A stretch of 64,000 nt of DNA, taken from an uncultured Flavobacteriaceae bacterium. GTDB taxonomy: Bacteria; Bacteroidota; Bacteroidia; Flavobacteriales; Flavobacteriaceae. The notes beneath the pieces are model-generated. The model made no database searches and was not told where the DNA came from. It saw only the letters and a program-made list of their open reading frames with translations. The DNA lies in assembly GCA_947501845.1 (NCBI GenBank), contig CANMXP010000002.1, forward strand, positions 310,001 to 374,000, read 5' to 3'. Each line of letters starts with the position of its first letter. The first letter of the stretch is position 1. Positions 1-64,000 of the stretch are shown piece by piece. The translations under genes and the position numbers were made by a program.

Positions 1-1153
1 TATCTTTTATGTGTTGCTCTACTTCTTTGAGAGTTGGCAACTCATAATCTTTATTGAATACAAAATCTGCCCAATTTGAGTAGGCAGCTATTTTTACTTC
101 GGTGGCGGCTATTTTTCCTTGAACACCTAATTTGAAGTCTTGGGTGTCTGTGGTACCGATACCGACGTTGCCAGAATTTAAATTCATGGCCAAAACATGG
201 TCAAACCCATTTACAGTTCTATCTTTATCATAACCAAAGAGTCCAAAAATGTCTCCTAATCCACCTAAATTAACTACATGACCACTAGATGTTTTTTGTC
301 TAAGTAAAGGATGATATGCAACTGATGTTAATTGTGTACTGGAAGTTATACCTCCACTTCCTGTCTTACCTATTATCCAACTTCCTCCTGGTGCAGTTAC
401 TTTTATGTTTCCATTTATTTTTACGTTTCCATTTACATCTAATTTATCTTGTGGACTTGATGTGCCAATTCCAACATTCCCTCCATTGAAAAAAGTATCT
501 CCAGAAGTATGTATTCTAACTTTGTTTTCATGACTACTTTCTGAATTTGAAACATACATTTCTAATTTAGAATGTAAAAAACCACTAGAAGAACCTCCTG
601 GTTTTAATTTAAGTACGTTATGGGCATAAATTCCAGGACGTGTCCCCATAGTCATGTAATGTTGAGACCAATATATAGCATCATCACTTGTCCCTGAGTT
701 TAAGTACATTTTACCTTTCAATTCGAGTTTTTCATTTGGATTTATAGCGCCTATGCCTATATTACCTGTATTTAAATTCATTATCAGGTTGTGATCATAC
801 CCATTTGTAGTTCTATCCTTATCATAACCAAAGAAACCATAATAATCTCCTAAGCCACCTAAATTGAATACATGTCCACTTGCTGTTACTTGCCTAAACA
901 ATGGATGATATGTAACTGACGTTAATTGTGTGCTGGAAGTTATACCTCCACTCCCTGTTTTACCTGATATCCATTGTCCTCCAGGAGTAACAACTTTAAC
1001 ATTTCCGTTTATATCTAACTCTGCCTGTGGATTGGCCGTTCCTATACCAACTTTTCCATCTTGCTTAAATATTACTCCGTTAATAATCTGATCCTGAGCA
1101 CTTAATTGCAAAACAAACAGGTTAAAACTAAATATAAATAAAGCTCTTTTCAT
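1..1153 (-). CDS. Secreted VGIGT-repeat (tail-fibre-like) protein, 3' end beyond window
   Basis: Read by hand on the minus strand from ATG at 1153; 384 codons are open to the window edge, so the C-terminus is missing. It begins with a signal peptide (MKRALFIFSF..., cleavage after LQLSAQ). The body has recurring VGIGT/IGIG...P units and two copies of a ~100-residue module containing GKTGSGGITSSTQLTSV, a YHPL motif and GYDKDRT..NG.DH. The last visible residues (LPTLKEVEQHIKD) match the conserved tail seen in many flavobacterial secreted proteins annotated as hypothetical or tail-fibre-like. This is a family resemblance; function is unknown, probably surface-exposed. An 11-bp inverted repeat lies just upstream of the start. 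Confidence 0.8.
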   Translation of the reverse strand, partial: MKRALFIFSFNLFVLQLSAQDQIINGVIFKQDGKVGIGTANPQAELDINGNVKVVTPGGQWISGKTGSGGITSSTQLTSVTYHPLFRQVTASGHVFNLGGLGDYYGFFGYDKDRTTNGYDHNLIMNLNTGNIGIGAINPNEKLELKGKMYLNSGTSDDAIYWSQHYMTMGTRPGIYAHNVLKLKPGGSSSGFLHSKLEMYVSNSESSHENKVRIHTSGDTFFNGGNVGIGTSSPQDKLDVNGNVKINGNIKVTAPGGSWIIGKTGSGGITSSTQLTSVAYHPLLRQKTSSGHVVNLGGLGDIFGLFGYDKDRTVNGFDHVLAMNLNSGNVGIGTTDTQDFKLGVQGKIAATEVKIAAYSNWADFVFNKDYELPTLKEVEQHIKD

Positions 1154-1182
1154 TTTGAATAATTTAATAGGTTTTTAATATA

Positions 1183-1222
1183 AAAATGTATTCAATGAAA
1201 TATTTAACATCGAATACATTTT
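1183..1222. repeat. 11-bp inverted repeat, candidate operator of the 1153 gene
   Basis: AAAATGTATTC at 1183-1193 is mirrored perfectly by GAATACATTTT at 1212-1222 with 18 nt between. It lies 30-70 nt upstream of the start codon of the minus-strand gene, so it could be an operator or a 5' UTR hairpin. Inference only. Confidence 0.4.
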
Positions 1223-1648
1223 GGCTGTCTCACTTTATAAAAAAATAAAGTGTTATCATCATTGTTGATTATGATTTAATTGTACGTTTTAAAATCACAA
1301 AAAATTATAGAGGGAGAGGCTATAATTGTCTGGAGTCTCTTTGTGCTATTCTTAGCACAAATACAAATGTAAATACAAACGAGTTTATAAGAAAATTTAT
1401 ATAACAAAAAATTGTTAAGTTTTTGTTTTCACTGGTACTTGGTAAGAAAAGTGAAAATTTTGAGATATGTTTTTTTCTTTGCATAGTCAAGTATTTATGG
1501 TTTTTCAATATGTTTTCTTTTTATAAATCACTATATGAAAGCCATCAAATTACATCATTTCGATACACTTTACACCACTGTTTGCTGCACCTATATTGTA
1601 CCTAAAAAAGACGAAAAACCCTGATAGACTGTTATATTAAAGGTTTTG

Positions 1649-1668
1649 AAGTTGGCCTACTAGGGCTC
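1649..1668 (-). repeat. Partial duplicate of tRNA-Gln 3' end (att-like scar)
   Basis: The 20 bases here are identical to 1764-1783, which form the 3' acceptor strand and part of the T-arm of tRNA-Gln. The copy ends abruptly and is followed by a flavobacterial dispersed palindrome fragment (TTCGGCTGCGCTCAG). Such 3'-end tRNA fragments are typical of attachment sites of tRNA-targeting integrases; no integrase gene is present here. Confidence 0.5.
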
Positions 1669-1723
1669 ACTTCGGCTGCGCTCAGCATAAACTTCTCGCC
1701 CCTGAATGGTAATCGCTTCAAAC

Positions 1724-1760
1724 AAAAAATCCTGACCTTTTTCAAGATCAGGATTTACAA
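1724..1760 (-). terminator. Terminator of tRNA-Gln
   Basis: Read on the minus strand, AATCCTGA...TCAGGATT forms a hairpin followed by a T-rich run (TTTTGTTTG), a few bases past the tRNA-Gln 3' end. Confidence 0.6.
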
Positions 1761-1766
1761 TTAAAG

Positions 1767-1839
1767 TTGGCCTACTAGGGCTCGAACCTAGACTCTTCTG
1801 GACCAAAACCAGACGTGTTGCCAGTTACACCATAGGCCA
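1767..1839 (-). tRNA. tRNA-Gln (anticodon TTG)
   Basis: The minus strand folds into a 73-nt cloverleaf: acceptor TGGCCTA pairs with TAGGCCA with discriminator A, anticodon stem TCTGG/CCAGA with loop TTTTGGT gives anticodon TTG, and the T-loop is TTCGAGC. The CCA is not encoded. A second partial copy of its 3' end lies about 115 bp downstream at 1649-1668. Confidence 0.95.
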
Positions 1840-2078
1840 TTGTGTAATTGAGGCTGCAAATTTAGCACAAAGTTTTATTTGTACAAGTATTTTTTTAAAA
1901 TAATTTCGAATACTTAACGTTTATTTAAAAACATCTGGAATATCATCAATTCATTTATTTATTATTTTTCAAGCCTAGCTCAATGCCCTTTGTTTTATTA
2001 TGTTAAGACTAACTAAATAGTTATGTCTCATTTCATATTTATTATTAAATTCGCCAAAGCAAACAAACATCTATATAT

Positions 2079-5000
2079 ATGGCACATTTCAACTTTAAAA
2101 AATGGAATACTCTCTTAGGCTGGTTCTCTTTTTTAATAGCGCTCATTACTTATACTTTAACTGTCGAACCTACCGTAAGCTTTTGGGATGCTGGCGAGTA
2201 TATTTTAACATCATCTAAATTACAGGTTGGACACCCTCCAGGGGCACCTTTATTTCAGATGTTTGGTGCCTTTTTCTCAATTTTTGCCTTAGAGCCTTCT
2301 CAAATAGGATGGGTAATGAATATGATGAGTGCCGTTTCTAGTGCTTTCACTATTTTATTTATGTTCTGGACCATCACTTTATTGCTAAAAAAAATTGTTG
2401 GTCATAACAATGAAGATCTAAACAAAAACCAATATATGGCTATTCTAGGAAGTGGTCTGGTTGGCAGCCTTGCTTTTACATTTACAGATTCTTTTTGGTT
2501 TAATGCAGTTGAAACTGAAGTGTATGCCATGGCTACTTTAATCATGTCTGTTTTATTTTGGCTGGGCTTACGTTGGGAGCAAGATATGAACAAACCACGT
2601 GGTAACCGTTGGCTTATTTTAATTGCTTTTGTTATTGGATTATCTTTCGGAGTTCACTTTATGGGGCTACTAACTATTCCTGCTATTGGGCTGGTATATT
2701 ATTTTAAAAATTACAAAACGGTTACTATTAAAAATTTCATTATTGCTAATGTTGTTTCTGTAGCGGTTTTATTGTTCATTTTTAAACTTTTAGCACCAAA
2801 TATTCTTAAAATATTCAGTGTTTTCGAAATCTTTTTTGTGAATACTATTGGATTGCCTTTTAATTCTGGATCTATCATTGCAGGGATATTATTAGTTGCT
2901 ATTATATATTTTGCGCTGCGTTATACCAGACAAAAAAATTTTGTTCATTTAAATACTGGAATCCTTTGTCTAACATTTGTTATTATCGGATTTTCCACAT
3001 GGTTAATGTTACCTATTCGTGCCAACGCCAATGTAGTCATTAACGAAAACAATCCATCGAGTGCCAGAGAATTACTGGCTTACTATAATTTAGAGCAATA
3101 TCCTGAAACGCATTTGTTTTATGGTCCTCAATTTACAGATCAATATGCATATCTTGATGATAATAATCCTTATGTAGACGATAAACCTAAATACGAAAAA
3201 GACGAAACAAAAGGAGAATATGTTATTGTAAACGATTATAAAAACGCAAAGCAAAATTACAACTCGAAACACGCCTCTATTTTACCTCGTATGTGGAGTC
3301 CTGAGCATGCCGAAAATTATATGATGTTTTCTGGTTTTCTAAACTTTAAGCTTAAACCAAAATATCAAATGGAAAACCAATTGCGAAAAACGGTTTCTGA
3401 TTTTAAAAACAATGTCGCACAGGGTCAGGTTGATTATGAGGACTATAATAATTTTCTTAAACGGTTTAAAAGCTATATTGATATAGAAAAACCTTCATTG
3501 GCAAGCAATGTAGCCTACATGTTCGAGTACCAATTAGGATACATGTACTGGCGTTATTTTATGTGGAATTTTTCTGGACGACAAGACGACATTCAAGGAC
3601 GTTACGATAATCATGGAAACTGGATCACTGGTATAAAATTTATAGATGAAATTCTTTTAGGTTTCTCTCAAGACAATTTACCAAGTGATACTAAAAACAA
3701 TAAAGCACGAAACACTTATTTCCTTTTACCATTTCTCTTAGGGATTATCGGATTTTTCTTTTTGTTTAATAAAGATAAAAAGTTGTTTTGGACCATGTTG
3801 GTTTTTTTCCTTTTTACAGGAATCGCCATCCAAGTATATACCAACGTACGCCCTTTTGAACCTCGCGAACGTGACTACTCTGTTGTAGGCTCTTTTTATG
3901 TCTTTGCGCTTTGGATTGGTTTTGGAGTATATGGTATTTTTGATGTGCTAAAAAAACACATCCAGCAAAAGTTGTCAGCACCAATAATCACGGTAGTATG
4001 TTTAATACTAGTCCCTGGTATTTTAGCGGCCAACAACTGGGATGATCATGACAGATCTGGTAAATACACTGCCAAAGCCATGGCAAAAAAGTATCTGGAT
4101 TCCTGTGCTGAAAATGGCATCTTATTTACCATTGGAGACAACGACACATTTGCACTTTGGTATGCCCAAGAAATTGAAGGCTACAGAACCGATGTACGTG
4201 TTGTTAACACCAGTTTGTTTCAAACCGATTGGTACATAGATCAAATGAAACGCAAGGCTTATGAAAGTGACCCTATACCATCACAACTAACACATGATTT
4301 ATACAAGCACGGCACAAACGATTATATCGTTATACAACCTGTTATAAGGGACACTTTAGAAGTTAAGAAATTTTTAGATTTTGTAGCAAGTAATAACCCT
4401 AAAACAAAGTATAGACATGTATTACAACAACAAGATGTTGATCTTAATCAAGTTAGAAGCCAGGATTTAAATGCCACCTATTTACCTACCGAGTTTTTAA
4501 GGATTCCTGTGAATAAAGAGAATGCTCTAAATTCTGGTATTGTAAAACCTGAAGATGCTAGTAAAATAGTACCACATATTGATATACATATCAAAGGAGG
4601 CGCCCTTTACAAAAACAGGTTACTTATGCTGGATATCGTTGCTAATAATGAATGGAAACGCCCCATATATTTCACAGGAGGCAGTTTTGGTGACGATGAT
4701 TATATCTGGATGAAAGATTACCTACAACTTGATGGTATGTGCTATAAACTAGTCCCTATAAGAACATCTGTAGATAGAGCTAACCCTTTCGACATGGGAC
4801 GTGTAGATACCGATCTTATGTATGAGAAAGTTAAAAAATGGGATTGGGGCAACAGCGGTAGTCCAGAAATTTATCATGACGTTGAAACCCGTAAAAACTC
4901 CATTACCTATAGAGGTAATTTAGCGAGGCTAATAGAAGCATTAATTAATGAAGAAAAGCTAGATAAAGCAGAAGAAATTGCAGATATCGCCATGACCAAT

Positions 5001-5402
5001 ATGCCTGTTGAACATTTTGGGTACTACACACTTTTAGAACCTTATATTAGTGCCTACTATGAAGTTGGCAATAAAGAAAAAGCACAGCGTTTATTTAAGG
5101 ATGTTGCTAAAAAATATCAAGAAAATTTAAGTTATTACAGTAGTTTAAAAACAGATAACCAAGAACGTTTATTTGAAGATATTTATACAGATATTCAACG
5201 TTATAAAGGACTGATTGATGTTTTAGTAGAATACGACATCACATTTGCAGAAACTGAAGGCAAGACATTTAATAGCTACTTAAGGTCTTTTAAACATTTT
5301 TATGGAGAGGAACCAGAGGAAGAACTAGCTCCAACTCCTGTTGATAAAGATCTTCCTGCAACAACAGATAGTAGTAGCTTGCAAACAGATAGTGTTAATT
5401 AA
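2079..5402 (+). CDS. DUF2723 / GT117-family membrane glycosyltransferase-like protein
   Basis: 1107-residue integral membrane protein. The N-terminal third (about residues 10-330) is a run of hydrophobic helices with the DUF2723 signature around FWDAGEYI and VGHPPGAPLF. This family is related to protein O-mannosyltransferases (GT-C fold, GT117 class). A second helix cluster (about 570-680) precedes a soluble, probably periplasmic, C-terminal part with weak TPR-like helices and a Pro/Ser-rich tail. Likely role: lipid-linked sugar transfer to proteins or envelope glycans; the acceptor is unknown. Length and organisation match full-length Bacteroidota homologues. The deacetylase gene follows after 18 nt and is probably co-transcribed. 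Confidence 0.85.
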   Translation: MAHFNFKKWNTLLGWFSFLIALITYTLTVEPTVSFWDAGEYILTSSKLQVGHPPGAPLFQMFGAFFSIFALEPSQIGWVMNMMSAVSSAFTILFMFWTITLLLKKIVGHNNEDLNKNQYMAILGSGLVGSLAFTFTDSFWFNAVETEVYAMATLIMSVLFWLGLRWEQDMNKPRGNRWLILIAFVIGLSFGVHFMGLLTIPAIGLVYYFKNYKTVTIKNFIIANVVSVAVLLFIFKLLAPNILKIFSVFEIFFVNTIGLPFNSGSIIAGILLVAIIYFALRYTRQKNFVHLNTGILCLTFVIIGFSTWLMLPIRANANVVINENNPSSARELLAYYNLEQYPETHLFYGPQFTDQYAYLDDNNPYVDDKPKYEKDETKGEYVIVNDYKNAKQNYNSKHASILPRMWSPEHAENYMMFSGFLNFKLKPKYQMENQLRKTVSDFKNNVAQGQVDYEDYNNFLKRFKSYIDIEKPSLASNVAYMFEYQLGYMYWRYFMWNFSGRQDDIQGRYDNHGNWITGIKFIDEILLGFSQDNLPSDTKNNKARNTYFLLPFLLGIIGFFFLFNKDKKLFWTMLVFFLFTGIAIQVYTNVRPFEPRERDYSVVGSFYVFALWIGFGVYGIFDVLKKHIQQKLSAPIITVVCLILVPGILAANNWDDHDRSGKYTAKAMAKKYLDSCAENGILFTIGDNDTFALWYAQEIEGYRTDVRVVNTSLFQTDWYIDQMKRKAYESDPIPSQLTHDLYKHGTNDYIVIQPVIRDTLEVKKFLDFVASNNPKTKYRHVLQQQDVDLNQVRSQDLNATYLPTEFLRIPVNKENALNSGIVKPEDASKIVPHIDIHIKGGALYKNRLLMLDIVANNEWKRPIYFTGGSFGDDDYIWMKDYLQLDGMCYKLVPIRTSVDRANPFDMGRVDTDLMYEKVKKWDWGNSGSPEIYHDVETRKNSITYRGNLARLIEALINEEKLDKAEEIADIAMTNMPVEHFGYYTLLEPYISAYYEVGNKEKAQRLFKDVAKKYQENLSYYSSLKTDNQERLFEDIYTDIQRYKGLIDVLVEYDITFAETEGKTFNSYLRSFKHFYGEEPEEELAPTPVDKDLPATTDSSSLQTDSVN

Positions 5403-5420
5403 TAAATCTGGTATAAGGCT

Positions 5421-6095
5421 ATGACCTTAACACCTATAAAAACACCTTTAGCCGCAAAAAAGATATTCTCAAATTATATTTGGGACATACCTTCAACGGA
5501 TAAAACTATATACTTAACATTTGATGATGGACCAACACCTAAAATCACCAATTGGGTACTAGACACTTTAAAAGAATATAACGCTAAGGCCACTTTTTTC
5601 TGTATTGGGAACAATATTAAAAAGTACCCAGATATATTCCAAAATATTTTAGATGATGGTCATAGTATAGGTAACCATACCCACAATCATGTTAAGGGGT
5701 GGAAAACAAAAACGAAAGATTATTTAAGGAATATTGAAGAGGCTCAAAGAGTTATTAATGGTGAAATTCCAAATAACAATTTTGTAACCGACCATCATCA
5801 TTCGTTAATCGCTAATTTATTTCGTCCGCCTTACGGGCAAATAACTCCTAAGCAAGGAAAAAAGCTAATAGCATTGGGCTATAAAATAATTATGTGGGAT
5901 GTTTTGTCTTTTGATTGGGGTGAAAATGTTAGTAAGGAAACTTGTTTAGACAACGTTACCAGTAAGGCAACTAGTGGTAGTATTATTGTGTTTCATGATA
6001 GCGTGAAAGCTTCTAAAAATATGCAATACGCTTTGCCAAAAGTATTAGAATTCTTTAGTAAAAAAGGATATACTTTTGAAGCTATAAACTATTAG
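5421..6095 (+). CDS. Polysaccharide deacetylase (NodB/CE4 family)
   Basis: 224 residues with the CE4 motifs: TFDDGPTP (motif 1, catalytic Asp and metal Asp), GNHTHNH (motif 2, metal His pair), RPPYGQ (motif 3) and FHDS (motif 5). The enzyme class removes N- or O-acetyl groups from glycans such as peptidoglycan or exopolysaccharide, using a divalent metal. No signal peptide is visible, so cytoplasmic action or unrecognised export is possible. It lies 18 nt after the DUF2723 gene. Its 3' end overlaps the convergent thioredoxin-like gene by 4 nt. Confidence 0.9.
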   Translation: MTLTPIKTPLAAKKIFSNYIWDIPSTDKTIYLTFDDGPTPKITNWVLDTLKEYNAKATFFCIGNNIKKYPDIFQNILDDGHSIGNHTHNHVKGWKTKTKDYLRNIEEAQRVINGEIPNNNFVTDHHHSLIANLFRPPYGQITPKQGKKLIALGYKIIMWDVLSFDWGENVSKETCLDNVTSKATSGSIIVFHDSVKASKNMQYALPKVLEFFSKKGYTFEAINY

Positions 6096-6388
6096 GCATA
6101 TTGTTGAATAATACCTATAAGTGTATTGGCATCCTGTTCGCCACTTTGACGCCATTTCATCTCACCATCTTTATAGATAATAAGTGTTGGCAGGGTTTTC
6201 ACTCTTAAAGCTTCAGCTAATTCTCCGTTTTTTTCAACATCGATCTTTATAACCTTAGCCTTATCACCCAGTGCCGCGGCAACATCCCTTAAAACAAGAT
6301 GCATGGCCGTCGATTGATCATTCCATTCTGTATAGAAATCTAACAAAACAGGAATCTCGACATCTATAAGTTCCCCAAATTTTGACAT
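6092..6388 (-). CDS. Thioredoxin-fold protein lacking the CxxC active site
   Basis: 98 residues with the thioredoxin layout: VLLDFYTEW, then the helix, VIKIDVEKN, the cis-Pro motif KTLPTLIIY and the C-terminal GEMKWRQSGEQ strand. Where thioredoxins have WCGPC this protein has WNDQST, and there is no cysteine anywhere in it, so it cannot do dithiol exchange. A chaperone-like or protein-interaction role is an inference. The ORF is intact and the fold is conserved, so it does not look like a pseudogene. Confidence 0.85.
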   Translation of the reverse strand: MSKFGELIDVEIPVLLDFYTEWNDQSTAMHLVLRDVAAALGDKAKVIKIDVEKNGELAEALRVKTLPTLIIYKDGEMKWRQSGEQDANTLIGIIQQYA

Positions 6389-6443
6389 ATCTTATTGTTT
6401 ATTAGCCAAATTATGATTATACAAATATAGCATTTCTTAGCAA

Positions 6444-7679
6444 TTATGCATTATTTGAGCCTTTTTTAAGTTCTATAACTGTAATTTCTGGCCATATTCC
6501 AACACGCCCTGGAAATGCTAAGTAGCCAAAACCTCTGTTTACATTTATATATTGTCCCAATTCCTCATAAATCCCTGCCCAATATTTATAACGCCATTTT
6601 ACTGGACTCCATTTAAACCATCCAGGAATTTCAATACCGAATTGCATACCATGAGTGTGCCCACTTAATGTTAAATGATAGTGATAATCATCATTAATTA
6701 CCTTTTTTTCCCAATGTGATGGATCATGACTCATCAATATCTTAAAATCATTTTTATCAATACTGCTTGAAGCCTTTTTTAAATCGCCAGCTGTTTTAAA
6801 ACCACCTGCTCCCCAGTTTTCGACACCAATTAAAGCTATACGTTCTCCGTTTTTTTCTAAATGTCTACTTTCATTCAATAAAACATCAAACCCAATTTCT
6901 TTTTGAAGGGCTTTTAAATCTTCTAAATTTTGCTTTTTTGCTTTGTCAGATTCCCATTGAACATAATCCCCATAATCATGATTTCCTAACACAGAAAACA
7001 AACCTTCTTTAGCTTTCAACTTACCAAAAACACTTTTGTAAGGTACCAATTCTTCTGCTTTATTATTTACCATATCTCCCGTAAACAATATAACGTCACT
7101 TTCTTGTTCGTTTATTAAATCGACTGCATAATTGACCTTATCCATATTATCGAAACTTCCAGAATGAATATCACTAATCTGAGTGAGCTTAAAGCCATCG
7201 AAAGCTTGAGGTAAATCTTCAAAGTGGAGGGTATATTTTAGCACCTTATAATTATATTTCCCTTTATAAATGCCATAAATAATTGAAGCCAATGGTATGG
7301 CTGCTATACCTAAAGCTATTTTGCTTACAAACTGACGTCTCGATGCAAAATAATTTCCCTTGGCAGTATCACCTTCTGTAAAATACCTAAAAACAGCCTG
7401 AGGCACTCTAATAATATCTTCGCCAAACATAAATACCAGTAGAACCATTTTTGGTACCAACAAGGCTATAAAAAAACCAAAAGCGTATGCATGTCCATGC
7501 GAAAAGCCATCACTTCGGTTAAACCCGAAGTAGTGAAACATAAAATTGCCTATTACCAAAACAGTGATAAGCCAATACAATATTTGAAGCCAATTATTTT
7601 TTGAAACTGTCTTAAATGCCTGAAAAGCATAAACATCTGCAATTCCAAAAATGATAAGGAAAATAATCCAGCGAAGCAT
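6444..7679 (-). CDS. Membrane-anchored metallophosphoesterase
   Basis: 411 residues. The N-terminal ~130 residues hold about four hydrophobic helices. The calcineurin-like phosphoesterase domain follows, with the full metal-ligand set: SDIHSG, GDMVNN, GNHDYGD, SHDPSHW and SGHTHGMQ. This architecture (YkuE/YaeI-like) is common in Bacteroidota, with phospholipid- or nucleotide-related phosphodiester substrates proposed; the substrate here is unknown. It is transcribed towards the thioredoxin-like gene across a 55-nt gap. Confidence 0.88.
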   Translation of the reverse strand: MLRWIIFLIIFGIADVYAFQAFKTVSKNNWLQILYWLITVLVIGNFMFHYFGFNRSDGFSHGHAYAFGFFIALLVPKMVLLVFMFGEDIIRVPQAVFRYFTEGDTAKGNYFASRRQFVSKIALGIAAIPLASIIYGIYKGKYNYKVLKYTLHFEDLPQAFDGFKLTQISDIHSGSFDNMDKVNYAVDLINEQESDVILFTGDMVNNKAEELVPYKSVFGKLKAKEGLFSVLGNHDYGDYVQWESDKAKKQNLEDLKALQKEIGFDVLLNESRHLEKNGERIALIGVENWGAGGFKTAGDLKKASSSIDKNDFKILMSHDPSHWEKKVINDDYHYHLTLSGHTHGMQFGIEIPGWFKWSPVKWRYKYWAGIYEELGQYINVNRGFGYLAFPGRVGIWPEITVIELKKGSNNA

Positions 7680-7871
7680 ATTTCTTTTTTATCAAATATA
7701 GTGGTATTCTAAATTAATGATTGTAAAGTGAATCTTATTTAACTAATTGTTAAGAGTTTTATTTATTGTCAAAATATCACTTTAACCACAAAACAGGTAT
7801 TTAGTCGAATTCCACCCACCCCTGTAGGAATATTTTGTTTTGTCATTAAAAGCAACCATAAACAACTCAAC

Positions 7872-8855
7872 ATGAAAAAGTTACACATTTACTCGTTACT
7901 TATACTCTATCTAACCCAAATAAATATGACGATATCTCAGAATAATAGTATAGGCTCTTTTTTTAATGAAAAATGGAGTAAAATCACCTATATGGTGGAT
8001 AAGCAGCCTATATTTGACATTTCGAATATAAAAACTGTAATAATTTCCGAAATTGTAAATAATATTAATGGCGTCGACAACCACGCTTTTGACATATATG
8101 ATGAATTCGCCAATAACATTACAGGTATTGAAGGACTTACTTTAGTTGACAGAAGTAAAACACAAGCGCTTTTAAAAGAGTTTAAATTTCAGCAGGCCAG
8201 CGGGCTTGTAAACGAAGACCAAATAAGAAAGCTTGGTGATTTTTATGGTTCTGGGTTGATTATATTTGGAAGAATTCAAACAGATAATTTCACCCAAAGT
8301 ATAGAAGAAGATAAATCATTAAAGATATTTGGGAACTCTGGCTCTAGTAATAAAAAACTTATTGGCTATTATAGCTTAGATGTTAACCTGAAAATTATTG
8401 ATTTAGAAACTGCAGCGATTCTTTTTTCCAAAACTTTAAAATCTAAAATAAGGCGTACAGGCCCTAACTATAGTAGTGGAACTCTACCTAATTTAGATTC
8501 AACTGAGTTTTACCAAATAGCAAAAGAAGATATTGGAAATCAGTTTAAAGAACTTTTTATATTACATCAAAAGGAATATGAAATAGATTTCCAAACTCAC
8601 AGAAAGTTTAATGATGATTTAAAAAAGGCTATAAATCTTTTAGAAATAGATGATTTTAAAGGAGGCTATGCAAAGATTAAAGACATAGCAAAAAATACTA
8701 AAGATGAAAAAGCAAGATCTTTTGCGCTATATAACTTATCCAAAATGCAACTTTTTAATGGAGAATATGAGGAAAGCTTAAAAAACGCTAAAGAAGCTTA
8801 TATGCTAAACCCAAAAAATGATGAATGTTTAACAATAATAAAAGAGCTAAAGTGA
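7872..8855 (+). CDS. CsgG-like secreted protein with C-terminal TPR helices
   Basis: 327 residues with an N-terminal signal peptide (MKKLHIYSLLILYLTQINMTISQ). Residues about 50-230 resemble the CsgG/HfaB/PelC class: a conserved DEFANNIT / GLTLVDRSKTQALLKEFKFQ segment, then GLVNEDQIRKLGDFYGSGLIIFGRI and an IDLETAAILFSKTL strand. The last ~80 residues look like a TPR pair (YALYNLSKMQ, YEESLKNAKEAY). It lacks a lipobox, unlike CsgG. It overlaps the next ORF by 31 nt, suggesting translational coupling. Role inferred: envelope-associated; substrate unknown. Confidence 0.65.
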   Translation: MKKLHIYSLLILYLTQINMTISQNNSIGSFFNEKWSKITYMVDKQPIFDISNIKTVIISEIVNNINGVDNHAFDIYDEFANNITGIEGLTLVDRSKTQALLKEFKFQQASGLVNEDQIRKLGDFYGSGLIIFGRIQTDNFTQSIEEDKSLKIFGNSGSSNKKLIGYYSLDVNLKIIDLETAAILFSKTLKSKIRRTGPNYSSGTLPNLDSTEFYQIAKEDIGNQFKELFILHQKEYEIDFQTHRKFNDDLKKAINLLEIDDFKGGYAKIKDIAKNTKDEKARSFALYNLSKMQLFNGEYEESLKNAKEAYMLNPKNDECLTIIKELK

Positions 8856-9631
8856 GTTTTTTACCAAGTATACTTCCGAAAATCAGTCCTCTTCTCAAAA
8901 AGGCCAAAGAAAAAGTAAAATCTAATTTCCTTAACAATACAAATACCATAATTGGTATTCTTGTAGGTATCTTTACTATAGCCGTGTACACAATAGATTT
9001 AGTAGAAGAATTTTCCAACTCAGAAGAGCAAGGACAAGTTTCAAGCAAAAAAGACAAAGAAATTAATGTTGAAATTACACAACCCAAAAAGCCTGAAACT
9101 TTTAATAATTCTAATTCAAATAGTTCAAATAGAGAAACTATAAAGGTTGAAGTTCCCAAAAAAGCAGTCTACTTTAATAACCAAGAATTTTTATTAGAAA
9201 ACAATAATATTGCGTTATTCATTAAAAATTCAAAAAACCAAATCCACAAAGAATTTCAAAATAATTTAAGTAATGCTTTACAACTCAAAAACACTTTTGC
9301 TAGTACATCTTTTTTCACAAACGAATCTTTATCTTATTTTGACAATTTTTATTCAGCTAACCCAAATTGGTTAAAAAAAACGAAAATCCAAAATCAAGTA
9401 AAAAAATATCTAATTGGAATCATTAAGGTGAATAAATCTGTTAGTTCAGAAGATAGTAATATTTCAATAATCAATTTAAATTTTCAAGGAAAAATAGTTG
9501 ATATTAGCACTAATGATTCCTTCTCTATTAGTAAAGACATAAGAGAAACTGGTTACCAAGAACACAGAGTCATAAATGATGCATATGATAAGCTCTCAAA
9601 AGAGATTACTAAAGATTTTTATAATATATAA
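8825..9631 (+). CDS. Single-TM hypothetical protein coupled to the CsgG-like gene
   Basis: 268 residues, not recognised. A basic N-terminus (about residues 1-38, LLKKAKEKVK) leads into one TM helix (IIGILVGIFTIAVYTIDLV, about 42-60). An Asn/Ser/Lys-rich linker follows and then a folded C-terminal domain (about 110-268). That domain ends with VINDAYDKLSKEITKDFY, which recalls CsgG-type C-terminal helices. The start at 8825 lies inside the preceding gene. Very AT-rich with many Asn and Lys codons. A membrane-anchored partner of the upstream protein is an inference. Confidence 0.6.
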   Translation: MFNNNKRAKVSFLPSILPKISPLLKKAKEKVKSNFLNNTNTIIGILVGIFTIAVYTIDLVEEFSNSEEQGQVSSKKDKEINVEITQPKKPETFNNSNSNSSNRETIKVEVPKKAVYFNNQEFLLENNNIALFIKNSKNQIHKEFQNNLSNALQLKNTFASTSFFTNESLSYFDNFYSANPNWLKKTKIQNQVKKYLIGIIKVNKSVSSEDSNISIINLNFQGKIVDISTNDSFSISKDIRETGYQEHRVINDAYDKLSKEITKDFYNI

Positions 9632-9863
9632 ATTTACGTCATCCTCACCATGAATGATAACTTCTTGTTTTCTATAGCGCCTTTCTATAGAATTTTGAAA
9701 TCCAAAAGACTTTTTACTTAGGAAGTAATATCTTATATGAAAATTACTTCGATTTAATGACAAATCAATAAGTTAAAACCTATTAAGCCTTCGGTTTCTT
9801 TCTTCTTTTATAAGTTTATTTAACCAAAGCTAGTATAAACACTATTTTACAATTTACTTTTTG

Positions 9864-9871
9864 TAGCTTTG
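9864..9871 (+). promoter_or_regulatory. Candidate -7 element (TAGCTTTG) of polA
   Basis: TAGCTTTG fits the Bacteroidota TANNTTTG -7 consensus, 22 nt upstream of the polA ATG. No clear TTTG -33 box at the expected distance. Confidence 0.4.
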
Positions 9872-9893
9872 ATTTTCTTTCAAAATATAAAAT

Positions 9894-12743
9894 ATGTCAG
9901 ATCAAAAACGTCTTTTCTTAGTAGATGCCTATGCTTTAATCTTTCGTGGCTATTATGCTTTTATCAAAAACCCGAGGGTTAATTCAAAAGGCACAGATAC
10001 CTCAGCCATTCTAGGTTTTATGAATTCGCTTTTAGATGTTATTAAACGTGAGCGCCCCGATCATTTAGCAGTTTGTTTTGATAAAGGTGGAAGCGCAGAC
10101 CGCGTTGAGATGTACCAAGAATACAAAGCTAATAGAGATGAAACGCCTGAGGCTATAAAAATTGCCGTTCCATATATTTATGATATCCTCAAAGCCATGC
10201 ATATCCCTATTATGGTCAAGGAAGGTTATGAAGCCGATGATGTTATTGGAACACTTTCTAAACAAGCTGAAAAAGAAGGCTACAAAACCTTTATGGTAAC
10301 GCCAGACAAAGATTTTGCACAACTCGTTTCCGAAAATATTTTTATGTATCGTCCTGTTTTTGGTGGTGGCTACGAAACTTGGGGCATCCCTGAAGTTCAG
10401 AAAAAATTTGAGGTTACAGACCCCCTTCAAGTCATTGACTTTTTGGGCATGATGGGAGATTCTAGTGACAACATCCCTGGACTTCCTGGTGTTGGTGAAA
10501 AAACAGCTAAAAAGTTTTTAGCACTATACGGCAGTATGGAAAACCTTTTAGCCAACACACATGAATTGAAAGGTAAAATGAAAGAAAAAATAGAGGCCAA
10601 TGGTGAATTAGGGCTCCTATCAAAAAAATTGGCCACCATTATGTTGGACGTTCCTGTTGAGTTTAATGAAAAAGATTTTGAGATGTCTCAACCAGATATC
10701 CCAAAGGTTACCGAGATTTTCCAAGAATTAGAGTTTAGACGTTTAATAGATAATTTCAACAAAACATTTGCTACTAGTAACGAAGCCCCACAATCTAATA
10801 CAACATCACCAGCCACCAAGGCAACACCCAAAGAACAGGCCTCTGCGGGAGCTGGACAGTTTTCTTTGTTTGGCACTTCAGCGACGCCCAGCAACCAAAA
10901 CTCTGAAGAAACTGCCTCAGAATACACTCGAAAAACAGCCGAAACAACATCACATTTTTATCAAAGTATAGATTCTGGAATTGCGACCAAACTCTTCATT
11001 AAAAACTTAATGAATCAGACTTCGGTATGTTTTGATACTGAAACTACTGGATTAAACCCCATAACAGCCGAACTGGTTGGTATTGCTTTTTCTTGGGAAG
11101 TAGGCAAAGGGTTTTATTTACCATTTCCAGAAGAAAAAACAGAGGCACAAGAACTCATAGAACAATTGCGTCCGTTTTTTGAAAATGAAACCATTCAAAA
11201 AATTGGTCAAAACTTAAAATACGATATTAAAGTTCTGGCTAAATACAATATTGAAGTAAAAGGCCAATTGTTTGATACCATGCTAGCACATTATCTTATC
11301 AATCCAGATATGCGACATAATATGGATGTGTTGGCAGAAACGTATTTAAACTACACACCTATTTCTATTGAAACGCTAGTTGGCAAGAAAGGAAAAAATC
11401 AATTATCAATGCGGGAAGTGCCATTGGAAAAGCAAACTGAATACGCTGTTGAAGACTCCGATATCACACTTCAATTAAAAGAACATTTTGAAAAAGAATT
11501 AGGCGAAGCCAATACACAAAAACTTTTTGATGATATTGAGGTACCTCTCCTTCGTGTACTAGTTGCTATGGAATTAGAAGGAATCAATTTAGATAAAGAA
11601 TTCTTAGAAACACTATCTGATGAATTAAGCAAAGATATTACTTCGTTAGAAACTAAAATTTACGAAGCTGCAGGCGAAGAATTCAACATAGCATCACCAA
11701 AGCAACTAGGTATCATCCTTTTCGAAAAATTAAAACTTGTAGATAAACCAAAAAAAACCAAAACAGGGCAATATGCTACCTCTGAAGATATTCTATCCTA
11801 TTTAGCAAAAGAGCATGATATCATTCAAAACATTTTAGATTATCGTGGTTTAGCAAAACTAAAAAGCACCTATGTTGATGCATTGCCAGATCAAGTTGAG
11901 GATTCAACTGGTCGTGTACACACCGATTACATGCAAACTGTTGCAGCCACTGGCAGATTAAGTAGTAACAATCCTAACCTTCAAAATATCCCTATTCGTA
12001 CCGAAAGGGGTAGACAAGTAAGAAAGGCTTTTATTCCACGAAATGAAGATTACATCCTTTTGGCTGCTGATTATTCTCAAATTGAGCTTCGTATTATTGC
12101 TGCCCTAAGTGAAGAAGAAACTATGATCTCGGCATTCAAAAATGGTGAAGACATTCACGCATCAACTGCTTCTAAAGTATTTAATGTTCCTTTAAATGAA
12201 GTAACCCGTGAACAGCGTAGCAATGCAAAAACAGTTAATTTTGGTATTATTTATGGCGTTTCAGCTTTTGGGTTAAGCAATCAAACAAATTTATCGCGAA
12301 GTGAATCTAAAGAACTCATAGACACCTATTATGAGACTTACCCTAAACTTAGAAATTTTATTAGCGAACAGGTTGATTTCGCAAGAGATCATGGCTATGT
12401 ACAAACCGTATTGGGACGCCGCCGTTACTTAAAAGATATCAATTCCAGAAATGCAGTTGTTAGGGGAGCTGCCGAACGAAATGCCGTAAATGCCCCAATA
12501 CAAGGAAGCGCTGCCGATATTATTAAAATTGCCATGATTAATATTTACAACAAACTTTCGGCAGGAAATTATAAAACTAAAATGCTTTTACAAGTGCATG
12601 ATGAATTGGTTTTTGATGTCTATAAGCCTGAATTAGAAACCATCAAATCGCTTGTTAAAACCGAAATGGAAAATGCTTATAAACTAGAAGTTCCTTTAGA
12701 TGTTGATTTAGATACTGGCAATAATTGGTTGGAGGCCCATTAA
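9894..12743 (+). CDS. polA: DNA polymerase I
   Basis: 949 residues, the usual length. The 5'-3' exonuclease occupies about 1-290 (FLVDAYALIFRGYYAF, EADDVIGTL, GDSSDNIPGLPGVGEKTA). A low-complexity Thr/Ala/Gln linker (about 295-350) precedes an intact 3'-5' proofreading exonuclease (FDTETTG at about 380, NLKYDIKVL, YAVEDSDIT). The family A polymerase domain follows with motif A (ADYSQIELR), the finger helix (RSNAKTVNFGIIYG) and motif C (VHDELVFD). Functions in DNA repair, gap filling and Okazaki primer removal. Convergent with the YgiQ gene. Confidence 0.97.
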   Translation: MSDQKRLFLVDAYALIFRGYYAFIKNPRVNSKGTDTSAILGFMNSLLDVIKRERPDHLAVCFDKGGSADRVEMYQEYKANRDETPEAIKIAVPYIYDILKAMHIPIMVKEGYEADDVIGTLSKQAEKEGYKTFMVTPDKDFAQLVSENIFMYRPVFGGGYETWGIPEVQKKFEVTDPLQVIDFLGMMGDSSDNIPGLPGVGEKTAKKFLALYGSMENLLANTHELKGKMKEKIEANGELGLLSKKLATIMLDVPVEFNEKDFEMSQPDIPKVTEIFQELEFRRLIDNFNKTFATSNEAPQSNTTSPATKATPKEQASAGAGQFSLFGTSATPSNQNSEETASEYTRKTAETTSHFYQSIDSGIATKLFIKNLMNQTSVCFDTETTGLNPITAELVGIAFSWEVGKGFYLPFPEEKTEAQELIEQLRPFFENETIQKIGQNLKYDIKVLAKYNIEVKGQLFDTMLAHYLINPDMRHNMDVLAETYLNYTPISIETLVGKKGKNQLSMREVPLEKQTEYAVEDSDITLQLKEHFEKELGEANTQKLFDDIEVPLLRVLVAMELEGINLDKEFLETLSDELSKDITSLETKIYEAAGEEFNIASPKQLGIILFEKLKLVDKPKKTKTGQYATSEDILSYLAKEHDIIQNILDYRGLAKLKSTYVDALPDQVEDSTGRVHTDYMQTVAATGRLSSNNPNLQNIPIRTERGRQVRKAFIPRNEDYILLAADYSQIELRIIAALSEEETMISAFKNGEDIHASTASKVFNVPLNEVTREQRSNAKTVNFGIIYGVSAFGLSNQTNLSRSESKELIDTYYETYPKLRNFISEQVDFARDHGYVQTVLGRRRYLKDINSRNAVVRGAAERNAVNAPIQGSAADIIKIAMINIYNKLSAGNYKTKMLLQVHDELVFDVYKPELETIKSLVKTEMENAYKLEVPLDVDLDTGNNWLEAH

Positions 12744-12808
12744 AATTAAAAAATGTCCCTTGAGGGTATCATAGAGGTGTTTAGGTTACAGAACATAAAG
12801 CAAGAAAA

Positions 12809-14755
12809 CTACTTCCGCTTCTTCTTAGACCTAAATTTAGCCTTATTTTTCCTTTGATTAAAAGGCACCGCATCATTAAAAGTATGCTTAGGCTTTCCTG
12901 GTTTATTTTTTCGCCATTTGTCGTTTTCTGGTAATAGTACTTTTAATAAATCCTGACGTCCCAATCTATTCAAGGTGCTTCTAATCCAGTCTTTATTTTC
13001 CTTTTTATACCAAAAGAAAAACCGATGCTGTTCGTCTTTTTCTTTACGTGTTTTTGGCGTGTTTACTTTTTTAAGTGTATAAGGATGATACCCGCTATAA
13101 TATATCACGGTAGCTACCGTCATGGGTGTAGGCGTAAAACCCTGTACTTGCTCAAGTTGAAAACCCATATCCTTTGTTTCAGCAGCGAGATTAGCCATAT
13201 CTTCAACTTCGCAGGCTGGGTGGTTCGATATAAAATAAGGAATTAATTGTAGTTTTAAATTCTTCTTGATATTAATCTTATCAAAACGTTCCTTAAACTT
13301 ATGAAAATAAGTAAACGATGGTTTCCTCATTAATTTTAAAACAGGGTCACTAGTATGTTCTGGCGCCACTTTAAGCCTTCCAGATACATGCTTCGTCATT
13401 ACCTCTTCTGTATAATCATCTAATTCTTTTGCATCCGCATTTTTATTAAACTCTGGCACAAGCATATCGTGACGAATACCACTACCAATAAAAGACTTTT
13501 TTACTTTTGGATGACTATCGACAGCTTGATATAATTTAGTTAACGGTTTATGAGAAGTATCCAAATTACTACAAATAACTGGCGAAATACAAGATGGCGC
13601 TACACACTTATCGCATATAGACTGTACTTTGCCTTTCATTTTATACATATTAGCACTTGGTCCGCCAATATCTGATAAGTAACCTTTAAAATCTGGCATA
13701 TTTGCCACAGTATCGACTTCACGCAATACAGACTCTTGACTACGAGACGCAATAAACTTTCCTTGGTGTGCCGAAATAGTACAGAAACTGCACCCACCAA
13801 AACAACCACGGTGTATGTTTATAGAAAACTTAATCATTTCAAACGCAGGAATAGGTCCGCGCTTGTTATACTTGGGATGTGGTAAACGCGTATATGGCAA
13901 ATCGAAAGAAGCATCAATTTCCTTTTCAGTCATGGTAGGATATGGCGGATTAATCATCAAGGTCTTCTCGCCTACTTTCTGAAAAATGCGACGTGCAGCT
14001 AGCTTATTAGACTCCTGTTCAATAGTCTTAAAGTTAGAAGCAAAAGCTTTCTTGTCTTTTAAACACTTTTCATGTGATACAATTTCAACATCTTCCCAAT
14101 TACTATTCTTAGGTACTTTAGCATCTTTACTTAAAAGTACTGCAGTTTGTTTTATAGTGGTAATACTACTAAAAGGTACACCTTTTTGCAACAAACGTAC
14201 AACCTCTCTTAAAGGTTGTTCTCCCATCCCATAAACCAACATATCAGCCTCCGAGCTTTCTAGAATAGTAGGCATTAATATATCACTCCAATAGTCATAA
14301 TGAGTTACACGTCGTAACGACGCTTCAATCCCTCCAATCAAAACAGGAACATCTGGCCATTTTTCTTTTAATATTTTAGAATATATTGTTGTGGCATAAT
14401 CTGGCCGAAAACCAATATCGCCATTTGGCGTATACGCATCTTTATCTCGTCTCTTTTTATTAGCATTGTAATTGCTAATCATGGGATCCATACAACCTCC
14501 AGTCACTCCAAAAAACAATTTTGGAGCACCCAACTTTACAAAATCTTGAAGATTATCATTAACATTAGGCTGTGGCACCACGGCCACACGTAAACCATAA
14601 CTTTCTAGAATACGACCAATTACCGCAGGACCAAACGATGGATGATCTACATAAGCATCTCCACTAAATAAAATAACGTCTAGTGCTTCCCAACCACGTA
14701 TCTTCACCTCTTTGTTAGTGGTAGGTAACCAATCTGAAAGTTTTAACTCTTGCAT
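12809..14755 (-). CDS. YgiQ family radical SAM protein
   Basis: Start placed at the internal ATG 14755 (MQELKLSDWLPTT), where similarity to the family begins; the open frame extends to 14842 but its extra residues look untranslated. 648 residues: UPF0313 N-terminal domain (FSGDAYVDHPSFG), then the radical SAM core with the cluster motif CFGGCSFC (three Cys), and a Lys/Arg-rich C-terminus. Family members are widespread 4Fe-4S SAM enzymes whose substrate has not been settled. Stand-alone gene. Confidence 0.92.
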   Translation of the reverse strand: MQELKLSDWLPTTNKEVKIRGWEALDVILFSGDAYVDHPSFGPAVIGRILESYGLRVAVVPQPNVNDNLQDFVKLGAPKLFFGVTGGCMDPMISNYNANKKRRDKDAYTPNGDIGFRPDYATTIYSKILKEKWPDVPVLIGGIEASLRRVTHYDYWSDILMPTILESSEADMLVYGMGEQPLREVVRLLQKGVPFSSITTIKQTAVLLSKDAKVPKNSNWEDVEIVSHEKCLKDKKAFASNFKTIEQESNKLAARRIFQKVGEKTLMINPPYPTMTEKEIDASFDLPYTRLPHPKYNKRGPIPAFEMIKFSINIHRGCFGGCSFCTISAHQGKFIASRSQESVLREVDTVANMPDFKGYLSDIGGPSANMYKMKGKVQSICDKCVAPSCISPVICSNLDTSHKPLTKLYQAVDSHPKVKKSFIGSGIRHDMLVPEFNKNADAKELDDYTEEVMTKHVSGRLKVAPEHTSDPVLKLMRKPSFTYFHKFKERFDKINIKKNLKLQLIPYFISNHPACEVEDMANLAAETKDMGFQLEQVQGFTPTPMTVATVIYYSGYHPYTLKKVNTPKTRKEKDEQHRFFFWYKKENKDWIRSTLNRLGRQDLLKVLLPENDKWRKNKPGKPKHTFNDAVPFNQRKNKAKFRSKKKRK

Positions 14756-14880
14756 TGCGTTGCAAAAATAGGCAAAATTAACTCTTAAATGGAATTCGCT
14801 AAATGAATCATCATTAATGTTAAAATTAGTAAGGCAAATCACTTTTTAACGACACTTTATGTACTGTTAAAAGATTTGCC

Positions 14881-15849
14881 ATGAATTTTAGAGGACTTTT
14901 TTTTATTATATACACTTTAGTCTTTACCCAAATCAATGCTCAAACCTGCTGCTCTGGCGGTATTCCTTTATCAAATAATATTGGGTTGTCACAACAAGAA
15001 AAAAGCACAATTCAATTAGGTTTAAATTATGATTATAATAATTTGAATACATTAAATTTTGGCACCGAAACTTTAAATGACAATTCCAGATTACGTATTA
15101 CGCATTCCATTTTGTTAAATGCCAATTACTCTATCACGAATAGGTTTGCAATTGAAGGCTTATTTACTTGGGTAAATCAAAGACGTAAAATCTCACAATT
15201 TGGTAATCAAAATTTAGATCAAACTTCAGGTATTGGAGATGCTGTATTATTATTAAAATATAACTTCCCCGAGTTATTAGGAAAAACAAGTAACCTTGCT
15301 ATCGGTTTAGGAACAAAAGTCCCTTTGGGCTCGTCTACAGAAACGAATAGCCAAGGCATTACATTAAATGCCGATTTACAACCTGGAAGCAATGCCTGGG
15401 ATATTATTTATTGGACTTCCTTTTCTAAAAACTTTAATTTTAGACCTTCATTAACATTTTCTTCTAGAGCCATTTACAGAAGCACTGGAACTAATAATTC
15501 TTATTTTGGAAATAGCACCTATAAATTTGGAAATGAATTTCAAGGATTTATAAGCTTTTCAGATCAATTTACACTTTTTAAAACATTAACCGACCCCAGT
15601 ATTTCCTTTAAATACAGAAATGCAAACCTTGATAAAATTGATGGTTTCGATTTAGACAATACAGGTGGGGATTGGGTATCTATTATACCTAACTTCTCAA
15701 TTAATCTAACTCCCAACATAACGTTTTCTACTAAAACAGAAATCCCTATCTATAATAATGTAGACGGTACCCAACTAACACCAACCTATAGAATTACCAC
15801 TGGGCTTCTATTAAAAATAAGTCCGAAAAATACTTTACAATTAAATTAA
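14881..15849 (+). CDS. Outer-membrane beta-barrel protein (phenol-degradation MetA-like class)
   Basis: 322 residues with a signal peptide ending at TQINAQ and a CC pair just after. The mature part consists of alternating amphipathic strands (LRITHSILLNANYSITNRFAIEG, AVLLLKYNF, LAIGLGTKVPLG, ITFSTKTEIPIY) typical of Bacteroidota transporter/MetA-pathway-like barrels. It ends LLLKISPKNTLQLN. The DUF3179 lipoprotein gene follows after 5 nt, implying an operon. Substrate unknown. Confidence 0.7.
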   Translation: MNFRGLFFIIYTLVFTQINAQTCCSGGIPLSNNIGLSQQEKSTIQLGLNYDYNNLNTLNFGTETLNDNSRLRITHSILLNANYSITNRFAIEGLFTWVNQRRKISQFGNQNLDQTSGIGDAVLLLKYNFPELLGKTSNLAIGLGTKVPLGSSTETNSQGITLNADLQPGSNAWDIIYWTSFSKNFNFRPSLTFSSRAIYRSTGTNNSYFGNSTYKFGNEFQGFISFSDQFTLFKTLTDPSISFKYRNANLDKIDGFDLDNTGGDWVSIIPNFSINLTPNITFSTKTEIPIYNNVDGTQLTPTYRITTGLLLKISPKNTLQLN

Positions 15850-15854
15850 ATGCT

Positions 15855-16919
15855 ATGAAAAAAAATGTTCTTTACTTATTTGCATGCTACTCTTTATTAA
15901 TATCTTGTAGTAGTAGCGACATTGACAATGGCACAGCAACTCCTGGTGACAATACAGGACAATGGCTAATACCCATTTCGGAAGTTAAAGATGGAGGGCC
16001 TGGAAAAGACGGGATTCCATCAATCGACAATCCTAATTTTACTACTGCCAATGATGCTAATTTTCTTAATGATAATGATCTTGTTGTCGGGGTTGTACAA
16101 GGCAACCAAGCAAAGGCTTATCCTCATATTATTTTAGATTGGCATGAAGTAGTTAACGATGAAATAAACAACACATTTATCACCTTAAACTATTGCCCCC
16201 TAACAGGAACTGCTTTTGCATGGGAAAGCATGAGTAATGGCACAAAAACCACTTTTGGCGTGTCTGGGTTACTATACAATGCCAACCTTATATTATATGA
16301 CAGGAATACAGACAGCAATTGGTCTCAATTAGGACTTGAATGTGTTAATGGTCAATTAATTAATAATAAACCTGAATTAGTAGATGTTGTAGAAACAAAT
16401 TGGAAAACCTGGAAAGCACTCTATCCAGATACCGAAGTTTTAACAACACAAACAGGGTTTTCAAGAACCTATGGTATTTCTCCTTATGGCGATTATTCTA
16501 CTAATAATAACCGATTCATATTTACGCCTTCAATTACCAACGCGGCATTGCCTAACAAGAAGCGTGTTTATGCTATTATAGATGATGACGAATCTAAAGT
16601 TTATCAATTTTCAGACTTTAATAACGGAGGTATTATTAAAGATACTTTTAAGGCCACAAACTACCTAATCGTGGGCAATGAAGATTTAATTTATGGGTTC
16701 AAACTCTCAGGCGAACATGAAAATCTAACTTTCGAATACGATTTCAGTGGCTCTGAATCTTTTTTTAAAGATAACGAAGGAAACAAATGGTCTATTTTCG
16801 GTAAAGCTATTGAAGGACCACGGGCGGGAGAAACTCTTATAGCTGCAAAATCTGTTGTAAGTTATTGGTTTGCAATTGCAGCATTTTACCCAAACCCAGA
16901 AATCTTTTCCAAAGAATAA
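15855..16919 (+). CDS. DUF3179 family lipoprotein
   Basis: 354 residues with an SPII lipobox (SLLISC, then SSS). The DUF3179 core includes NDLVVGVVQGNQAKAYPHIIL, HEVVND, TLNYCPLTGTAFAWE and the TTFGVSGLLYNANLILYDR strand. The single Cys in NYCPLTG is conserved in this family. Function is not established. Translationally coupled to the preceding barrel (5-nt gap) and followed by a bidirectional terminator. Confidence 0.88.
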   Translation: MKKNVLYLFACYSLLISCSSSDIDNGTATPGDNTGQWLIPISEVKDGGPGKDGIPSIDNPNFTTANDANFLNDNDLVVGVVQGNQAKAYPHIILDWHEVVNDEINNTFITLNYCPLTGTAFAWESMSNGTKTTFGVSGLLYNANLILYDRNTDSNWSQLGLECVNGQLINNKPELVDVVETNWKTWKALYPDTEVLTTQTGFSRTYGISPYGDYSTNNNRFIFTPSITNAALPNKKRVYAIIDDDESKVYQFSDFNNGGIIKDTFKATNYLIVGNEDLIYGFKLSGEHENLTFEYDFSGSESFFKDNEGNKWSIFGKAIEGPRAGETLIAAKSVVSYWFAIAAFYPNPEIFSKE

Positions 16920-16938
16920 TATTGTGCTTGCCCTAAGT

Positions 16939-16981
16939 AAAAAGAGTTATTGAGTTTTTTATAGATTCAATAACTCTTTTT
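16939..16981. terminator. Bidirectional terminator between the DUF3179 and GH86 genes
   Basis: Perfect 15-bp stem (AAAAAGAGTTATTGA / TCAATAACTCTTTTT) with a 13-nt loop, with A and T tracts on both sides. It serves the convergent genes ending at 16919 and 17022. Confidence 0.9.
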
Positions 16982-17021
16982 ATTTATACCATTAATTAGG
17001 ACTTTAACAGTTAATTTTAAA

Positions 17022-19907
17022 CTATTTTTTAATAACTCTCATAGTTTTAATAGCTGCCCCCGCTTCATTACCAAACAATTTAATTGCATAAACATTAGAG
17101 TTCGATACTTTCAAACTAAAGTCACTTAAATCAATACTTTCTTGTTTACCAGTGATTTTTTTTCCGTATAAAGTTCTTCCATAAAGATCCATTATTAAAA
17201 CTTTCTCGAAGTGATGATTACTTGGTAGTTTAAGACTTAATTGGCTATCAAATGGATTAGGATATGCTTTTATACTAACCGCTCTCTGTTCATCAATAGA
17301 ATTGGGATTTTCATCAGACAATGTTGAACTTACACTAACTCCAGATTTATTACAAGCATCAATATTCGATGTCCATGTGGTTCCTACTGGCCTTATGTTT
17401 GCTTTCCATAAATACCCAGAACCTTCAGTTGGAGCATTGTTTAAGTTAACTGTTACTGCTGCAGTTCCAGTACCAGCATCTACTGTTGCTTTCCCTGTTG
17501 ACAACCATCCTGAATCCCAAAACTCTACTACAACGTCTCTACTCTGTGTTGCCGTATAAGGTACGCTAAGAACATATGAAGTCGAAGACTCAACAGATTC
17601 TGGCAAAAGACCACAGCTTACAGTATCTGCACTAGGCGGTATGTTGACAAATGAAATCGTATTTAAATTAAGCTCGCCGTCAGGGAATTCCAAACGCAAT
17701 ATTTTTCCATTTCCACCAGCCACATAAACATCATTTAAAACAATGGTTTGATAAGTATTTTTGTCTCCTGTATTTGGAAGTGTAAATGTTCCTAACGTTT
17801 CACCATCTAGTTTTACAATAATGCGTTTGTTATTTTCTGAAGAAGAAATTCTTGCTTCCATATTATAAGTTCCAGTGGTTACATTTACCGTATATTCTAC
17901 CCATTCTCCAGCAGTAATCCCCCCCAAAACCTGACCACCATCTCCTGCTTCAATATCTACAGCTTCAGATGTTCTGTATAAACCTCCATTATTAGCAGCA
18001 TCTGTATCATGATATGCTATACCTTCTCCCCCAGTATCGTAATCTCTTGCATCTATAGTTCCCGGTATCGTACTAGCCACACCTCCATACGGGTTTTGTG
18101 CAATAATCCCTCCATCATATTTTTCAACTTGTAAAATTAAAGATGATACATGTCCTCCCGTATCGGGAAAAGTAACAGACACGGTATTATTTGCTTGAAT
18201 TAGATTCATAGGAACTGGAATTTCTATGGTTCCAAAGAAATCGCTTCTATTTGCCTGATCGTAGCCCTTCCAATTATTTGGAACAGTTACGTAAGTACCA
18301 TTTACATTTACCACAGGTGCTTTTGATACATTGTGTTTTCTTCCCAAAGACATTCTTAAAGTTGCCTTACCCGTACCCGTAGCGACACCATTAAACGAAA
18401 ATACGATGGCAGACCCACTGATAATAGGTTGCAGATATGTTGAGGCATAGTATTTTGTACTACGAATTGCATCATCGAAAGTAATAGTATTTGAAAACGT
18501 ATACTCTAACGTTACGGTTTCCCCTCCTATTAAAGTAATGCTAGAAGGTGCATTTGTGCTCAATGTATTCGTAAAAACTGGTTCGGCATTATCATAAACT
18601 TTTAATGTTTTTATTCTCACATTTTGAAACCCTGAAAAGACATCTGCAAAATTTAAATTTACTGTTTGCGACGATGTATCTAAATTATTTAAGGCCACAT
18701 ACATTTTCGTTCCATTTACAAACGCTTGTACTTGGATGTCTGGATGATCTGAATTTACAGCAACACGTTTTCCTTGGAACTCTTTCCATAGATCATAAAA
18801 ATATATTTTAGGTGTATAGACCCAGCCTTCTGGATTGGGCTCACCTAAATTGGTTGGTCTTAAGAGCACAGCACCGTAAGGCTGATAATTATTTGCTGCT
18901 GTTAAATGCCATAAGGCCTTAGCTGTCGCAAATGGTATGGAAATTACCATTTTATCTTCTCTTTCTAATAAATTGAATAAAATATTGTTGAAAGATTTTA
19001 CTGTTTGTGCGCTTTCTATATCCGAATAATTCGGTCCGTACCCACTAGCAATACCTCCATATTCAGAAATAGCATGATCTTTAACAAAGCCAAATTTTAT
19101 ATGGCTATAGGCCTCTATTAAATCTAATATGGCTTCAGAATTACTTCCCGATCTATAAGTATCCTGTCCTGTGACATTGATCCCATCGTATAAATGGGTT
19201 GAAAATGCATCCATATTTGCACCAGCCCTATCCATAAACATTTTCATTCTGCCATTCCAATGCCCAAAATCCCATAACTCCATAGATGGCCATGCACTTG
19301 CATAACCAATAATTTTCATTTTAGCTAAGTCTGGTTCTGCATGTATCTTTTCCCCTATTTCATTAAACCAATCTGCCATACGAATACGCATTAAATTAGC
19401 ATCAGGCTGTTGTGCTGCAAATACCGCATCATCAGAGTGTACAAAAGGTTCATTCATAAGTTCAAAAAACTCTGGTCGTCCCGCATCATCCACAAAATCC
19501 TTCCAATATTCTACAGCCCAATTAGCTGCAGCTTCCATGTCCAGATCATAACGAATAACATTATTTGGGTGTTCTGTAGAAATAAAACGAGATACATTTC
19601 TAATACCATTAGTCCCAGACCGATATGCAGGATAACTACCAACCGTTCCCGTTTGATTTTTGGCATAAGAATAAGGTCCCCAGAAACCTCGACCTCTGCT
19701 CACATTATAATCTGCATAAAATGTGTTCATTTCAGCATCAGACGTCGCATTGGAATGAATTGTAAAATACCTGGCTCTATCCAAGTCTGAAACCTCCCCT
19801 AAATAGCGCTGAACACTTTGGTCGATGGTCACTGTTTGAGAAAATATTAGCACTGGAATCATTAGAGCCAACATTAGTAAAGAATTCTTGATTTTTAAAT
19901 TTTGCAT
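17022..19907 (-). CDS. GH86 beta-agarase/porphyranase with CBM6 and T9SS sorting domain
   Basis: Start set at ATG 19907 (MQNLKIKN..., signal peptide ending IFSQ); the frame opens further upstream without a signal. 961 residues. The GH86-like TIM barrel covers about 30-420, with candidate acid/base Glu153 in ELMNEPFVH and nucleophile Glu282 in ISEYGG. All-beta accessory domains extend to about 610. A CBM6-like module lies at about 621-756 (RDYDTGGEGIAYHD, GEWVEYTV, LRLEF). An Ig-like region (757-875) and a T9SS type A domain (876-961, YPNPF, DLYGRTLY, ends MRVIKK) follow. It would cleave red-algal galactans (agarose or porphyran) outside the cell. No SusC/SusD or sulfatase neighbours. Alternative: a related GH-A clan galactanase. 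Confidence 0.78.
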   Translation of the reverse strand: MQNLKIKNSLLMLALMIPVLIFSQTVTIDQSVQRYLGEVSDLDRARYFTIHSNATSDAEMNTFYADYNVSRGRGFWGPYSYAKNQTGTVGSYPAYRSGTNGIRNVSRFISTEHPNNVIRYDLDMEAAANWAVEYWKDFVDDAGRPEFFELMNEPFVHSDDAVFAAQQPDANLMRIRMADWFNEIGEKIHAEPDLAKMKIIGYASAWPSMELWDFGHWNGRMKMFMDRAGANMDAFSTHLYDGINVTGQDTYRSGSNSEAILDLIEAYSHIKFGFVKDHAISEYGGIASGYGPNYSDIESAQTVKSFNNILFNLLEREDKMVISIPFATAKALWHLTAANNYQPYGAVLLRPTNLGEPNPEGWVYTPKIYFYDLWKEFQGKRVAVNSDHPDIQVQAFVNGTKMYVALNNLDTSSQTVNLNFADVFSGFQNVRIKTLKVYDNAEPVFTNTLSTNAPSSITLIGGETVTLEYTFSNTITFDDAIRSTKYYASTYLQPIISGSAIVFSFNGVATGTGKATLRMSLGRKHNVSKAPVVNVNGTYVTVPNNWKGYDQANRSDFFGTIEIPVPMNLIQANNTVSVTFPDTGGHVSSLILQVEKYDGGIIAQNPYGGVASTIPGTIDARDYDTGGEGIAYHDTDAANNGGLYRTSEAVDIEAGDGGQVLGGITAGEWVEYTVNVTTGTYNMEARISSSENNKRIIVKLDGETLGTFTLPNTGDKNTYQTIVLNDVYVAGGNGKILRLEFPDGELNLNTISFVNIPPSADTVSCGLLPESVESSTSYVLSVPYTATQSRDVVVEFWDSGWLSTGKATVDAGTGTAAVTVNLNNAPTEGSGYLWKANIRPVGTTWTSNIDACNKSGVSVSSTLSDENPNSIDEQRAVSIKAYPNPFDSQLSLKLPSNHHFEKVLIMDLYGRTLYGKKITGKQESIDLSDFSLKVSNSNVYAIKLFGNEAGAAIKTMRVIKK

Positions 19908-20385
19908 AATAAAAAAATTTAGTAATGATGATGATTTTTTTATTTCATAATGCTTTATCATATATACAGGGCTATACGCTAATAACATGTTAAGAAATGG
20001 CATATAAATGTATATCCTTTTTTCACTTTAATTAGCAACATATCTCTTTATAAGCAGCTCATATGTTTAAAAAAACAACTAATCATGTTAAAATCAATTG
20101 ATCAGTTTTTAATACCTCTAATTGATCAGCGTTAAGAAGACCTGTAGAACTTTAATACAGATAGAAGTTATAATTCTAAAACAGTTAAATCTATTTTTTA
20201 AACAACAAGTTTCTTAAAATTAAAGCTATTATTACCTAATGATATAAAGCAGATTGCAGGTAATTATAGAACCCTCTATTATTTAAAGAAATAATCTCGT
20301 TTCTCTCTTTGGTAATCAAATATATAATCGTAAATTTGCAAACTCTTTTTGAGAGAGGAATGTTTAATAAATAAAAATAATTAGT
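19908..20385. other. Intergenic region between GH86 and rplM promoters
   Basis: AT-rich and non-coding. It holds a direct repeat AATTGATCAG at 20096-20105 and 20120-20129 (24-bp spacing, the first overlapping palindrome ATCAATTGAT), about 190-220 bp upstream of the GH86 start and a possible regulator site for it. The rplM promoter is at 20308-20338. Nothing else recognised. Confidence 0.45.
20308..20338 (+). promoter_or_regulatory. Promoter of rplM-rpsI
   Basis: TTTG at 20308-20311 and TAAATTTG at 20331-20338 with 19 nt between, matching the Bacteroidota sigma-A consensus (TTTG / TANNTTTG). Predicted transcript start lies about 40 nt upstream of the rplM GTG. Confidence 0.8.
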
Positions 20386-20841
20386 GTGGATACATTAAGC
20401 TACAAAACGATTTCGGCCAACAAAGCGACTGTAAATAAGCAGTGGGTTTTAGTTGATGCTGAAGGTCAAGCACTTGGTCGTCTCGCTTCTAAAGTTGCAA
20501 AACTTTTAAGAGGTAAGCACAAGCCAAACTTCACACCTCACGTTGATTGCGGCGATAACGTTATTGTTATCAATGCAGAAAAAATCAGCTTATCTGGAAA
20601 CAAATGGAACGAAAAAACGTACATTCGTCACACAGGTTACCCAGGAGGACAAAGAAGTTTAACTGCTACAGAATTGTATGGAAAAGATCCTGCAAGAGTA
20701 GTAGAAAAATCAATTAAAGGAATGCTGCCTAAAAATAAATTAGGTGCAAATTTATTCCGTAATTTAACTGTTGTTGTTGGTTCAGCTCATACTCATGAGG
20801 CTCAAAAACCTAAAACAATTAACTTAAACGAATTCAAATAA
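20386..20841 (+). CDS. rplM: 50S ribosomal protein L13
   Basis: 151 residues with the L13 hallmarks [36 protein letters not shown] and GMLPKNKLG. The GTG at 20386 is chosen because the frame opens there and the family N-terminus fits; no upstream ATG is available. L13 is an early-assembling large-subunit protein. Its TAATG junction overlaps the rpsI start by one base, coupling the two genes. Confidence 0.97.
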
Positions 20842-21227
20842 TGGAAGTAATTCACAAAATTGGTCGTAGAAAAACGGCTGTTGCTCGTGTGTATGTTGCC
20901 CCAGGAAAAGGGAACATCACGATTAATAAAAAAGACATAACGTCTTACTTTACTACTGCAACATTACAGTACAAAGTAAAACAACCTTTAGTTATGACTA
21001 ACAATGATAGCAACTTTGATATTACAGTAAATGTATTTGGAGGAGGTATTACAGGTCAAGCAGAAGCTGTTCGTTTAGCAATATCTCGCGCTATGTGCGA
21101 AGTTGATGCTGAAAACAGATTAACTTTAAAACCAGAAGGTTTATTAACTAGAGATCCAAGAATGGTGGAGCGTAAAAAATTCGGACAGAAAAAAGCGCGT
21201 AAGAAATTCCAGTTCTCTAAACGTTAA
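20841..21227 (+). CDS. rpsI: 30S ribosomal protein S9
   Basis: 128 residues; GRRKTAVARVYV at the N-terminus, GGGITGQAEAVRLAISRA in the core and the basic tail KKARKKFQFSKR, which reaches the P-site tRNA in known ribosomes. It starts within the stop codon of rplM. Conserved order rplM-rpsI-rpsB-tsf continues downstream after 215 nt. Confidence 0.97.
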   Translation: MEVIHKIGRRKTAVARVYVAPGKGNITINKKDITSYFTTATLQYKVKQPLVMTNNDSNFDITVNVFGGGITGQAEAVRLAISRAMCEVDAENRLTLKPEGLLTRDPRMVERKKFGQKKARKKFQFSKR

Positions 21228-21296
21228 AATCCTCAACTCGATTGGGGATCTGTTTATCGGTTATCTCAATCTTGTTGAAATTTAAAAAATTAAAAG

Positions 21297-21317
21297 ATCC
21301 TGAAACAAGTTCAGGAT
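21297..21317. repeat. REP-like hairpin (ATCCTGAA / TTCAGGAT)
   Basis: Perfect 8-bp inverted repeat with 5-nt loop in the rpsI-rpsB gap. On the + strand it is followed by A rather than T residues, so it is a poor terminator. Its core resembles the hairpin beside tRNA-Gln and fits a dispersed intergenic hairpin family. Confidence 0.45.
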
Positions 21318-21442
21318 AAAAAAACTAGTTATTGTTGTCCTAGTCCCAAAAGACAGGATTTAGTTTAGCATCTAAATGATTAAGGCGATTTAAAATGACC
21401 ACTTAATCATTGCTAATTCAACAGAACGTAAACTATTACAAA

Positions 21443-22231
21443 ATGGCAGTAGAAGTAAAAGAATTACTTGAAGCAGGTGTACACTTCGGTCACCTTACAC
21501 GTAAATGGGATCCAAATATGGCTCCTTACGTATATATGGAGCGCAACGGCATCCATATTATCAACCTTTATAAAACAGCGGCTAAAATTGATGAAGCAGG
21601 TGCTGCATTAAGCAAAATTGCTAATTCAGGTCGTAAAATTTTATTCGTTGCAACTAAAAAGCAAGCTAAAGATATCGTAGCAGAAAAAGCGGGTTCTATT
21701 AACATGCCTTACATCACAGAAAGATGGCCAGGTGGTATGTTAACAAACTTTGTTACTATTAGAAAAGCCGTTAAAAAAATGGCTTCTATTGATAGAATGA
21801 AGAAAGATGGTACATTTATGACGCTTTCTAAGAAAGAGCGTTTGCAAGTAGATCGTTTAAGAGCTAAGTTAGAAAAAAACTTAGGTTCTATTAGCGATAT
21901 GACTCGTTTACCAGGTGCTTTATTTGTTGTAGATATTAAGCGTGAGCATATTGCGATTAAAGAAGCTCAAAAATTAAACATTCCTATTTTTGCAATGGTG
22001 GATACCAACTCAGACCCACGTCAAGTTGACTATGTAATCCCTGCAAATGATGATGCTTCTAAATCAATTGATAAAATTTTGACTCACGTCGCAGCTTCTA
22101 TCTCTAATGGTTTAGCCGAGCGTAAAGCAGAAAAAGAGGCAGCAGCATCTGCATCTGAAGCTCCAAAAGCTCCAAAAGCTAAGGCTAAAGCTGCTCCAGC
22201 TAAAACAGTTGCAGCCGAAGAAGAAGAATAA
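21443..22231 (+). CDS. rpsB: 30S ribosomal protein S2
   Basis: Start set at ATG 21443 (MAVEVKELLEAGVHFGH), 33 nt inside the longest frame, because S2 proteins begin here. 262 residues: HFGHLTRKWDPNM, PYITERWPGGMLTNF, DTNSDPRQVDYVIPANDDA. The C-terminal ~40 residues form an Ala/Lys/Glu-rich low-complexity tail, an extension found in other Bacteroidota S2 proteins. The tsf gene follows after 85 nt. Confidence 0.97.
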   Translation: MAVEVKELLEAGVHFGHLTRKWDPNMAPYVYMERNGIHIINLYKTAAKIDEAGAALSKIANSGRKILFVATKKQAKDIVAEKAGSINMPYITERWPGGMLTNFVTIRKAVKKMASIDRMKKDGTFMTLSKKERLQVDRLRAKLEKNLGSISDMTRLPGALFVVDIKREHIAIKEAQKLNIPIFAMVDTNSDPRQVDYVIPANDDASKSIDKILTHVAASISNGLAERKAEKEAAASASEAPKAPKAKAKAAPAKTVAAEEEE

Positions 22232-22316
22232 ATTAACAATTACACAATACAAATAAGTCGTTTAATTCTTTTCTTAGCTGAAATTATTTGAACGACTTTT
22301 TTAAATTAAATAAGAT

Positions 22317-23291
22317 ATGGAATCTACAGTAAAAATTACAGCAGCAGAAGTAAACAAGCTAAGACAAGCAACTGGTGCTGGTATGATGGATTGCAAAAAA
22401 GCTTTAGTTGAAGCTCAAGGCGATTTTGACAAAGCCATTGAAGTATTACGTAAAAAAGGACAAAAAGTAGCAGAAAAAAGAGCAGACAGAGACTCTTCTG
22501 AAGGGGCTGCTGTTGCAAAAATAAATGCAGACCAAACTCAAGGAGTCGCTATCGTATTAGGTTGTGAAACTGATTTCGTAGGTAAAAACGAAAACTTTTT
22601 AGCTTTAGCAAATGACTTAGCTGAAATCGCTTTGAACTACAACACTAAAGAAGAATTTTTAGCAGCCGATTTTGGAGGCATGTCTGTTGCAGATAAATTA
22701 ACAGAACAAACTGGTGTTATTGGTGAAAAACTAGATATCACTGCTTTTGAAAAATTAGAAGCTTCTTTTGTTGGTGCTTATGTACACATCAATAAAATTG
22801 CTGCATTAGTGGGTTTATCTTCTAAAGTAGACAATGCTGAAACATTGGTTAAAGATGTTGCTATGCAAGTAGCTTCTATGGGAGCAACTACATTGTCTTA
22901 TAAAGATTTCGATCCTGCTTTTGTTGCTTCAGAGACTGAAGCTAGAATTGCTGTTATTGAAAAAGATAATATCGAATTAGGTCGTTTAGGTAAAACACTT
23001 AAAAATGTACCTCAGTTTATCTCTATGGCACAATTAACTCCTGAAGTATTAGCTAACGCTGAAGAAGCTGCTAAAGCAGAATTAAAAGCTGAAGGCAAGC
23101 CAGAACAAATCTGGGACAGAATTTTACCAGGAAAAATGGAGCGTTTTATTTCTGATAACACAACATTAGATCAAGAACAATGTTTATTAGATCAAAACTT
23201 CATTAAAGATGAAAAAATAAATGTTGCGAAGTATGTAACATCTTATGGTGATGTTGAAATTACAGGTTTCAAACGTGCTTCTGTAGGGTAA
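22317..23291 (+). CDS. tsf: Elongation factor Ts
   Basis: 324 residues. N-terminal UBA-like domain with TGAGMMDCKKAL, core with GCETDFVGKN (the TDFV motif that contacts EF-Tu), and two EF-Ts subdomains including the long insertion usual in Bacteroidota. Nucleotide exchange factor of EF-Tu. Followed by a clear terminator. Confidence 0.97.
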   Translation: MESTVKITAAEVNKLRQATGAGMMDCKKALVEAQGDFDKAIEVLRKKGQKVAEKRADRDSSEGAAVAKINADQTQGVAIVLGCETDFVGKNENFLALANDLAEIALNYNTKEEFLAADFGGMSVADKLTEQTGVIGEKLDITAFEKLEASFVGAYVHINKIAALVGLSSKVDNAETLVKDVAMQVASMGATTLSYKDFDPAFVASETEARIAVIEKDNIELGRLGKTLKNVPQFISMAQLTPEVLANAEEAAKAELKAEGKPEQIWDRILPGKMERFISDNTTLDQEQCLLDQNFIKDEKINVAKYVTSYGDVEITGFKRASVG

Positions 23292-23325
23292 TTAATTTCT
23301 GCAAAAAGCAAAGTCTTAACAATAT

Positions 23326-23357
23326 AAACCACTAATCTATTAGGTTGGTGGTTTTTT
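23326..23357 (+). terminator. Terminator after tsf
   Basis: Stem AAACCAC (23326-23332) / GTGGTTT (23348-23354) followed by a T run. Confidence 0.85.
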
Positions 23358-23516
23358 TATACAAAAAATCCGTTTCAGCAAATTAAGATATTGTTTATAT
23401 TTGCTAAACTTTCAAAAGTAAAAATGAAATGAGCTATACTAACATAGTCGATATGATTCGAAATGTTAAATTAGTGAATGACATCTGACCTATAAAAAAG
23501 CAATAGAAATTAACAG

Positions 23517-24224
23517 ATGAAATACAAACGTATACTCCTAAAATTATCTGGAGAAGCACTAATGGGAGACCGCCAATACGGTATTGACCCAGAACGATTA
23601 GCAGAATATGCAAAAGATATAAAAACTATTACGGATAAGGGTGTAGAAGTTGCCATAGTTATTGGAGGCGGAAACATTTTTAGAGGAGTTGCAGGTGCCA
23701 GTAAAGGTATGGATCGTGTACAAGGCGATCATATGGGGATGCTAGCAACTGTTATAAATGGCTTGGCTTTACAAGGTGCATTAGAAGACGCTGGCATACC
23801 AACACGTTTACAAACAGCGATACAAATTAACGAAGTAGCTGAGCCTTTTATTAGACGAAAAGCCATGCGCCATTTAGAAAAAGGACGTGTTGTTATTTTT
23901 GGTGGAGGTACAGGAAATCCTTATTTCACGACAGATTCTGCAGCTGTTTTAAGAGCCATAGAGGTTGAAGCAGATGTTATATTAAAAGGCACCCGCGTTG
24001 ATGGTATTTATAATACAGACCCTGAAAAAGATGACAATGCCATTAAATTTAATTTTATATCTTTTGACGATGTTTTAAGCAAAGGATTAAAAGTTATGGA
24101 CACCACAGCATTTACGTTAAGTCAAGAAAATGAATTACCTATCATTGTTTTCGATATGAATAAAAAAGGTAATTTATTAAAAGTAGTTTCTGGCGAGAAA
24201 ATTGGCACAGAAGTTAACTTATAA
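23517..24224 (+). CDS. pyrH: UMP kinase
   Basis: 235 residues of the amino-acid kinase fold: [12 protein letters not shown] (phosphate loop), [24 protein letters not shown] (UMP/ATP region) and [13 protein letters not shown]. Phosphorylates UMP to UDP in pyrimidine synthesis. Sits between tsf and frr as in many bacteria, but the gaps here (225 and 240 nt) suggest separate promoters. Confidence 0.97.
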
Positions 24225-24464
24225 AATTGGTATAATTAAATCTGTCAGTTCCTTATAGTAATTGGGTATAGCCGAAGTGACCATAAGGAAATCTAACAAC
24301 AGCGTTTATAAAAGAACAAGATTGTTAGTTTGGCGTAATATTTGAAATAAGTATATTCGTATTTGGTATTTAAACCAATACATTAAAATGCAAATGACTC
24401 TGTACAAGTTATTTCGATGAATATGTGCAGATAACTATTTATATTGACCTAAAAGTTTGATACA

Positions 24465-25022
24465 ATGAACGAAGACGTACAATTTATACTGGATTCATCA
24501 AAAGAAGCTATGGATAATGCCATAAAGCATCTAGAAAAACAATTTATTAATATTAGGGCAGGAAAAGCAAGTCCAGCGATGCTTGGCAGTGTCATGGTAG
24601 ACTATTACGGATCACAAACACCGTTAAGTCAAGTTGCCAATGTAAATACGCCAGATGGAAGGACCATTACCGTACAACCATGGGAAAAAAGCATGCTACA
24701 AGAAATTGAACGCGGTATAGCCTACGCCAATCTTGGTTTTAATCCAATGAACAATGGTGAAACCATCATTATTAATGTACCACCATTAACAGAGGAGCGT
24801 AGACGTAATTTAGCAAAACAAGCTAAAGCTGAAGCTGAAGACGCAAAGGTTAGTATAAGAACTGCTCGTAAGGATGCTAACAACGAGATTAAAAAATTAG
24901 AAGACTTATCGGAGGACTTAGTTAAAAATGCCGAAATCGATATACAACAAATGACTGATGACTACGTTAAAAAGGTTGATGCTCTTTTCGATATAAAAGA
25001 AAAGGAAATTATGACCGTATAA
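24465..25022 (+). CDS. frr: Ribosome recycling factor
   Basis: 185 residues; NIRAGKASPAML near the N-terminus, PWEKSMLQEIERGI, and the three-helix bundle segment PPLTEERRRNLAKQAK. Splits post-termination ribosomes with EF-G. A strong terminator follows directly. Confidence 0.97.
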   Translation: MNEDVQFILDSSKEAMDNAIKHLEKQFINIRAGKASPAMLGSVMVDYYGSQTPLSQVANVNTPDGRTITVQPWEKSMLQEIERGIAYANLGFNPMNNGETIIINVPPLTEERRRNLAKQAKAEAEDAKVSIRTARKDANNEIKKLEDLSEDLVKNAEIDIQQMTDDYVKKVDALFDIKEKEIMTV

Positions 25023-25024
25023 TT

Positions 25025-25050
25025 AAAAGCGACATTTTAGTCGCTTTTTT
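25025..25050 (+). terminator. Terminator after frr
   Basis: AAAAGCGAC (25025-25033) / GTCGCTTTT (25040-25048) and a T run. Confidence 0.88.
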
Positions 25051-25082
25051 AGTAAACCTTTTAGCTTCTCTCACAACCTTAA

Positions 25083-26354
25083 ATGACAAGATGTTCTTCC
25101 CTTATAATTTGTTTTATTTGTGCTGCATTTTCATATGCTCAAAAGTCATCGGAAACTATCCTGGAGCCCTCTCAAGATTCCATAAAAAAAATTGAATTTA
25201 TAAAACACTTGGGAAATGGGTACTTACCCACAAAATATTTTAATTTCGATTTAAGGTATTTAATTAAATACAATCAATATGAAGCCATAAGAACAGGTTT
25301 GGGAGGTATTACCAATGACCAATTTTCAGAAAAATATCGTGTTAATGGTTATGGGGTATATGGTTTTAGAGATCATACTTTTAAATATAGTATTGGTGGT
25401 GGTTTTAGAATAGCAGAAAAAACGAATACCTGGGTAAATCTTTCTTATACCGATGATTTACGAGAAACTGGAAGCACTAAATTTTTAACAGATGGCCGGT
25501 TCTTTCAGTTTTTTGAACCTCGCTTACTAAACATAGATTTATTTCACAAACTTATAATCAAATCTCTAAATTTAGAACATCAGCCAAACCCTAAACTATT
25601 TACTGAAGCCGAATTCGCTATTAGCAATGTAAACCCCACTTACAACTATGGGTATGTATTAGACAACAACATTGTTAACTCATTTCATTTAAGCACAGCT
25701 AAACTATCCATACAATGGAACCCATTTAGTAAGTTTGAAATGTCGGAGAATAAATTAAAGGAAACCAAAAAAGGCTACCCCCAGTTTTCTCTTCAATACA
25801 CTAAAAGTTTTAAAGATGTTTTTAAAAGTGATTTTAACTTCTCAAAATTAGATTTTAGAACTGTTTATAAAATTGGGGATGAAAATCATGGCCTTTCAGA
25901 GATAACCTTAGTCTCTGGAATAACAAATGGCAATACCCCATTAACTCATTTATACCATGCCTACCCTAATAATATTAACAAAGCAACTATCATGCAGCGC
26001 TTTTCGGTAGCTGGATTAAATAGTTTTGAAACCATGTATTTTAATGAGTTTTTTTCAGATAAATTCACTACCATACAGTTTAAACACTATTTGAAACCTT
26101 TCAATGTTTCCGAACACTATAAGCCTCAAATTGTATTAATAACTCGATATGCTCTAGGCGATATGGAGCAACCCGAATTACATCAAAATGTAACTTTTGG
26201 ATCTTTAAGAAAGGGATACACAGAATCTGGATTTGAATTTAACAAATTGCTCTTTGGCTTTGGTTTAAGCTTTACATACCGCTATGGGGCCTATCACTTG
26301 CCAGAATTTAGTAATAATGTTGCTTTTAAGTTTACATTTAACGTCACTTTATAA
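25083..26354 (+). CDS. Short DUF5686-like outer-membrane protein
   Basis: 423 residues with a signal peptide ending at FSYAQ. The body resembles the C-terminal barrel of DUF5686 proteins: FNFDLRYLIKYNQYEAIRTGLGG, GVYGFRDHTFKYSIGGG, YNYGYVLDN, and an ESGFEFNKLLFGFGLSF strand close to the end. It lacks the N-terminal carboxypeptidase-regulatory-like domain and first half usual in the ~800-residue family. The start with a signal peptide argues for a genuine short version rather than a truncated gene. Function unknown. Confidence 0.65.
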   Translation: MTRCSSLIICFICAAFSYAQKSSETILEPSQDSIKKIEFIKHLGNGYLPTKYFNFDLRYLIKYNQYEAIRTGLGGITNDQFSEKYRVNGYGVYGFRDHTFKYSIGGGFRIAEKTNTWVNLSYTDDLRETGSTKFLTDGRFFQFFEPRLLNIDLFHKLIIKSLNLEHQPNPKLFTEAEFAISNVNPTYNYGYVLDNNIVNSFHLSTAKLSIQWNPFSKFEMSENKLKETKKGYPQFSLQYTKSFKDVFKSDFNFSKLDFRTVYKIGDENHGLSEITLVSGITNGNTPLTHLYHAYPNNINKATIMQRFSVAGLNSFETMYFNEFFSDKFTTIQFKHYLKPFNVSEHYKPQIVLITRYALGDMEQPELHQNVTFGSLRKGYTESGFEFNKLLFGFGLSFTYRYGAYHLPEFSNNVAFKFTFNVTL

Positions 26355-26374
26355 GGTATTACACTCCTTTTTTC

Positions 26375-26382
26375 TACCTTTG
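26375..26382 (+). promoter_or_regulatory. Candidate -7 element (TACCTTTG) of the MMPL exporter gene
   Basis: Perfect TANNTTTG match 20 nt upstream of the ATG at 26403; the -33 box is weak. Confidence 0.45.
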
Positions 26383-26402
26383 CGCTTCGTTTTATATCAG
26401 GC

Positions 26403-28790
26403 ATGTTTAAATTATTTAGCAAAGATTTTTGGGACATTATTGCAAGATTGATTTTACGCAATAAAATCTCAATACTCATAGGTATTATATTGGTCACTTT
26501 ATTTTTTAGTTCAAAGTGGGACAATATGCGTTTTACTTATACCGAAGCTAATTTATTGCCAGACGAACATGAGGTAAACATAACTTACAATAACTTCTTA
26601 AAAACCTTTGGAGAAGAAGGTAATCTTATTGTACTTGGAGTTAAAGACAGTACATTTTTTACGGTTGAAAAGTTAAATGCCTGGAATAAACTTTCAGAAG
26701 ACTTTAAAAAGTATAATGAAGTCGAAACTGTTGTTTCTATTAAAGATCTTCAAAAGCTTATAAAAGATACTGAAAATGAAAAATTTAATTTAGAACCTTT
26801 TATAAAAGATTCCATTTCTTCTATTGCTCAAGTTGAAAAACTTCAGGAGGAACTCTTTGAAAAATATCCTTTTTACGATAATTTTTTATTCAATAATGAA
26901 ACCAAAACGGTTCGAACAGCTCTTTATTTAAAAAAGGATATTGTAAACACTTCTGCCAGAAAAGATTTTGTAGTCAATATTTTAATTCCACATATAGATC
27001 GTTTCGAGGAAGCAAATAATTTAGATGTTAGAATATCGGGGATGCCTTATATTAGGACTTTAAATTCACAAAACATTGTTGATGAAATTAGTTTATTTAT
27101 AGGAGCTGCATTATTGGTAACCTCCCTTATTTTCTTTCTCTTTTTCAGATCGTTCAGAGCCACCATAATTTCACTAATTGTAGTATGTATAGGGGTTATG
27201 TGGACCTTAGGTATTCTTGGTTTATTAAACTATGAAATAACCGTTTTAACAGCACTTATCCCACCGTTAATTATTGTTATTGGAATCCCTAACTGCATCT
27301 TTTTAATTAATAAATATCAGCACGAAGTAAAATTACATGGCAATAAAGTTAAATCATTGCAAAGGGTTATTACTAAAATTGGTAATGCCACTTTAATGAC
27401 CAATGTCACTACTGCTTCGGGGTTTGCCACCTTTATTTTAACAGAAAGCAAACTACTAAAAGAATTTGGTATTGTAGCCTCGTTAAGCATTCTGGCAATT
27501 TTCATTCTGTGCTTACTTATTATTCCAATTATTTACACCTTTTTACCTTATCCAAAAGAGAGGCACTTAGAGCACTTAAACAAACGATGGATAGGTGGTT
27601 TTGTAAATTGGATGGAACACATGGTACGGCAAAAACGTATCACTATTTATGCCTCTTCTGTCGTTTTACTTATTATAAGTATGATTGGTATTAACCAAAT
27701 AAAAATTTCTGGTAGTTTAATAGAAGACATGCCTAAAAAAACAGAGTTTTTTAGTGACATTCGTTTTTTTGAACAAGAGTTTAACGGCATTATGCCTTTA
27801 GAAATTATGATTGATACCAAGCGCAAAAAAGGTGTTATGAAACTTTCTACCTTAAAGCGTATGGATCAATTAGAGGACTTAATTATTGAAACTCCAGAAT
27901 TGTCCAAACCAATCTCTGTAGTTGGCTTGGTTAAGTACTCAAAACAAGCTTATTATAATGGCAATACCAAGTTTTACCAGTTGCCAACATCACAAGAAAA
28001 CAGTTTTATTTTATCGTATGCTAAAAACTCGTCTTCTGATGTAGATTTACTTAAAAACTTTGTTGATTCTACAGGGCAATATGCTCGTATAACAACATTC
28101 ATGAAAGATGTTGGAACTGATAAAATGGAACGCATTGAAGAAAATCTTCAAACTAAGATAGATAAGCTCTTTCCAAAGGAAAGATATGATGTTACCATGA
28201 CAGGCAAAGCCCTGGTCTTTCAAAAAGGCACCAAATATCTTGTTAAAAATTTAGCCATATCATTGTCGCTTGCTATCTTTTTAATCTCGCTATTCATGGC
28301 ATATATGTTTAGGTCTGGAAGAATGATTATTGTATCGTTAATTCCAAACCTGCTACCATTGTTAGTAACAGCGGGATTAATGGGTTATTTAGGTGTTCCT
28401 ATAAAACCTTCAACCATATTAGTTTTTAGTATTGCTTTTGGTATTTCTGTAGATGATACCATTCACTTTCTAGCTAAGTACCGTCAAGAACTTCAAGCCA
28501 ACCATTGGAAAATCAAAATTTCTGTTTATGGTGCTTTACGAGAAACAGGTGTAAGTATGTTCTATACATCCATCGTGCTATTCTTTGGATTTTCGGTATT
28601 TACCATTTCAAGTTTTGGTGGTACGGTAGCATTAGGTGCCTTAGTATCTGCTACCCTATTATTTGCTATGCTTTCAAACTTGCTTTTACTACCCTCTTTA
28701 TTGTTATCATTAGAACGTAGCATCGCCAATAAAGAAGTTCTTAGAGAGCCTGCCATTAATATTATTCCAGAAGAGGACGAGGAGGAATAA
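26403..28790 (+). CDS. RND-superfamily exporter (MMPL/SSD type)
   Basis: 795 residues with the two-fold RND layout: TM1 (about 20-38), a periplasmic loop, a six-helix bundle around 225-385 (LFIGAALLVTSLIFFLFFRSF; VLTALIPPLIIVIGIPNCIF), a further TM at about 417, a second loop and a second helix bundle at about 615-770 containing FGISVDDTIHFLAKYR. The GISVDDTIH helix carries the acidic residues typical of proton-driven RND proteins. MMPL relatives move lipids or hydrophobic compounds. No membrane-fusion protein or TolC gene is adjacent, so it probably works alone in the inner membrane. Confidence 0.9.
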   Translation: MFKLFSKDFWDIIARLILRNKISILIGIILVTLFFSSKWDNMRFTYTEANLLPDEHEVNITYNNFLKTFGEEGNLIVLGVKDSTFFTVEKLNAWNKLSEDFKKYNEVETVVSIKDLQKLIKDTENEKFNLEPFIKDSISSIAQVEKLQEELFEKYPFYDNFLFNNETKTVRTALYLKKDIVNTSARKDFVVNILIPHIDRFEEANNLDVRISGMPYIRTLNSQNIVDEISLFIGAALLVTSLIFFLFFRSFRATIISLIVVCIGVMWTLGILGLLNYEITVLTALIPPLIIVIGIPNCIFLINKYQHEVKLHGNKVKSLQRVITKIGNATLMTNVTTASGFATFILTESKLLKEFGIVASLSILAIFILCLLIIPIIYTFLPYPKERHLEHLNKRWIGGFVNWMEHMVRQKRITIYASSVVLLIISMIGINQIKISGSLIEDMPKKTEFFSDIRFFEQEFNGIMPLEIMIDTKRKKGVMKLSTLKRMDQLEDLIIETPELSKPISVVGLVKYSKQAYYNGNTKFYQLPTSQENSFILSYAKNSSSDVDLLKNFVDSTGQYARITTFMKDVGTDKMERIEENLQTKIDKLFPKERYDVTMTGKALVFQKGTKYLVKNLAISLSLAIFLISLFMAYMFRSGRMIIVSLIPNLLPLLVTAGLMGYLGVPIKPSTILVFSIAFGISVDDTIHFLAKYRQELQANHWKIKISVYGALRETGVSMFYTSIVLFFGFSVFTISSFGGTVALGALVSATLLFAMLSNLLLLPSLLLSLERSIANKEVLREPAINIIPEEDEEE

Positions 28791-28832
28791 ATTCCAACAA
28801 AACAGGTTTCGTTTTTTAAAATTTGATGCTCG

Positions 28833-28852
28833 AAAGCCAATTGGCTTTTTTA
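28833..28852 (+). terminator. Terminator between exporter gene and asnS
   Basis: Palindrome AAAGCC-AATT-GGCTTT followed by TTT, 26 nt before the asnS start. Confidence 0.7.
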
Positions 28853-28878
28853 TCTTTACATTTTAAATTTTAACACAT

Positions 28879-30312
28879 ATGAAGTCACGGACTGTTTCAG
28901 AATTATTATCTCAGGATATTGTTTTTCCAGAAGTAGAAATTAAAGGTTGGGTTAGAACTTTTAGGGCAAACCGTTTTATTGCTTTAAATGATGGTTCTAC
29001 GCTAAGTAATATTCAATGTGTTGTAGATTTTGAAAAATTCGACGAAGCCCTTTTAAAGCGTATTACTACTGGAGCAGCTGTATATATTAAAGGAGAATTA
29101 GTTGAAAGTCAAGGAAAAGGACAAAAGGTCGAAATACAAGTAAACCAATTAGATATTTTAGGAGATTCAGACCCTGAAAGCTATCCTATTCAGCCTAAAA
29201 AACATTCGTTTGAGTTTTTACGAGAAAATGCCCATTTGCGTACCCGCACCAACACATTTAGTGCCGTTATGCGTTTACGTTCAGCATTGTCGTTTGCCAT
29301 TCATAAGTATTTTAATAAAAATGGCTTTTACTACATGCATGCGCCTATTATAACAGGAAGTGATGCCGAAGGTGCTGGAGAAATGTTTAAAGTTTCTAAT
29401 CTAGATGCAAAAAACCCTCCACTAAATGATGAAGGCAATATAGATTACTCGAAAGATTTCTTTGGAAAAGAAACCAATTTAACCGTTTCTGGTCAGCTTG
29501 AAGCCGAGACTTATGCTATGTCTTTAGGCAAAGTATATACATTTGGACCTACTTTTAGAGCAGAAAATTCAAATACATCACGTCACCTAGCGGAATTCTG
29601 GATGATTGAGCCCGAAGTCGCTTTTATGGATCTGGCTGGCAATATGGATTTGGCTGAAGATTTTATGAAATCTGTTATAAAATACATTTTAGATAATAAT
29701 CGTGAAGATTTAGAGTTTCTAGATAAGCGTTTACAAGATGAGGACAAAACAAAGCCTCAAGCCGAAAGAAACGACATGGCTTTAATTGAAAAACTGAATT
29801 TTGTAACAGATAATCATTTTAAGCGTGTTAGTTATACAGAGGCTATTGATATTTTACGCAATAGCAAACCCAATAAGAAAAAGAAATTTAAATATTTAAT
29901 TAACGAATGGGGAACAGATTTACAGAGTGAACATGAGCGTTTTCTTGTAGAAAAACACTTTAAATGCCCTGTGATACTATTTGATTACCCAGCCAATATA
30001 AAAGCGTTTTATATGCGTTTAAACGACGATGGTAAAACGGTGCGTGCCATGGATATTTTATTCCCAGGTATAGGCGAAATTGTTGGTGGTGCACAACGCG
30101 AAGAGCGATTAGATATTTTAAAACAAAGAATGGCAGCCATAAACATTCCAGAAGAAGACCTTTGGTGGTATTTAGATTTACGAAAATATGGCACGGCAGT
30201 TCACTCTGGTTTTGGATTAGGTTTTGAGCGCTTGGTTATGTTTGCAACAGGGATGAGTAATATTAGAGATGTTATTCCTTTTCCAAGAACACCACAAAAT
30301 GCAGAATTTTAA
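28879..30312 (+). CDS. asnS: Asparaginyl-tRNA synthetase
   Basis: 477 residues. OB-fold anticodon-binding domain (about 15-105, GWVRTFRANRFIALNDGS), then the class II catalytic core with motif 2 (GPTFRAENSNTSRHLAEFWMIEPE) and motif 3 (GFGLGFERLVMFATGMSNIRD), ending PFPRTPQNAEF. Charges tRNA-Asn with asparagine. Lone gene ahead of rpoN, which follows after 69 nt. Confidence 0.97.
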   Translation: MKSRTVSELLSQDIVFPEVEIKGWVRTFRANRFIALNDGSTLSNIQCVVDFEKFDEALLKRITTGAAVYIKGELVESQGKGQKVEIQVNQLDILGDSDPESYPIQPKKHSFEFLRENAHLRTRTNTFSAVMRLRSALSFAIHKYFNKNGFYYMHAPIITGSDAEGAGEMFKVSNLDAKNPPLNDEGNIDYSKDFFGKETNLTVSGQLEAETYAMSLGKVYTFGPTFRAENSNTSRHLAEFWMIEPEVAFMDLAGNMDLAEDFMKSVIKYILDNNREDLEFLDKRLQDEDKTKPQAERNDMALIEKLNFVTDNHFKRVSYTEAIDILRNSKPNKKKKFKYLINEWGTDLQSEHERFLVEKHFKCPVILFDYPANIKAFYMRLNDDGKTVRAMDILFPGIGEIVGGAQREERLDILKQRMAAINIPEEDLWWYLDLRKYGTAVHSGFGLGFERLVMFATGMSNIRDVIPFPRTPQNAEF

Positions 30313-30381
30313 AAACAATAGTTATTTGGCTATTTACAGGTAAAAGTTTTTTTTTACTTTTATCTTAAACCAAATCAGAAT

Positions 30382-31839
30382 ATGCTAAAGCAATATTTAC
30401 AATTTAAATTATCCCAAAAATTATCACCGCAGCAAATTCAATTAATGAAATTGATACAGTTGCCTACGCAAGCTTTCGAACAACGTTTAAAACAAGAATT
30501 GGAAGAAAACCCAGCTCTTGAAGGAGGAAAAGCTGATAATGATGGTGAATACGATTCTGAGTTTGATAATGCAGAAGATTTTAATGACAGCGAATCTATA
30601 AATGCAGATGATATTAATGTTGATGAATATTTGAGTGATGATGAAATCCCCGATTACCGTACTCAGGCAAATAATTACAGCAACGATGATGAAGACAGAA
30701 CCATGCCCTACGCCGCGGGAACCTCTTTCACGCAACATTTAATCAATCAATTAAACACCTATCGTCTTGATGATGAAGAACGTGAAATTGCAGAGTTTTT
30801 AGTAGGTAGCGTTGATGAAAGCGGTTACATACGAAGAGAGCTGAGTGACATTATGGACGATTTGGCTTTTACGCAAAACGTTTATACTACTGAAGAAAAG
30901 ATTGAAGACGTTCTAAAAATTGTACACCAATTAGATCCTGCAGGTGTTGGAGCCAGAAGCCTTCAAGAATGTTTAAGCATCCAACTGCATAGAAGAGAAA
31001 AAACACAACCATGTGAGTTAGCAATTAATATTATTGATAATGCCTTCGATCAGTTTACAAAAAAGCACTACAAAAAGTTAATTCAAAAATTTGACATATC
31101 CGAGGCACAGCTAAAAGAAGCCATTTCAGAAATTGAACATTTAAATCCAAAGCCAGGAGGCTCCTATGCCGGAAATAACAGAATTGTTGAACATGTCGTT
31201 CCAGATTTTGCTATTAAAATTGTAGATGGGGAATTAGAGCTAACACTTAATGGAAGAAATGCACCAGAATTACACGTATCTAGAGAGTACAATAACATGC
31301 TCAAAGGATATAAGGACACTAAAGATAAATCTAAGTCGCAAAAAGATGCCGTTATTTTCATTAAACAAAAGCTAGATGCTGCAAAATGGTTTATTGAGGC
31401 TATAAAACAACGTCAACAAACTTTATTTGTTACCATGAGTGCTATTATGCATTATCAAAAAGACTATTTTTTAACAGGTGACGAGCGTAACTTAAAGCCA
31501 ATGATTCTTAAAGATGTTGCCGACGAAATTTCTATGGATGTTTCAACAGTGTCAAGAGTAGCAAATAGTAAGTACGTCGACACCCCTTACGGCACAAAAC
31601 TAATTAAAGAGTTTTTCTCTGAATCCATGAAAAATGATCAGGGAGAAGATGTCTCTACTAGAGAAATAAAAAAAATATTAGAGACGGTCATAGAAGAAGA
31701 AAACAAAAAGAAACCTCTAACCGATGAAACTTTAGCAACTATTTTAAAAGAAAAAGGGTATCCTATTGCCCGTCGTACTGTTGCAAAATATAGAGAGCAA
31801 TTAGATATTCCTGTTGCCCGATTACGTAAAAAAATATAA
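30382..31839 (+). CDS. rpoN: RNA polymerase sigma-54 factor
   Basis: 485 residues. Region I with QKLSPQQIQLMKLIQLP and QELEENPALE, an acidic region II (about 50-110, Asp/Glu-rich), the core-binding domain, a helix-turn-helix (ADEISMDVSTVSRVANSKY) and the C-terminal RpoN box ARRTVAKYRE. Recognises -24/-12 promoters with AAA+ activators; none of those activators is encoded here. The next membrane gene starts at the last base of the stop codon (ATAATG overlap). Confidence 0.97.
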   Translation: MLKQYLQFKLSQKLSPQQIQLMKLIQLPTQAFEQRLKQELEENPALEGGKADNDGEYDSEFDNAEDFNDSESINADDINVDEYLSDDEIPDYRTQANNYSNDDEDRTMPYAAGTSFTQHLINQLNTYRLDDEEREIAEFLVGSVDESGYIRRELSDIMDDLAFTQNVYTTEEKIEDVLKIVHQLDPAGVGARSLQECLSIQLHRREKTQPCELAINIIDNAFDQFTKKHYKKLIQKFDISEAQLKEAISEIEHLNPKPGGSYAGNNRIVEHVVPDFAIKIVDGELELTLNGRNAPELHVSREYNNMLKGYKDTKDKSKSQKDAVIFIKQKLDAAKWFIEAIKQRQQTLFVTMSAIMHYQKDYFLTGDERNLKPMILKDVADEISMDVSTVSRVANSKYVDTPYGTKLIKEFFSESMKNDQGEDVSTREIKKILETVIEEENKKKPLTDETLATILKEKGYPIARRTVAKYREQLDIPVARLRKKI

Positions 31840-32444
31840 TGGATAAAATACTTAGAAGTATCTCATATATTTTTCATCCATTATTTATGCCTTTACTGGG
31901 TGTCCTTTTCTATTTTGATAACTCGCCGCGGTTTATTCCTAAAGAAATAGTAAAAGCAAAGTTAGTATCCCTTTTTATACTAACCGTTATTTTACCTATT
32001 CTCCTTTATTTTTTATTAAAAACATTGGGCAAAGTAAAATCAATTTATCTAAAAACAACAAAAGAGCGTATTGTTCCTCTAATACTAAATTGTTTCGTAA
32101 TTATAATCGTGTTACAACGTATTATAACACCTTCTCAAATTATAGAGCTTTATTTTTTCTTTGTTGGCATACTAATCTCTACCATGGCTTGCTTAATGTT
32201 AGCCTTTTTTAAATTTAAAGCTAGCATACATATGATCGCTATTTCTGGATTATTTATGTTTTTTGTTATTCTAAGCATACATTTTAGTATAAATATTAAT
32301 AATACACTAGCTTTTGTGGTGATTATAATGGGTGCTATTGCTACATCCAGACTACACTTAAATGCACATACTTATAAAGAACTTATTATGGGGGGTTTTG
32401 TTGGAATGCTTCCTCAGTTAATTTTAGTACCTTATTGGTTATAA
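31839..32444 (+). CDS. Multi-pass membrane protein, PAP2-like remnant
   Basis: 201 residues with about six TM helices. The segment SRLHLNAHTYKEL resembles the SR-x5-H motif of PAP2 phosphatases, and KASIHMIAISG resembles the earlier His motif, but the full catalytic set is not clear. Coupled to rpoN by a one-base overlap, an arrangement seen in flavobacteria. Lipid-phosphate chemistry is only a guess. Its end overlaps the convergent barrel gene by 6 nt. Confidence 0.7.
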   Translation: MDKILRSISYIFHPLFMPLLGVLFYFDNSPRFIPKEIVKAKLVSLFILTVILPILLYFLLKTLGKVKSIYLKTTKERIVPLILNCFVIIIVLQRIITPSQIIELYFFFVGILISTMACLMLAFFKFKASIHMIAISGLFMFFVILSIHFSININNTLAFVVIIMGAIATSRLHLNAHTYKELIMGGFVGMLPQLILVPYWL

Positions 32445-33134
32445 AATATAAAACATCAATCCTACTTTTATGGCATTCATATCAATTTGATTACCATTTA
32501 AACTAGCATCGCCAGAAAAAATAGGATTTAAGGCGTAATACAAAAATAAATTCCAAGTATTATAACCTGCACTGAGTGTTAAACCGTATTGAAAGTTATT
32601 AAAATCTTCAATATTAGTATGCCTCAGCTTACCTAAATCACCTCTATACTTAGTCGTGTGGGCAAATACATAACCTAATTTAAACCCAGTATATATACGC
32701 CAAAAATTATAATCTGTTGCTGTAGATGTTCGCCACCTAAACTCAATGGGAAGTTCTATTAAATGACTAGAAAACTTGTTTTTAGCATATGTACTACTAT
32801 TATCCAAAACAGTATAAGTGGTGTTACCCATAACATCTTTATTTATGAGTAAATTTTGATTAAACGAATTGGCAGAATATCCAAGTCCTATACCTATGGC
32901 TATATTTCTATTTTTATTAATAGGCATATCTTTAATAAACCCAAGATGAAACCCTAAAGAAAAACCACTTTGAGAAACATCTGTTGGTCTTTTGCCCAGT
33001 AAGTTATAAGTTATACCTGCATAAAACTGATCTTCCTTGTAGAGCGAATCAATGACTTGCTCATTAACCTCTTGAGCAAAACAGTAAGTAAAGCTACTTG
33101 TTAAAAAAAATAGGACAATAAATAAATATTTCAT
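32439..33134 (-). CDS. PorT-family outer-membrane barrel protein
   Basis: Start placed at ATG 33134, which begins a clear signal peptide (MKYLFIVLFFLTSS...CFAQ); the frame extends 30 nt upstream. 231 residues. Strands such as GFSLGFHLGFIKDMPI, IAIGIGLGYSAN, LIELPIEFRWR and YGLTLSAGYNTWNLFLYYAL mark an eight-stranded PorT/OmpA-like barrel. It follows the exbB-exbD-exbD string on the same strand, but a strong terminator at 33197-33228 separates them. Not shown to be the T9SS component itself. Confidence 0.75.
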   Translation of the reverse strand: MKYLFIVLFFLTSSFTYCFAQEVNEQVIDSLYKEDQFYAGITYNLLGKRPTDVSQSGFSLGFHLGFIKDMPINKNRNIAIGIGLGYSANSFNQNLLINKDVMGNTTYTVLDNSSTYAKNKFSSHLIELPIEFRWRTSTATDYNFWRIYTGFKLGYVFAHTTKYRGDLGKLRHTNIEDFNNFQYGLTLSAGYNTWNLFLYYALNPIFSGDASLNGNQIDMNAIKVGLMFYIL

Positions 33135-33196
33135 TAATAATTCTGTTATTCTACTTAGGTACAATTATAACTAAAATTGTATAGGTTTTAAAAATA

Positions 33197-33228
33197 AAAA
33201 GGCGTTTTGATAAATCAAAACGCCTTTT
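33197..33228. terminator. Terminator of the exbB-exbD operon
   Basis: Perfect 14-bp stem (AAAAGGCGTTTTGA / TCAAAACGCCTTTT), loop TAAA, A/T tracts on both sides. Confidence 0.92.
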
Positions 33229-33253
33229 ATATAAAATTATTAAGAGTATAAAA

Positions 33254-33730
33254 CTATTCTCTTCCTAGTACAGAACCTTTTTTAGTAGTGTAGTTAATTT
33301 TAAGCGCATTTACTTTTCTTAACTCTTGCTTAATATCTCCAATTAAGCCCATATTAGCATCACTATCTACTTTCAAAGCCGTTGTTAAAAATGGAATTAA
33401 CTCTTCACGTTTTGAAGCTCTCTCTGCAGCTATAAAAGCAGCTACATCTTTTACACTAGCAAAATCGTCGTTAAGTTGTATTCTAGCCTCTTTACCATAC
33501 TGTGTATAATTAGCACTTGGTTTACCAGCATAGATATACATAACTAAATCTTTTTTATCTAGTTTTTCTACTTGATCTGCAAACGGTAAATTATTTTCAA
33601 TTTTCAAGGTGTTTTGCCTCATTACTGTAGCCACCATAAAGAAGAATAATAACATAAATACAATATCTGGTAAAGATGCTGTATTAACCGCTGGCATGTC
33701 ACCGCCTTTTTTCTTTTTAAATTTAGACAT
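33254..33730 (-). CDS. ExbD/TolR-type biopolymer transporter (second copy)
   Basis: 158 residues: short cytoplasmic N-terminus (MSKFKKKKGGDMPAVNTASLPD), one TM helix (IVFMLLFFFMVATVM) with the membrane Asp just before it, then a periplasmic TolR-like domain ending MNALKINYTTKKGS-type sequence. Works with ExbB as a proton-motive-force-driven motor for TonB-type energy transfer. Lies 17 nt after the first exbD. Paired non-identical ExbD copies are normal in Bacteroidota. Confidence 0.92.
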   Translation of the reverse strand: MSKFKKKKGGDMPAVNTASLPDIVFMLLFFFMVATVMRQNTLKIENNLPFADQVEKLDKKDLVMYIYAGKPSANYTQYGKEARIQLNDDFASVKDVAAFIAAERASKREELIPFLTTALKVDSDANMGLIGDIKQELRKVNALKINYTTKKGSVLGRE

Positions 33731-33747
33731 ATTTATAGAATGTTAAA

Positions 33748-34335
33748 TTATTGTACTTCTGAAAGCTTTTGCGGATAATCAACTTTTATTTGATCTATCT
33801 TAGCTTTTAAGTTTTCCTTATTCCCTGGCCAGTTTACATCTTTATAATCTGCTTGCATTTCTGCAAAAGACTTTCCATAAAGGGCTTGCGCTCTAGTGTC
33901 CCTTAATTCATTATAAGCTGCTACTAATTCATTTTGAACAGCTATATAAGTCTTATAAGTTGTTTCACGCTCATTCTTTAAAGATATAATTGCTTTATCT
34001 GGATTATCAGAAGATGACCCATCTTTCTTCCCTTGACAGTAGTCACAAGACCCATCGCCGCCGTTATCTAAAAACTCAACAGCTGCTGCCCTTAAATCTT
34101 CAAGTTCCATTAACTCATCTTCTACAAGCAACTGATCTTTACCATTTAATAATACAGTAAAAATATTTCTTTGTTTGATAACAACATCTTCTTCAGATTC
34201 TTCCATTGGAGGAAGTTTTCTGTTAATTCCAGAATCTGTTTCAATAGTCGTTGTTACTAAGAAAAATATTAATAGTAAGAATGCGATGTCGGCCATGGAG
34301 CCTGCATTTACTTCTGGTGCTGCTCTTTTTGCCAT
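33748..34335 (-). CDS. ExbD-type biopolymer transporter with CxxC insert (first copy)
   Basis: 195 residues: MAKRAAPEVNAGSMADIAFLL (membrane Asp before the TM helix), TM at about 16-32, then a periplasmic region with a distinctive insert holding CDYC (a possible disulfide or metal pair) and a helical part (AVQNELVAAYNELRD). This form with a CxxC insert recurs in flavobacteria. Part of the exbB operon. Confidence 0.9.
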   Translation of the reverse strand: MAKRAAPEVNAGSMADIAFLLLIFFLVTTTIETDSGINRKLPPMEESEEDVVIKQRNIFTVLLNGKDQLLVEDELMELEDLRAAAVEFLDNGGDGSCDYCQGKKDGSSSDNPDKAIISLKNERETTYKTYIAVQNELVAAYNELRDTRAQALYGKSFAEMQADYKDVNWPGNKENLKAKIDQIKVDYPQKLSEVQ

Positions 34336-34343
34336 AATTTATT

Positions 34344-34775
34344 TTATTTATTAAATATTTTTTTTACTCCAGAGTATGCCATTGATGCAATAGCTAAAAA
34401 GGCTAATACATAAAATGCATATAATCCAGCGCCTACTTTTTTAGATGTCGATTCAGTAACATCTAGCCCCTTATCTGTAAAAGGTTTTAGATCTAAATCT
34501 GTACCCGAGGATATGGAATAAGAAATAAGAATAATGGCTAAAAAAGCACCAACAGTCATTAAAGTCTTTTTAATATTTCCTGCAAATAGTCCTTTTAACA
34601 CAAATAATAAAACCATTACCAATATTAGCCCAAGTACAATATATGCAATGTATAGCATATTTCCGCTCATACTCAAAGCACTTTCTTCATCTCCTGCTAT
34701 AATCATTAGCGCAAAAATCGCGCCAATAATAGCAAGAGCAAAAGCTATTATTTTTAAAATTTTATGTGATTTCAT
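34344..34775 (-). CDS. Four-TM hypothetical protein of the exb operon
   Basis: 143 residues with four TM helices (about 8-26, 38-60, 72-88 and 120-136) joined by short loops, one of them carrying Asp/Lys-rich sequence. Not matched to a named family. Its constant position between exbB and exbD in flavobacteria suggests an accessory subunit of this TonB-energising complex (inference). Gaps are 8 nt to exbD and 19 nt from exbB. Confidence 0.8.
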   Translation of the reverse strand: MKSHKILKIIAFALAIIGAIFALMIIAGDEESALSMSGNMLYIAYIVLGLILVMVLLFVLKGLFAGNIKKTLMTVGAFLAIILISYSISSGTDLDLKPFTDKGLDVTESTSKKVGAGLYAFYVLAFLAIASMAYSGVKKIFNK

Positions 34776-34794
34776 AATTTTTTATATTTAATTA

Positions 34795-35580
34795 TTACTT
34801 TTTATTTCTAATTAATAGATCCATTAACGTAATAGAAGCATCTTCCATATCGTTAACAATGCTATCAATTTTAGCAATAATATAATTGTAAAAAATTTGA
34901 AGTATAATAGCGACTATCAAACCGAATACAGTTGTTAAAAGTGCTACTTTAATACCACCAGCAACAAGAGATGGTTGCATATCTCCAGCAGCTTCAATTT
35001 TATCGAATGCTTGAATCATACCTATTACCGTACCCATGAAACCAAGCATTGGTGCCAAAGCGATAAATAATGAAATCCAAGATACGTTTTTCTCTAATTG
35101 ACCCATTTGAACACCTCCGTAAGCAACAACAGCTTTTTCTGCAGCTTCAATACCTTCATCTGTTCTATCTAATCCTTGATAATAAATAGACGCAATAGGC
35201 CCTTTTGTATTTCTACATACTTCTTTTGCAGCTTCAACACCTCCAGAAGACAAGGCATCTTCTACGTTTTGTGTTAATTTCTTTGTGTTTGTTGTTGAAA
35301 GGTTTAAAAAGATAATTCTTTCTATAGCAATTGCTAATCCAAGAATTAAACATAATAATACAATCCCCATAAAACCAGCTCCACCTTCAATAAAACGTTT
35401 TTTCAATTCTTGATGAAATCCAAGAGGCTCATCCGCTGTGGCTGCAGCCTCAGTTTCTTCTTGAATAGTATTAACAGTAGTAGTTGTTACAGCTGTATTT
35501 GTGTTTGCAATTGTTGTTGCGTTAGTAGTTCCAAATGCCACCATTCCTGTTATGGCAAGGATAGAAAATAATCTTTTCAT
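34795..35580 (-). CDS. ExbB/TolQ/MotA-type proton channel protein
   Basis: 261 residues with an N-terminal signal-like helix, a Thr-rich spacer, then TM at about 70-92 and the conserved pair near the C-terminus (SLFIALAPMLGFMGTVIGMIQAF and LLTTVFGLIVAIILQIFYNY). The Thr/Ala spacer and the extra N-terminal helix are common in Bacteroidota ExbB. First gene of the operon; a TATCTTTA -7-like box lies shortly upstream. Confidence 0.93.
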   Translation of the reverse strand: MKRLFSILAITGMVAFGTTNATTIANTNTAVTTTTVNTIQEETEAAATADEPLGFHQELKKRFIEGGAGFMGIVLLCLILGLAIAIERIIFLNLSTTNTKKLTQNVEDALSSGGVEAAKEVCRNTKGPIASIYYQGLDRTDEGIEAAEKAVVAYGGVQMGQLEKNVSWISLFIALAPMLGFMGTVIGMIQAFDKIEAAGDMQPSLVAGGIKVALLTTVFGLIVAIILQIFYNYIIAKIDSIVNDMEDASITLMDLLIRNKK

Positions 35581-35653
35581 GTTCTAGATCTTAAATATAT
35601 TAGTTAAAGTGTTAAAGATATTAAAAAAAAAGCAATTAAAAATAAAATAACAG

Positions 35654-35741
35654 CAGAGAGGAAGGGATTCGAACCCTCGATACGCTTTTGACGTATACAC
35701 ACTTTCCAGGCGTGCGCCTTCGACCACTCGGCCACCTCTCT
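35654..35741 (-). tRNA. tRNA-Ser (anticodon GGA)
   Basis: 88-nt minus-strand cloverleaf: acceptor AGAGAGG/CCTCTCT with discriminator G, anticodon stem CACGC/GTGTG with loop CTGGAAA giving GGA, a long variable arm (class II tRNA) and T-loop TTCGAAT. CCA not encoded. Confidence 0.96.
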
Positions 35742-35821
35742 GTAATTTTTTATTGCATTTTAATTACAGGGGCTCAAATAACAAAAAAATCTTTGAACGT
35801 TAAAATTTTCAGAGTTAATTT

Positions 35822-36853
35822 TTAAGACATCTCCCCTCTTAAAGGTGATTCATAGATGGTTTTGAGGCTGTTACCTGTAATATTTTGCCCTAATAGATAC
35901 ATTAATTTACTTATTGCTGCCTCTGTTGTGATATCTTTTCCCGAAATTACACCTATATTTTTTAGCTCGTTACTTGTTTCATAGTGTCCCATCATAACAC
36001 TACCACCAGAACATTGGGTAATATTTATTATATGCATGCCTCTTAAAATACTTTCTTTTAGCATATCAAGGAACCACTTTTCGGTAGTACAATTTCCAGC
36101 ACCATAGGTTTCAATTATAACAGCTTTTAAGTCTGGAGTATTAAAAACACTTTGCAACACGTTTTCTGTAATACCTGGAAAAAGCTTTACTAGTGCAATA
36201 TTATCATCTAATTGTTTATAAAGCTTTAAAGCTTTATCTAAATTGGGCTTAAATAAATATTCTTCATTAACTTTTAAATGAACACCAGACTCTGCCAAAT
36301 CGGGGTAGTTTAAAGACGCGAAAGCCTCAAAATGTTCAGCATTTATTTTTGTAGTTCTATTTGCTCTGTAAAGTTTATATTCAAAATACAAACACACTTC
36401 CTTAATTAATGGCTTTCCCCCACTTTTTAATGAAGCAACTTGTATAGATGTAATTAGGTTCTCTTTGGCGTCGGTTCTTAAATCACCAATTGGTAATTGA
36501 GACCCTGTAAATATAACTGGTTTTGCTAAATTTTCCAGCATGAAACTTAACGCAGAAGCTGTATAGCTCATGGTATCGCTCCCATGTAAAACCACAAAAC
36601 CATCAAAATCCTTATAACTAGTTTCTATTATTTCTGCAATTTGAACCCAATATTTCGGATTCATATTACTTGAGTCTATAGGTTTTTTAAATGATGTTGT
36701 ATCTATATTACAATCCAAAAGCTGTAACTCAGGAATTTTTTCTAAAAGCGTTTTAAAATCGAATGCACGTAGTGCCCCTGTTTTAAAATCCTTAACCATA
36801 CCAATAGTCCCTCCAGTATATATTAATAATATGTTTGGTTTTATGTCGCTCAT
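35822..36853 (-). CDS. ansA: Type I (cytoplasmic) L-asparaginase
   Basis: 343 residues; first catalytic Thr motif IYTGGTIGM, second motif VLHGSDTMSYTASAL, and the C-terminal ETYGAGNC and TQCSGGSV segments. No signal peptide. Hydrolyses asparagine to aspartate. It follows the tatD gene with a 3-nt gap, forming a two-gene operon. Confidence 0.93.
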   Translation of the reverse strand: MSDIKPNILLIYTGGTIGMVKDFKTGALRAFDFKTLLEKIPELQLLDCNIDTTSFKKPIDSSNMNPKYWVQIAEIIETSYKDFDGFVVLHGSDTMSYTASALSFMLENLAKPVIFTGSQLPIGDLRTDAKENLITSIQVASLKSGGKPLIKEVCLYFEYKLYRANRTTKINAEHFEAFASLNYPDLAESGVHLKVNEEYLFKPNLDKALKLYKQLDDNIALVKLFPGITENVLQSVFNTPDLKAVIIETYGAGNCTTEKWFLDMLKESILRGMHIINITQCSGGSVMMGHYETSNELKNIGVISGKDITTEAAISKLMYLLGQNITGNSLKTIYESPLRGEMS

Positions 36854-36856
36854 ATT

Positions 36857-37624
36857 TTATACTTTAAAAACATCTTTAGAGTTTTGGGTCGTTATTGCTG
36901 CTATCTCTTCTAAAGATACTCCATATATATCTGCTAGCTTCTCTAACACCTTTATGACGTATGTACTTTCATTTCGCTTTCCTCTATATGGCACAGGTGC
37001 CAAATAAGGAGCATCAGTTTCTAAAACAAGATGTTTAATATCTATTTGGTTTAAAAAAGTATCAATCTTTCCATTCTTAAAAGTTACTACGCCACCTATC
37101 CCTAATTTCATATTATAAGAAATAGCTTGGTGCGCTTGTTCTAATGTTCCTGTAAAGCAATGAAAAATACCGAATAAGTCATCACTCTTTTCTGTTTCCA
37201 AAACTTTAAATATCTCATCAAAAGCATCCCTACAATGTATAACTATTGGTAGTTTATATTGCTTTGCTAGCTTAATTTGATGTTTGAATGCTTCTTGTTG
37301 AATCCCTAATGTTGATGTATCCCAATATAAATCAATTCCTATTTCTCCTACCGCATAAAAGTGTCTTTTTGCTAGCATAGCTTCAACATGCCCTAACTCT
37401 TCTTTATAATTATCTTTTACATGCGTAGGGTGTAACCCCATCATTAAAAACATGTTATTAGGATAATCTTTTTCAAGTTGAAGCATCGCTTCTGTATATT
37501 CAGAATCTATTGCCGGAATAAAAAATCGTGAGACTCCCTGCGCTATGGCACGATCTATCATCTCGTTTCTATCTTCATCAAATGCTTCGCTATATAAATG
37601 GGTGTGCGTATCTGTAATAATCAT
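36857..37624 (-). CDS. TatD family metal-dependent hydrolase
   Basis: 255 residues with ITDTHTHLYS (metal-binding His pair), GLHPTHVK, VGEIGIDLYW, PIVIHCRDA, GIFHCFTG and LETDAPYLAP. TatD relatives are DNases or amidohydrolase-type enzymes. Upstream partner of the asparaginase gene. Confidence 0.93.
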   Translation of the reverse strand: MIITDTHTHLYSEAFDEDRNEMIDRAIAQGVSRFFIPAIDSEYTEAMLQLEKDYPNNMFLMMGLHPTHVKDNYKEELGHVEAMLAKRHFYAVGEIGIDLYWDTSTLGIQQEAFKHQIKLAKQYKLPIVIHCRDAFDEIFKVLETEKSDDLFGIFHCFTGTLEQAHQAISYNMKLGIGGVVTFKNGKIDTFLNQIDIKHLVLETDAPYLAPVPYRGKRNESTYVIKVLEKLADIYGVSLEEIAAITTQNSKDVFKV

Positions 37625-37716
37625 TTGGTAAAAATAATGAAGTATTTAAAGTTTGACATGAAATTCATAATTTTTCACCAATGAAAAACCAACAAGGTTT
37701 TGAATCCTTAGAAACT

Positions 37717-38451
37717 TTAATTCAATTTATTAATAAGCTGCTGTGCTTGTTCATAATCATCTGCACCTTCAGGGATGGTTTTCAATATTTTTAAACAGGC
37801 AGTATGATCTTTCTGTTTTAATTTGCTTAGAGCTAAATACCAGATTGCTTTATTTTTATAAACTGAAGGACTATTAGAAAGTTTACCCAACAGATTATCA
37901 GCTTCATCAAATTTATCTAACTCCAATAATGCAATACCTCTATATAATTGTAATTCTTTATTTGAATCATCTTTGTTTAACAGCTCACTAAAAGCAGCTT
38001 CGGCTTCGGCAAAGTTTTTATTATTAAAAGCATTTTCGGCGATTTCTAAGAGTTCATCTTGTCCTCCTCTAGAGATTAAACTAATCGTTTCGTAATTATT
38101 GTAATCATTAAAAGTAGGGTTAGAGAAATTATTGAATGTAAAGATTCCTATCAATAAAACAACACTTGCTGCTATAGCATATTGCCAAGGCTTAAAACGG
38201 ACTACTTTTTTAGTTGTTTCCTCCTTTTCAAAATAGGTTTTAGAAATGGTTTTTAAATTATTTTGAAAGGCAGTCGACGCTGCTTCATCTTCAAATTTAT
38301 GTTCTAAAAAAGAAGACAATTCTTTATAGGTATTAAATGCTTGATTAAAATCTGGTTCATTTTTTAATCGTGACTCAAAGGCAATTATCCCATCTTGAGA
38401 TAATTCCTTAGATAAGTAGGCTTCGAATAATATGTAATTCTGGTCTTCCAT
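37717..38451 (-). CDS. Anti-sigma candidate: single-TM protein with periplasmic TPRs
   Basis: 244 residues: a cytoplasmic N-terminal ~85 residues with an anti-sigma-like helical region (ILFEAYLSKELSQDGIIAFESRL), one TM helix (about 90-106, AIAASVVLLIGIFTF) and a TPR-bearing periplasmic part (AENAFNNKNFAEAEAAFSEL, LELDKFDEADNLL). It is 5 nt downstream of the sigma factor gene on the same strand, the usual position of an anti-sigma factor. The TPR sensor part is family-typical of Bacteroidota sigma partners. Target and signal unknown. Confidence 0.75.
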   Translation of the reverse strand: MEDQNYILFEAYLSKELSQDGIIAFESRLKNEPDFNQAFNTYKELSSFLEHKFEDEAASTAFQNNLKTISKTYFEKEETTKKVVRFKPWQYAIAASVVLLIGIFTFNNFSNPTFNDYNNYETISLISRGGQDELLEIAENAFNNKNFAEAEAAFSELLNKDDSNKELQLYRGIALLELDKFDEADNLLGKLSNSPSVYKNKAIWYLALSKLKQKDHTACLKILKTIPEGADDYEQAQQLINKLN

Positions 38452-38456
38452 GGCTA

Positions 38457-39038
38457 TTAATTATTAAGTTGGTTAAATTTTGGTGACTCTCGAACCAGCT
38501 CTGTTAATTTACCAATACATAAAGATTTCTTTTTTCTAGCGTAGGCATATGTTACACCTAAACTTTTTGCGACTTCTTCCATCGATTTTATTTTAAAAGT
38601 AGCCGTTAATAGATCTTTACAAGCGGTTCCAAGTTTTTGAAACATTTCCGTAAATAAGGCTTGTTTCTCACCAAATACAGATGTTTCAAAAGCTAGTTCT
38701 TGGGCTTCATCACCTTTAGATAAAACGTCTTCATTAATTGTTACCTCTTTATTAGAAGATTTTTTTAATTCATTTAACCATTTTCTTTTACATAGCAAAA
38801 AGAAATAGGCATCGAACGGACAAGTAAGTTGTAATTTGTTTTGGCTTGCCTGATTATAAATAGTTATTAAAGTATCCTGTATAACATCTTGGGCCTTATC
38901 ACTATCTCCACTATTCTGCTTAATGTAATTAATCACTTTAGGCGCAAACTTATCATATATAGCTTGTATAACAAACGAGTTGTTTTTAAACAATCCGTCT
39001 ATATATTTCTGGTCTTCGTGTATTTTTTTTTCACTCAT
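38457..39038 (-). CDS. ECF-like sigma-70 family RNA polymerase sigma factor
   Basis: 193 residues. Region 2 covers about 22-95 (IQAIYDKFAPKVINYIKQN, DKAQDVIQDTLITIYN, CPFDAYFFLLCKRKW). Region 4 covers about 125-180 (LTATFKIKSMEEVAKSLGVTYAYARKKKSLC), a helix-turn-helix for the -35 box. No region 3 is visible. Paired with the TPR anti-sigma candidate. Three GGGTAACA boxes upstream of nearby genes could be its promoters. Confidence 0.9.
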   Translation of the reverse strand: MSEKKIHEDQKYIDGLFKNNSFVIQAIYDKFAPKVINYIKQNSGDSDKAQDVIQDTLITIYNQASQNKLQLTCPFDAYFFLLCKRKWLNELKKSSNKEVTINEDVLSKGDEAQELAFETSVFGEKQALFTEMFQKLGTACKDLLTATFKIKSMEEVAKSLGVTYAYARKKKSLCIGKLTELVRESPKFNQLNN

Positions 39039-39083
39039 TAACCCTTGTATTTGCTACTAAAGTAAAAAAACTTTGAAAGAATA

Positions 39084-39116
39084 GGGTAACAATTTTTAAA
39101 TGGGACTGATATAAGG
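39084..39116 (+). promoter_or_regulatory. Candidate ECF-sigma promoter (GGGTAACA) of the 39170 gene
   Basis: GGGTAACA at 39084-39091 followed by TATAAG about 26 nt downstream (39110). The spacing is 2 nt longer than in the two other copies. Inferred from similarity of three local upstream regions. Confidence 0.4.
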
Positions 39117-39169
39117 GTGTCACAGTAAAATACTGAAACACTTTAATTAATCCATAAAAATTAGAAATC

Positions 39170-39613
39170 ATGAAGAAATCAATTTTAATTATCGGTACTG
39201 TAGTATTATCAATATTAAACTCTCATGCTACAGTTGCAACATTAAATTTAAACGCAGCAAATGTTATTACAAACATTACAAGTGAAAATCTGGTTAAAGT
39301 TTTTGACTGGAAAGTAGAAACCAATAAAGGTGTTTATTCTGGAATTTCACTTTCTATAGAAGACGCTAAGCGAATGATTCTTTTAACAAGTTCTGGAGAG
39401 ATTGTTAGCACATCAAAAATTGAAAGCTACTTTGTTTTGAAAACTGAAGCAAAAAGCAACTCCAAAAGAAATTATTTCTGGGAAGTTGAAACTGCAACAG
39501 GATTTGCAAAAGGGTATTCTTCAACAGAAGCATACGCACACAAAATGATGCTATTAGTAGCTTCTGGTGATGCCATTGTATCCAAAAAAATAATCAGTCA
39601 ACCTCAACAATAA
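39170..39613 (+). CDS. Small secreted protein with an internal duplication
   Basis: 147 residues with a signal peptide (MKKSILIIGTVVLSILNSHA). The mature part holds two copies of a ~45-residue unit: VFDWKVETNKGVYSGISLSIEDAKRMI and YFWEVETATGFAKGYSSTEAYAHKMM, each followed by LLxxSG(E/D)xIxSxK. No recognised family. It is divergent from the sigma operon and carries a GGGTAACA box upstream, so it is a likely target of that sigma factor. Function unknown. Confidence 0.7.
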   Translation: MKKSILIIGTVVLSILNSHATVATLNLNAANVITNITSENLVKVFDWKVETNKGVYSGISLSIEDAKRMILLTSSGEIVSTSKIESYFVLKTEAKSNSKRNYFWEVETATGFAKGYSSTEAYAHKMMLLVASGDAIVSKKIISQPQQ

Positions 39614-39631
39614 AAAATAATTACCAAAACG

Positions 39632-39660
39632 GGGTAACAAAATAGTTGCCCTGTTTATAT
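39632..39660 (+). promoter_or_regulatory. Candidate ECF-sigma promoter (GGGTAACAAAA-N13-TATAT)
   Basis: GGGTAACAAAA at 39632-39642 and TATAT at 39656-39660, with the same spacing as the copy at 41716. ATG at 39695. Confidence 0.5.
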
Positions 39661-39694
39661 AAACTTGAATAACAAATTTTAAACCCAATTAATC

Positions 39695-40675
39695 ATGAAA
39701 AATTTTAAACACATTTTAGGAGCCGTTTTAATGTCGGCTATATTATTAACAAGCTGTTCAAAAAATGATGATGGCGATGGCGATATTTTAATTCGTCCAA
39801 CTGCTGAAGATTTTAATAATTTAAAAGAAGCAGCTTTAGAAAATTTAACACAAACATTTCAGTTTAATGCCGACGATGGAAATGTCACGTTAACATCTGA
39901 AAAAGGTGTACAAATTCACATTAGCAGCTCTTGTTTAACTTTAAACGGAGACGCTGTAACAGGAACTGTAGATCTAGAATTTGTTGAGCTTTTTGACAAA
40001 GGCAGCATGCTTACAACGAACAAACCTACCATGGGAACCTTACCAAATGGAGATAAAGGATTGCTTATTTCTGGAGGTGAATTCTTTGTAAATGCAACAC
40101 AAAACGGTATTGCTTTAGAAACCAATTGTGGGTTCCAAATGCAAATTCCAGCAGATTTAACGGGGGGTGCGGATAATGATATGACACTTTGGGAAGGTAG
40201 AATAGATCAAGACGGTAACCTAGCATGGGATGAAGTAGAACGCGACGGTGCTCAAGGAGAAGGTGGCGTATTCGCTGAAGGCAATCAGTATTATGGTTTT
40301 TTCCAATCATTTGGATGGTCTAACGTAGATCGTTTTTATAATGACCCGCGTCCAAAAACAACCATTCTAGTAGCTGTTCCCGAAGGTTATGACAACACCA
40401 ATAGTTCTGTTTATATCTCTTATGATGGGGAAGATGCTGGCTTAGCAAATTTAGATACATACGATTCTGAAACAGGATTATTTAGTGAGCATTATGGACT
40501 TATTCCCATTGGATTAGAATGCCACATCATTTTTGCTACTGAGGATGGCGATAACTGGAAATATGCTATAAAAGCTGTAACTATTACTGAAAATGGTGTT
40601 GTAACATTTACCGAAGGTGAAACATCTATAGCTACAGAGGCACAATTAACAACCATTATTAATGGTTTACCATAA
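39695..40675 (+). CDS. Hypothetical lipoprotein
   Basis: 326 residues with an SPII signal (ILLTSCSKNDDGDG). The N-terminal ~130 residues carry a beta-rich unit (TSEKGVQIHISSSCLTLNGDAVTGTVDLEFVELFDKGSM is the longest recognisable block). The C-terminal part has Asp-rich beta-strand sequence and three Cys in total. A similar block is found in Bacteroidota lipoproteins of unknown function. Follows the duplicated small secreted gene and shares its promoter type. A terminator lies 62 nt downstream. Confidence 0.7.
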   Translation: MKNFKHILGAVLMSAILLTSCSKNDDGDGDILIRPTAEDFNNLKEAALENLTQTFQFNADDGNVTLTSEKGVQIHISSSCLTLNGDAVTGTVDLEFVELFDKGSMLTTNKPTMGTLPNGDKGLLISGGEFFVNATQNGIALETNCGFQMQIPADLTGGADNDMTLWEGRIDQDGNLAWDEVERDGAQGEGGVFAEGNQYYGFFQSFGWSNVDRFYNDPRPKTTILVAVPEGYDNTNSSVYISYDGEDAGLANLDTYDSETGLFSEHYGLIPIGLECHIIFATEDGDNWKYAIKAVTITENGVVTFTEGETSIATEAQLTTIINGLP

Positions 40676-40737
40676 ACATCTGCTTATTTTGATTTCCTAC
40701 TTATATAGGGTTAACTTTAATTGTTAATCTAGGTAAT

Positions 40738-40768
40738 AAACCAGAGACTTAACATTTCTGGTTTTTTT
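40738..40768 (+). terminator. Terminator after the lipoprotein gene
   Basis: AAACCAGA (40738-40745) / TCTGGTTT (40757-40764) followed by a T run. Confidence 0.85.
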
Positions 40769-40793
40769 ATTGCTGCTTTTTTGAGTTTCAAAA

Positions 40794-41210
40794 TTATATT
40801 TCAGGATCTCCTTTTATTATATAATTTTTTAAGAAATCATCCAATGAGCTAGATTGTTTTATAAATTCGCCATCTTCAATATCTCCAAAATAAACAGGAC
40901 ATTTGTCATCACTAACATCAATGGCAAAAAAGTCTATGAGGTCTTGTATCCCAGCAATTGGCATATATTTTTTGTTATCTTTTTTTGATTCACTAATAAT
41001 CATATCCTTATGAGCATTTACTAAGTATTTTACTTCTTTAATAGAAAAATCTATCCATGCTTGCTGCTCTTCGGGGAAAAAATAAGGAGGTTCTTCCAGT
41101 ATATATTCATCATAATTGTTTACCTCTGAAAGGTGGAAATTTTCTATTCTTTCAGGTAATGAATCGATTTCATATAATTTCATTGTTTGTAAATGGTTCA
41201 ACATGCTCAT
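40794..41210 (-). CDS. Possible SUKH/SMI1-like small protein
   Basis: 138 residues, no signal or TM. The C-terminal half (FFAIDVSDDKCPVYFGDIEDG, SSLDDFLKNYI) has the spacing of SMI1/KNR4 (SUKH) proteins, which often act as immunity or regulatory partners. The N-terminal half is not recognised and no toxin gene is adjacent. The start could be at M1, M3 or M10; all leave the domain intact. Convergent with the lipoprotein gene. Confidence 0.5.
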   Translation of the reverse strand: MSMLNHLQTMKLYEIDSLPERIENFHLSEVNNYDEYILEEPPYFFPEEQQAWIDFSIKEVKYLVNAHKDMIISESKKDNKKYMPIAGIQDLIDFFAIDVSDDKCPVYFGDIEDGEFIKQSSSLDDFLKNYIIKGDPEI

Positions 41211-41343
41211 AGGGCTTAATTTTTTTATATTATATATTGATAATTATAAAGGATAACTGTGTTACCACTATCTACAAATTTAATTATGATTTTGATTAAT
41301 TTAAAATGAATTTCAATATAGTTTTACCTAATTACAAGTGGTA

Positions 41344-41514
41344 TTATTCCTGCTTAACTCCCAAAAAATGCTTGTAATTTTCAGTAACTATTTTTTCAAC
41401 CACAATCTTAGTAATAGCCTCTTTCCACGCCTCCCCTTTTTGATGATTTGCGTTTTGGCCTATCAAAATTGAGGAAACAAATAAAAAAGTTAAGTATAAA
41501 AAATAATCTTTCAT
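41344..41514 (-). CDS. 56-residue secreted peptide, unrecognised
   Basis: Read by hand: ATG at 41514 to a TAA at 41344. An N-terminal hydrophobic stretch (MKDYFLYLTFLFVSSILIGQ) looks like a signal peptide with cleavage after GQ, leaving ~36 residues with a Lys/Glu-rich helix (KEAITKIVVEKIVTE) and a C-terminus FLGVKQE. The signal peptide supports a real gene, but there is no other evidence. Confidence 0.5.
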   Translation of the reverse strand: MKDYFLYLTFLFVSSILIGQNANHQKGEAWKEAITKIVVEKIVTENYKHFLGVKQE

Positions 41515-41715
41515 TAGTAGTTTCTTTATTGAGTCTTAAAGACGTTCCTTTTTGTGGATGTTGCAATTATTTATTTAGAAAAATCTATGAATCGGTAGAA
41601 ATAGTTTATTCTTAAGATAGGGACATTTATTTTGGCTATACTCAGATTTGAATAAAGATTAATATTTACAATACATCCTTTGCAAACTACTACGCTGCTT
41701 TTTTTAATAAAAACA

Positions 41716-41744
41716 GGGTAACAAAACACGGATACTTTGTATAT
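41716..41744 (+). promoter_or_regulatory. Candidate ECF-sigma promoter of the 33-residue peptide
   Basis: GGGTAACAAAA at 41716-41726, then TATAT at 41740-41744, 17 nt before the ATG at 41761; same arrangement as at 39632. Confidence 0.5.
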
Positions 41745-41760
41745 CATTATAAATAACGTC

Positions 41761-41862
41761 ATGAAAAAGACAAATGCTATATCTACTATAATCCTTATTA
41801 TTATATCGGTATTACTCGCTAATATTTTAATGATTATATCTCATCTTTGTTTTTCATCATGA
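41761..41862 (+). CDS. 33-residue single-TM peptide A
   Basis: ATG at 41761 to TGA at 41862. A short polar start (MKKTNAIS) leads into one hydrophobic helix (TIILIIISVLLANILMII) with a Cys near the end. It has its own upstream GGGTAACA box and an immediate downstream hairpin (41864-41888), so it looks like a monocistronic gene. A second ORF of the same length and layout is at 48330. Role unknown: possible membrane regulatory or toxin-like peptide. Confidence 0.5.
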   Translation: MKKTNAISTIILIIISVLLANILMIISHLCFSS

Positions 41863-41863
41863 G

Positions 41864-41888
41864 TTAAAGCCATACAAAATGGCTTTAA
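41864..41888. terminator. Hairpin after peptide A
   Basis: Perfect 10-bp stem TTAAAGCCAT (41864-41873) / ATGGCTTTAA (41879-41888), loop ACAAA. The T-run is displaced by 7 nt, so termination may be partial. Confidence 0.55.
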
Positions 41889-41931
41889 AATGACACTTTT
41901 TGTATATTTAAAATCTATTAACCTTGTCTCT

Positions 41932-43890
41932 ATGGATAAACGATTCCTTTTTATTTGCTTTTCTTTTTTATGTATATATGGTTATTCGCAACAATTACTT
42001 GTTAACGACACCCTTGTAAGAACAGCAACCATTAAGAGTACTACAAATGGTAATGAAACAACTTTTACGCCACAAATACCAGCCTTAAATCAAATTGCTG
42101 GAGCACCAAAAGCATTTTACACCTATTATTGGGAGTTTGGTGATGGACATTACAGTACCGAAGAAAAGCCCAAGCACGTTTATAAAAACAAAGGCGAATA
42201 TGACGTAAAATTATGGGCTACCAATAATTACGACACAGGCAAACCACCAACAACAAGACCTAAAAAAATAGCGGTTAATTCTATTACAACAAACTATCAA
42301 GATCTGGCTACTATGGATGAAGGTTTTACATTAAAGCGCAATCGCGAGCCTATTCCCGAAGAAGAAATAGTAGCTATAATGAGTTATAAGAACAATAAAG
42401 ACTATAGAACAAACGGAAAAATATATCTCTTCTATAATGAACTTAAATATAAAGCTAATAATTTTGAATTGTTAGAAACCAGAACCCATCATAACGAAAA
42501 AAACATTTTAACAGATGGAGCCATTGCTTACACTAATAGTATTGATGATGAAGGGACTTACTTAGCTTCTTTAAATAATGACCTTATAAAATCAAATATT
42601 GTATTACAAGATTCGACAGAAAAGATCAACCTGCCCTTGACTATTTCAGAATCTAAAGCATATTATAAGGATTGGAGTCTTTTAGAATTCGATAATATGC
42701 AACCCGATGAAGAACGCCATATCTTTTTCAGTTTAAAAACAACACCAGAAATGGTTAAAGATACTAGTGCCATTATATCGGTACGTGGTATTTATATACC
42801 AGATAACAATTACGACAATCATAAGGTAAAAGACATGGAAATGGAAATTGTTACTTCTCACGATCCTAACAAAATGTCATCAAACGGCACCTTTATGAAT
42901 TATAGGTTGGTTCGCTTTAAAACCTTAAAATACAAAATTAAGTTCCAGAATAATGGCGAAGGTCCCGCAAGAACCATTCGATTGGAAACGGATATTCCTG
43001 AAATGCTGGATAAATCGACCTTAGAGGTTATGGACATGTATCCTAAATGTGATATCTGCCCTAAACGAGAAGTACTTTATAGCTGCTTAGATACCACATT
43101 TACAGACGCACAAGCTATTTTTACTTTTAAAAATATTTACCTTCCAGGAAGTGAACAAAAAAACGTAAAAGAATACGATTCTACAAAGGGGTTTGTAAAG
43201 TACAAAATTAAGTTTGCTAAAGATTTCCACAAGAAAAAAACGAAAAGTAAAACCGCTATTATCTTTGATAAAAATGATCCTATTATTACCAATTATGCGA
43301 CTACTCGTTTTTTGCCTGGTATATCTATTGGTGTTAAATCGGGGTATAACTCGTTTAGCGACTTAAAAAATTCTGAGAGCTACTTTTTAGGCGTGACATT
43401 GTCTCCTTATAAATCCTACAGATGGTATTGGCAAGTGGAGCTTATGAATAATTTCCATAATTATGATTCGAATACCGATATTAGAGAAGAGTTTATCCAA
43501 GAAGCTCAAGGTTTTAGATTTTTTCAACGAACTACAACAAACACCTCTTATAAAAATATTGACTGGGATGTTCCTGTCTTAATCCGTTATAATGTTAATA
43601 ATTATATTGGCTTAGGTGCTGGTTTACAAAATACCATCTCGCTAAGCGAAAAAAGAGAACAGCGTACTTTAATAGAACAGTTTGAAGGAGACACTCCAGA
43701 TGCTCCAGTTTTTAATACAGAAGAAAACACTATTAACGAAACCAATTCTTTCACCAATTTAAGAACAGGTTTATTGTTTGAGGCTACTGCAGGTTTCGCT
43801 AGAATTGGCCCAAGTTTGGGTGCCCGTTATATTATGAATTTTGAAGATGATTTTAATTATTGGCAGTTTTATGCCATTTGGAAATTCTGA
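41932..43890 (+). CDS. PKD-domain outer-membrane barrel protein
   Basis: Start set at ATG 41932 (MDKRFLFICFSFLC..., signal peptide ending YGYSQ); the longest frame begins at 41890. 652 residues. A PKD domain lies at about 55-110 (YYWEFGDGHYSTEEKPKHVY), followed by a long Ig-like/DUF11-like segment (GEGPARTIRLETDIPEML) containing four Cys (CDICPKREVLYSC), then a C-terminal barrel (about 460-652; VSWYWQVELM-like strands, LGARYIMNFEDDF). It is the first gene of a four-gene string and shares 30 nt of frame space with the next ORF. Likely a surface sensor/anchor. Confidence 0.75.
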   Translation: MDKRFLFICFSFLCIYGYSQQLLVNDTLVRTATIKSTTNGNETTFTPQIPALNQIAGAPKAFYTYYWEFGDGHYSTEEKPKHVYKNKGEYDVKLWATNNYDTGKPPTTRPKKIAVNSITTNYQDLATMDEGFTLKRNREPIPEEEIVAIMSYKNNKDYRTNGKIYLFYNELKYKANNFELLETRTHHNEKNILTDGAIAYTNSIDDEGTYLASLNNDLIKSNIVLQDSTEKINLPLTISESKAYYKDWSLLEFDNMQPDEERHIFFSLKTTPEMVKDTSAIISVRGIYIPDNNYDNHKVKDMEMEIVTSHDPNKMSSNGTFMNYRLVRFKTLKYKIKFQNNGEGPARTIRLETDIPEMLDKSTLEVMDMYPKCDICPKREVLYSCLDTTFTDAQAIFTFKNIYLPGSEQKNVKEYDSTKGFVKYKIKFAKDFHKKKTKSKTAIIFDKNDPIITNYATTRFLPGISIGVKSGYNSFSDLKNSESYFLGVTLSPYKSYRWYWQVELMNNFHNYDSNTDIREEFIQEAQGFRFFQRTTTNTSYKNIDWDVPVLIRYNVNNYIGLGAGLQNTISLSEKREQRTLIEQFEGDTPDAPVFNTEENTINETNSFTNLRTGLLFEATAGFARIGPSLGARYIMNFEDDFNYWQFYAIWKF

Positions 43891-43919
43891 AACTAAGCGT
43901 TATTTGGCAGCTCACTATT

Positions 43920-46511
43920 ATGAAAAAACTAAGTTTAATTTTCTTTTTAATTTATGGAGCTGCTTTATCTCAAAATTTAGAAGAAGCCATTTATATAGCT
44001 GCCGAAACATTTATTAACAATCCAAATAGTGCCTCTCTAAACCTTTTAAGCAAACAGGAATCTGCATTTAAAAAACAAATTAAGAACAAAAGTGAGCAAT
44101 TAGCACTTGTTTTTTTACAAAGTCATAAAGGATTTTACTTAGAGCAAAATACGCAATTAAAAGAGGCTATCATCACTTTTGAAGATGCTTTAAACCGTTT
44201 TAAAATCAACGAACTTTCAAAACTTTCCGATTTCGATATTATAGAAAGCTGTCTTATCCCTTTAGGTAACCTATATACTAAAACAGGCGATTATACGAAT
44301 GCTGAAAATATAATAAAACAGTATATCTTCTTAGCTGAAAAGAACAATCATATTAAGCATCAAGTAAGCGGTGCAATCAATCTAGCCATTTTATACCAAA
44401 CCATAGGGAAGCACGAAACAGCGTTAAAACTAACTTCCAATTACCTCAATAAGCAAAATATAAGTAAGCATCAAAAGCAAAAAATCATTCAATTAAATAT
44501 AGACAGCCAAATTGCATTAAACCTAATAAACAATGTTTCAGATATTCCCAAAACAATTCATAATAGTACTTATGGTGAATACAGAAACCATTATCAAGTT
44601 CAATTACAGCAAGGCAACTATGCAGCCGCATTAAAGGCTTTCAATAAAGCAAAAATGCATATTACTAAAGACAGTTTATCAAGAAGACGGCTTGCAAAAT
44701 ACTATTTAGAAGAAGCTCAACTTAACAAATTAACAAACGATTTAAACGATGCTAAGCACAGCTTGAATTTAGCACTTCAAACATTGTTACCAAGCATGAA
44801 ATCTGTTGAATATCTTGATAAAAACAACTTATATGCCGAAAACACATTTATAGATATTTTTGATTTATATGCTACCCTTCAAAAAGACTATAAATTAGCA
44901 CTTAAGTATTATGATTTAAGTTTTTACGTATCCCAATTATTAGAAAATAACTGGACTTCTCAGGAAAACAAAATATCGAATCAAGCAGCAAATAGAATTC
45001 GTAGCGAAAAATGTATAGATATTCTTTTTAATGAATACCAAACCACGCAGAGTACTACACTTTTATTCTCTGCTTTCCAATACGCAGAATTAAATAAATC
45101 GGGCATACTAAAAGAACGGTCCATAAAAAAAATGCTTTTACAGCAACATCCCAACGATAGTTTACTTCTTGAAGAAGCTCATTTATTTAAGGAACAAGAA
45201 GAAATAACTCACCTCCTAATCAATGAGCAATTAGGCAAATCGCAAGCATCTGTAATCACAACCTTAAGCTCTAATTTAAATGCCATAAGTATTAAATTAA
45301 AAACACTTAAAGAAGCTATAAATAAAAAATATCCCGATTTAAAAAAATCTGATTTTTTGGTTGATGACATCCAAACCAAGTTACTAAAGGACAAAGCTGT
45401 TTTGGTTGAATACTTTTATGGCAAAAAAAACATCTATCAATTTGTAATTACCAATGATGGCCTTAATCTTAATAAAATAATCTTGGATGAAATTGCAAAA
45501 AAACACATTACAGGTTTTATTCATTTATTTGATTCTGCTTCTATAATAAATAACGATATAAGCAAATTTACAAGCGCTGCTTTCAAGCTTTATAATGTCT
45601 TGAATTTTTCAAAAGTATCAGGTTTCAAAAATGTGATTATTATTCCAGATGGCCTATTAAATTTTATACCGTTTGAAGCTTTACTCACATCTAAAACAAA
45701 TACAACGAGCTTTTCAAGAATGCCCTTTGTCATGCAAAGACAAAGCATCGTTTACAATACAAGTACCACTTTTTATCTGAAAGAAGGGGGAACAAATAAT
45801 GTAAATACGCTTCTCGGTATCTTTCCTGTATTTGAAAAAACAAACAATAGCTTAACATATTCTATTGATGAAGCCAATGTTATTAAAGAAGAAATGGATG
45901 CCACTCTTTTTTTAAGGGAGCAAGCAACAAAAGAAACCTTCATTAAAAACAGTTCAAACTATGGCATTATACATTTATCTACGCATGCCAGTAGTGGCGA
46001 TTTTTCGATATCAGCAAATATTGACTTTTACAAAAACACGATGTCTTTAAACGAGTTATACAGCCTTAATTTAAATACAAACCTTGTTGTTTTAAGTGCT
46101 TGCGAAACTGGTATTGGGAAATTGTATAAAGGTGAAGGTGCTATGAGCATAGCTCGGGGATTTCAATATGCTGGAGCGCAAAACATATTGTTTTCTTTAT
46201 GGCAGATAAACGATTTATCGACTTCGAAAATCATGCAATCTTTTTATAAAAATTATAGCGATAATAGGTCTGCCAATGTTTCAAATCGTCAATCAAAATT
46301 AGATTACTTAGAAGATGATACTATTAGTAATATAAAAAAGTCGCCTTATTATTGGAGTGCCTTTGTTTACTACGGTGAATTAACGGAATCTGCCAACGAC
46401 TATACATTAATTTATATCGCTGTTAGCCTATTTATCCTCTTGATTATATTACTTTTACTGTTGAGAATTAAAAAATCCAATGGAAAAGACACTACAGGAA
46501 TTTCTTCATGA
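43920..46511 (+). CDS. TPR-CHAT protein with C-terminal membrane anchor
   Basis: Start set at ATG 43920 (MKKLSLIFFLIYGAALSQ, signal peptide). 863 residues. TPR helices fill about 20-400 (AIITFEDALNRF, AALKAFNKAK, SLNLALQTLL). A CHAT (caspase-like) domain follows with His689 in HLSTH and Cys728 in LSACETG, spaced as in active members, plus GEGAMSIARGFQYAGA and ILFSLWQIND. A TM helix (about 828-848) ends the protein, so the protease domain would be periplasmic. Candidate self-activated or regulated protease. The retropepsin ORF overlaps it by 32 nt. Confidence 0.85.
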   Translation: MKKLSLIFFLIYGAALSQNLEEAIYIAAETFINNPNSASLNLLSKQESAFKKQIKNKSEQLALVFLQSHKGFYLEQNTQLKEAIITFEDALNRFKINELSKLSDFDIIESCLIPLGNLYTKTGDYTNAENIIKQYIFLAEKNNHIKHQVSGAINLAILYQTIGKHETALKLTSNYLNKQNISKHQKQKIIQLNIDSQIALNLINNVSDIPKTIHNSTYGEYRNHYQVQLQQGNYAAALKAFNKAKMHITKDSLSRRRLAKYYLEEAQLNKLTNDLNDAKHSLNLALQTLLPSMKSVEYLDKNNLYAENTFIDIFDLYATLQKDYKLALKYYDLSFYVSQLLENNWTSQENKISNQAANRIRSEKCIDILFNEYQTTQSTTLLFSAFQYAELNKSGILKERSIKKMLLQQHPNDSLLLEEAHLFKEQEEITHLLINEQLGKSQASVITTLSSNLNAISIKLKTLKEAINKKYPDLKKSDFLVDDIQTKLLKDKAVLVEYFYGKKNIYQFVITNDGLNLNKIILDEIAKKHITGFIHLFDSASIINNDISKFTSAAFKLYNVLNFSKVSGFKNVIIIPDGLLNFIPFEALLTSKTNTTSFSRMPFVMQRQSIVYNTSTTFYLKEGGTNNVNTLLGIFPVFEKTNNSLTYSIDEANVIKEEMDATLFLREQATKETFIKNSSNYGIIHLSTHASSGDFSISANIDFYKNTMSLNELYSLNLNTNLVVLSACETGIGKLYKGEGAMSIARGFQYAGAQNILFSLWQINDLSTSKIMQSFYKNYSDNRSANVSNRQSKLDYLEDDTISNIKKSPYYWSAFVYYGELTESANDYTLIYIAVSLFILLIILLLLLRIKKSNGKDTTGISS

Positions 46512-46923
46512 AAAAGAGTACGTTAAAGTAAAACTGCACCTTACTAAAACGAATCATTTTGAAATAAAAGCAACTATAAATGGTCATAAAGGCTTATTTA
46601 TTTTAGATACTGGTGCCTCAAATTCTTGCGTAGGATTTGAAGCTATTGAAACCTTTAATCTAAAAACTCAAGATTCTGTTATTAAAGCCGCTGGTGCAGG
46701 TGCAACAGATATGGACACCAAAATGTCCAAAAAAAATAAAATAAGAATAGGGAAATGGAAACGTAATAAAGTTGTTTTAGTTTTATTTAACCTTACCCAT
46801 GTCAATACGGCCTTAATAAATCATAATTCTAAGCCCGTTGATGGCATTATAGGAGCAGATATTTTAAAAAAAGCAAAAGCTATTATAGATTATGAAAAGA
46901 AATATCTATATTTAAAACTATAA
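46480..46923 (+). CDS. Retropepsin-like aspartic protease
   Basis: 147 residues. One catalytic motif LFILDTGASN with Asp43 and the second hallmark (GIIGADIL), as in single-domain pepsins that act as dimers. No signal peptide or TM is visible. It starts inside the CHAT gene (32-nt overlap), so expression is coupled to it. Two proteases of different classes in one operon suggest a cascade or regulated cleavage (inference). Confidence 0.8.
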   Translation: MEKTLQEFLHEKEYVKVKLHLTKTNHFEIKATINGHKGLFILDTGASNSCVGFEAIETFNLKTQDSVIKAAGAGATDMDTKMSKKNKIRIGKWKRNKVVLVLFNLTHVNTALINHNSKPVDGIIGADILKKAKAIIDYEKKYLYLKL

Positions 46924-46995
46924 ACACATATTTAAACATATATATAAACATAATCTTACATTTTTAATTAATAGCATTTTAATTCTCCTCAAGTA

Positions 46996-47628
46996 ATGAA
47001 CACCTCAATAGTGATTGCCGATGATCATCCGTTGATGTTAAGAGGTCTATCCGACTTTTTAACTTCAAAAGGCTTCAATATAATAGGAAGTGCTCAAGAT
47101 GGAAATACCGCCTATAATCTTATCGTAAAACTAAAACCCGAATTAGCCATTCTGGATATAAGGATGCCACATAAGACAGGCTTGGAAATAGCCGAAGCCT
47201 GTAAAAAAAACAATTTGAATACTAAAGTTATCCTTATCACTTTTGATAAAGAGGAAGAACTTTACGACAAGGCTAAAGAATTTAATGTTTTCGGGTATCT
47301 CTTAAAAGAGTTTGCTATCGAAGAAATTGAAACTTGTATAAAACATGTTACAAATGGCAAGCCTTATTTTAGTGAAGAAATTGCATCTTATTTAAACGCA
47401 AGTAGTTTGGAACAAAAACCGGACACATTAAATTTATTAACGAAATCTGAACTAAAAATAGTGAAGCTTATTTCCGAAAATAAAACAAGCCAGGGTATTG
47501 CCCAAGAGCTATCCATCTCTGTTCGTACTGTAGATAAGCATAGAAGTAATATAGTTGCCAAATTAGGTTTAGACAATAGACCTACATCTCTTTCAATTTG
47601 GGCAAATTTAAATAAAGTTCATTTTTAG
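46996..47628 (+). CDS. Orphan NarL/FixJ-type response regulator
   Basis: 210 residues. Receiver domain with acidic pair D9/D10, phospho-acceptor Asp54 (LAILDIRMP), and the T and K motif region (LITFDK, LLKE). Output HTH of the LuxR type at about 145-205 (LTKSELKIVKLISENKTSQGIAQELSISVRTVDKH). No histidine kinase is adjacent. It ends 2 nt before an inverted repeat that also occurs 530 bp downstream, and the sRNA modules lie directly behind it. Confidence 0.9.
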   Translation: MNTSIVIADDHPLMLRGLSDFLTSKGFNIIGSAQDGNTAYNLIVKLKPELAILDIRMPHKTGLEIAEACKKNNLNTKVILITFDKEEELYDKAKEFNVFGYLLKEFAIEEIETCIKHVTNGKPYFSEEIASYLNASSLEQKPDTLNLLTKSELKIVKLISENKTSQGIAQELSISVRTVDKHRSNIVAKLGLDNRPTSLSIWANLNKVHF

Positions 47629-47656
47629 AAAAAATACGTAGAACTGCGTATTTTTT
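47629..47656. promoter_or_regulatory. Inverted repeat TACGTA-GAAC-TGCGTA, copy A
   Basis: Perfect 10-bp arms AAAAAATACG (47629-47638) / CGTATTTTTT (47647-47656) around TAGAACTG. It can act as the terminator of the response regulator gene and as an operator about 25 nt upstream of the TACCTTTA -7-like box at 47674. Confidence 0.6.
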
Positions 47657-47673
47657 TTCTCGTATACAGAACA

Positions 47674-47681
47674 TACCTTTA
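47674..47681 (+). promoter_or_regulatory. -7-like box TACCTTTA of sRNA candidate A
   Basis: Differs from TANNTTTG at the last base. The same box is found at 48203 at exactly the same distance from the second inverted repeat. Confidence 0.5.
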
Positions 47682-47686
47682 CAAGG

Positions 47687-47758
47687 CTATTAATTAGTTC
47701 TTAGGGAGAATTATAGAAGGCTCTAAATTGTTATGATTTAGAGCTTTCGCTTTTTATA
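47687..47758 (+). ncRNA. Candidate ~70-nt small RNA A
   Basis: Predicted transcript from about 47687 to the terminator formed by GCTCTAAAT (47720-47728) / ATTTAGAGC (47736-47744) and the T-rich tail to 47755. Its 5' part (GCTATTAATTAGTTCTTAGG) is nearly identical to that of candidate B, while the 3' hairpins differ. No ORF of note. Transcript ends are inferred. Confidence 0.5.
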
Positions 47759-47915
47759 AACTCTTCTTTTAAATACAACATTTTTTTGAAAGCAAACTAT
47801 TTATGGAACATAGCCTTGGAAGTGCTTTTCTATAAACTCAGGTTTTCGTCTTTTGGAGCAAAAGTTGAAATTCTTGTATTTAGATGAACTCGATTCAACT
47901 TTAGTTTTATTTAAA

Positions 47916-47991
47916 TGTCAGGTTGAGAGCTGTCGAAACCTAATTAAAACAACTGAATTTTTAAAACCTTTCGACTGCGCTCCAGGTGACA
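47916..47991. repeat. Dispersed flavobacterial imperfect palindrome
   Basis: Arm TGTCAGGTTGAGAGCTGTCG... (47916-47940) is the imperfect reverse complement of CCTTTCGACTGCGCTCCAGG... ending TGACA (47967-47991). Matches the family of TGACA/CGACTGCGCTC intergenic repeats common in flavobacteria; fragments occur at 1668-1695 and 62721-62740. Confidence 0.6.
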
Positions 47992-48158
47992 AGCTTTATT
48001 GTATTGAGCTTTTGTCTATTTCTTTATAAATTTTATGTCGAGTTAGATTATCGTTTTATTTTTTATGCTATGTTTTGTGGTAATGAGTCTTACGATTTCA
48101 CGGAAATAACAAATTCAAAAAAACCCATCACAGAGCATGGAGAAATTCTTTTTTAATT

Positions 48159-48184
48159 AAAAATACGTAGAACTGCGTATTTTT
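48159..48184. promoter_or_regulatory. Inverted repeat TACGTA-GAAC-TGCGTA, copy B
   Basis: AAAAATACG (48159-48167) / CGTATTTTT (48176-48184) around TAGAACTG, identical to copy A. Not preceded by a gene here, so it cannot be explained as a gene terminator; an operator role is favoured. Confidence 0.6.
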
Positions 48185-48202
48185 TTTTTCATGCATGCAA
48201 CA

Positions 48203-48210
48203 TACCTTTA
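48203..48210 (+). promoter_or_regulatory. -7-like box TACCTTTA of sRNA candidate B
   Basis: Same box and spacing from the inverted repeat as in copy A. Confidence 0.5.
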
Positions 48211-48215
48211 CGCTG

Positions 48216-48288
48216 CTATTAATTAATTCTTTAGAGAGAAAGAATTTTTCACAAAAACTCTGTGTTATATAGGCGCAGAGTTTTTATC
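48216..48288 (+). ncRNA. Candidate ~70-nt small RNA B
   Basis: Predicted start about 48216; ends at the terminator AAAAACTCTGTG (48253-48264) / CGCAGAGTTTTT (48274-48285), 12 bp with one G-T pair. 5' part (GCTATTAATTAATTCTTTAG) matches candidate A. Both predicted RNAs are about 70 nt. No RNA data available. Confidence 0.5.
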
Positions 48289-48329
48289 ACAATTTTTGAG
48301 GGAAACAACAAATTTAAAGCAAAATAAGA

Positions 48330-48431
48330 ATGGAAAAAGGTAACAATGTTATTGACAAATACTGTATGATAGGGTTAGCTATTTTAGTAATTATTGTTAT
48401 TTCTATAAACCTTATAATGTGTTTTAGTTAG
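48330..48431 (+). CDS. 33-residue single-TM peptide B
   Basis: ATG at 48330 to TAG at 48431. Polar start (MEKGNNVIDKYC) and one hydrophobic helix (MIGLAILVIIVISINLIM), ending MCFS. Same length and layout as peptide A at 41761, and also followed by its own strong hairpin. Lies just behind sRNA candidate B. Coding status unproven. Confidence 0.45.
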   Translation: MEKGNNVIDKYCMIGLAILVIIVISINLIMCFS

Positions 48432-48447
48432 TTATATTTAGTTAAAG

Positions 48448-48485
48448 AAAAGGCGCTATCAATTGTGTAATTGATAGCGCCTTTT
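48448..48485. terminator. Bidirectional terminator (peptide B and odhB)
   Basis: 17-bp perfect stem AAAAGGCGCTATCAATT (48448-48464) / AATTGATAGCGCCTTTT (48469-48485), loop GTGT. Confidence 0.92.
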
Positions 48486-48506
48486 TTATTTAATATCAGA
48501 TACTTA

Positions 48507-49715
48507 TTAAAGCTCTAAAGCCTTCTTAATATCATTATTCATTAATAATTCTACTGGATTTTCTAAAGCTTCTTTTACAGCAACTAAAAAACCAACACTT
48601 TCTTTTCCGTCAATAATTCTATGGTCATAAGAAAGTGCAACATACATAATTGGGCGTATCTCTACTTTTCCATCAATTGCTACTGGACGCTCTACAATAT
48701 TGTGCATTCCTAAAATACCACTTTGTGGTGGGTTAATAATTGGTGTAGATAACATACTACCAAATACGCCTCCATTAGATATTGTAAAAGTTCCCCCAGT
48801 CATTTCATCAACAGTAATTTGTCCATCACGCGCACGAATAGCTAAACGTTTTACTTCGGCTTCTACACCTCTAAAACTTAAATTCTCAACGTTTCTCATT
48901 ACAGGAACCATCAATCCTTTTGGTCCAGAAACGGCTATGCTAATATCACAAAAATCATAGCTTATCATTTCTTTTCCATCTATCATTGAGTTAACTGCAG
49001 GGTACATCTTTAAGGCTCTTACAACGGCTAAAGTAAAGAAACTCATAAACCCTAAACCAACACCATGCTTCGCTTTAAACGTTTCTTTATACTCCGAACG
49101 TAATGCAAAAATTGGAGACATGTCAACCTCATTAAAGGTTGTCAACATGGCTGTTGTATTTTTAGCCTCAACCAAACGTTCTGCTACCTTACGACGTAAC
49201 ATAGACATTTTACTTCGGGATGTCCCTCGGCTACCTCCTGTTGGTGTACCCATAGAAGGCACTGCTTTTATAGCATCTTCTTTAGTAACTCTTCCATCTT
49301 TTCCTGTTCCAGAAATAGACGCGGCATCCATTCCTTTTTCTGCTAAAATCTTTTTAGCTGCAGGACTAGCAGATCCTGTTGCATATGTTTTTGCTTCTGG
49401 AGCTGCTGGTTTTGGAGTTTCGATCTTTGGAGCTTCTTCTTTTTTCTCTGCTTGAGGTGCATCACCTTCTGGCTTTTCTGCACTTGTATCAATTAAACAG
49501 ACAACTGCTCCAACAGCAACAGCATCACCTTCTTCAGCTTTAAGCGTAATGGTTCCGCTAACTTCTGCAGGCAATTCTAATGTTGCTTTATCACTATCTA
49601 CCTCAGCTATAGCTTGATCTTTCTCAACATAATCTCCATCTTCCACTAACCAAGTTGCTATTTCCACTTCTGTAATGGATTCCCCTGGCGAAGGTACTTT
49701 CATTTCTAAAATCAT
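48507..49715 (-). CDS. odhB: 2-oxoglutarate dehydrogenase E2 (dihydrolipoyl succinyltransferase)
   Basis: 402 residues: lipoyl domain (about 1-75, lipoyl-Lys in [14 protein letters not shown]), Pro/Ala/Glu-rich linker, peripheral subunit-binding domain ([34 protein letters not shown], about 118-152) and the catalytic domain with the active-site motif [11 protein letters not shown]. Transfers succinyl groups to CoA in the TCA cycle. E1 is the next gene upstream (43-nt gap). Also called sucB. Confidence 0.96.
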
Positions 49716-49758
49716 TCTTTATAATTTTAATTGTATATGAATTATTTCTTTAATATAA

Positions 49759-52497
49759 CTAGTTATTGAATACTGTATCAATTACAGCACGTTGTCTTCT
49801 TTTGTCTCGCGTACTAGATCCTGGTGCTGGCACCGAACTATATGGCCTTGATGCTACTTCTAACTTAACCAAATCCATACGCTGTGCCATAAAACTCCAA
49901 GCACCCATATTTTTAGGTTCTTCCTGAGCCCAAACATATCTTTCTACATTTGGATATTTATTTATAACAGCTTGTATACTGTCTAAATGTAGTGGAAACA
50001 ATTGTTCGATTCTTACTAAGGCAACATCATCTCTTTCTAATGATTCTCTTTCTGCTAATAAATCATAGTAGAATTTACCTGTACAGAAAACTAATTTTTT
50101 GACATTCTTTGGTGCTATCGTATCATCTATAATTTCTTCAAACTTACCATTTGCTAATTCATTTATTGATGACACCGCTTTTGGGTGACGCAATAAACTT
50201 TTAGGTGTAAATACGATTAACGGTTTTCTAAAATCACGTTTCATTTGACGACGCAATAAGTGAAAAAAGTTTGCTGGAGTAGAACAATCTGCAACAATCA
50301 TATTATCTTGACCACACAATTGTAAATAACGCTCAATTCTAGCTGACGAATGCTCAGACCCTTGCCCTTCATATCCATGCGGTAATAAAACTACAATACC
50401 ATTTTGAGATTTCCATTTATCTTCGGCAGCCGATAAATATTGATCAAAAATAATCTGCGCTCCATTACTAAAATCCCCAAACTGTGCTTCCCAAATGGTT
50501 AATGTATTTGGGTTTGCCATAGCATAACCATAATCAAAGCCAAGAACCCCATATTCGGATAAAAAGGAATTATAAATATCCATATTTCCTTTATTCCCTG
50601 GGTTTGTATTTAATAAATTAATACGTTCTTCGGAAATTTCGTCGCGTAAAATAGCATGACGGTGACTAAAGGTCCCACGCTCTACATCTTGACCAGAAAT
50701 ACGAACATTGAAGCCTTCTTCCATCAAACTCCCATAAGCTAGTGTTTCGGCCATTCCCCAATCAAGCATATCGGTTTCGAAAACCATTTTTTTACGTCCA
50801 TCAAGGATTCTTTCTGCTTTTCGCAAAAATTTAGCCCCTTCTGGTACGGTTGAAACTATTTTCGAAATACCTTCCAATTTATTCTTAGGGTATGTTGTTT
50901 CTACTGTTTCAAGCATCGCATCAATCCCTTTACGCTCGAACGCCGTCCAACGCTCTTGCATAAACTCTCTAACTTTCGAAGAGTCTGCCTCTTTAGATTT
51001 CGCATATTCCCTTTCTAAGGTCTCTTTAAAATCTGCAACAATTTTATCGACGTAAGCTTTATCTATTGTCTTTTCGGCAATGAGCCTATCTGAATATATT
51101 TTAAACGGATTAGAGTGTTTCGCTATATTTTTATACAACTTAGGTTGTGTAAAACGCGGTTCATCACCTTCGTTATGTCCATATTTACGATATCCTAATA
51201 AGTCTATATAGACATCTTTTTTATAACGCATTCTATACTCTAAAGCCATTTCAACCGCATGTACTACAGCTTCAGCATCATCTGCATTAACATGTAAAAC
51301 TGGCGATAAAGTAACTTTAGCAACATCGGTACAATAAGTACTAGATCGTGCATCTAAATAATTCGTGGTAAAACCAATTTGATTATTCACTACAATATGA
51401 ATAGTCCCTCCAGTCTTATAGCCATTTAATTGACTCATTTGGCTTACTTCATACGCAACCCCTTGGCCAGCAATAGCTGCATCTCCATGTACTATAATTG
51501 GTACTATTTTTGAGTTATCACCATTATAATCACTATCAATCTTAGCACGGGTAATCCCTTCTGCCACTGGTGCGACAGTTTCTAGGTGCGATGGATTGGG
51601 CACCAGGTTCATCTTAATATTTTTACCGTTTTGGTAGGTCTTATCTAAAGTCAGGCCTAAATGATATTTTACATCACCATCTATATTTTCATCTTCAAAA
51701 TCTTTACCATCAAATTCACTAAAAAGTTCATTCAGTGGTTTTCTAAAAATATTAACCAAAGTACTTAAACGTCCGCGATGTGCCATTCCTAAAACACATT
51801 CCTTTACACCGTATTTTTCAACAGAGTAAAAAAGCACATTACTAATTGCAGGTATTAACGATTCGCCCCCTTCTAAAGAGAAACGTTTTTGTCCCACGTA
51901 TTTAGTTTGCAAAAAGTTTTCGAATGTAACAGCTTGATTTAATTTAGAAAGAATATATTTTTTAGTTTCTGCCGAATACTCAGGGTGATTATTATTTTTA
52001 TTAAGCTGCTCTTGCCACCATTTAATAACCTCTGGGTTTCGCAAGTACATATACTCAACACCAATAGAGCTACAGTAAATCTTCTCTAAATGGACTATTA
52101 TTTCACGCAATGTTTTAGCACCTATCCCTAAGATCTCCCCCGCATTAAAAACAGTATCTAAATCACTTTCTAAAAGATCAAAATTTTCTATATTTAAAGA
52201 AGGCAAATAGCTTCTACGTTCTCTAACGGGGTTTGTTTTAGTAAATAAATGACCTCGCATTCTGTAACCATCAATAAGCCGAACAATATTGAATTCTTTC
52301 TGGACATGTTCTGGTATTTGGGTAGAAACACCTTCTACAATCTCACCACTTAATCCGTAGTTCTCACTACCAAAATCGTAACCTTGAAAAAAGGCCCTCC
52401 AACTAGGTTCAACCGAATCTGGATTCTGTAAATATTGATCGTATAAATCAGCAAAATATGCTGTGTGTGCTGCGTTTAAAAATGAAAATTTATCCAT
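49759..52497 (-). CDS. sucA: 2-oxoglutarate dehydrogenase E1
   Basis: 912 residues, usual size. N-terminal short helix (SFLNAAHTAYFADLYDQYLQNPDSVEPSWRAFFQG is the family signature region), thiamine diphosphate core (MAHRGRLSTLVN, VHGDAAIAGQGVAYE, the GDxxN-like HKDVYIDLLGYRKYGHNE segment) and the C-terminal transketolase-like domain (FGDFSNGAQIIFDQYLS, LLPHGYEGQGSEHSSAR). Decarboxylates 2-oxoglutarate. First gene of the sucA-odhB operon. Confidence 0.96.
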   Translation of the reverse strand: MDKFSFLNAAHTAYFADLYDQYLQNPDSVEPSWRAFFQGYDFGSENYGLSGEIVEGVSTQIPEHVQKEFNIVRLIDGYRMRGHLFTKTNPVRERRSYLPSLNIENFDLLESDLDTVFNAGEILGIGAKTLREIIVHLEKIYCSSIGVEYMYLRNPEVIKWWQEQLNKNNNHPEYSAETKKYILSKLNQAVTFENFLQTKYVGQKRFSLEGGESLIPAISNVLFYSVEKYGVKECVLGMAHRGRLSTLVNIFRKPLNELFSEFDGKDFEDENIDGDVKYHLGLTLDKTYQNGKNIKMNLVPNPSHLETVAPVAEGITRAKIDSDYNGDNSKIVPIIVHGDAAIAGQGVAYEVSQMSQLNGYKTGGTIHIVVNNQIGFTTNYLDARSSTYCTDVAKVTLSPVLHVNADDAEAVVHAVEMALEYRMRYKKDVYIDLLGYRKYGHNEGDEPRFTQPKLYKNIAKHSNPFKIYSDRLIAEKTIDKAYVDKIVADFKETLEREYAKSKEADSSKVREFMQERWTAFERKGIDAMLETVETTYPKNKLEGISKIVSTVPEGAKFLRKAERILDGRKKMVFETDMLDWGMAETLAYGSLMEEGFNVRISGQDVERGTFSHRHAILRDEISEERINLLNTNPGNKGNMDIYNSFLSEYGVLGFDYGYAMANPNTLTIWEAQFGDFSNGAQIIFDQYLSAAEDKWKSQNGIVVLLPHGYEGQGSEHSSARIERYLQLCGQDNMIVADCSTPANFFHLLRRQMKRDFRKPLIVFTPKSLLRHPKAVSSINELANGKFEEIIDDTIAPKNVKKLVFCTGKFYYDLLAERESLERDDVALVRIEQLFPLHLDSIQAVINKYPNVERYVWAQEEPKNMGAWSFMAQRMDLVKLEVASRPYSSVPAPGSSTRDKRRQRAVIDTVFNN

Positions 52498-52537
52498 TGT
52501 TATTTTTAATCCCGTGTAGGTTAGTCAAAATATTCTC

Positions 52538-52545
52538 CAAAAATA
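52538..52545 (-). promoter_or_regulatory. Candidate -7 element (TATTTTTG) of sucA
   Basis: Minus-strand TANNTTTG match about 40 nt upstream of the sucA ATG; no clear -33 box. Confidence 0.4.
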
Positions 52546-52655
52546 CAACTTTTACTAAAATTAGATGTTTCTTTGACTATATTTATAAGCGTGTGATATG
52601 CTTTTAATGAATATACTATTATTACCTGTTAAATTTTTAATGATTTCTAATTTTA

Positions 52656-53186
52656 ATGAAGACATTTCTTAGCATTAATAAAAAAATACTTTTTATTGCC
52701 TTTGTGATTTTATTTAATTTGAACAATTTAGTTGCTCAGCAGAAAACCAATTATTTTTGGAGTCATGTTCGTTTTGGTGGCGGTGTCGGGTTAAACTTAG
52801 GTGATGGTTTTTTTAGTGGCACCCTCGCTCCTAGTGCTATTTATGAATTTGATAAAACTTTTGCAGTGGGTTTGGGTCTTAATGGGACATTTAACAATCA
52901 AAAAGGTGTCTATAAATCCACTATCTTAGGTGGTAGTTTAATAGGTCTTTTCAATGTTATTAATGAATTACAACTTTCAGCGGAATTTGAACAACTTAAT
53001 GTTAACCGACGTTATAATATCACCTTAAATATCCCTGACGATAATTATTGGTCACCAGCCTTATTTCTTGGTGCTGGTTATAGAAACGGCAATGTTACTT
53101 TTGGAATTAGATACGATGTTTTATATGATGAAAACAAAAGTATTTATATAGAACCTTGGGCGCCTTTTGTAAGGTTTTATTTTTAA
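52656..53186 (+). CDS. Small outer-membrane beta-barrel protein next to sucA
   Basis: 176 residues with a signal peptide (MKTFLSINKKILFIAFVILF...NLVAQ). Mature part is amphipathic strands (VRFGGGVGLNLGDGFFSG, TFAVGLGLNGTFN, SAEFEQLNVNRRY, FGIRYDVLYDEN) ending in an aromatic residue (FVRFYF), typical of a barrel. Homologues beside sucA are sometimes labelled alpha-ketoglutarate decarboxylase, but there is no enzyme motif here. Divergent from sucA. Confidence 0.7.
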   Translation: MKTFLSINKKILFIAFVILFNLNNLVAQQKTNYFWSHVRFGGGVGLNLGDGFFSGTLAPSAIYEFDKTFAVGLGLNGTFNNQKGVYKSTILGGSLIGLFNVINELQLSAEFEQLNVNRRYNITLNIPDDNYWSPALFLGAGYRNGNVTFGIRYDVLYDENKSIYIEPWAPFVRFYF

Positions 53187-53201
53187 ACCAGATTATCAAG
53201 G

Positions 53202-53633
53202 TTAAATAGGAAGAAAAGCATTTCCTAATTTAACTTCCTTAATTAAATCTTTAATTGTTTTAGACTTTAAACTACTTAATATATAACTTCTTGAAGGACT
53301 TAATATATCATGTAACGGACAAGGTTTTTCTTCATTACATTTTTTTAAGCTCATCATACAAGAATTTAATCTTTTTTCACCGTCTATAACATTTACAATA
53401 CTCATTATAGAATGATTCAAATTTATTTCGTCCAAATAAAACCCTCCTTTTGGTCCTCTTGCAGATGATATTATTTTTTCTTTAACCAGTGCTTGCAACA
53501 ATTTGGCAATATAAGCTTGAGGTACATTTATAGGCTGCGAAATATCCTTAACCATAACCTTATTTTTTTCACTGGCATTTAAGGCTAAAAATAATACAGC
53601 CTTAACAGCATATTTTGATGAGTTCGATAACAT
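53202..53633 (-). CDS. Rrf2-family transcriptional regulator with three-Cys motif
   Basis: Start set at ATG 53633 (MLSNSSKYAVKAVLFLAL), where the Rrf2 fold begins; the frame extends upstream to 53702. 143 residues: winged HTH (VKDISQPINVPQAYIAKLLQALVKEKIISSARGPKGG region) and a C-terminal cluster-binding segment SCMMSLKKCNEEKPCPLHD with Cys spacing x6 and x5, close to NsrR/IscR. An Fe-S cofactor and NO or redox sensing are inferred. Divergent from the nos operon, so a regulator of it or of itself is plausible. Confidence 0.88.
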   Translation of the reverse strand: MLSNSSKYAVKAVLFLALNASEKNKVMVKDISQPINVPQAYIAKLLQALVKEKIISSARGPKGGFYLDEINLNHSIMSIVNVIDGEKRLNSCMMSLKKCNEEKPCPLHDILSPSRSYILSSLKSKTIKDLIKEVKLGNAFLPI

Positions 53634-53685
53634 TTTTAAAATATAAGAAATCCAGAACAAATATAAAAAGGATGTTTTTATCTTG

Positions 53686-53705
53686 AATATGATTTTTATC
53701 ATATT
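53686..53705. promoter_or_regulatory. FNR/CRP-type palindrome upstream of the nos operon
   Basis: AATATGAT-TTTT-ATCATATT, a perfect 8-bp inverted repeat with core TGAT-N4-ATCA, the CRP/FNR-superfamily half-site pattern. Its centre lies about 40 bp upstream of the predicted start of the nos transcript, the class II activator position. It lies in the Rrf2-nos intergenic region. Confidence 0.65.
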
Positions 53706-53724
53706 TTATTGAGGTATAGGATGT

Positions 53725-53732
53725 TAAATTTG
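53725..53732 (+). promoter_or_regulatory. -7 element (TAAATTTG) of the nos operon
   Basis: Perfect TANNTTTG, 23 nt upstream of the cytochrome c ATG. No TTTG -33 box at the expected distance, consistent with activator-dependent transcription. Confidence 0.65.
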
Positions 53733-53754
53733 TGACATTAAACTAAAATCACTT

Positions 53755-54255
53755 ATGAAAAAAGCACTAAACATTGCAATGGTATTATTTGTATCCCTTC
53801 TAATTAGTTGTGGCGGTAAGGAAGAAAAAAAGAAACAAGGGTTTTCTTATGAAAAAAAGGCACCTACAGAACAAAAAACAAAAAAAGTAGAGTCTGTACC
53901 AGCTTCAAAAAAAATAGATTTAGAAAACAAAGGTATAGGCCCAATCTCATCAATGAGCCTATCTTCAGAAATTAATCAAACAATGGTAACTCATGGTGCA
54001 GATGTATTCAAGAGAATGTGTACTGCTTGCCACAGAGCAGACAAAAAATTCATTGGACCATCACCAAAAAATATTTTGACCAGACGTTCTCCAGAATGGG
54101 TAATGAATATGATATTAAACCCCGATGAAATGGTTCAAAAAGACCCATTAGCAAAAGCATTGCTTATTGAATTTAATGGCTCTCCTATGGCGAATCAAAA
54201 CCTATCTGAAGAAGATGCCAGAGCTGTACTGGAATATTTTAGAACATTAAAATAG
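53755..54255 (+). CDS. c-type cytochrome lipoprotein of the nos operon
   Basis: 166 residues with SPII lipobox (LLISCGGK), a Lys-rich linker and a monoheme domain (about 85-166): CTACH heme motif and axial Met in SPMANQNL. Probable electron donor for NosZ from the quinol/cytochrome chain. First gene of the operon behind the FNR-like site. Confidence 0.9.
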   Translation: MKKALNIAMVLFVSLLISCGGKEEKKKQGFSYEKKAPTEQKTKKVESVPASKKIDLENKGIGPISSMSLSSEINQTMVTHGADVFKRMCTACHRADKKFIGPSPKNILTRRSPEWVMNMILNPDEMVQKDPLAKALLIEFNGSPMANQNLSEEDARAVLEYFRTLK

Positions 54256-54306
54256 CATTCTATGTAATCTGGATACAACTAACAACTAACAACTAAATAT
54301 AAACAG

Positions 54307-54879
54307 ATGAAAACATTGAAACAAATTATTCTTACGTTACTGTGCGCTATGGCATTTGTAGCTTGTAAAAATGAATCCAAAGAGACCTCAACAAATTCAA
54401 AACCTGAACAAACAGCTCCCTCAGAAAAAAAATCTGGACAAGCTTTTATTAAAGATGATGAAGCTAAACCAACTGTTTTACACATTGCTATTGGTTCTAA
54501 AGACCATACCACTTTAGTTGCAGCTGTTCAAGCAGCAGAATTAGAAAATGCTTTAGTAAATGCTGGCCCTTTAATGGTCTTTGCTCCAACAAACGAGGCT
54601 TTTGCAGCTTTGCCAGAAGGTACCGTAGAAAATTTGTTAAAACCTGAAAACAAAGATGTTTTAGCTAATATTTTGAAATATCATGTAACCCCTGGGAGGT
54701 ACTCGAAAGATTTTCTTAAAAAGTTTAAAAAATTAGGGCAAGCAAACAACGGTTATGTTAAAGTAGAAGTTACAGATGGCGAGCCATTAATAGGTGGTGC
54801 AAAAATTATTGCAAGTATTCCAGCTGGTAATGGTATTGTACATGTTATTGATAAAGTATTATTACCCCCTGCGGAATAA
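54307..54879 (+). CDS. Fasciclin-domain lipoprotein of the nos operon
   Basis: 190 residues; lipobox in MAFVACKNE, charged linker, then one FAS1 domain (about 58-188: HTTLVAAVQAAELENAL, PLMVFAPTNEAFAALP, ILKYHV, NGIVHVIDKVLLPP). FAS1 domains mediate adhesion or protein contacts. Fasciclin genes are repeatedly seen in flavobacterial nos clusters; the role is unknown. Lies 51 nt after the cytochrome and 29 nt before nosZ. Confidence 0.88.
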   Translation: MKTLKQIILTLLCAMAFVACKNESKETSTNSKPEQTAPSEKKSGQAFIKDDEAKPTVLHIAIGSKDHTTLVAAVQAAELENALVNAGPLMVFAPTNEAFAALPEGTVENLLKPENKDVLANILKYHVTPGRYSKDFLKKFKKLGQANNGYVKVEVTDGEPLIGGAKIIASIPAGNGIVHVIDKVLLPPAE

Positions 54880-54908
54880 TTAAAAACACTAACTAAATTT
54901 AAAAGACA

Positions 54909-56873
54909 ATGAAGAATATTTTAAGATCAACTATTGCATTATTGAGTGTTCTTGTAGTATTTACAAGCTGTGATAATGCATCAAAATCTAATTCTGGAGC
55001 GCTTTCTAGTAGCGCCGCAGAAAAAGTTTATGTAGCCCCTGGAGAACATGACGAGTTTTACGCCTTTATATCTGGTGGGTTTAGTGGACAACTTTCTGTT
55101 TACGGACTACCATCTGGACGTTTATTTAAAGTAATTCCTGTATTTTCTCAAGACGCAGAAAAAGCTTATGGATATAACGAAGAAACAAAACCTATGCTAA
55201 ATACTTCTCATGGTTTTGTGCCATGGGACGATTCCCATCACCCAGATATTTCTCAAACAAATGGCGTAGTAGATGGTCGCTGGGTATTTATTAACGGTAA
55301 TAATACCCCACGAATTGCAAGAATAGATTTATCAACTTTTGAAACCGCAGAAATTATTGAAGTACCCAATAGTGCTGGGAATCATAGTTCTTCTTTTGTC
55401 ACTGAAAATTCAGAATATGTTGTTGCAGGAACGCGTTTCTCTATTCCTATTCCTCAAAAAGACATGCCTATAAAAGACTATAAAGGCAATTTTAAAGGTG
55501 CTCTATCTTTTATTTCTATAGATCCAGAACATGGTCATATGGATATTAAGTTCCAATTAATAATGCCTGGTTTTGATTATGATTTATCGCATCCTGGACG
55601 TGGAAAATCTCATGGATGGTTCTTCTTTACCACCTATAATACCGAAGAAGCAAGTACGCTAATGGAAGTAAATGCGTCTCAAAATGACAAAGATTTTATA
55701 GCAGCAGTTAACTGGAAAAAAATTGAAGAATATGTAAATAATGGTGGTGGCACTATGATGCCTGCTAACTATGCACATAATGTGTACGATGAAGCAACAC
55801 ACTCAGCAACCTCGACCATGAAAGATGAAGTACGTGTTGTAAATCCGTTAGATGTTCCTGGTGCTGTTTATTTCTTGCCAACTCCAAAATCACCGCATGG
55901 CTGTGATGTTGATCCTTCTGGCGAGTATATTGTTGGTAACGGAAAGTTATCTGCAAATTTAACAGTACATTCTTTTACTAAAATGTTGGATGCCATTGCA
56001 AACAATAAAGTAGCTGGTGATGCTTATGGCATTCCTATCTTAAATTTCGAAGATGTCTTAGCTGGTGTTGTAGAACAGCCAGGTTTAGGCCCTTTACATA
56101 CAGAATTTGATGGCAAAGGCAATGCCTATACAACCTTCTTTATTTCCTCTGAAGTCGTAAAATGGAAATTAGGAAGTTGGGAAGTTGTAGACAGGCAGCC
56201 TTGCTACTACTCCGTTGGTCACTTGATGATTCCTGGTGGAAACTCACAAAAACCATTTGGAAAATATGTATTAGCTATGAATAAAATTACTAAAGACCGT
56301 TATTTACCAACGGGTCCAGAAGTAACGCAATCGGCTCAGCTCTATGATATTTCTGGAGAGAAAATGGAATTGTTATTAGACTTTCCAACTGTTGGGGAAC
56401 CTCACTATGCAGCTGGATGTCCTGCCGATTTAGTAAAACCGCGTTCTAAAAAACTCTTTAAATTGGAAGACAACAAACATCCTTATGCAACTTTAAATGA
56501 AGCAGATACAAAGGTTGTTAGAGATGGTAAAACAGTTCATATTTATATGACCACAATACGTAGTCACTTTGCTCCAGATAATATTGAAGGTATTAAAGTA
56601 GGCGATAAAGTATATTTTCATATAACAAATTTAGAGCAAGATTATGATGTTCCTCACGGAGTAAGTATGATTGGGGCTAATACTTCAGAATTACTCATCA
56701 TGCCAGGACAAACCGAAACCTTCTTATGGGAACCTAAAAAAATAGGTGTATGGCCTTTTTATTGTACAGATTTCTGTTCTGCATTACACCAGGAAATGCA
56801 GGGATATGTTCGCGTATCTCCAGCAAATTCTAACACACCATTAAAATGGTCGCTTGGTGAAGATATTGAATAA
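54909..56873 (+). CDS. nosZ: Nitrous-oxide reductase, clade II (Sec-type)
   Basis: 654 residues. The N-terminus is a lipoprotein signal (LVVFTSCDN) and not a twin-arginine signal, marking clade II. CuZ-site histidines lie in DDSHHPD, GNHSSS, KSPHGCD, and PLHTEFDGKGN-type motifs across the beta-propeller. The C-terminal CuA cupredoxin has the FYCTDFCSALHQEMQGY motif (two Cys, His, Met). Reduces N2O to N2 using electrons from cytochrome c. Lipid anchoring through Cys21 would hold it to a membrane. A hairpin pair follows at 56881-56947. Confidence 0.97.
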   Translation: MKNILRSTIALLSVLVVFTSCDNASKSNSGALSSSAAEKVYVAPGEHDEFYAFISGGFSGQLSVYGLPSGRLFKVIPVFSQDAEKAYGYNEETKPMLNTSHGFVPWDDSHHPDISQTNGVVDGRWVFINGNNTPRIARIDLSTFETAEIIEVPNSAGNHSSSFVTENSEYVVAGTRFSIPIPQKDMPIKDYKGNFKGALSFISIDPEHGHMDIKFQLIMPGFDYDLSHPGRGKSHGWFFFTTYNTEEASTLMEVNASQNDKDFIAAVNWKKIEEYVNNGGGTMMPANYAHNVYDEATHSATSTMKDEVRVVNPLDVPGAVYFLPTPKSPHGCDVDPSGEYIVGNGKLSANLTVHSFTKMLDAIANNKVAGDAYGIPILNFEDVLAGVVEQPGLGPLHTEFDGKGNAYTTFFISSEVVKWKLGSWEVVDRQPCYYSVGHLMIPGGNSQKPFGKYVLAMNKITKDRYLPTGPEVTQSAQLYDISGEKMELLLDFPTVGEPHYAAGCPADLVKPRSKKLFKLEDNKHPYATLNEADTKVVRDGKTVHIYMTTIRSHFAPDNIEGIKVGDKVYFHITNLEQDYDVPHGVSMIGANTSELLIMPGQTETFLWEPKKIGVWPFYCTDFCSALHQEMQGYVRVSPANSNTPLKWSLGEDIE

Positions 56874-56880
56874 TTAAAAT

Positions 56881-56953
56881 TAGGGAATTTTGTTTTAGTG
56901 TTTATTTCCCTATTTAAGGCGAGGGTTAATCATTTCGCTCTCGCCTTTCTTTT
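56881..56953 (+). terminator. Two hairpins after nosZ
   Basis: TAGGGAA / TTCCCTA (56881-56912) and AAGGCGAG (56916-56923) / CTCGCCTT (56940-56947) followed by TCTTTTT. Likely lowers expression of downstream nos maturation genes relative to nosZ. Confidence 0.65.
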
Positions 56954-56970
56954 TAAACACTATTATAATA

Positions 56971-57588
56971 TTGCTAAACTCATTACAGATGAAAAGATCA
57001 AATATCATCATGCTTATTGCGGCATTATTACCATTGGGATTATTCTTTTTCCCCCTTTGGAAAATAACGCTGGAAGCACCACAATATCCCACCCCACTAG
57101 GGATGTATATTCATATCAATGATTTTTCTGATGTACACCCACATGATATTAAGAATATTAATTTAATGAATCATTACGTAGGAATGAAATACATTCCCGA
57201 GGCGATTCCTGAATTCAAAATTTTCCCTATAGGGATTATTATCACAACTGTTATAGGTTTAATAATTGCTTTTAAGGGCAACTACAAGTGGTTCTTGTTT
57301 TGGTTTGTCTTAATGGTCGTTTTAAGCAGTGCTGGTCTTTATGACTTCTACCTTTGGGAACACAACTATGGTCATGATTTAGATCCTAAAGCCATTATGA
57401 AATTTACAAATCCCGACGGTAGTGTTATGGGCTTTCAGCCTCCTTTATTTGGTAGTAAAGATATTTTGAATTTTAGAGCTCATTCTTATCCAAGGTTAGG
57501 AGCCCTTTTCTTAGGCTTAGGAATTGCTGCTTCATTCATTGCCTATTTAATTGGAAAGAAAAACACTAAAAAACCCATGGCTATGTAA
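56971..57588 (+). CDS. Multi-TM hypothetical protein of the nos cluster
   Basis: 205 residues with about four TM helices (about 8-26, 79-96, 105-120, 178-198) and periplasmic loops rich in His, Asp and aromatic residues (HINDFSDVHPHDIKNINLMNHYVG-type region; LWEHNYGHDLDPK). No known family, but a membrane protein here is a regular part of flavobacterial nos clusters. The His-rich loops suit metal or electron transfer (inference). Competing 74-aa frame at 56898 rejected. Confidence 0.7.
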   Translation: MLNSLQMKRSNIIMLIAALLPLGLFFFPLWKITLEAPQYPTPLGMYIHINDFSDVHPHDIKNINLMNHYVGMKYIPEAIPEFKIFPIGIIITTVIGLIIAFKGNYKWFLFWFVLMVVLSSAGLYDFYLWEHNYGHDLDPKAIMKFTNPDGSVMGFQPPLFGSKDILNFRAHSYPRLGALFLGLGIAASFIAYLIGKKNTKKPMAM

Positions 57589-57617
57589 GAAATGTACAAA
57601 CACTAAAAACACTAAAC

Positions 57618-58070
57618 ATGCAAACACTAAACATGCAAACACTAAAATTATATTCAGTAATAATATTGTCACTCTTATTTCTGGGCTGTAATGTTAAACC
57701 ACAAGCTATTGATTATGGAAATGACGGTTGTCATTTTTGCAAAATGACTATTGTAGACAAAGTCCACGCTGCCGAAATTGTTACCAAAAAAGGCAAAGTA
57801 TATAAGTTTGATGCTATAGAATGCATGATTAACTTCACAGAAGAATTTGACATGTCCAAAATTCAACTCTATCTGTCAAACAATTACAATGAGCCAGAAG
57901 CTTTAATAGATGCTACCCAAGCAACCTTTTTAATAAGTCAGAACATCCCTAGCCCTATGGGAGCATTTCTGTCCGCTTTTAAATCTGAAGAAGATGCTAA
58001 AAAAGTACAAAAAGAAAAAAGCGGCACGCTATATAATTGGGAAGCGTTATTAGCGCTTTTAAAAGGCTGA
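57618..58070 (+). CDS. nosL: NosL-type copper lipoprotein
   Basis: 150 residues with lipobox (LFLGCNVK) and the NosL Cu(I) site GCHFCKMT followed by KVYKFDAIECM. NosL delivers copper to apo-NosZ in other bacteria. The start is ambiguous: two in-frame ATGs 15 nt apart (57618, 57633) sit in tandem repeats; the second gives a shorter signal peptide. Ends 4 nt before nosD. Confidence 0.9.
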   Translation: MQTLNMQTLKLYSVIILSLLFLGCNVKPQAIDYGNDGCHFCKMTIVDKVHAAEIVTKKGKVYKFDAIECMINFTEEFDMSKIQLYLSNNYNEPEALIDATQATFLISQNIPSPMGAFLSAFKSEEDAKKVQKEKSGTLYNWEALLALLKG

Positions 58071-58074
58071 TGTC

Positions 58075-59310
58075 ATGAAAAAATTACTGTTCTTTCTCAC
58101 AGCCATTCTAATGGCTTACCATACATATACGCAAAATATTGAAGTTTGTGGCACATGTAGCGTTCCTACCTTAAAAAAAGCTATTTCTATAGCCAAAGAT
58201 TTTGATACGATTTTGGTAAAAAAAGGAACCTACAAAGAGCATGATATTCTAGTTAATAAACCTTTAACGATTATTGGTAAAAACTATCCAGTAATAGATG
58301 GAGAACAAAAAGGTGAGATTATAACCGTTACCTCCGATAATGTAACCATAGATGGCTTATTTATTATAAATGTAGGGACAAGCTATACAGAAGATTATGC
58401 TGCTATTCGAGTGAGAAAAAGTAAGAACTTTGTAATTCAGAATTTAGTTTTGGAAAAGCTGTTTTTTGGAATTTACCTGGAAAAATCACGAGATGGGAAA
58501 GTGTTTCACAATAAGATTATTGGAGATGCTATTGAAGAATACAATTCTGGAAACGGTATTCAACTATGGTACAGTAAAAATATTGAAATTGAACACAATT
58601 TCATACAACATGTACGTGATGGTATTTATTTGGAGTTTTCTGATGATTGCTTAATTAAAAATAATGTTAGTGCAAATAACCTCCGTTATGGTTTACATTT
58701 TATGTTTTCTAACAACGATATATATCAGGATAATATATTTGAAAAAAATGGTGCCGGTGTTGCCGTTATGTTTTCAAAAAAAATAAAAATGCTAAATAAT
58801 ATATTTAAAGAAAACTGGGGAACAGCGTCCTACGGTATGCTTTTAAAGGAAATAAATGATGCCGAAATTATGGGCAACACTTTTGAAGAAAATACAATTG
58901 GCATTAACATTGAAGGCTCAAACCGTATTGTTTACAAAAACAATAATTTTATTAATAACGGATGGGCTGTTAAAGTTCGAGGTGCTTGTTATACAAACAG
59001 TTTCATAGAAAATAATTTTCTATACAATTCTTTCGATATTTCATATAATAGTAAGATAAACGATAATGTCTTTAATAAAAATTACTGGACCAGCTATACT
59101 GGTTACGATTTAGATAAAGATGGCATTGGCGATGTGCCATACAGACCCGTAAAACTATTTTCATATATAGTAAACAGAACTCCAGAAACAATCATTCTAC
59201 TACGTAGTTTATTTATTGATATTATTGATTTTTCCGAAAAAGTTTCACCAGTTTTCACCCCCGATAATCTACTGGATAAAAACCCATTAATAAAGAGAAT
59301 AACATGGTAA
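58075..59310 (+). CDS. nosD: NosD periplasmic beta-helix maturation protein
   Basis: 411 residues with a signal peptide (MKKLLFFLTAILMAYHTYTQ). Parallel beta-helix with repeated N-N-I/x units (NNIFKENWGT, ENTIGINIEGS, DNIFEKNGAG) of the NosD/CASH type, then a C-terminal DKDGIGDVPYRP segment. Works with NosFY in delivering sulfur for the CuZ site. Overlaps nosF by 7 nt. Confidence 0.93.
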   Translation: MKKLLFFLTAILMAYHTYTQNIEVCGTCSVPTLKKAISIAKDFDTILVKKGTYKEHDILVNKPLTIIGKNYPVIDGEQKGEIITVTSDNVTIDGLFIINVGTSYTEDYAAIRVRKSKNFVIQNLVLEKLFFGIYLEKSRDGKVFHNKIIGDAIEEYNSGNGIQLWYSKNIEIEHNFIQHVRDGIYLEFSDDCLIKNNVSANNLRYGLHFMFSNNDIYQDNIFEKNGAGVAVMFSKKIKMLNNIFKENWGTASYGMLLKEINDAEIMGNTFEENTIGINIEGSNRIVYKNNNFINNGWAVKVRGACYTNSFIENNFLYNSFDISYNSKINDNVFNKNYWTSYTGYDLDKDGIGDVPYRPVKLFSYIVNRTPETIILLRSLFIDIIDFSEKVSPVFTPDNLLDKNPLIKRITW

Positions 59311-59999
59311 GTATTGAAAATTTACATAAAAAATTCAATAAAAATGTAGTCTTAAGCGGTGTTGATTTAAACATTAGTGAAGGTGGTATTTTTGCTATTC
59401 TAGGACCAAATGGATCGGGAAAAACAACGCTTATTAAATCTATTTTGGGCATGGTAATTCCAAATAAAGGCACTATTAATGTCCTTGGAAAAAACATTAA
59501 AAATAGTGCTAGTTACAGGCATGAAATTGACTACTTACCTCAAATTGCAAATTTCCCCAACAACCTCAAAGTCAAGGAACTTATTAAAATGATAAAAGAT
59601 TTGCGCGAGAACACCAATGAAGACCAGCGCTTAATAGAGCTTTTTACATTACAACCTTTTTTAGATAAAAAATTGGGCAACCTTTCTGGTGGCACGAAGC
59701 AAAAAGTGAATCTGGTTCTAACCTTTATGTTTAACAGCCCCTTAATTATTTTAGATGAACCAACCACAGGTCTAGACCCTATTTCGCTCATCCGATTAAA
59801 AGATTTAATTCAGGCAGAAAAAGCTAAAGGAAAAACCATCTTAATCACCTCTCATATTATGAGTTTTGTTGAAGAAGTTTCAGATGAAATTGTATTTCTT
59901 TTAGAAGGGCAAATTTACTTTAGAGGTTCCATTTTAGAATTAAAAAACAAGACCAATCAACCAGATTTTGAACATGCTATTGCGTCCATTTTAACTTAA
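59304..59999 (+). CDS. nosF: NosF ABC transporter ATP-binding protein
   Basis: 231 residues: Walker A GPNGSGKTT, signature LSGGTKQK, Walker B LIILDEPTTGLDP and H-loop TSHI. ATPase of the NosFY exporter for NosZ maturation. Start overlaps nosD. Confidence 0.95.
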   Translation: MVSIENLHKKFNKNVVLSGVDLNISEGGIFAILGPNGSGKTTLIKSILGMVIPNKGTINVLGKNIKNSASYRHEIDYLPQIANFPNNLKVKELIKMIKDLRENTNEDQRLIELFTLQPFLDKKLGNLSGGTKQKVNLVLTFMFNSPLIILDEPTTGLDPISLIRLKDLIQAEKAKGKTILITSHIMSFVEEVSDEIVFLLEGQIYFRGSILELKNKTNQPDFEHAIASILT

Positions 60000-60056
60000 G
60001 ATAATAAGATATTTTCTTAGAACGCCGCCAAGAGATCTTTAAATTAAAACGAAATC

Positions 60057-60839
60057 ATGCTTAAAATATTAAAATACAGTTTTTTCGATTTGATGCGTAG
60101 CCGTTGGAGTTATGTATATTTCGCTTTTTACCTATTACTTGGGGTTGTCTTATTATTTCTTAATAACGACTTATCAAAAGCTGTCATTACATTAATGAAC
60201 ATTATTATTGTACTAGTTCCATTAATAGGAACCATTTTTGGTGTGATGTATTACTATAATTCTAAAGAATTTACAGAATTGCTCTTAGCACAGCCCTTAA
60301 AGCGTTCATCCATTTTCTTAGGACAATATTTAGGCGTCGCCATTTCCTTATCTATGAGCTTAATCTTAGGTTTAGGTATTCCGTTTATTGCTTATGGTTT
60401 ATTCAAATCGAATGCCATTTGGGATTTTTCTTTACTGCTTGTTACAGGAACCTTTTTAACACTAATCTTCACCGCTTTAGCATTTAACATTGCATTAAAT
60501 AACGAAAATAAGATTAAAGGTTTTGGATATGCCATTTTGCTTTGGCTCTTTCTTGCCATTATTTACGATGGTTTATTTTTAATGTCTTTAGTCCTCTTTG
60601 AAGATTATCCATTAGACAAGCTCTCCTTAATAGGCTCTATGTTAAATCCCATAGATTTATCTCGAACACTTATTCTATTAAAACTAGATATTTCCGCATT
60701 ACTAGGGTATACAGGTGCTGTATTTAAAAAGTTCTTTGGAACTAATTTTGGATTCATCATATCATTTATAATTTTAACTATTTGGGTTATTTTTCCTGTA
60801 TTACGAATTGTATTAAAGTCGAAAAAGAAAGATTTTTAA
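60057..60839 (+). CDS. nosY: NosY ABC permease
   Basis: 260 residues with six TM helices, e.g. YFAFYLLLGVVLLFL, LMNIIIVLVPLIGTIFGVMYYY and FIISFIILTIWVIFPVL. The short FTELLLAQPLKRSSIFLGQ segment is the coupling region typical of ABC-2 type permeases. Forms the exporter with NosF; separated from nosF by 57 nt. Confidence 0.9.
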   Translation: MLKILKYSFFDLMRSRWSYVYFAFYLLLGVVLLFLNNDLSKAVITLMNIIIVLVPLIGTIFGVMYYYNSKEFTELLLAQPLKRSSIFLGQYLGVAISLSMSLILGLGIPFIAYGLFKSNAIWDFSLLLVTGTFLTLIFTALAFNIALNNENKIKGFGYAILLWLFLAIIYDGLFLMSLVLFEDYPLDKLSLIGSMLNPIDLSRTLILLKLDISALLGYTGAVFKKFFGTNFGFIISFIILTIWVIFPVLRIVLKSKKKDF

Positions 60840-60848
60840 TTTTATGGC

Positions 60849-61268
60849 ATGAGGTACTTAATATACATATTTTTAATTGTCGTTATTTATAGCTGCAACA
60901 GTAAAGCAAAAACAGAAACAGAACTTGCTCTTAAAGAATTAGTGTTGGATAACGGAAAACCATGGTTGGTAAACAATGCAACTCAAATAGGTATTACCAA
61001 AATGGATTCCTTAATTAAGAATTTTACACTTACAAAGGACAAAAACTACACTTATTTAGGCAAATTACTATCTAAACAAACTAGTTTTATTATTAAAAAA
61101 TGTTCTATGAAAGGAACCGCTCATGACCAACTACATATTGTCTTGATTCCAATGCTTGATGAGATTTCTATCATGAAGGAAAGTCACCATATTGCCATAA
61201 AAAAAACAGCATTAGCAAAGCTGCAAATTTATATAGATAAATACTTTGAGCACTTTACGATTGAATGA
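60849..61268 (+). CDS. Small lipoprotein with Cys-Met-Gly-His motif
   Basis: 139 residues; lipobox in VVIYSCNSK. Conserved-looking centre CSMKGTAHDQLHIVLIPM, with Cys, Met and two His, resembles metal-binding segments of small Bacteroidota copper or heme proteins. No named family. It follows nosY after 9 nt, so it is operonic; a copper chaperone role is an inference. Confidence 0.65.
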   Translation: MRYLIYIFLIVVIYSCNSKAKTETELALKELVLDNGKPWLVNNATQIGITKMDSLIKNFTLTKDKNYTYLGKLLSKQTSFIIKKCSMKGTAHDQLHIVLIPMLDEISIMKESHHIAIKKTALAKLQIYIDKYFEHFTIE

Positions 61269-61300
61269 CATGTATCATATTTTAACACATAAAAACAACC

Positions 61301-61308
61301 TAAATTTG
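61301..61308 (+). promoter_or_regulatory. -7 element (TAAATTTG) 4 nt before the 61313 start
   Basis: Perfect TANNTTTG immediately upstream of the ATG, which would give a leaderless or near-leaderless mRNA; alternatively the start lies further downstream. -33 box weak. Confidence 0.4.
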
Positions 61309-61312
61309 CAGC

Positions 61313-61708
61313 ATGATTAAGGCTTTAGCAAATAAAATCATAGCAGCGTTTTTAGTAATTATGTTATTTGCACATAACATTAATACCTTAACTGTTATTG
61401 GTGATTTTATTATTAACCAAAGCTTTATTGCTAAAACACTATGCGTTCAAAAAGAGAATCAACAAGGTTGCAACGGTAAATGCCAATTAACAAAACAACT
61501 GGCAGAAAACAACCCCGATCCTACCAACCAACTTCCATCTCAGGAAAATAAAAGAATAGGATTAGATATTTATTGCTTTTTTACATCAGATCCACCAAAC
61601 GTTCATTCAAACAAATTTATACTACCCCGAGTTTATTTATTTCATAACTCATTAAAAATCGTAAAAATACTTCTAGAGGTAGAAACACCACCTCCAATGC
61701 TTAGTTAA
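61313..61708 (+). CDS. CNGKCxL-motif secreted or membrane protein
   Basis: 131 residues. A hydrophobic N-terminal segment (KIIAAFLVIMLFAHNINTL) is followed by the motif LCVQKENQQGCNGKCQLTKQL, three Cys in a pattern (C-x8-C-N-G-K-C) seen in small Bacteroidota proteins that accompany TonB-dependent receptors, probably metal-binding. The last ~60 residues (FILPRVYLFHNSL) are unremarkable. Function inferred as part of copper handling. Confidence 0.65.
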   Translation: MIKALANKIIAAFLVIMLFAHNINTLTVIGDFIINQSFIAKTLCVQKENQQGCNGKCQLTKQLAENNPDPTNQLPSQENKRIGLDIYCFFTSDPPNVHSNKFILPRVYLFHNSLKIVKILLEVETPPPMLS

Positions 61709-61812
61709 TTTTTTCGTTAACAAAACCTTACGGTTTTAACTGTTCTTCTGACTCATATAAATGAGTGAGACAGAGTTCCTACATATTTTTCGAAAACATA
61801 AAAGCATTAAAA

Positions 61813-62658
61813 ATGAAACTAAAATACATAGTATCAATCCTATTTATAGGTCTATTTACAGTAGCTTGTTCTACTGATGATGATAATACTCCAGTAATAA
61901 ACGAAATTGAAAACCTTGTTAAAATTCAAGAGATTAAAAACAGTAGTCATACAATTGAATTATACAACAAAACAGGAACGTTCAATACTGGATATAATAA
62001 TATCACTATAAGAATTAAAGATAATATTGATAATTCTTATTTAGAAAATGTAAATATCTCATGGATGCCTATGATGCAAATGCCTTCCATGCAGCACTCT
62101 TGTCCAAAATCTGCGATTGCAAAAATTACAAATAAGAAAACACTCTTCGAAGGGGTTATAATATACCAAATGACAAATGCTAATGGTTCTGGCTGGTCAT
62201 TAACATTTAATTATACCGTCAATGGCGAAGATTACATGGCTACCGATACTATTTCTGTATCACAATCTGAAAAGCAAAATGTAGCAAGTTTTATGGGAAT
62301 TGATGATAAACATTATATCGTTGCTCTTATTGAGCCTGAAGACCCAATTATTGGTATTAACAATCTTATAGTTGGGTTATACAAAATGGAAAATATGATG
62401 TCTTTCCCTGTTGTACAAGATTATACGATTATGTTAGACCCAAGAATGCCTGGAATGGGGAATCACAGTTCTCCCAACAACACCGATTTAGGTTATGATG
62501 CTACAGATAGTATGTATCATGGTAATTTATCATTAACCATGACAGGCTACTGGGTACTTAACTTGAAATTAAAGAATATTGAAGGGACTGTTTTAAAAGG
62601 TGAAGACGTCACCGAACAAGACCCAAAAAGTTCTTTATACTTAGAATTAGAGTTCTAA
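61813..62658 (+). CDS. Met/His-rich lipoprotein, probable copper-binding
   Basis: Start set at ATG 61813 (MKLKYIVSILFIGLFTVACS, SPII lipobox); the frame opens 48 nt earlier. 281 residues. Two Met-rich stretches (SWMPMMQMPSMQHSC; DPRMPGMGNHSS) sit in beta-sandwich-like domains that resemble YtkA/cupredoxin-type copper scavengers. Likely delivers copper near the outer membrane. Between the CNGKC protein and the TonB receptor. Confidence 0.7.
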   Translation: MKLKYIVSILFIGLFTVACSTDDDNTPVINEIENLVKIQEIKNSSHTIELYNKTGTFNTGYNNITIRIKDNIDNSYLENVNISWMPMMQMPSMQHSCPKSAIAKITNKKTLFEGVIIYQMTNANGSGWSLTFNYTVNGEDYMATDTISVSQSEKQNVASFMGIDDKHYIVALIEPEDPIIGINNLIVGLYKMENMMSFPVVQDYTIMLDPRMPGMGNHSSPNNTDLGYDATDSMYHGNLSLTMTGYWVLNLKLKNIEGTVLKGEDVTEQDPKSSLYLELEF

Positions 62659-62679
62659 TTAATATAGATCATCTGAACG

Positions 62680-62814
62680 AAAGAGGTTAACTGAAAAGTA
62701 TCCGTGAATTAAAATTGACGCATCGAGCACAGTCGAGATGTTTTCCAAATAAACACCTTAAAACGCTCTATTGCGCTTGCACTAACGCTGAGATACTTTT
62801 CAGATAATCCCTTT
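62680..62814. mobile_element. MITE-like element with 23-bp inverted ends
   Basis: Ends 62680-62702 and 62792-62814 are imperfect inverted repeats (20 of 23 match; inner 12 bp, CTGAAAAGTATC, perfect). Inside lie CATCGAGCACAGTCGAGATG (62721-62740), a dispersed palindrome core, and no ORF. Non-autonomous element or REP-type remnant. Confidence 0.5.
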
Positions 62815-62848
62815 ACAAAATCACCTCCTACTTGATAACACTATCGTC

Positions 62849-64000
62849 ATGAAAAAATTCTTTTTAATAGGTATTTGTTGTATTTGTAGCGGCATCTTAT
62901 TTTCACAAGAAAACCCTTCAGAAATAAAAAAAGATACAACCATATTACAAAAGACTATTGTAATTGCACAACGTAAATTAAGTAATTATCGTCAGGAAAA
63001 AACCTTATCCAGTATAGATGCTTATTTAGAAAAAGCAAACAAGGTAACCATGATAAAACGAGGTAATTATGCCTGGGAGCCTGCTCTAAACAACATGGTA
63101 AGCGACCGATTGAATGTCACCATAGATGGAATGCAAATTTTTGGAGCATGTACCGATAAAATGGATCCCATTACATCATACGTAGATGTTTCTAACCTAG
63201 AACAAGTATCTATCAATTCTGGACAAGAAGGCACAGAAAATGGACACTGCGTTGGTGGTGGTATAGATTTACAAATTGCATCTTCTAAGTTTTATAATTC
63301 TGGTTTAAAAACCAGTATTGATTTAGGTTACGAAACTAATAGCAATTACAAAATAACGGGGTTAGACGTGGAGTATTCCAGTAATAAATTTTATCTAGCT
63401 ACAGATGCCATATTTCGTAAATCGGATAATTACAAGGCTGGCAACAACAAAGAAATATTACATTCTCAATTTCAGAAATATAATTTCTCAATTCAAGGAG
63501 GCTATAATTTAGACAATAATCATCTACTAGAAACCAATATTATATATGACAAAGCTACAAATGTTGGCTACCCTGCTTTACCAATGGATGTTTCTTTAGC
63601 TGAAGCTTTAATAACATCTGTAACACACAGATATAGGAACGATGTTACCAAGATAAAATCACTAGAATCTAAATTATATTTTAACACCATAACGCATATT
63701 ATGGATGATAGTAATCGTCCTGATGTACCAATAAGAATGGATATGCCTGGGTGGAGTGATACCTTTGGGTTTTATAGCAAAGCAACTCTAAAAGAAAAAA
63801 AACATAATCTATTTGTCAACTTTAACGGGTTTTACAATAGGTCGTTAGCAGAAATGACCATGTACCCAAACGATCCAAATCAACCAGATATGTTTATGTA
63901 TACCTGGCCTGATATTAGAACGCTTTACACAGGTTTATATATGAGTGACAACATTATTTTAAACCCTAAAGAATCTATTTCAACAACATTAAGGCTTGGT
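62849..64000 (+). CDS. TonB-dependent receptor (copper-type, OprC-like), 3' end beyond window
   Basis: 384 codons visible from ATG 62849; runs off the edge. Signal peptide (MKKFFLIGICCICSGILFSQ) and a plug domain (KTIVIAQRKLSN, IDGMQIFGACTDKMDPITSYVDVSNLEQVSINSGQ, GHCVGGGIDL) followed by barrel strands (TSIDLGYETN, YNFSIQGGYNLDNNHLLETNI, MDMPGWSD). Lacks the N-terminal carboxypeptidase-like extension of SusC. The DKMDP and VGGGID motifs recall the OprC/NosA copper receptors, consistent with its place after nos genes. Substrate inferred as copper. Confidence 0.75.
   Translation, partial: MKKFFLIGICCICSGILFSQENPSEIKKDTTILQKTIVIAQRKLSNYRQEKTLSSIDAYLEKANKVTMIKRGNYAWEPALNNMVSDRLNVTIDGMQIFGACTDKMDPITSYVDVSNLEQVSINSGQEGTENGHCVGGGIDLQIASSKFYNSGLKTSIDLGYETNSNYKITGLDVEYSSNKFYLATDAIFRKSDNYKAGNNKEILHSQFQKYNFSIQGGYNLDNNHLLETNIIYDKATNVGYPALPMDVSLAEALITSVTHRYRNDVTKIKSLESKLYFNTITHIMDDSNRPDVPIRMDMPGWSDTFGFYSKATLKEKKHNLFVNFNGFYNRSLAEMTMYPNDPNQPDMFMYTWPDIRTLYTGLYMSDNIILNPKESISTTLRLG

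Follow-up and report, generated by a model that had tools for sequence, protein, structure and literature searches.

The window analysed here is a 64,000-nucleotide stretch of DNA from a Flavivirga-like member of the Flavobacteriaceae. A string of genes at 41890–47628 encodes a PKD protein, a TPR-CHAT protein (43860–46511, + strand; Pfam, ORF), a retropepsin-like aspartyl protease (46480–46923, + strand; PF13650 by Pfam) and, beside the protease, a NarL/FixJ-type response regulator of 210 aa (46996–47628, + strand). The regulator carries both a PF00072 receiver and a PF00196 GerE helix-turn-helix domain (Pfam, ORF), the combination that defines NarL/FixJ response regulators. Behind it lie two modules, A and B, 529 bp apart, each with three parts: an inverted repeat of 22 bp, a −7 box and a predicted two-hairpin RNA starting with GCUAUUAAUUA; ~390 bp (47760–48150) separate the two copies. 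A conserved gene for a 33-codon single-helix membrane protein (48330–48431, + strand) lies downstream of the last module, and a terminator-like hairpin with a T run (48446–48487, + strand; terminator scan) stands behind it.

A sequence-only reading had described twin modules ~530 bp apart with identical spacing, and both copies are present as described, with the 22-mer, the box and the RNA 5′ start exact in each. The 22-mer AAATACGTAGAACTGCGTATTT occupies 47632–47653 (operator A) and, in identical form, 48161–48182 (operator B), neither assigned to a strand; it forms an inverted repeat of the 7-2-7 type, TACGTAG-AA-CTGCGTA, within A/T arms. The box TACCTTTA lies at 47674–47681 in promoter A, where its placement was also checked in relatives, and at 48203–48210 in promoter B (both + strand). 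The RNA start GCTATTAATTA follows at 47686 (A) and 48215 (B), and since the TAnnTTTG-type box spans −12 to −5 in the accessible text of PMC9723704, the G residues at these two positions are the predicted +1. The modules agree at 66 of 84 positions (−8 to +75 from the repeat start), beyond which the terminators differ. In the 5.37-Mb genome of origin, an operator search allowing up to three mismatches returned the two sites of the window as its sole matches, with none for the reversed operator at the same threshold, and a search for operator plus box at the module spacing (up to one mismatch) yielded just modules A and B.

RNA A (47686–47756, + strand, end approximate) is delimited by its fold, the terminator scan, covariation and a covariance model match of 136.9 bits. 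It consists of a single-stranded 5′ segment (GCUAUUAAU), hairpin 1 (47695–47713) and a terminator hairpin (47716–47748) followed by a T run. RNA B (48215–48287, + strand, end approximate; fold and a model match of 104.5 bits) shares the 5′ end and has its own hairpin 1 (48225–48246) and a terminator-like hairpin (48253–48285) that differs from that of RNA A and is absent from the list of the consensus terminator scan. Both RNAs folded better than all 200 of their shuffled versions (z −3.7 and −4.7, the fold of RNA B having begun one base late, at 48216), and in each fold 9 unpaired nt at the 5′ end precede a small hairpin and then one resembling a terminator. The expectation that neither transcript contains an ORF holds for RNA A, which no + strand ORF of at least 20 codons overlaps, but needs correcting for RNA B, which two short ORFs overlap (one of 25 codons from 48195, the other of 21 codons, GTG-initiated, from 48262).

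Structural conservation was pronounced in an alignment of 50 modules, in which 94.1% of cells were paired, against just 41.5–56.3% when the structure was slid along the alignment. Changes on both sides of a pair affected 138 cells, compared with 40.5 ± 6.6 in shuffled alignments, and were found in 14 of 14 terminator pairs and two of seven hairpin-1 pairs. Among 171 distinct RNA sequences, 113 contain AGGG within the first 34 nt and were termed A type, a split defined by that very motif, so that its constancy within the type is partly a matter of definition; many of the other 58 carry GAGAG. The proposal that these are sibling RNAs is borne out by conserved 5′ ends, compensatory stem changes and separate terminators. 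Scanning the window against Rfam at gathering scores returned two tRNAs and no other match, and at E ≤ 1 added nothing but matches far below gathering; membership of OmrA/OmrB or any other Rfam family was rejected, as neither sequence nor structure matched. Listings in an open-access library revealed no account of such an RNA family or of its circuit. On the strength of conservation and predicted structure, the modules are best read as sibling small RNA (sRNA) genes of an undescribed family in the Flavobacteriaceae.

The array is real and widely conserved. All 12 same-genus genomes, that of the window included, hold at least two neighbouring copies, with a first operator spacing of 146–147 bp in six, 166 bp in one and 279–551 bp in five, among which is the 529 bp of the window. 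In a scan of named genomes with the regulator as query, 251 relatives were found and the best 80 kept as loci, drawn from Flavivirga, Algibacter, Flaviramulus, Mariniflexile, Hyunsoonleella, Tamlana, Aestuariibaculum, Confluentibacter, Lacinutrix, Oceanihabitans, Hanstruepera, Bizionia, Mangrovimonas and others. In these best 80 of 251, one or more modules lie within 2 kb behind the regulator stop in every locus (189 modules in total): two copies in 52 loci, three in 14, one in six, four in five, six in two and five in one. The loss of the second module or of the repeat from close relatives that keep the regulator, named in the sequence-only reading as evidence against it, was thus not what these 12 of 12 genomes and 80 of 80 loci revealed. 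The first spacing is 130–170 bp in 59 of the 74 loci with at least two copies, and GCTATT follows the operator 16-mer at exactly 35 nt in 166 of the 189 modules (36 nt in 11, 37 nt in five, absent in seven). Copy A, which abuts the regulator gene, had also been regarded as possibly just the terminator of that gene; this is unlikely as its sole role, and was rejected as such, because an operator, a box and a conserved 5′ core belong to the copy itself.

Gene order around the array is likewise retained. The protease adjoins the regulator in all 80 fetched loci (best 80 of 251), and CHAT and PKD genes are present in 28 of these 80, with flanks of up to 4 kb considered. In three genomes of other genera (G020, G024 and G028), where no CHAT or PKD gene was found, the protease is likewise followed in turn by the regulator, the RNAs and odhB. 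Across the family, the covariance model matched 60 of 149 sampled genomes, and order-wide six of 196, all six belonging to the Flavobacteriaceae. The regulator (E ≤ 1e-30, a threshold that may admit paralogs) was detected in 79 of the 149 family genomes, and RNA matches occurred in 55 of these 79 against five of the 70 without it, counts that were matched by hand and are uncorrected for phylogeny. In 52 of the 55 an RNA match is located on the strand of the regulator, no more than 165 bp 3′ of it, the exceptions being G060 and G111, together with G106, whose match is unlisted. RNA matches accompany no regulator in G021, G073, G081, G102 and G154. G154 has lost the regulator and retains two RNA matches at that locus; the operator of the first is damaged, and the second was matched only with the operator part left out. 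G073 has also lost it (best paralog 34%), yet its two modules still have intact operators and a GAnnTTT box, an argument against a strict need for the NarL-type regulator of the window.

The adjacent protein is the likely dedicated regulator of the array, and it likely binds the inverted repeat. That binding, already postulated from the sequence alone, gains indirect support from adjacency, from the 7-2-7 geometry and from covariation of the operator with the DNA-binding helix. Among 17 orthologous loci without an array (15 from genomes without an RNA match; G060 and G111 with one weak distant match each), a TACGTG- or TACGTA-type repeat stands behind the regulator in 15. Covariation was assessed in 96 loci by comparing half-site type with residue x of the motif RTVxKHRSN in the GerE domain, which we take, from the fold, to be the recognition helix. 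TACGCA half-sites accompany D in 82 of 234 cases, H in 25 of 34, E in 0 of 118 and T in 0 of 26, and TACGTG half-sites occur only with E (24 of 118). Since supported branches of the tree provide just one or two independent operator–helix pairs, none of which runs counter to expectation (p = 1 and 0.5), the covariation is suggestive, not proven.

The geometry of the site bears on the direction of control. NarL operators are inverted heptamers with 2 bp between them, as described in the consulted part of PMC4549865, and TACGTAG-AA-CTGCGTA fits this 7-2-7 layout, centred ~43.5 bp before the predicted start. The repeat could conceivably be a repressor site, the RNAs being made when the regulator is inactive: a protein bound near −43.5 might cover a −33 element, and NarL itself represses at some promoters (the same portion of PMC4549865). 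However, the NarL-activated napF and yeaR promoters have 7-2-7 sites at nearly the same position, in the −40s (PMC4549865, same portion), no conserved −33 element is visible in the promoter alignments, which suits an activator-dependent promoter, and a class-2 operator occurs at the same distance. Repression at the repeat is therefore unlikely, and the active regulator would most likely serve as an activator of a sigma-A promoter.

The leader of the regulator mRNA emerges as a candidate pairing target. Its first block (46965–46975, + strand), TAATTAATAGC, is the reverse complement of the RNA 5′ end GCTATTAATTA and lies at the predicted 5′ end of the mRNA, behind a box-like TACATTTT at 46957–46964. 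The second block (46980–46993, + strand), TAATTCTCCTCAAG, is, but for a single mismatch and a single G-U pair, the complement of CTTAGGGAGAATTA in the hairpin-1 region of RNA A. In general form, (T)TAATAGC in the leader faces the RNA 5′ end GCUAUUAA, and CUCCCU or CUCUCUC faces the hairpin-1 loop. Within the best 80 of 251 loci, AATAGC occurs in 51 leaders, against 1, 1 and 0 for its reverse, complement and reverse complement, and both blocks occur in 40; the reversal control for motif 2 (54 against 55) is uninformative, as this pattern reads almost the same backwards. Compared with 60 shuffled leaders, predicted duplexes reached p < 0.05 at the regulator in 37 of 80 loci, at odhB in one of 60 and at the protease in four of 80. 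AATAGC appeared in none of the 17 leaders printed for array-less orthologs, a contrast weakened by the fact that most of these regulators, starting at or within the gene before them, lack a leader of their own.

Together, these data suggest that the RNAs may pair with the leader of their own regulator, in what would be a probable feedback loop. Feedback cannot be the sole reason for the conserved RNA 5′ end, because 29 of the 80 leaders lack AATAGC and 43 of the 80 fail the duplex test, while nearly all RNAs keep that end. The two leader blocks stand in swapped order relative to one continuous duplex, so that one block, or two RNA molecules, would probably pair at a time, and the leader is unstructured (z +1.5), which makes blocking of translation likelier than its opening. 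When the 52 ORF starts of the window were ranked, the regulator leader came second for RNA A, behind a TPR-repeat gene, and fourth for RNA B; ranking within the window would therefore not single it out.

The start of that TPR-repeat gene provides a candidate second site, to be taken as a lead only (38449–38463, − strand; TAATTAATAGCC-ATG, complementary to the RNA 5′ end). The gene follows one with a sigma-70 region 2, and the site overlaps the end of this upstream sigma gene. When TAATTAATAGC was sought within 28 nt of an ATG, the regulator leader matched exactly in 10 of the 12 genus genomes and the TPR-repeat gene, as TAATTAATAGC[CT]ATG, in eight of the 12, the other matches being scattered or locally recurring. 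A search of the same 12 genomes for TAATAGC..CTCC..ATG gave many hits among the matches listed, coding-looking where read, and one for TCTCCCTAAG near an ATG returned the RNA genes themselves plus scattered matches. A pairing-site-like motif in the terminator of the small gene, seen in eight of 80 loci, was dropped.

Overall, we consider it reasonably probable that the locus forms a feedback circuit of the OmrA/OmrB kind, in which sibling RNAs activated by the regulator pair with the regulator mRNA, together with the 33-codon membrane-protein gene. The modules and how widely they are conserved, the structure of the RNAs, the joint variation of operator and regulator and the complementarity were observed; transcription, activation, pairing and its repressing effect are what we infer here. 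The active regulator would bind the 7-2-7 repeat centred ~43.5 bp before +1, and each promoter would give rise to a ~70-nt RNA with the free 5′ end GCUAUUAAU, a purine-loop hairpin (UAGGGAG in RNA A) and a terminator. These RNAs would act by base pairing, the regulator mRNA being one predicted target: the 5′ end and the loop would pair with the two blocks of the short leader and exert negative feedback, much as OmrA/OmrB do on ompR. The last promoter would also serve the membrane-protein gene, and RNA B would therefore double, given transcriptional read-through, as the terminated leader of that gene.

An alternative function for the purine loop is suggested by the GacA/UvrY systems, in which a NarL-family regulator acts through a palindromic operator before several sRNA genes (RsmX/Y/Z, CsrB/C) whose loops carry a GGA-type motif. 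By analogy with CsrB/RsmZ and CsrA, the RNAs of the array might titrate a protein through their AGGGA-bearing loops, with copy number as the dose; a purine loop with GGGA in a hairpin, up to six tandem copies and a regulator of the NarL/GacA type would all fit. Against this, each RNA bears a single motif instead of many, complementary blocks are present in the regulator leader, and CsrA (PF02599) exceeded the cut-off in 0 of 60 genomes, that of the window included, with a weak sub-threshold match in G051; among 14 control genomes searched in the same way, E. coli, B. subtilis and T. maritima were positive. Titration of CsrA was accordingly rejected, and a variant in which another protein is bound falls within the same titration reading, which as a whole we regard as improbable beside base pairing.

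The gene behind copy B bears on a further alternative. The description of copy B needs a correction: it is followed by a gene, the conserved 33-codon ORF, which begins 115 nt after the predicted RNA start. The 33-aa protein matched no Pfam or NCBIfam entry. A single-helix ORF follows the last module in 77 of the 80 loci by hydrophobicity scan, or 76 after L124 was removed by eye, and nine copies from the Flavivirga group gave pS 0.417, pN 0.074 and dN/dS ~0.13 over 36 pairs. In at least five arrays (L128, L138, L140, L143 and L147), the last operator-promoter precedes the small ORF without RNA hairpins. Of the 15 array-less loci that bear an operator, a script detected a small membrane ORF behind it in 13 and reading added L225, which leaves L211 with none, and in eight array-less loci the ATG stands exactly 35 nt after the operator, the RNA start position in arrays. 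From these loci, the ancestral unit would appear to have run from regulator through operator to small membrane gene, the RNAs being duplicated gene starts with added terminators.

The same loci could be taken to mean that the RNAs are still only cis-acting leaders or attenuators, that is, duplicated and prematurely terminated leaders of the small gene with no function in trans: the orthologous loci without RNAs place the same type of operator-promoter before the small ORF, the ATG can occupy the exact RNA start position, and the last module of at least five arrays likewise precedes the ORF. However, what follows the first copies is a terminator and another promoter instead of an ORF, the A core hardly varies from genus to genus, and the same core also occurs under other operators beside other genes, all of which makes a purely cis role improbable. 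We give almost no credence to a type I toxin–antitoxin system with the peptide as toxin and the RNAs as antisense antitoxins, for although a tiny single-helix peptide does sit beside small RNAs, these begin in the sense orientation with the same 5′ end as the leader of the peptide itself, and the locus keeps its place beside odhB across several genera and is linked to a response regulator.

Sibling RNAs also occur under other operators; like the small membrane-protein gene and the complementarity to the regulator leader, they are absent from the sequence-only reading. Thirteen loci away from the regulator (L231–L234, L236, L237, L239, L240 and L242–L246) adjoin a gene of ~256 codons, with PAS_3 and GerE domains in the two tested by Pfam (L231 and L234), and have a MurF-like gene as the other neighbour in most cases (Pfam: L231 only). 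All 13 carry TACTCAAnTTGAGTA, in 14 operators altogether, and the RNA begins exactly 35 nt behind it; the leader motif is found in none of the 13 PAS-GerE regulators, which counts against the feedback reading. In L235, L238 and L247 the RNA core lies beside another response regulator, whose receiver domain is over the Pfam cut-off in L235 and below it in L247; a TACGGnnnnCCGTA palindrome, frequent in L238, precedes the RNA in L238 (two RNAs) and L247 but not in L235. The upstream TPR gene of L235 has a kinase-like match below cut-off. The palindrome differs with the regulator, being of TACGTA type with the NarL-type regulator, TACTCAAnTTGAGTA with PAS-GerE and TACGGnnnnCCGTA with the other response regulator. 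Tentatively, and with somewhat less than even confidence, we propose that the core GCUAUUAAUUAGUUCUUAGGGAGAAUU is an output module shared within the Flavobacteriaceae and acquired separately by LuxR/NarL-type regulators, each with its own palindrome ~34–36 nt before the RNA start. The arrays would have arisen by duplication of the operator-promoter of the small gene with a leader that gained a terminator, so that what was the start of an mRNA became a set of RNAs that act in trans and also restrain the regulator.

The nearest working analogue would be OmrA/OmrB with OmpR. In the accessible text of PMC4211561, these Enterobacterales RNAs are tandem siblings with near-identical 5′ ends that are controlled by OmpR and repress ompR mRNA. 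The window similarly holds adjacent sRNA genes, predicted by conservation and structure, with a shared 5′ end. In contrast, its regulator belongs to the NarL/GerE family, its RNAs differ in sequence, lie beside the regulator gene in one to six copies and occur in Bacteroidota, they do not share the last 35 nt as OmrA and OmrB do, and they are coupled to a small membrane-protein gene. The Qrr sRNAs of Vibrio, according to the same part of PMC4211561, are multiple siblings activated by the response regulator LuxO that pair with its mRNA; Qrr genes are dispersed and answer to LuxO, whereas those of the window are tandem and adjoin a NarL-type regulator. The GacA systems differ from the window in the points set out above, namely CsrA below cut-off, a single loop motif and leader complementarity. 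Within the Bacteroidota, FopS of Bacteroides thetaiotaomicron is, as far as the consulted text of PMC11697453 goes, a multicopy set of paralogous ~65–70-nt sRNAs with a shared 5′ region that bind near start codons. The RNAs described here are likewise a multicopy family with a shared 5′ region, set apart by that description, which in the text consulted links FopS to no adjacent response regulator or operator. Rfp18 of Flavobacterium psychrophilum, a conserved Flavobacteriaceae sRNA whose third stem-loop is predicted to pair with protease mRNAs (PMC9723704, accessible text), is set apart by the description of its pairing stem-loop.

We therefore regard the RNAs of the array as a new family, set in a probable circuit of familiar type; what is unusual is the coupling to a small membrane-protein gene and the occurrence of sibling RNAs under different regulators. 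Post-transcriptional control is poorly mapped in the Flavobacteriaceae, and the circuit, if true, would supply a conserved sRNA family with a named regulator, a predicted operator and a predicted first target, together with natural variants of one to six copies that are testable in culturable marine species. The RNA-less loci that keep regulator, operator and small gene allow a comparison of the states before and after an mRNA start may have turned into a family of sRNAs. As a separate observation, a further TACGTA palindrome lies away from the array in four genomes (G001:C1:4264574, G006:C7:641588, G007:C30:188248 and G008:C49:140150), and in three of these it is flanked on either side by promoter-like boxes.
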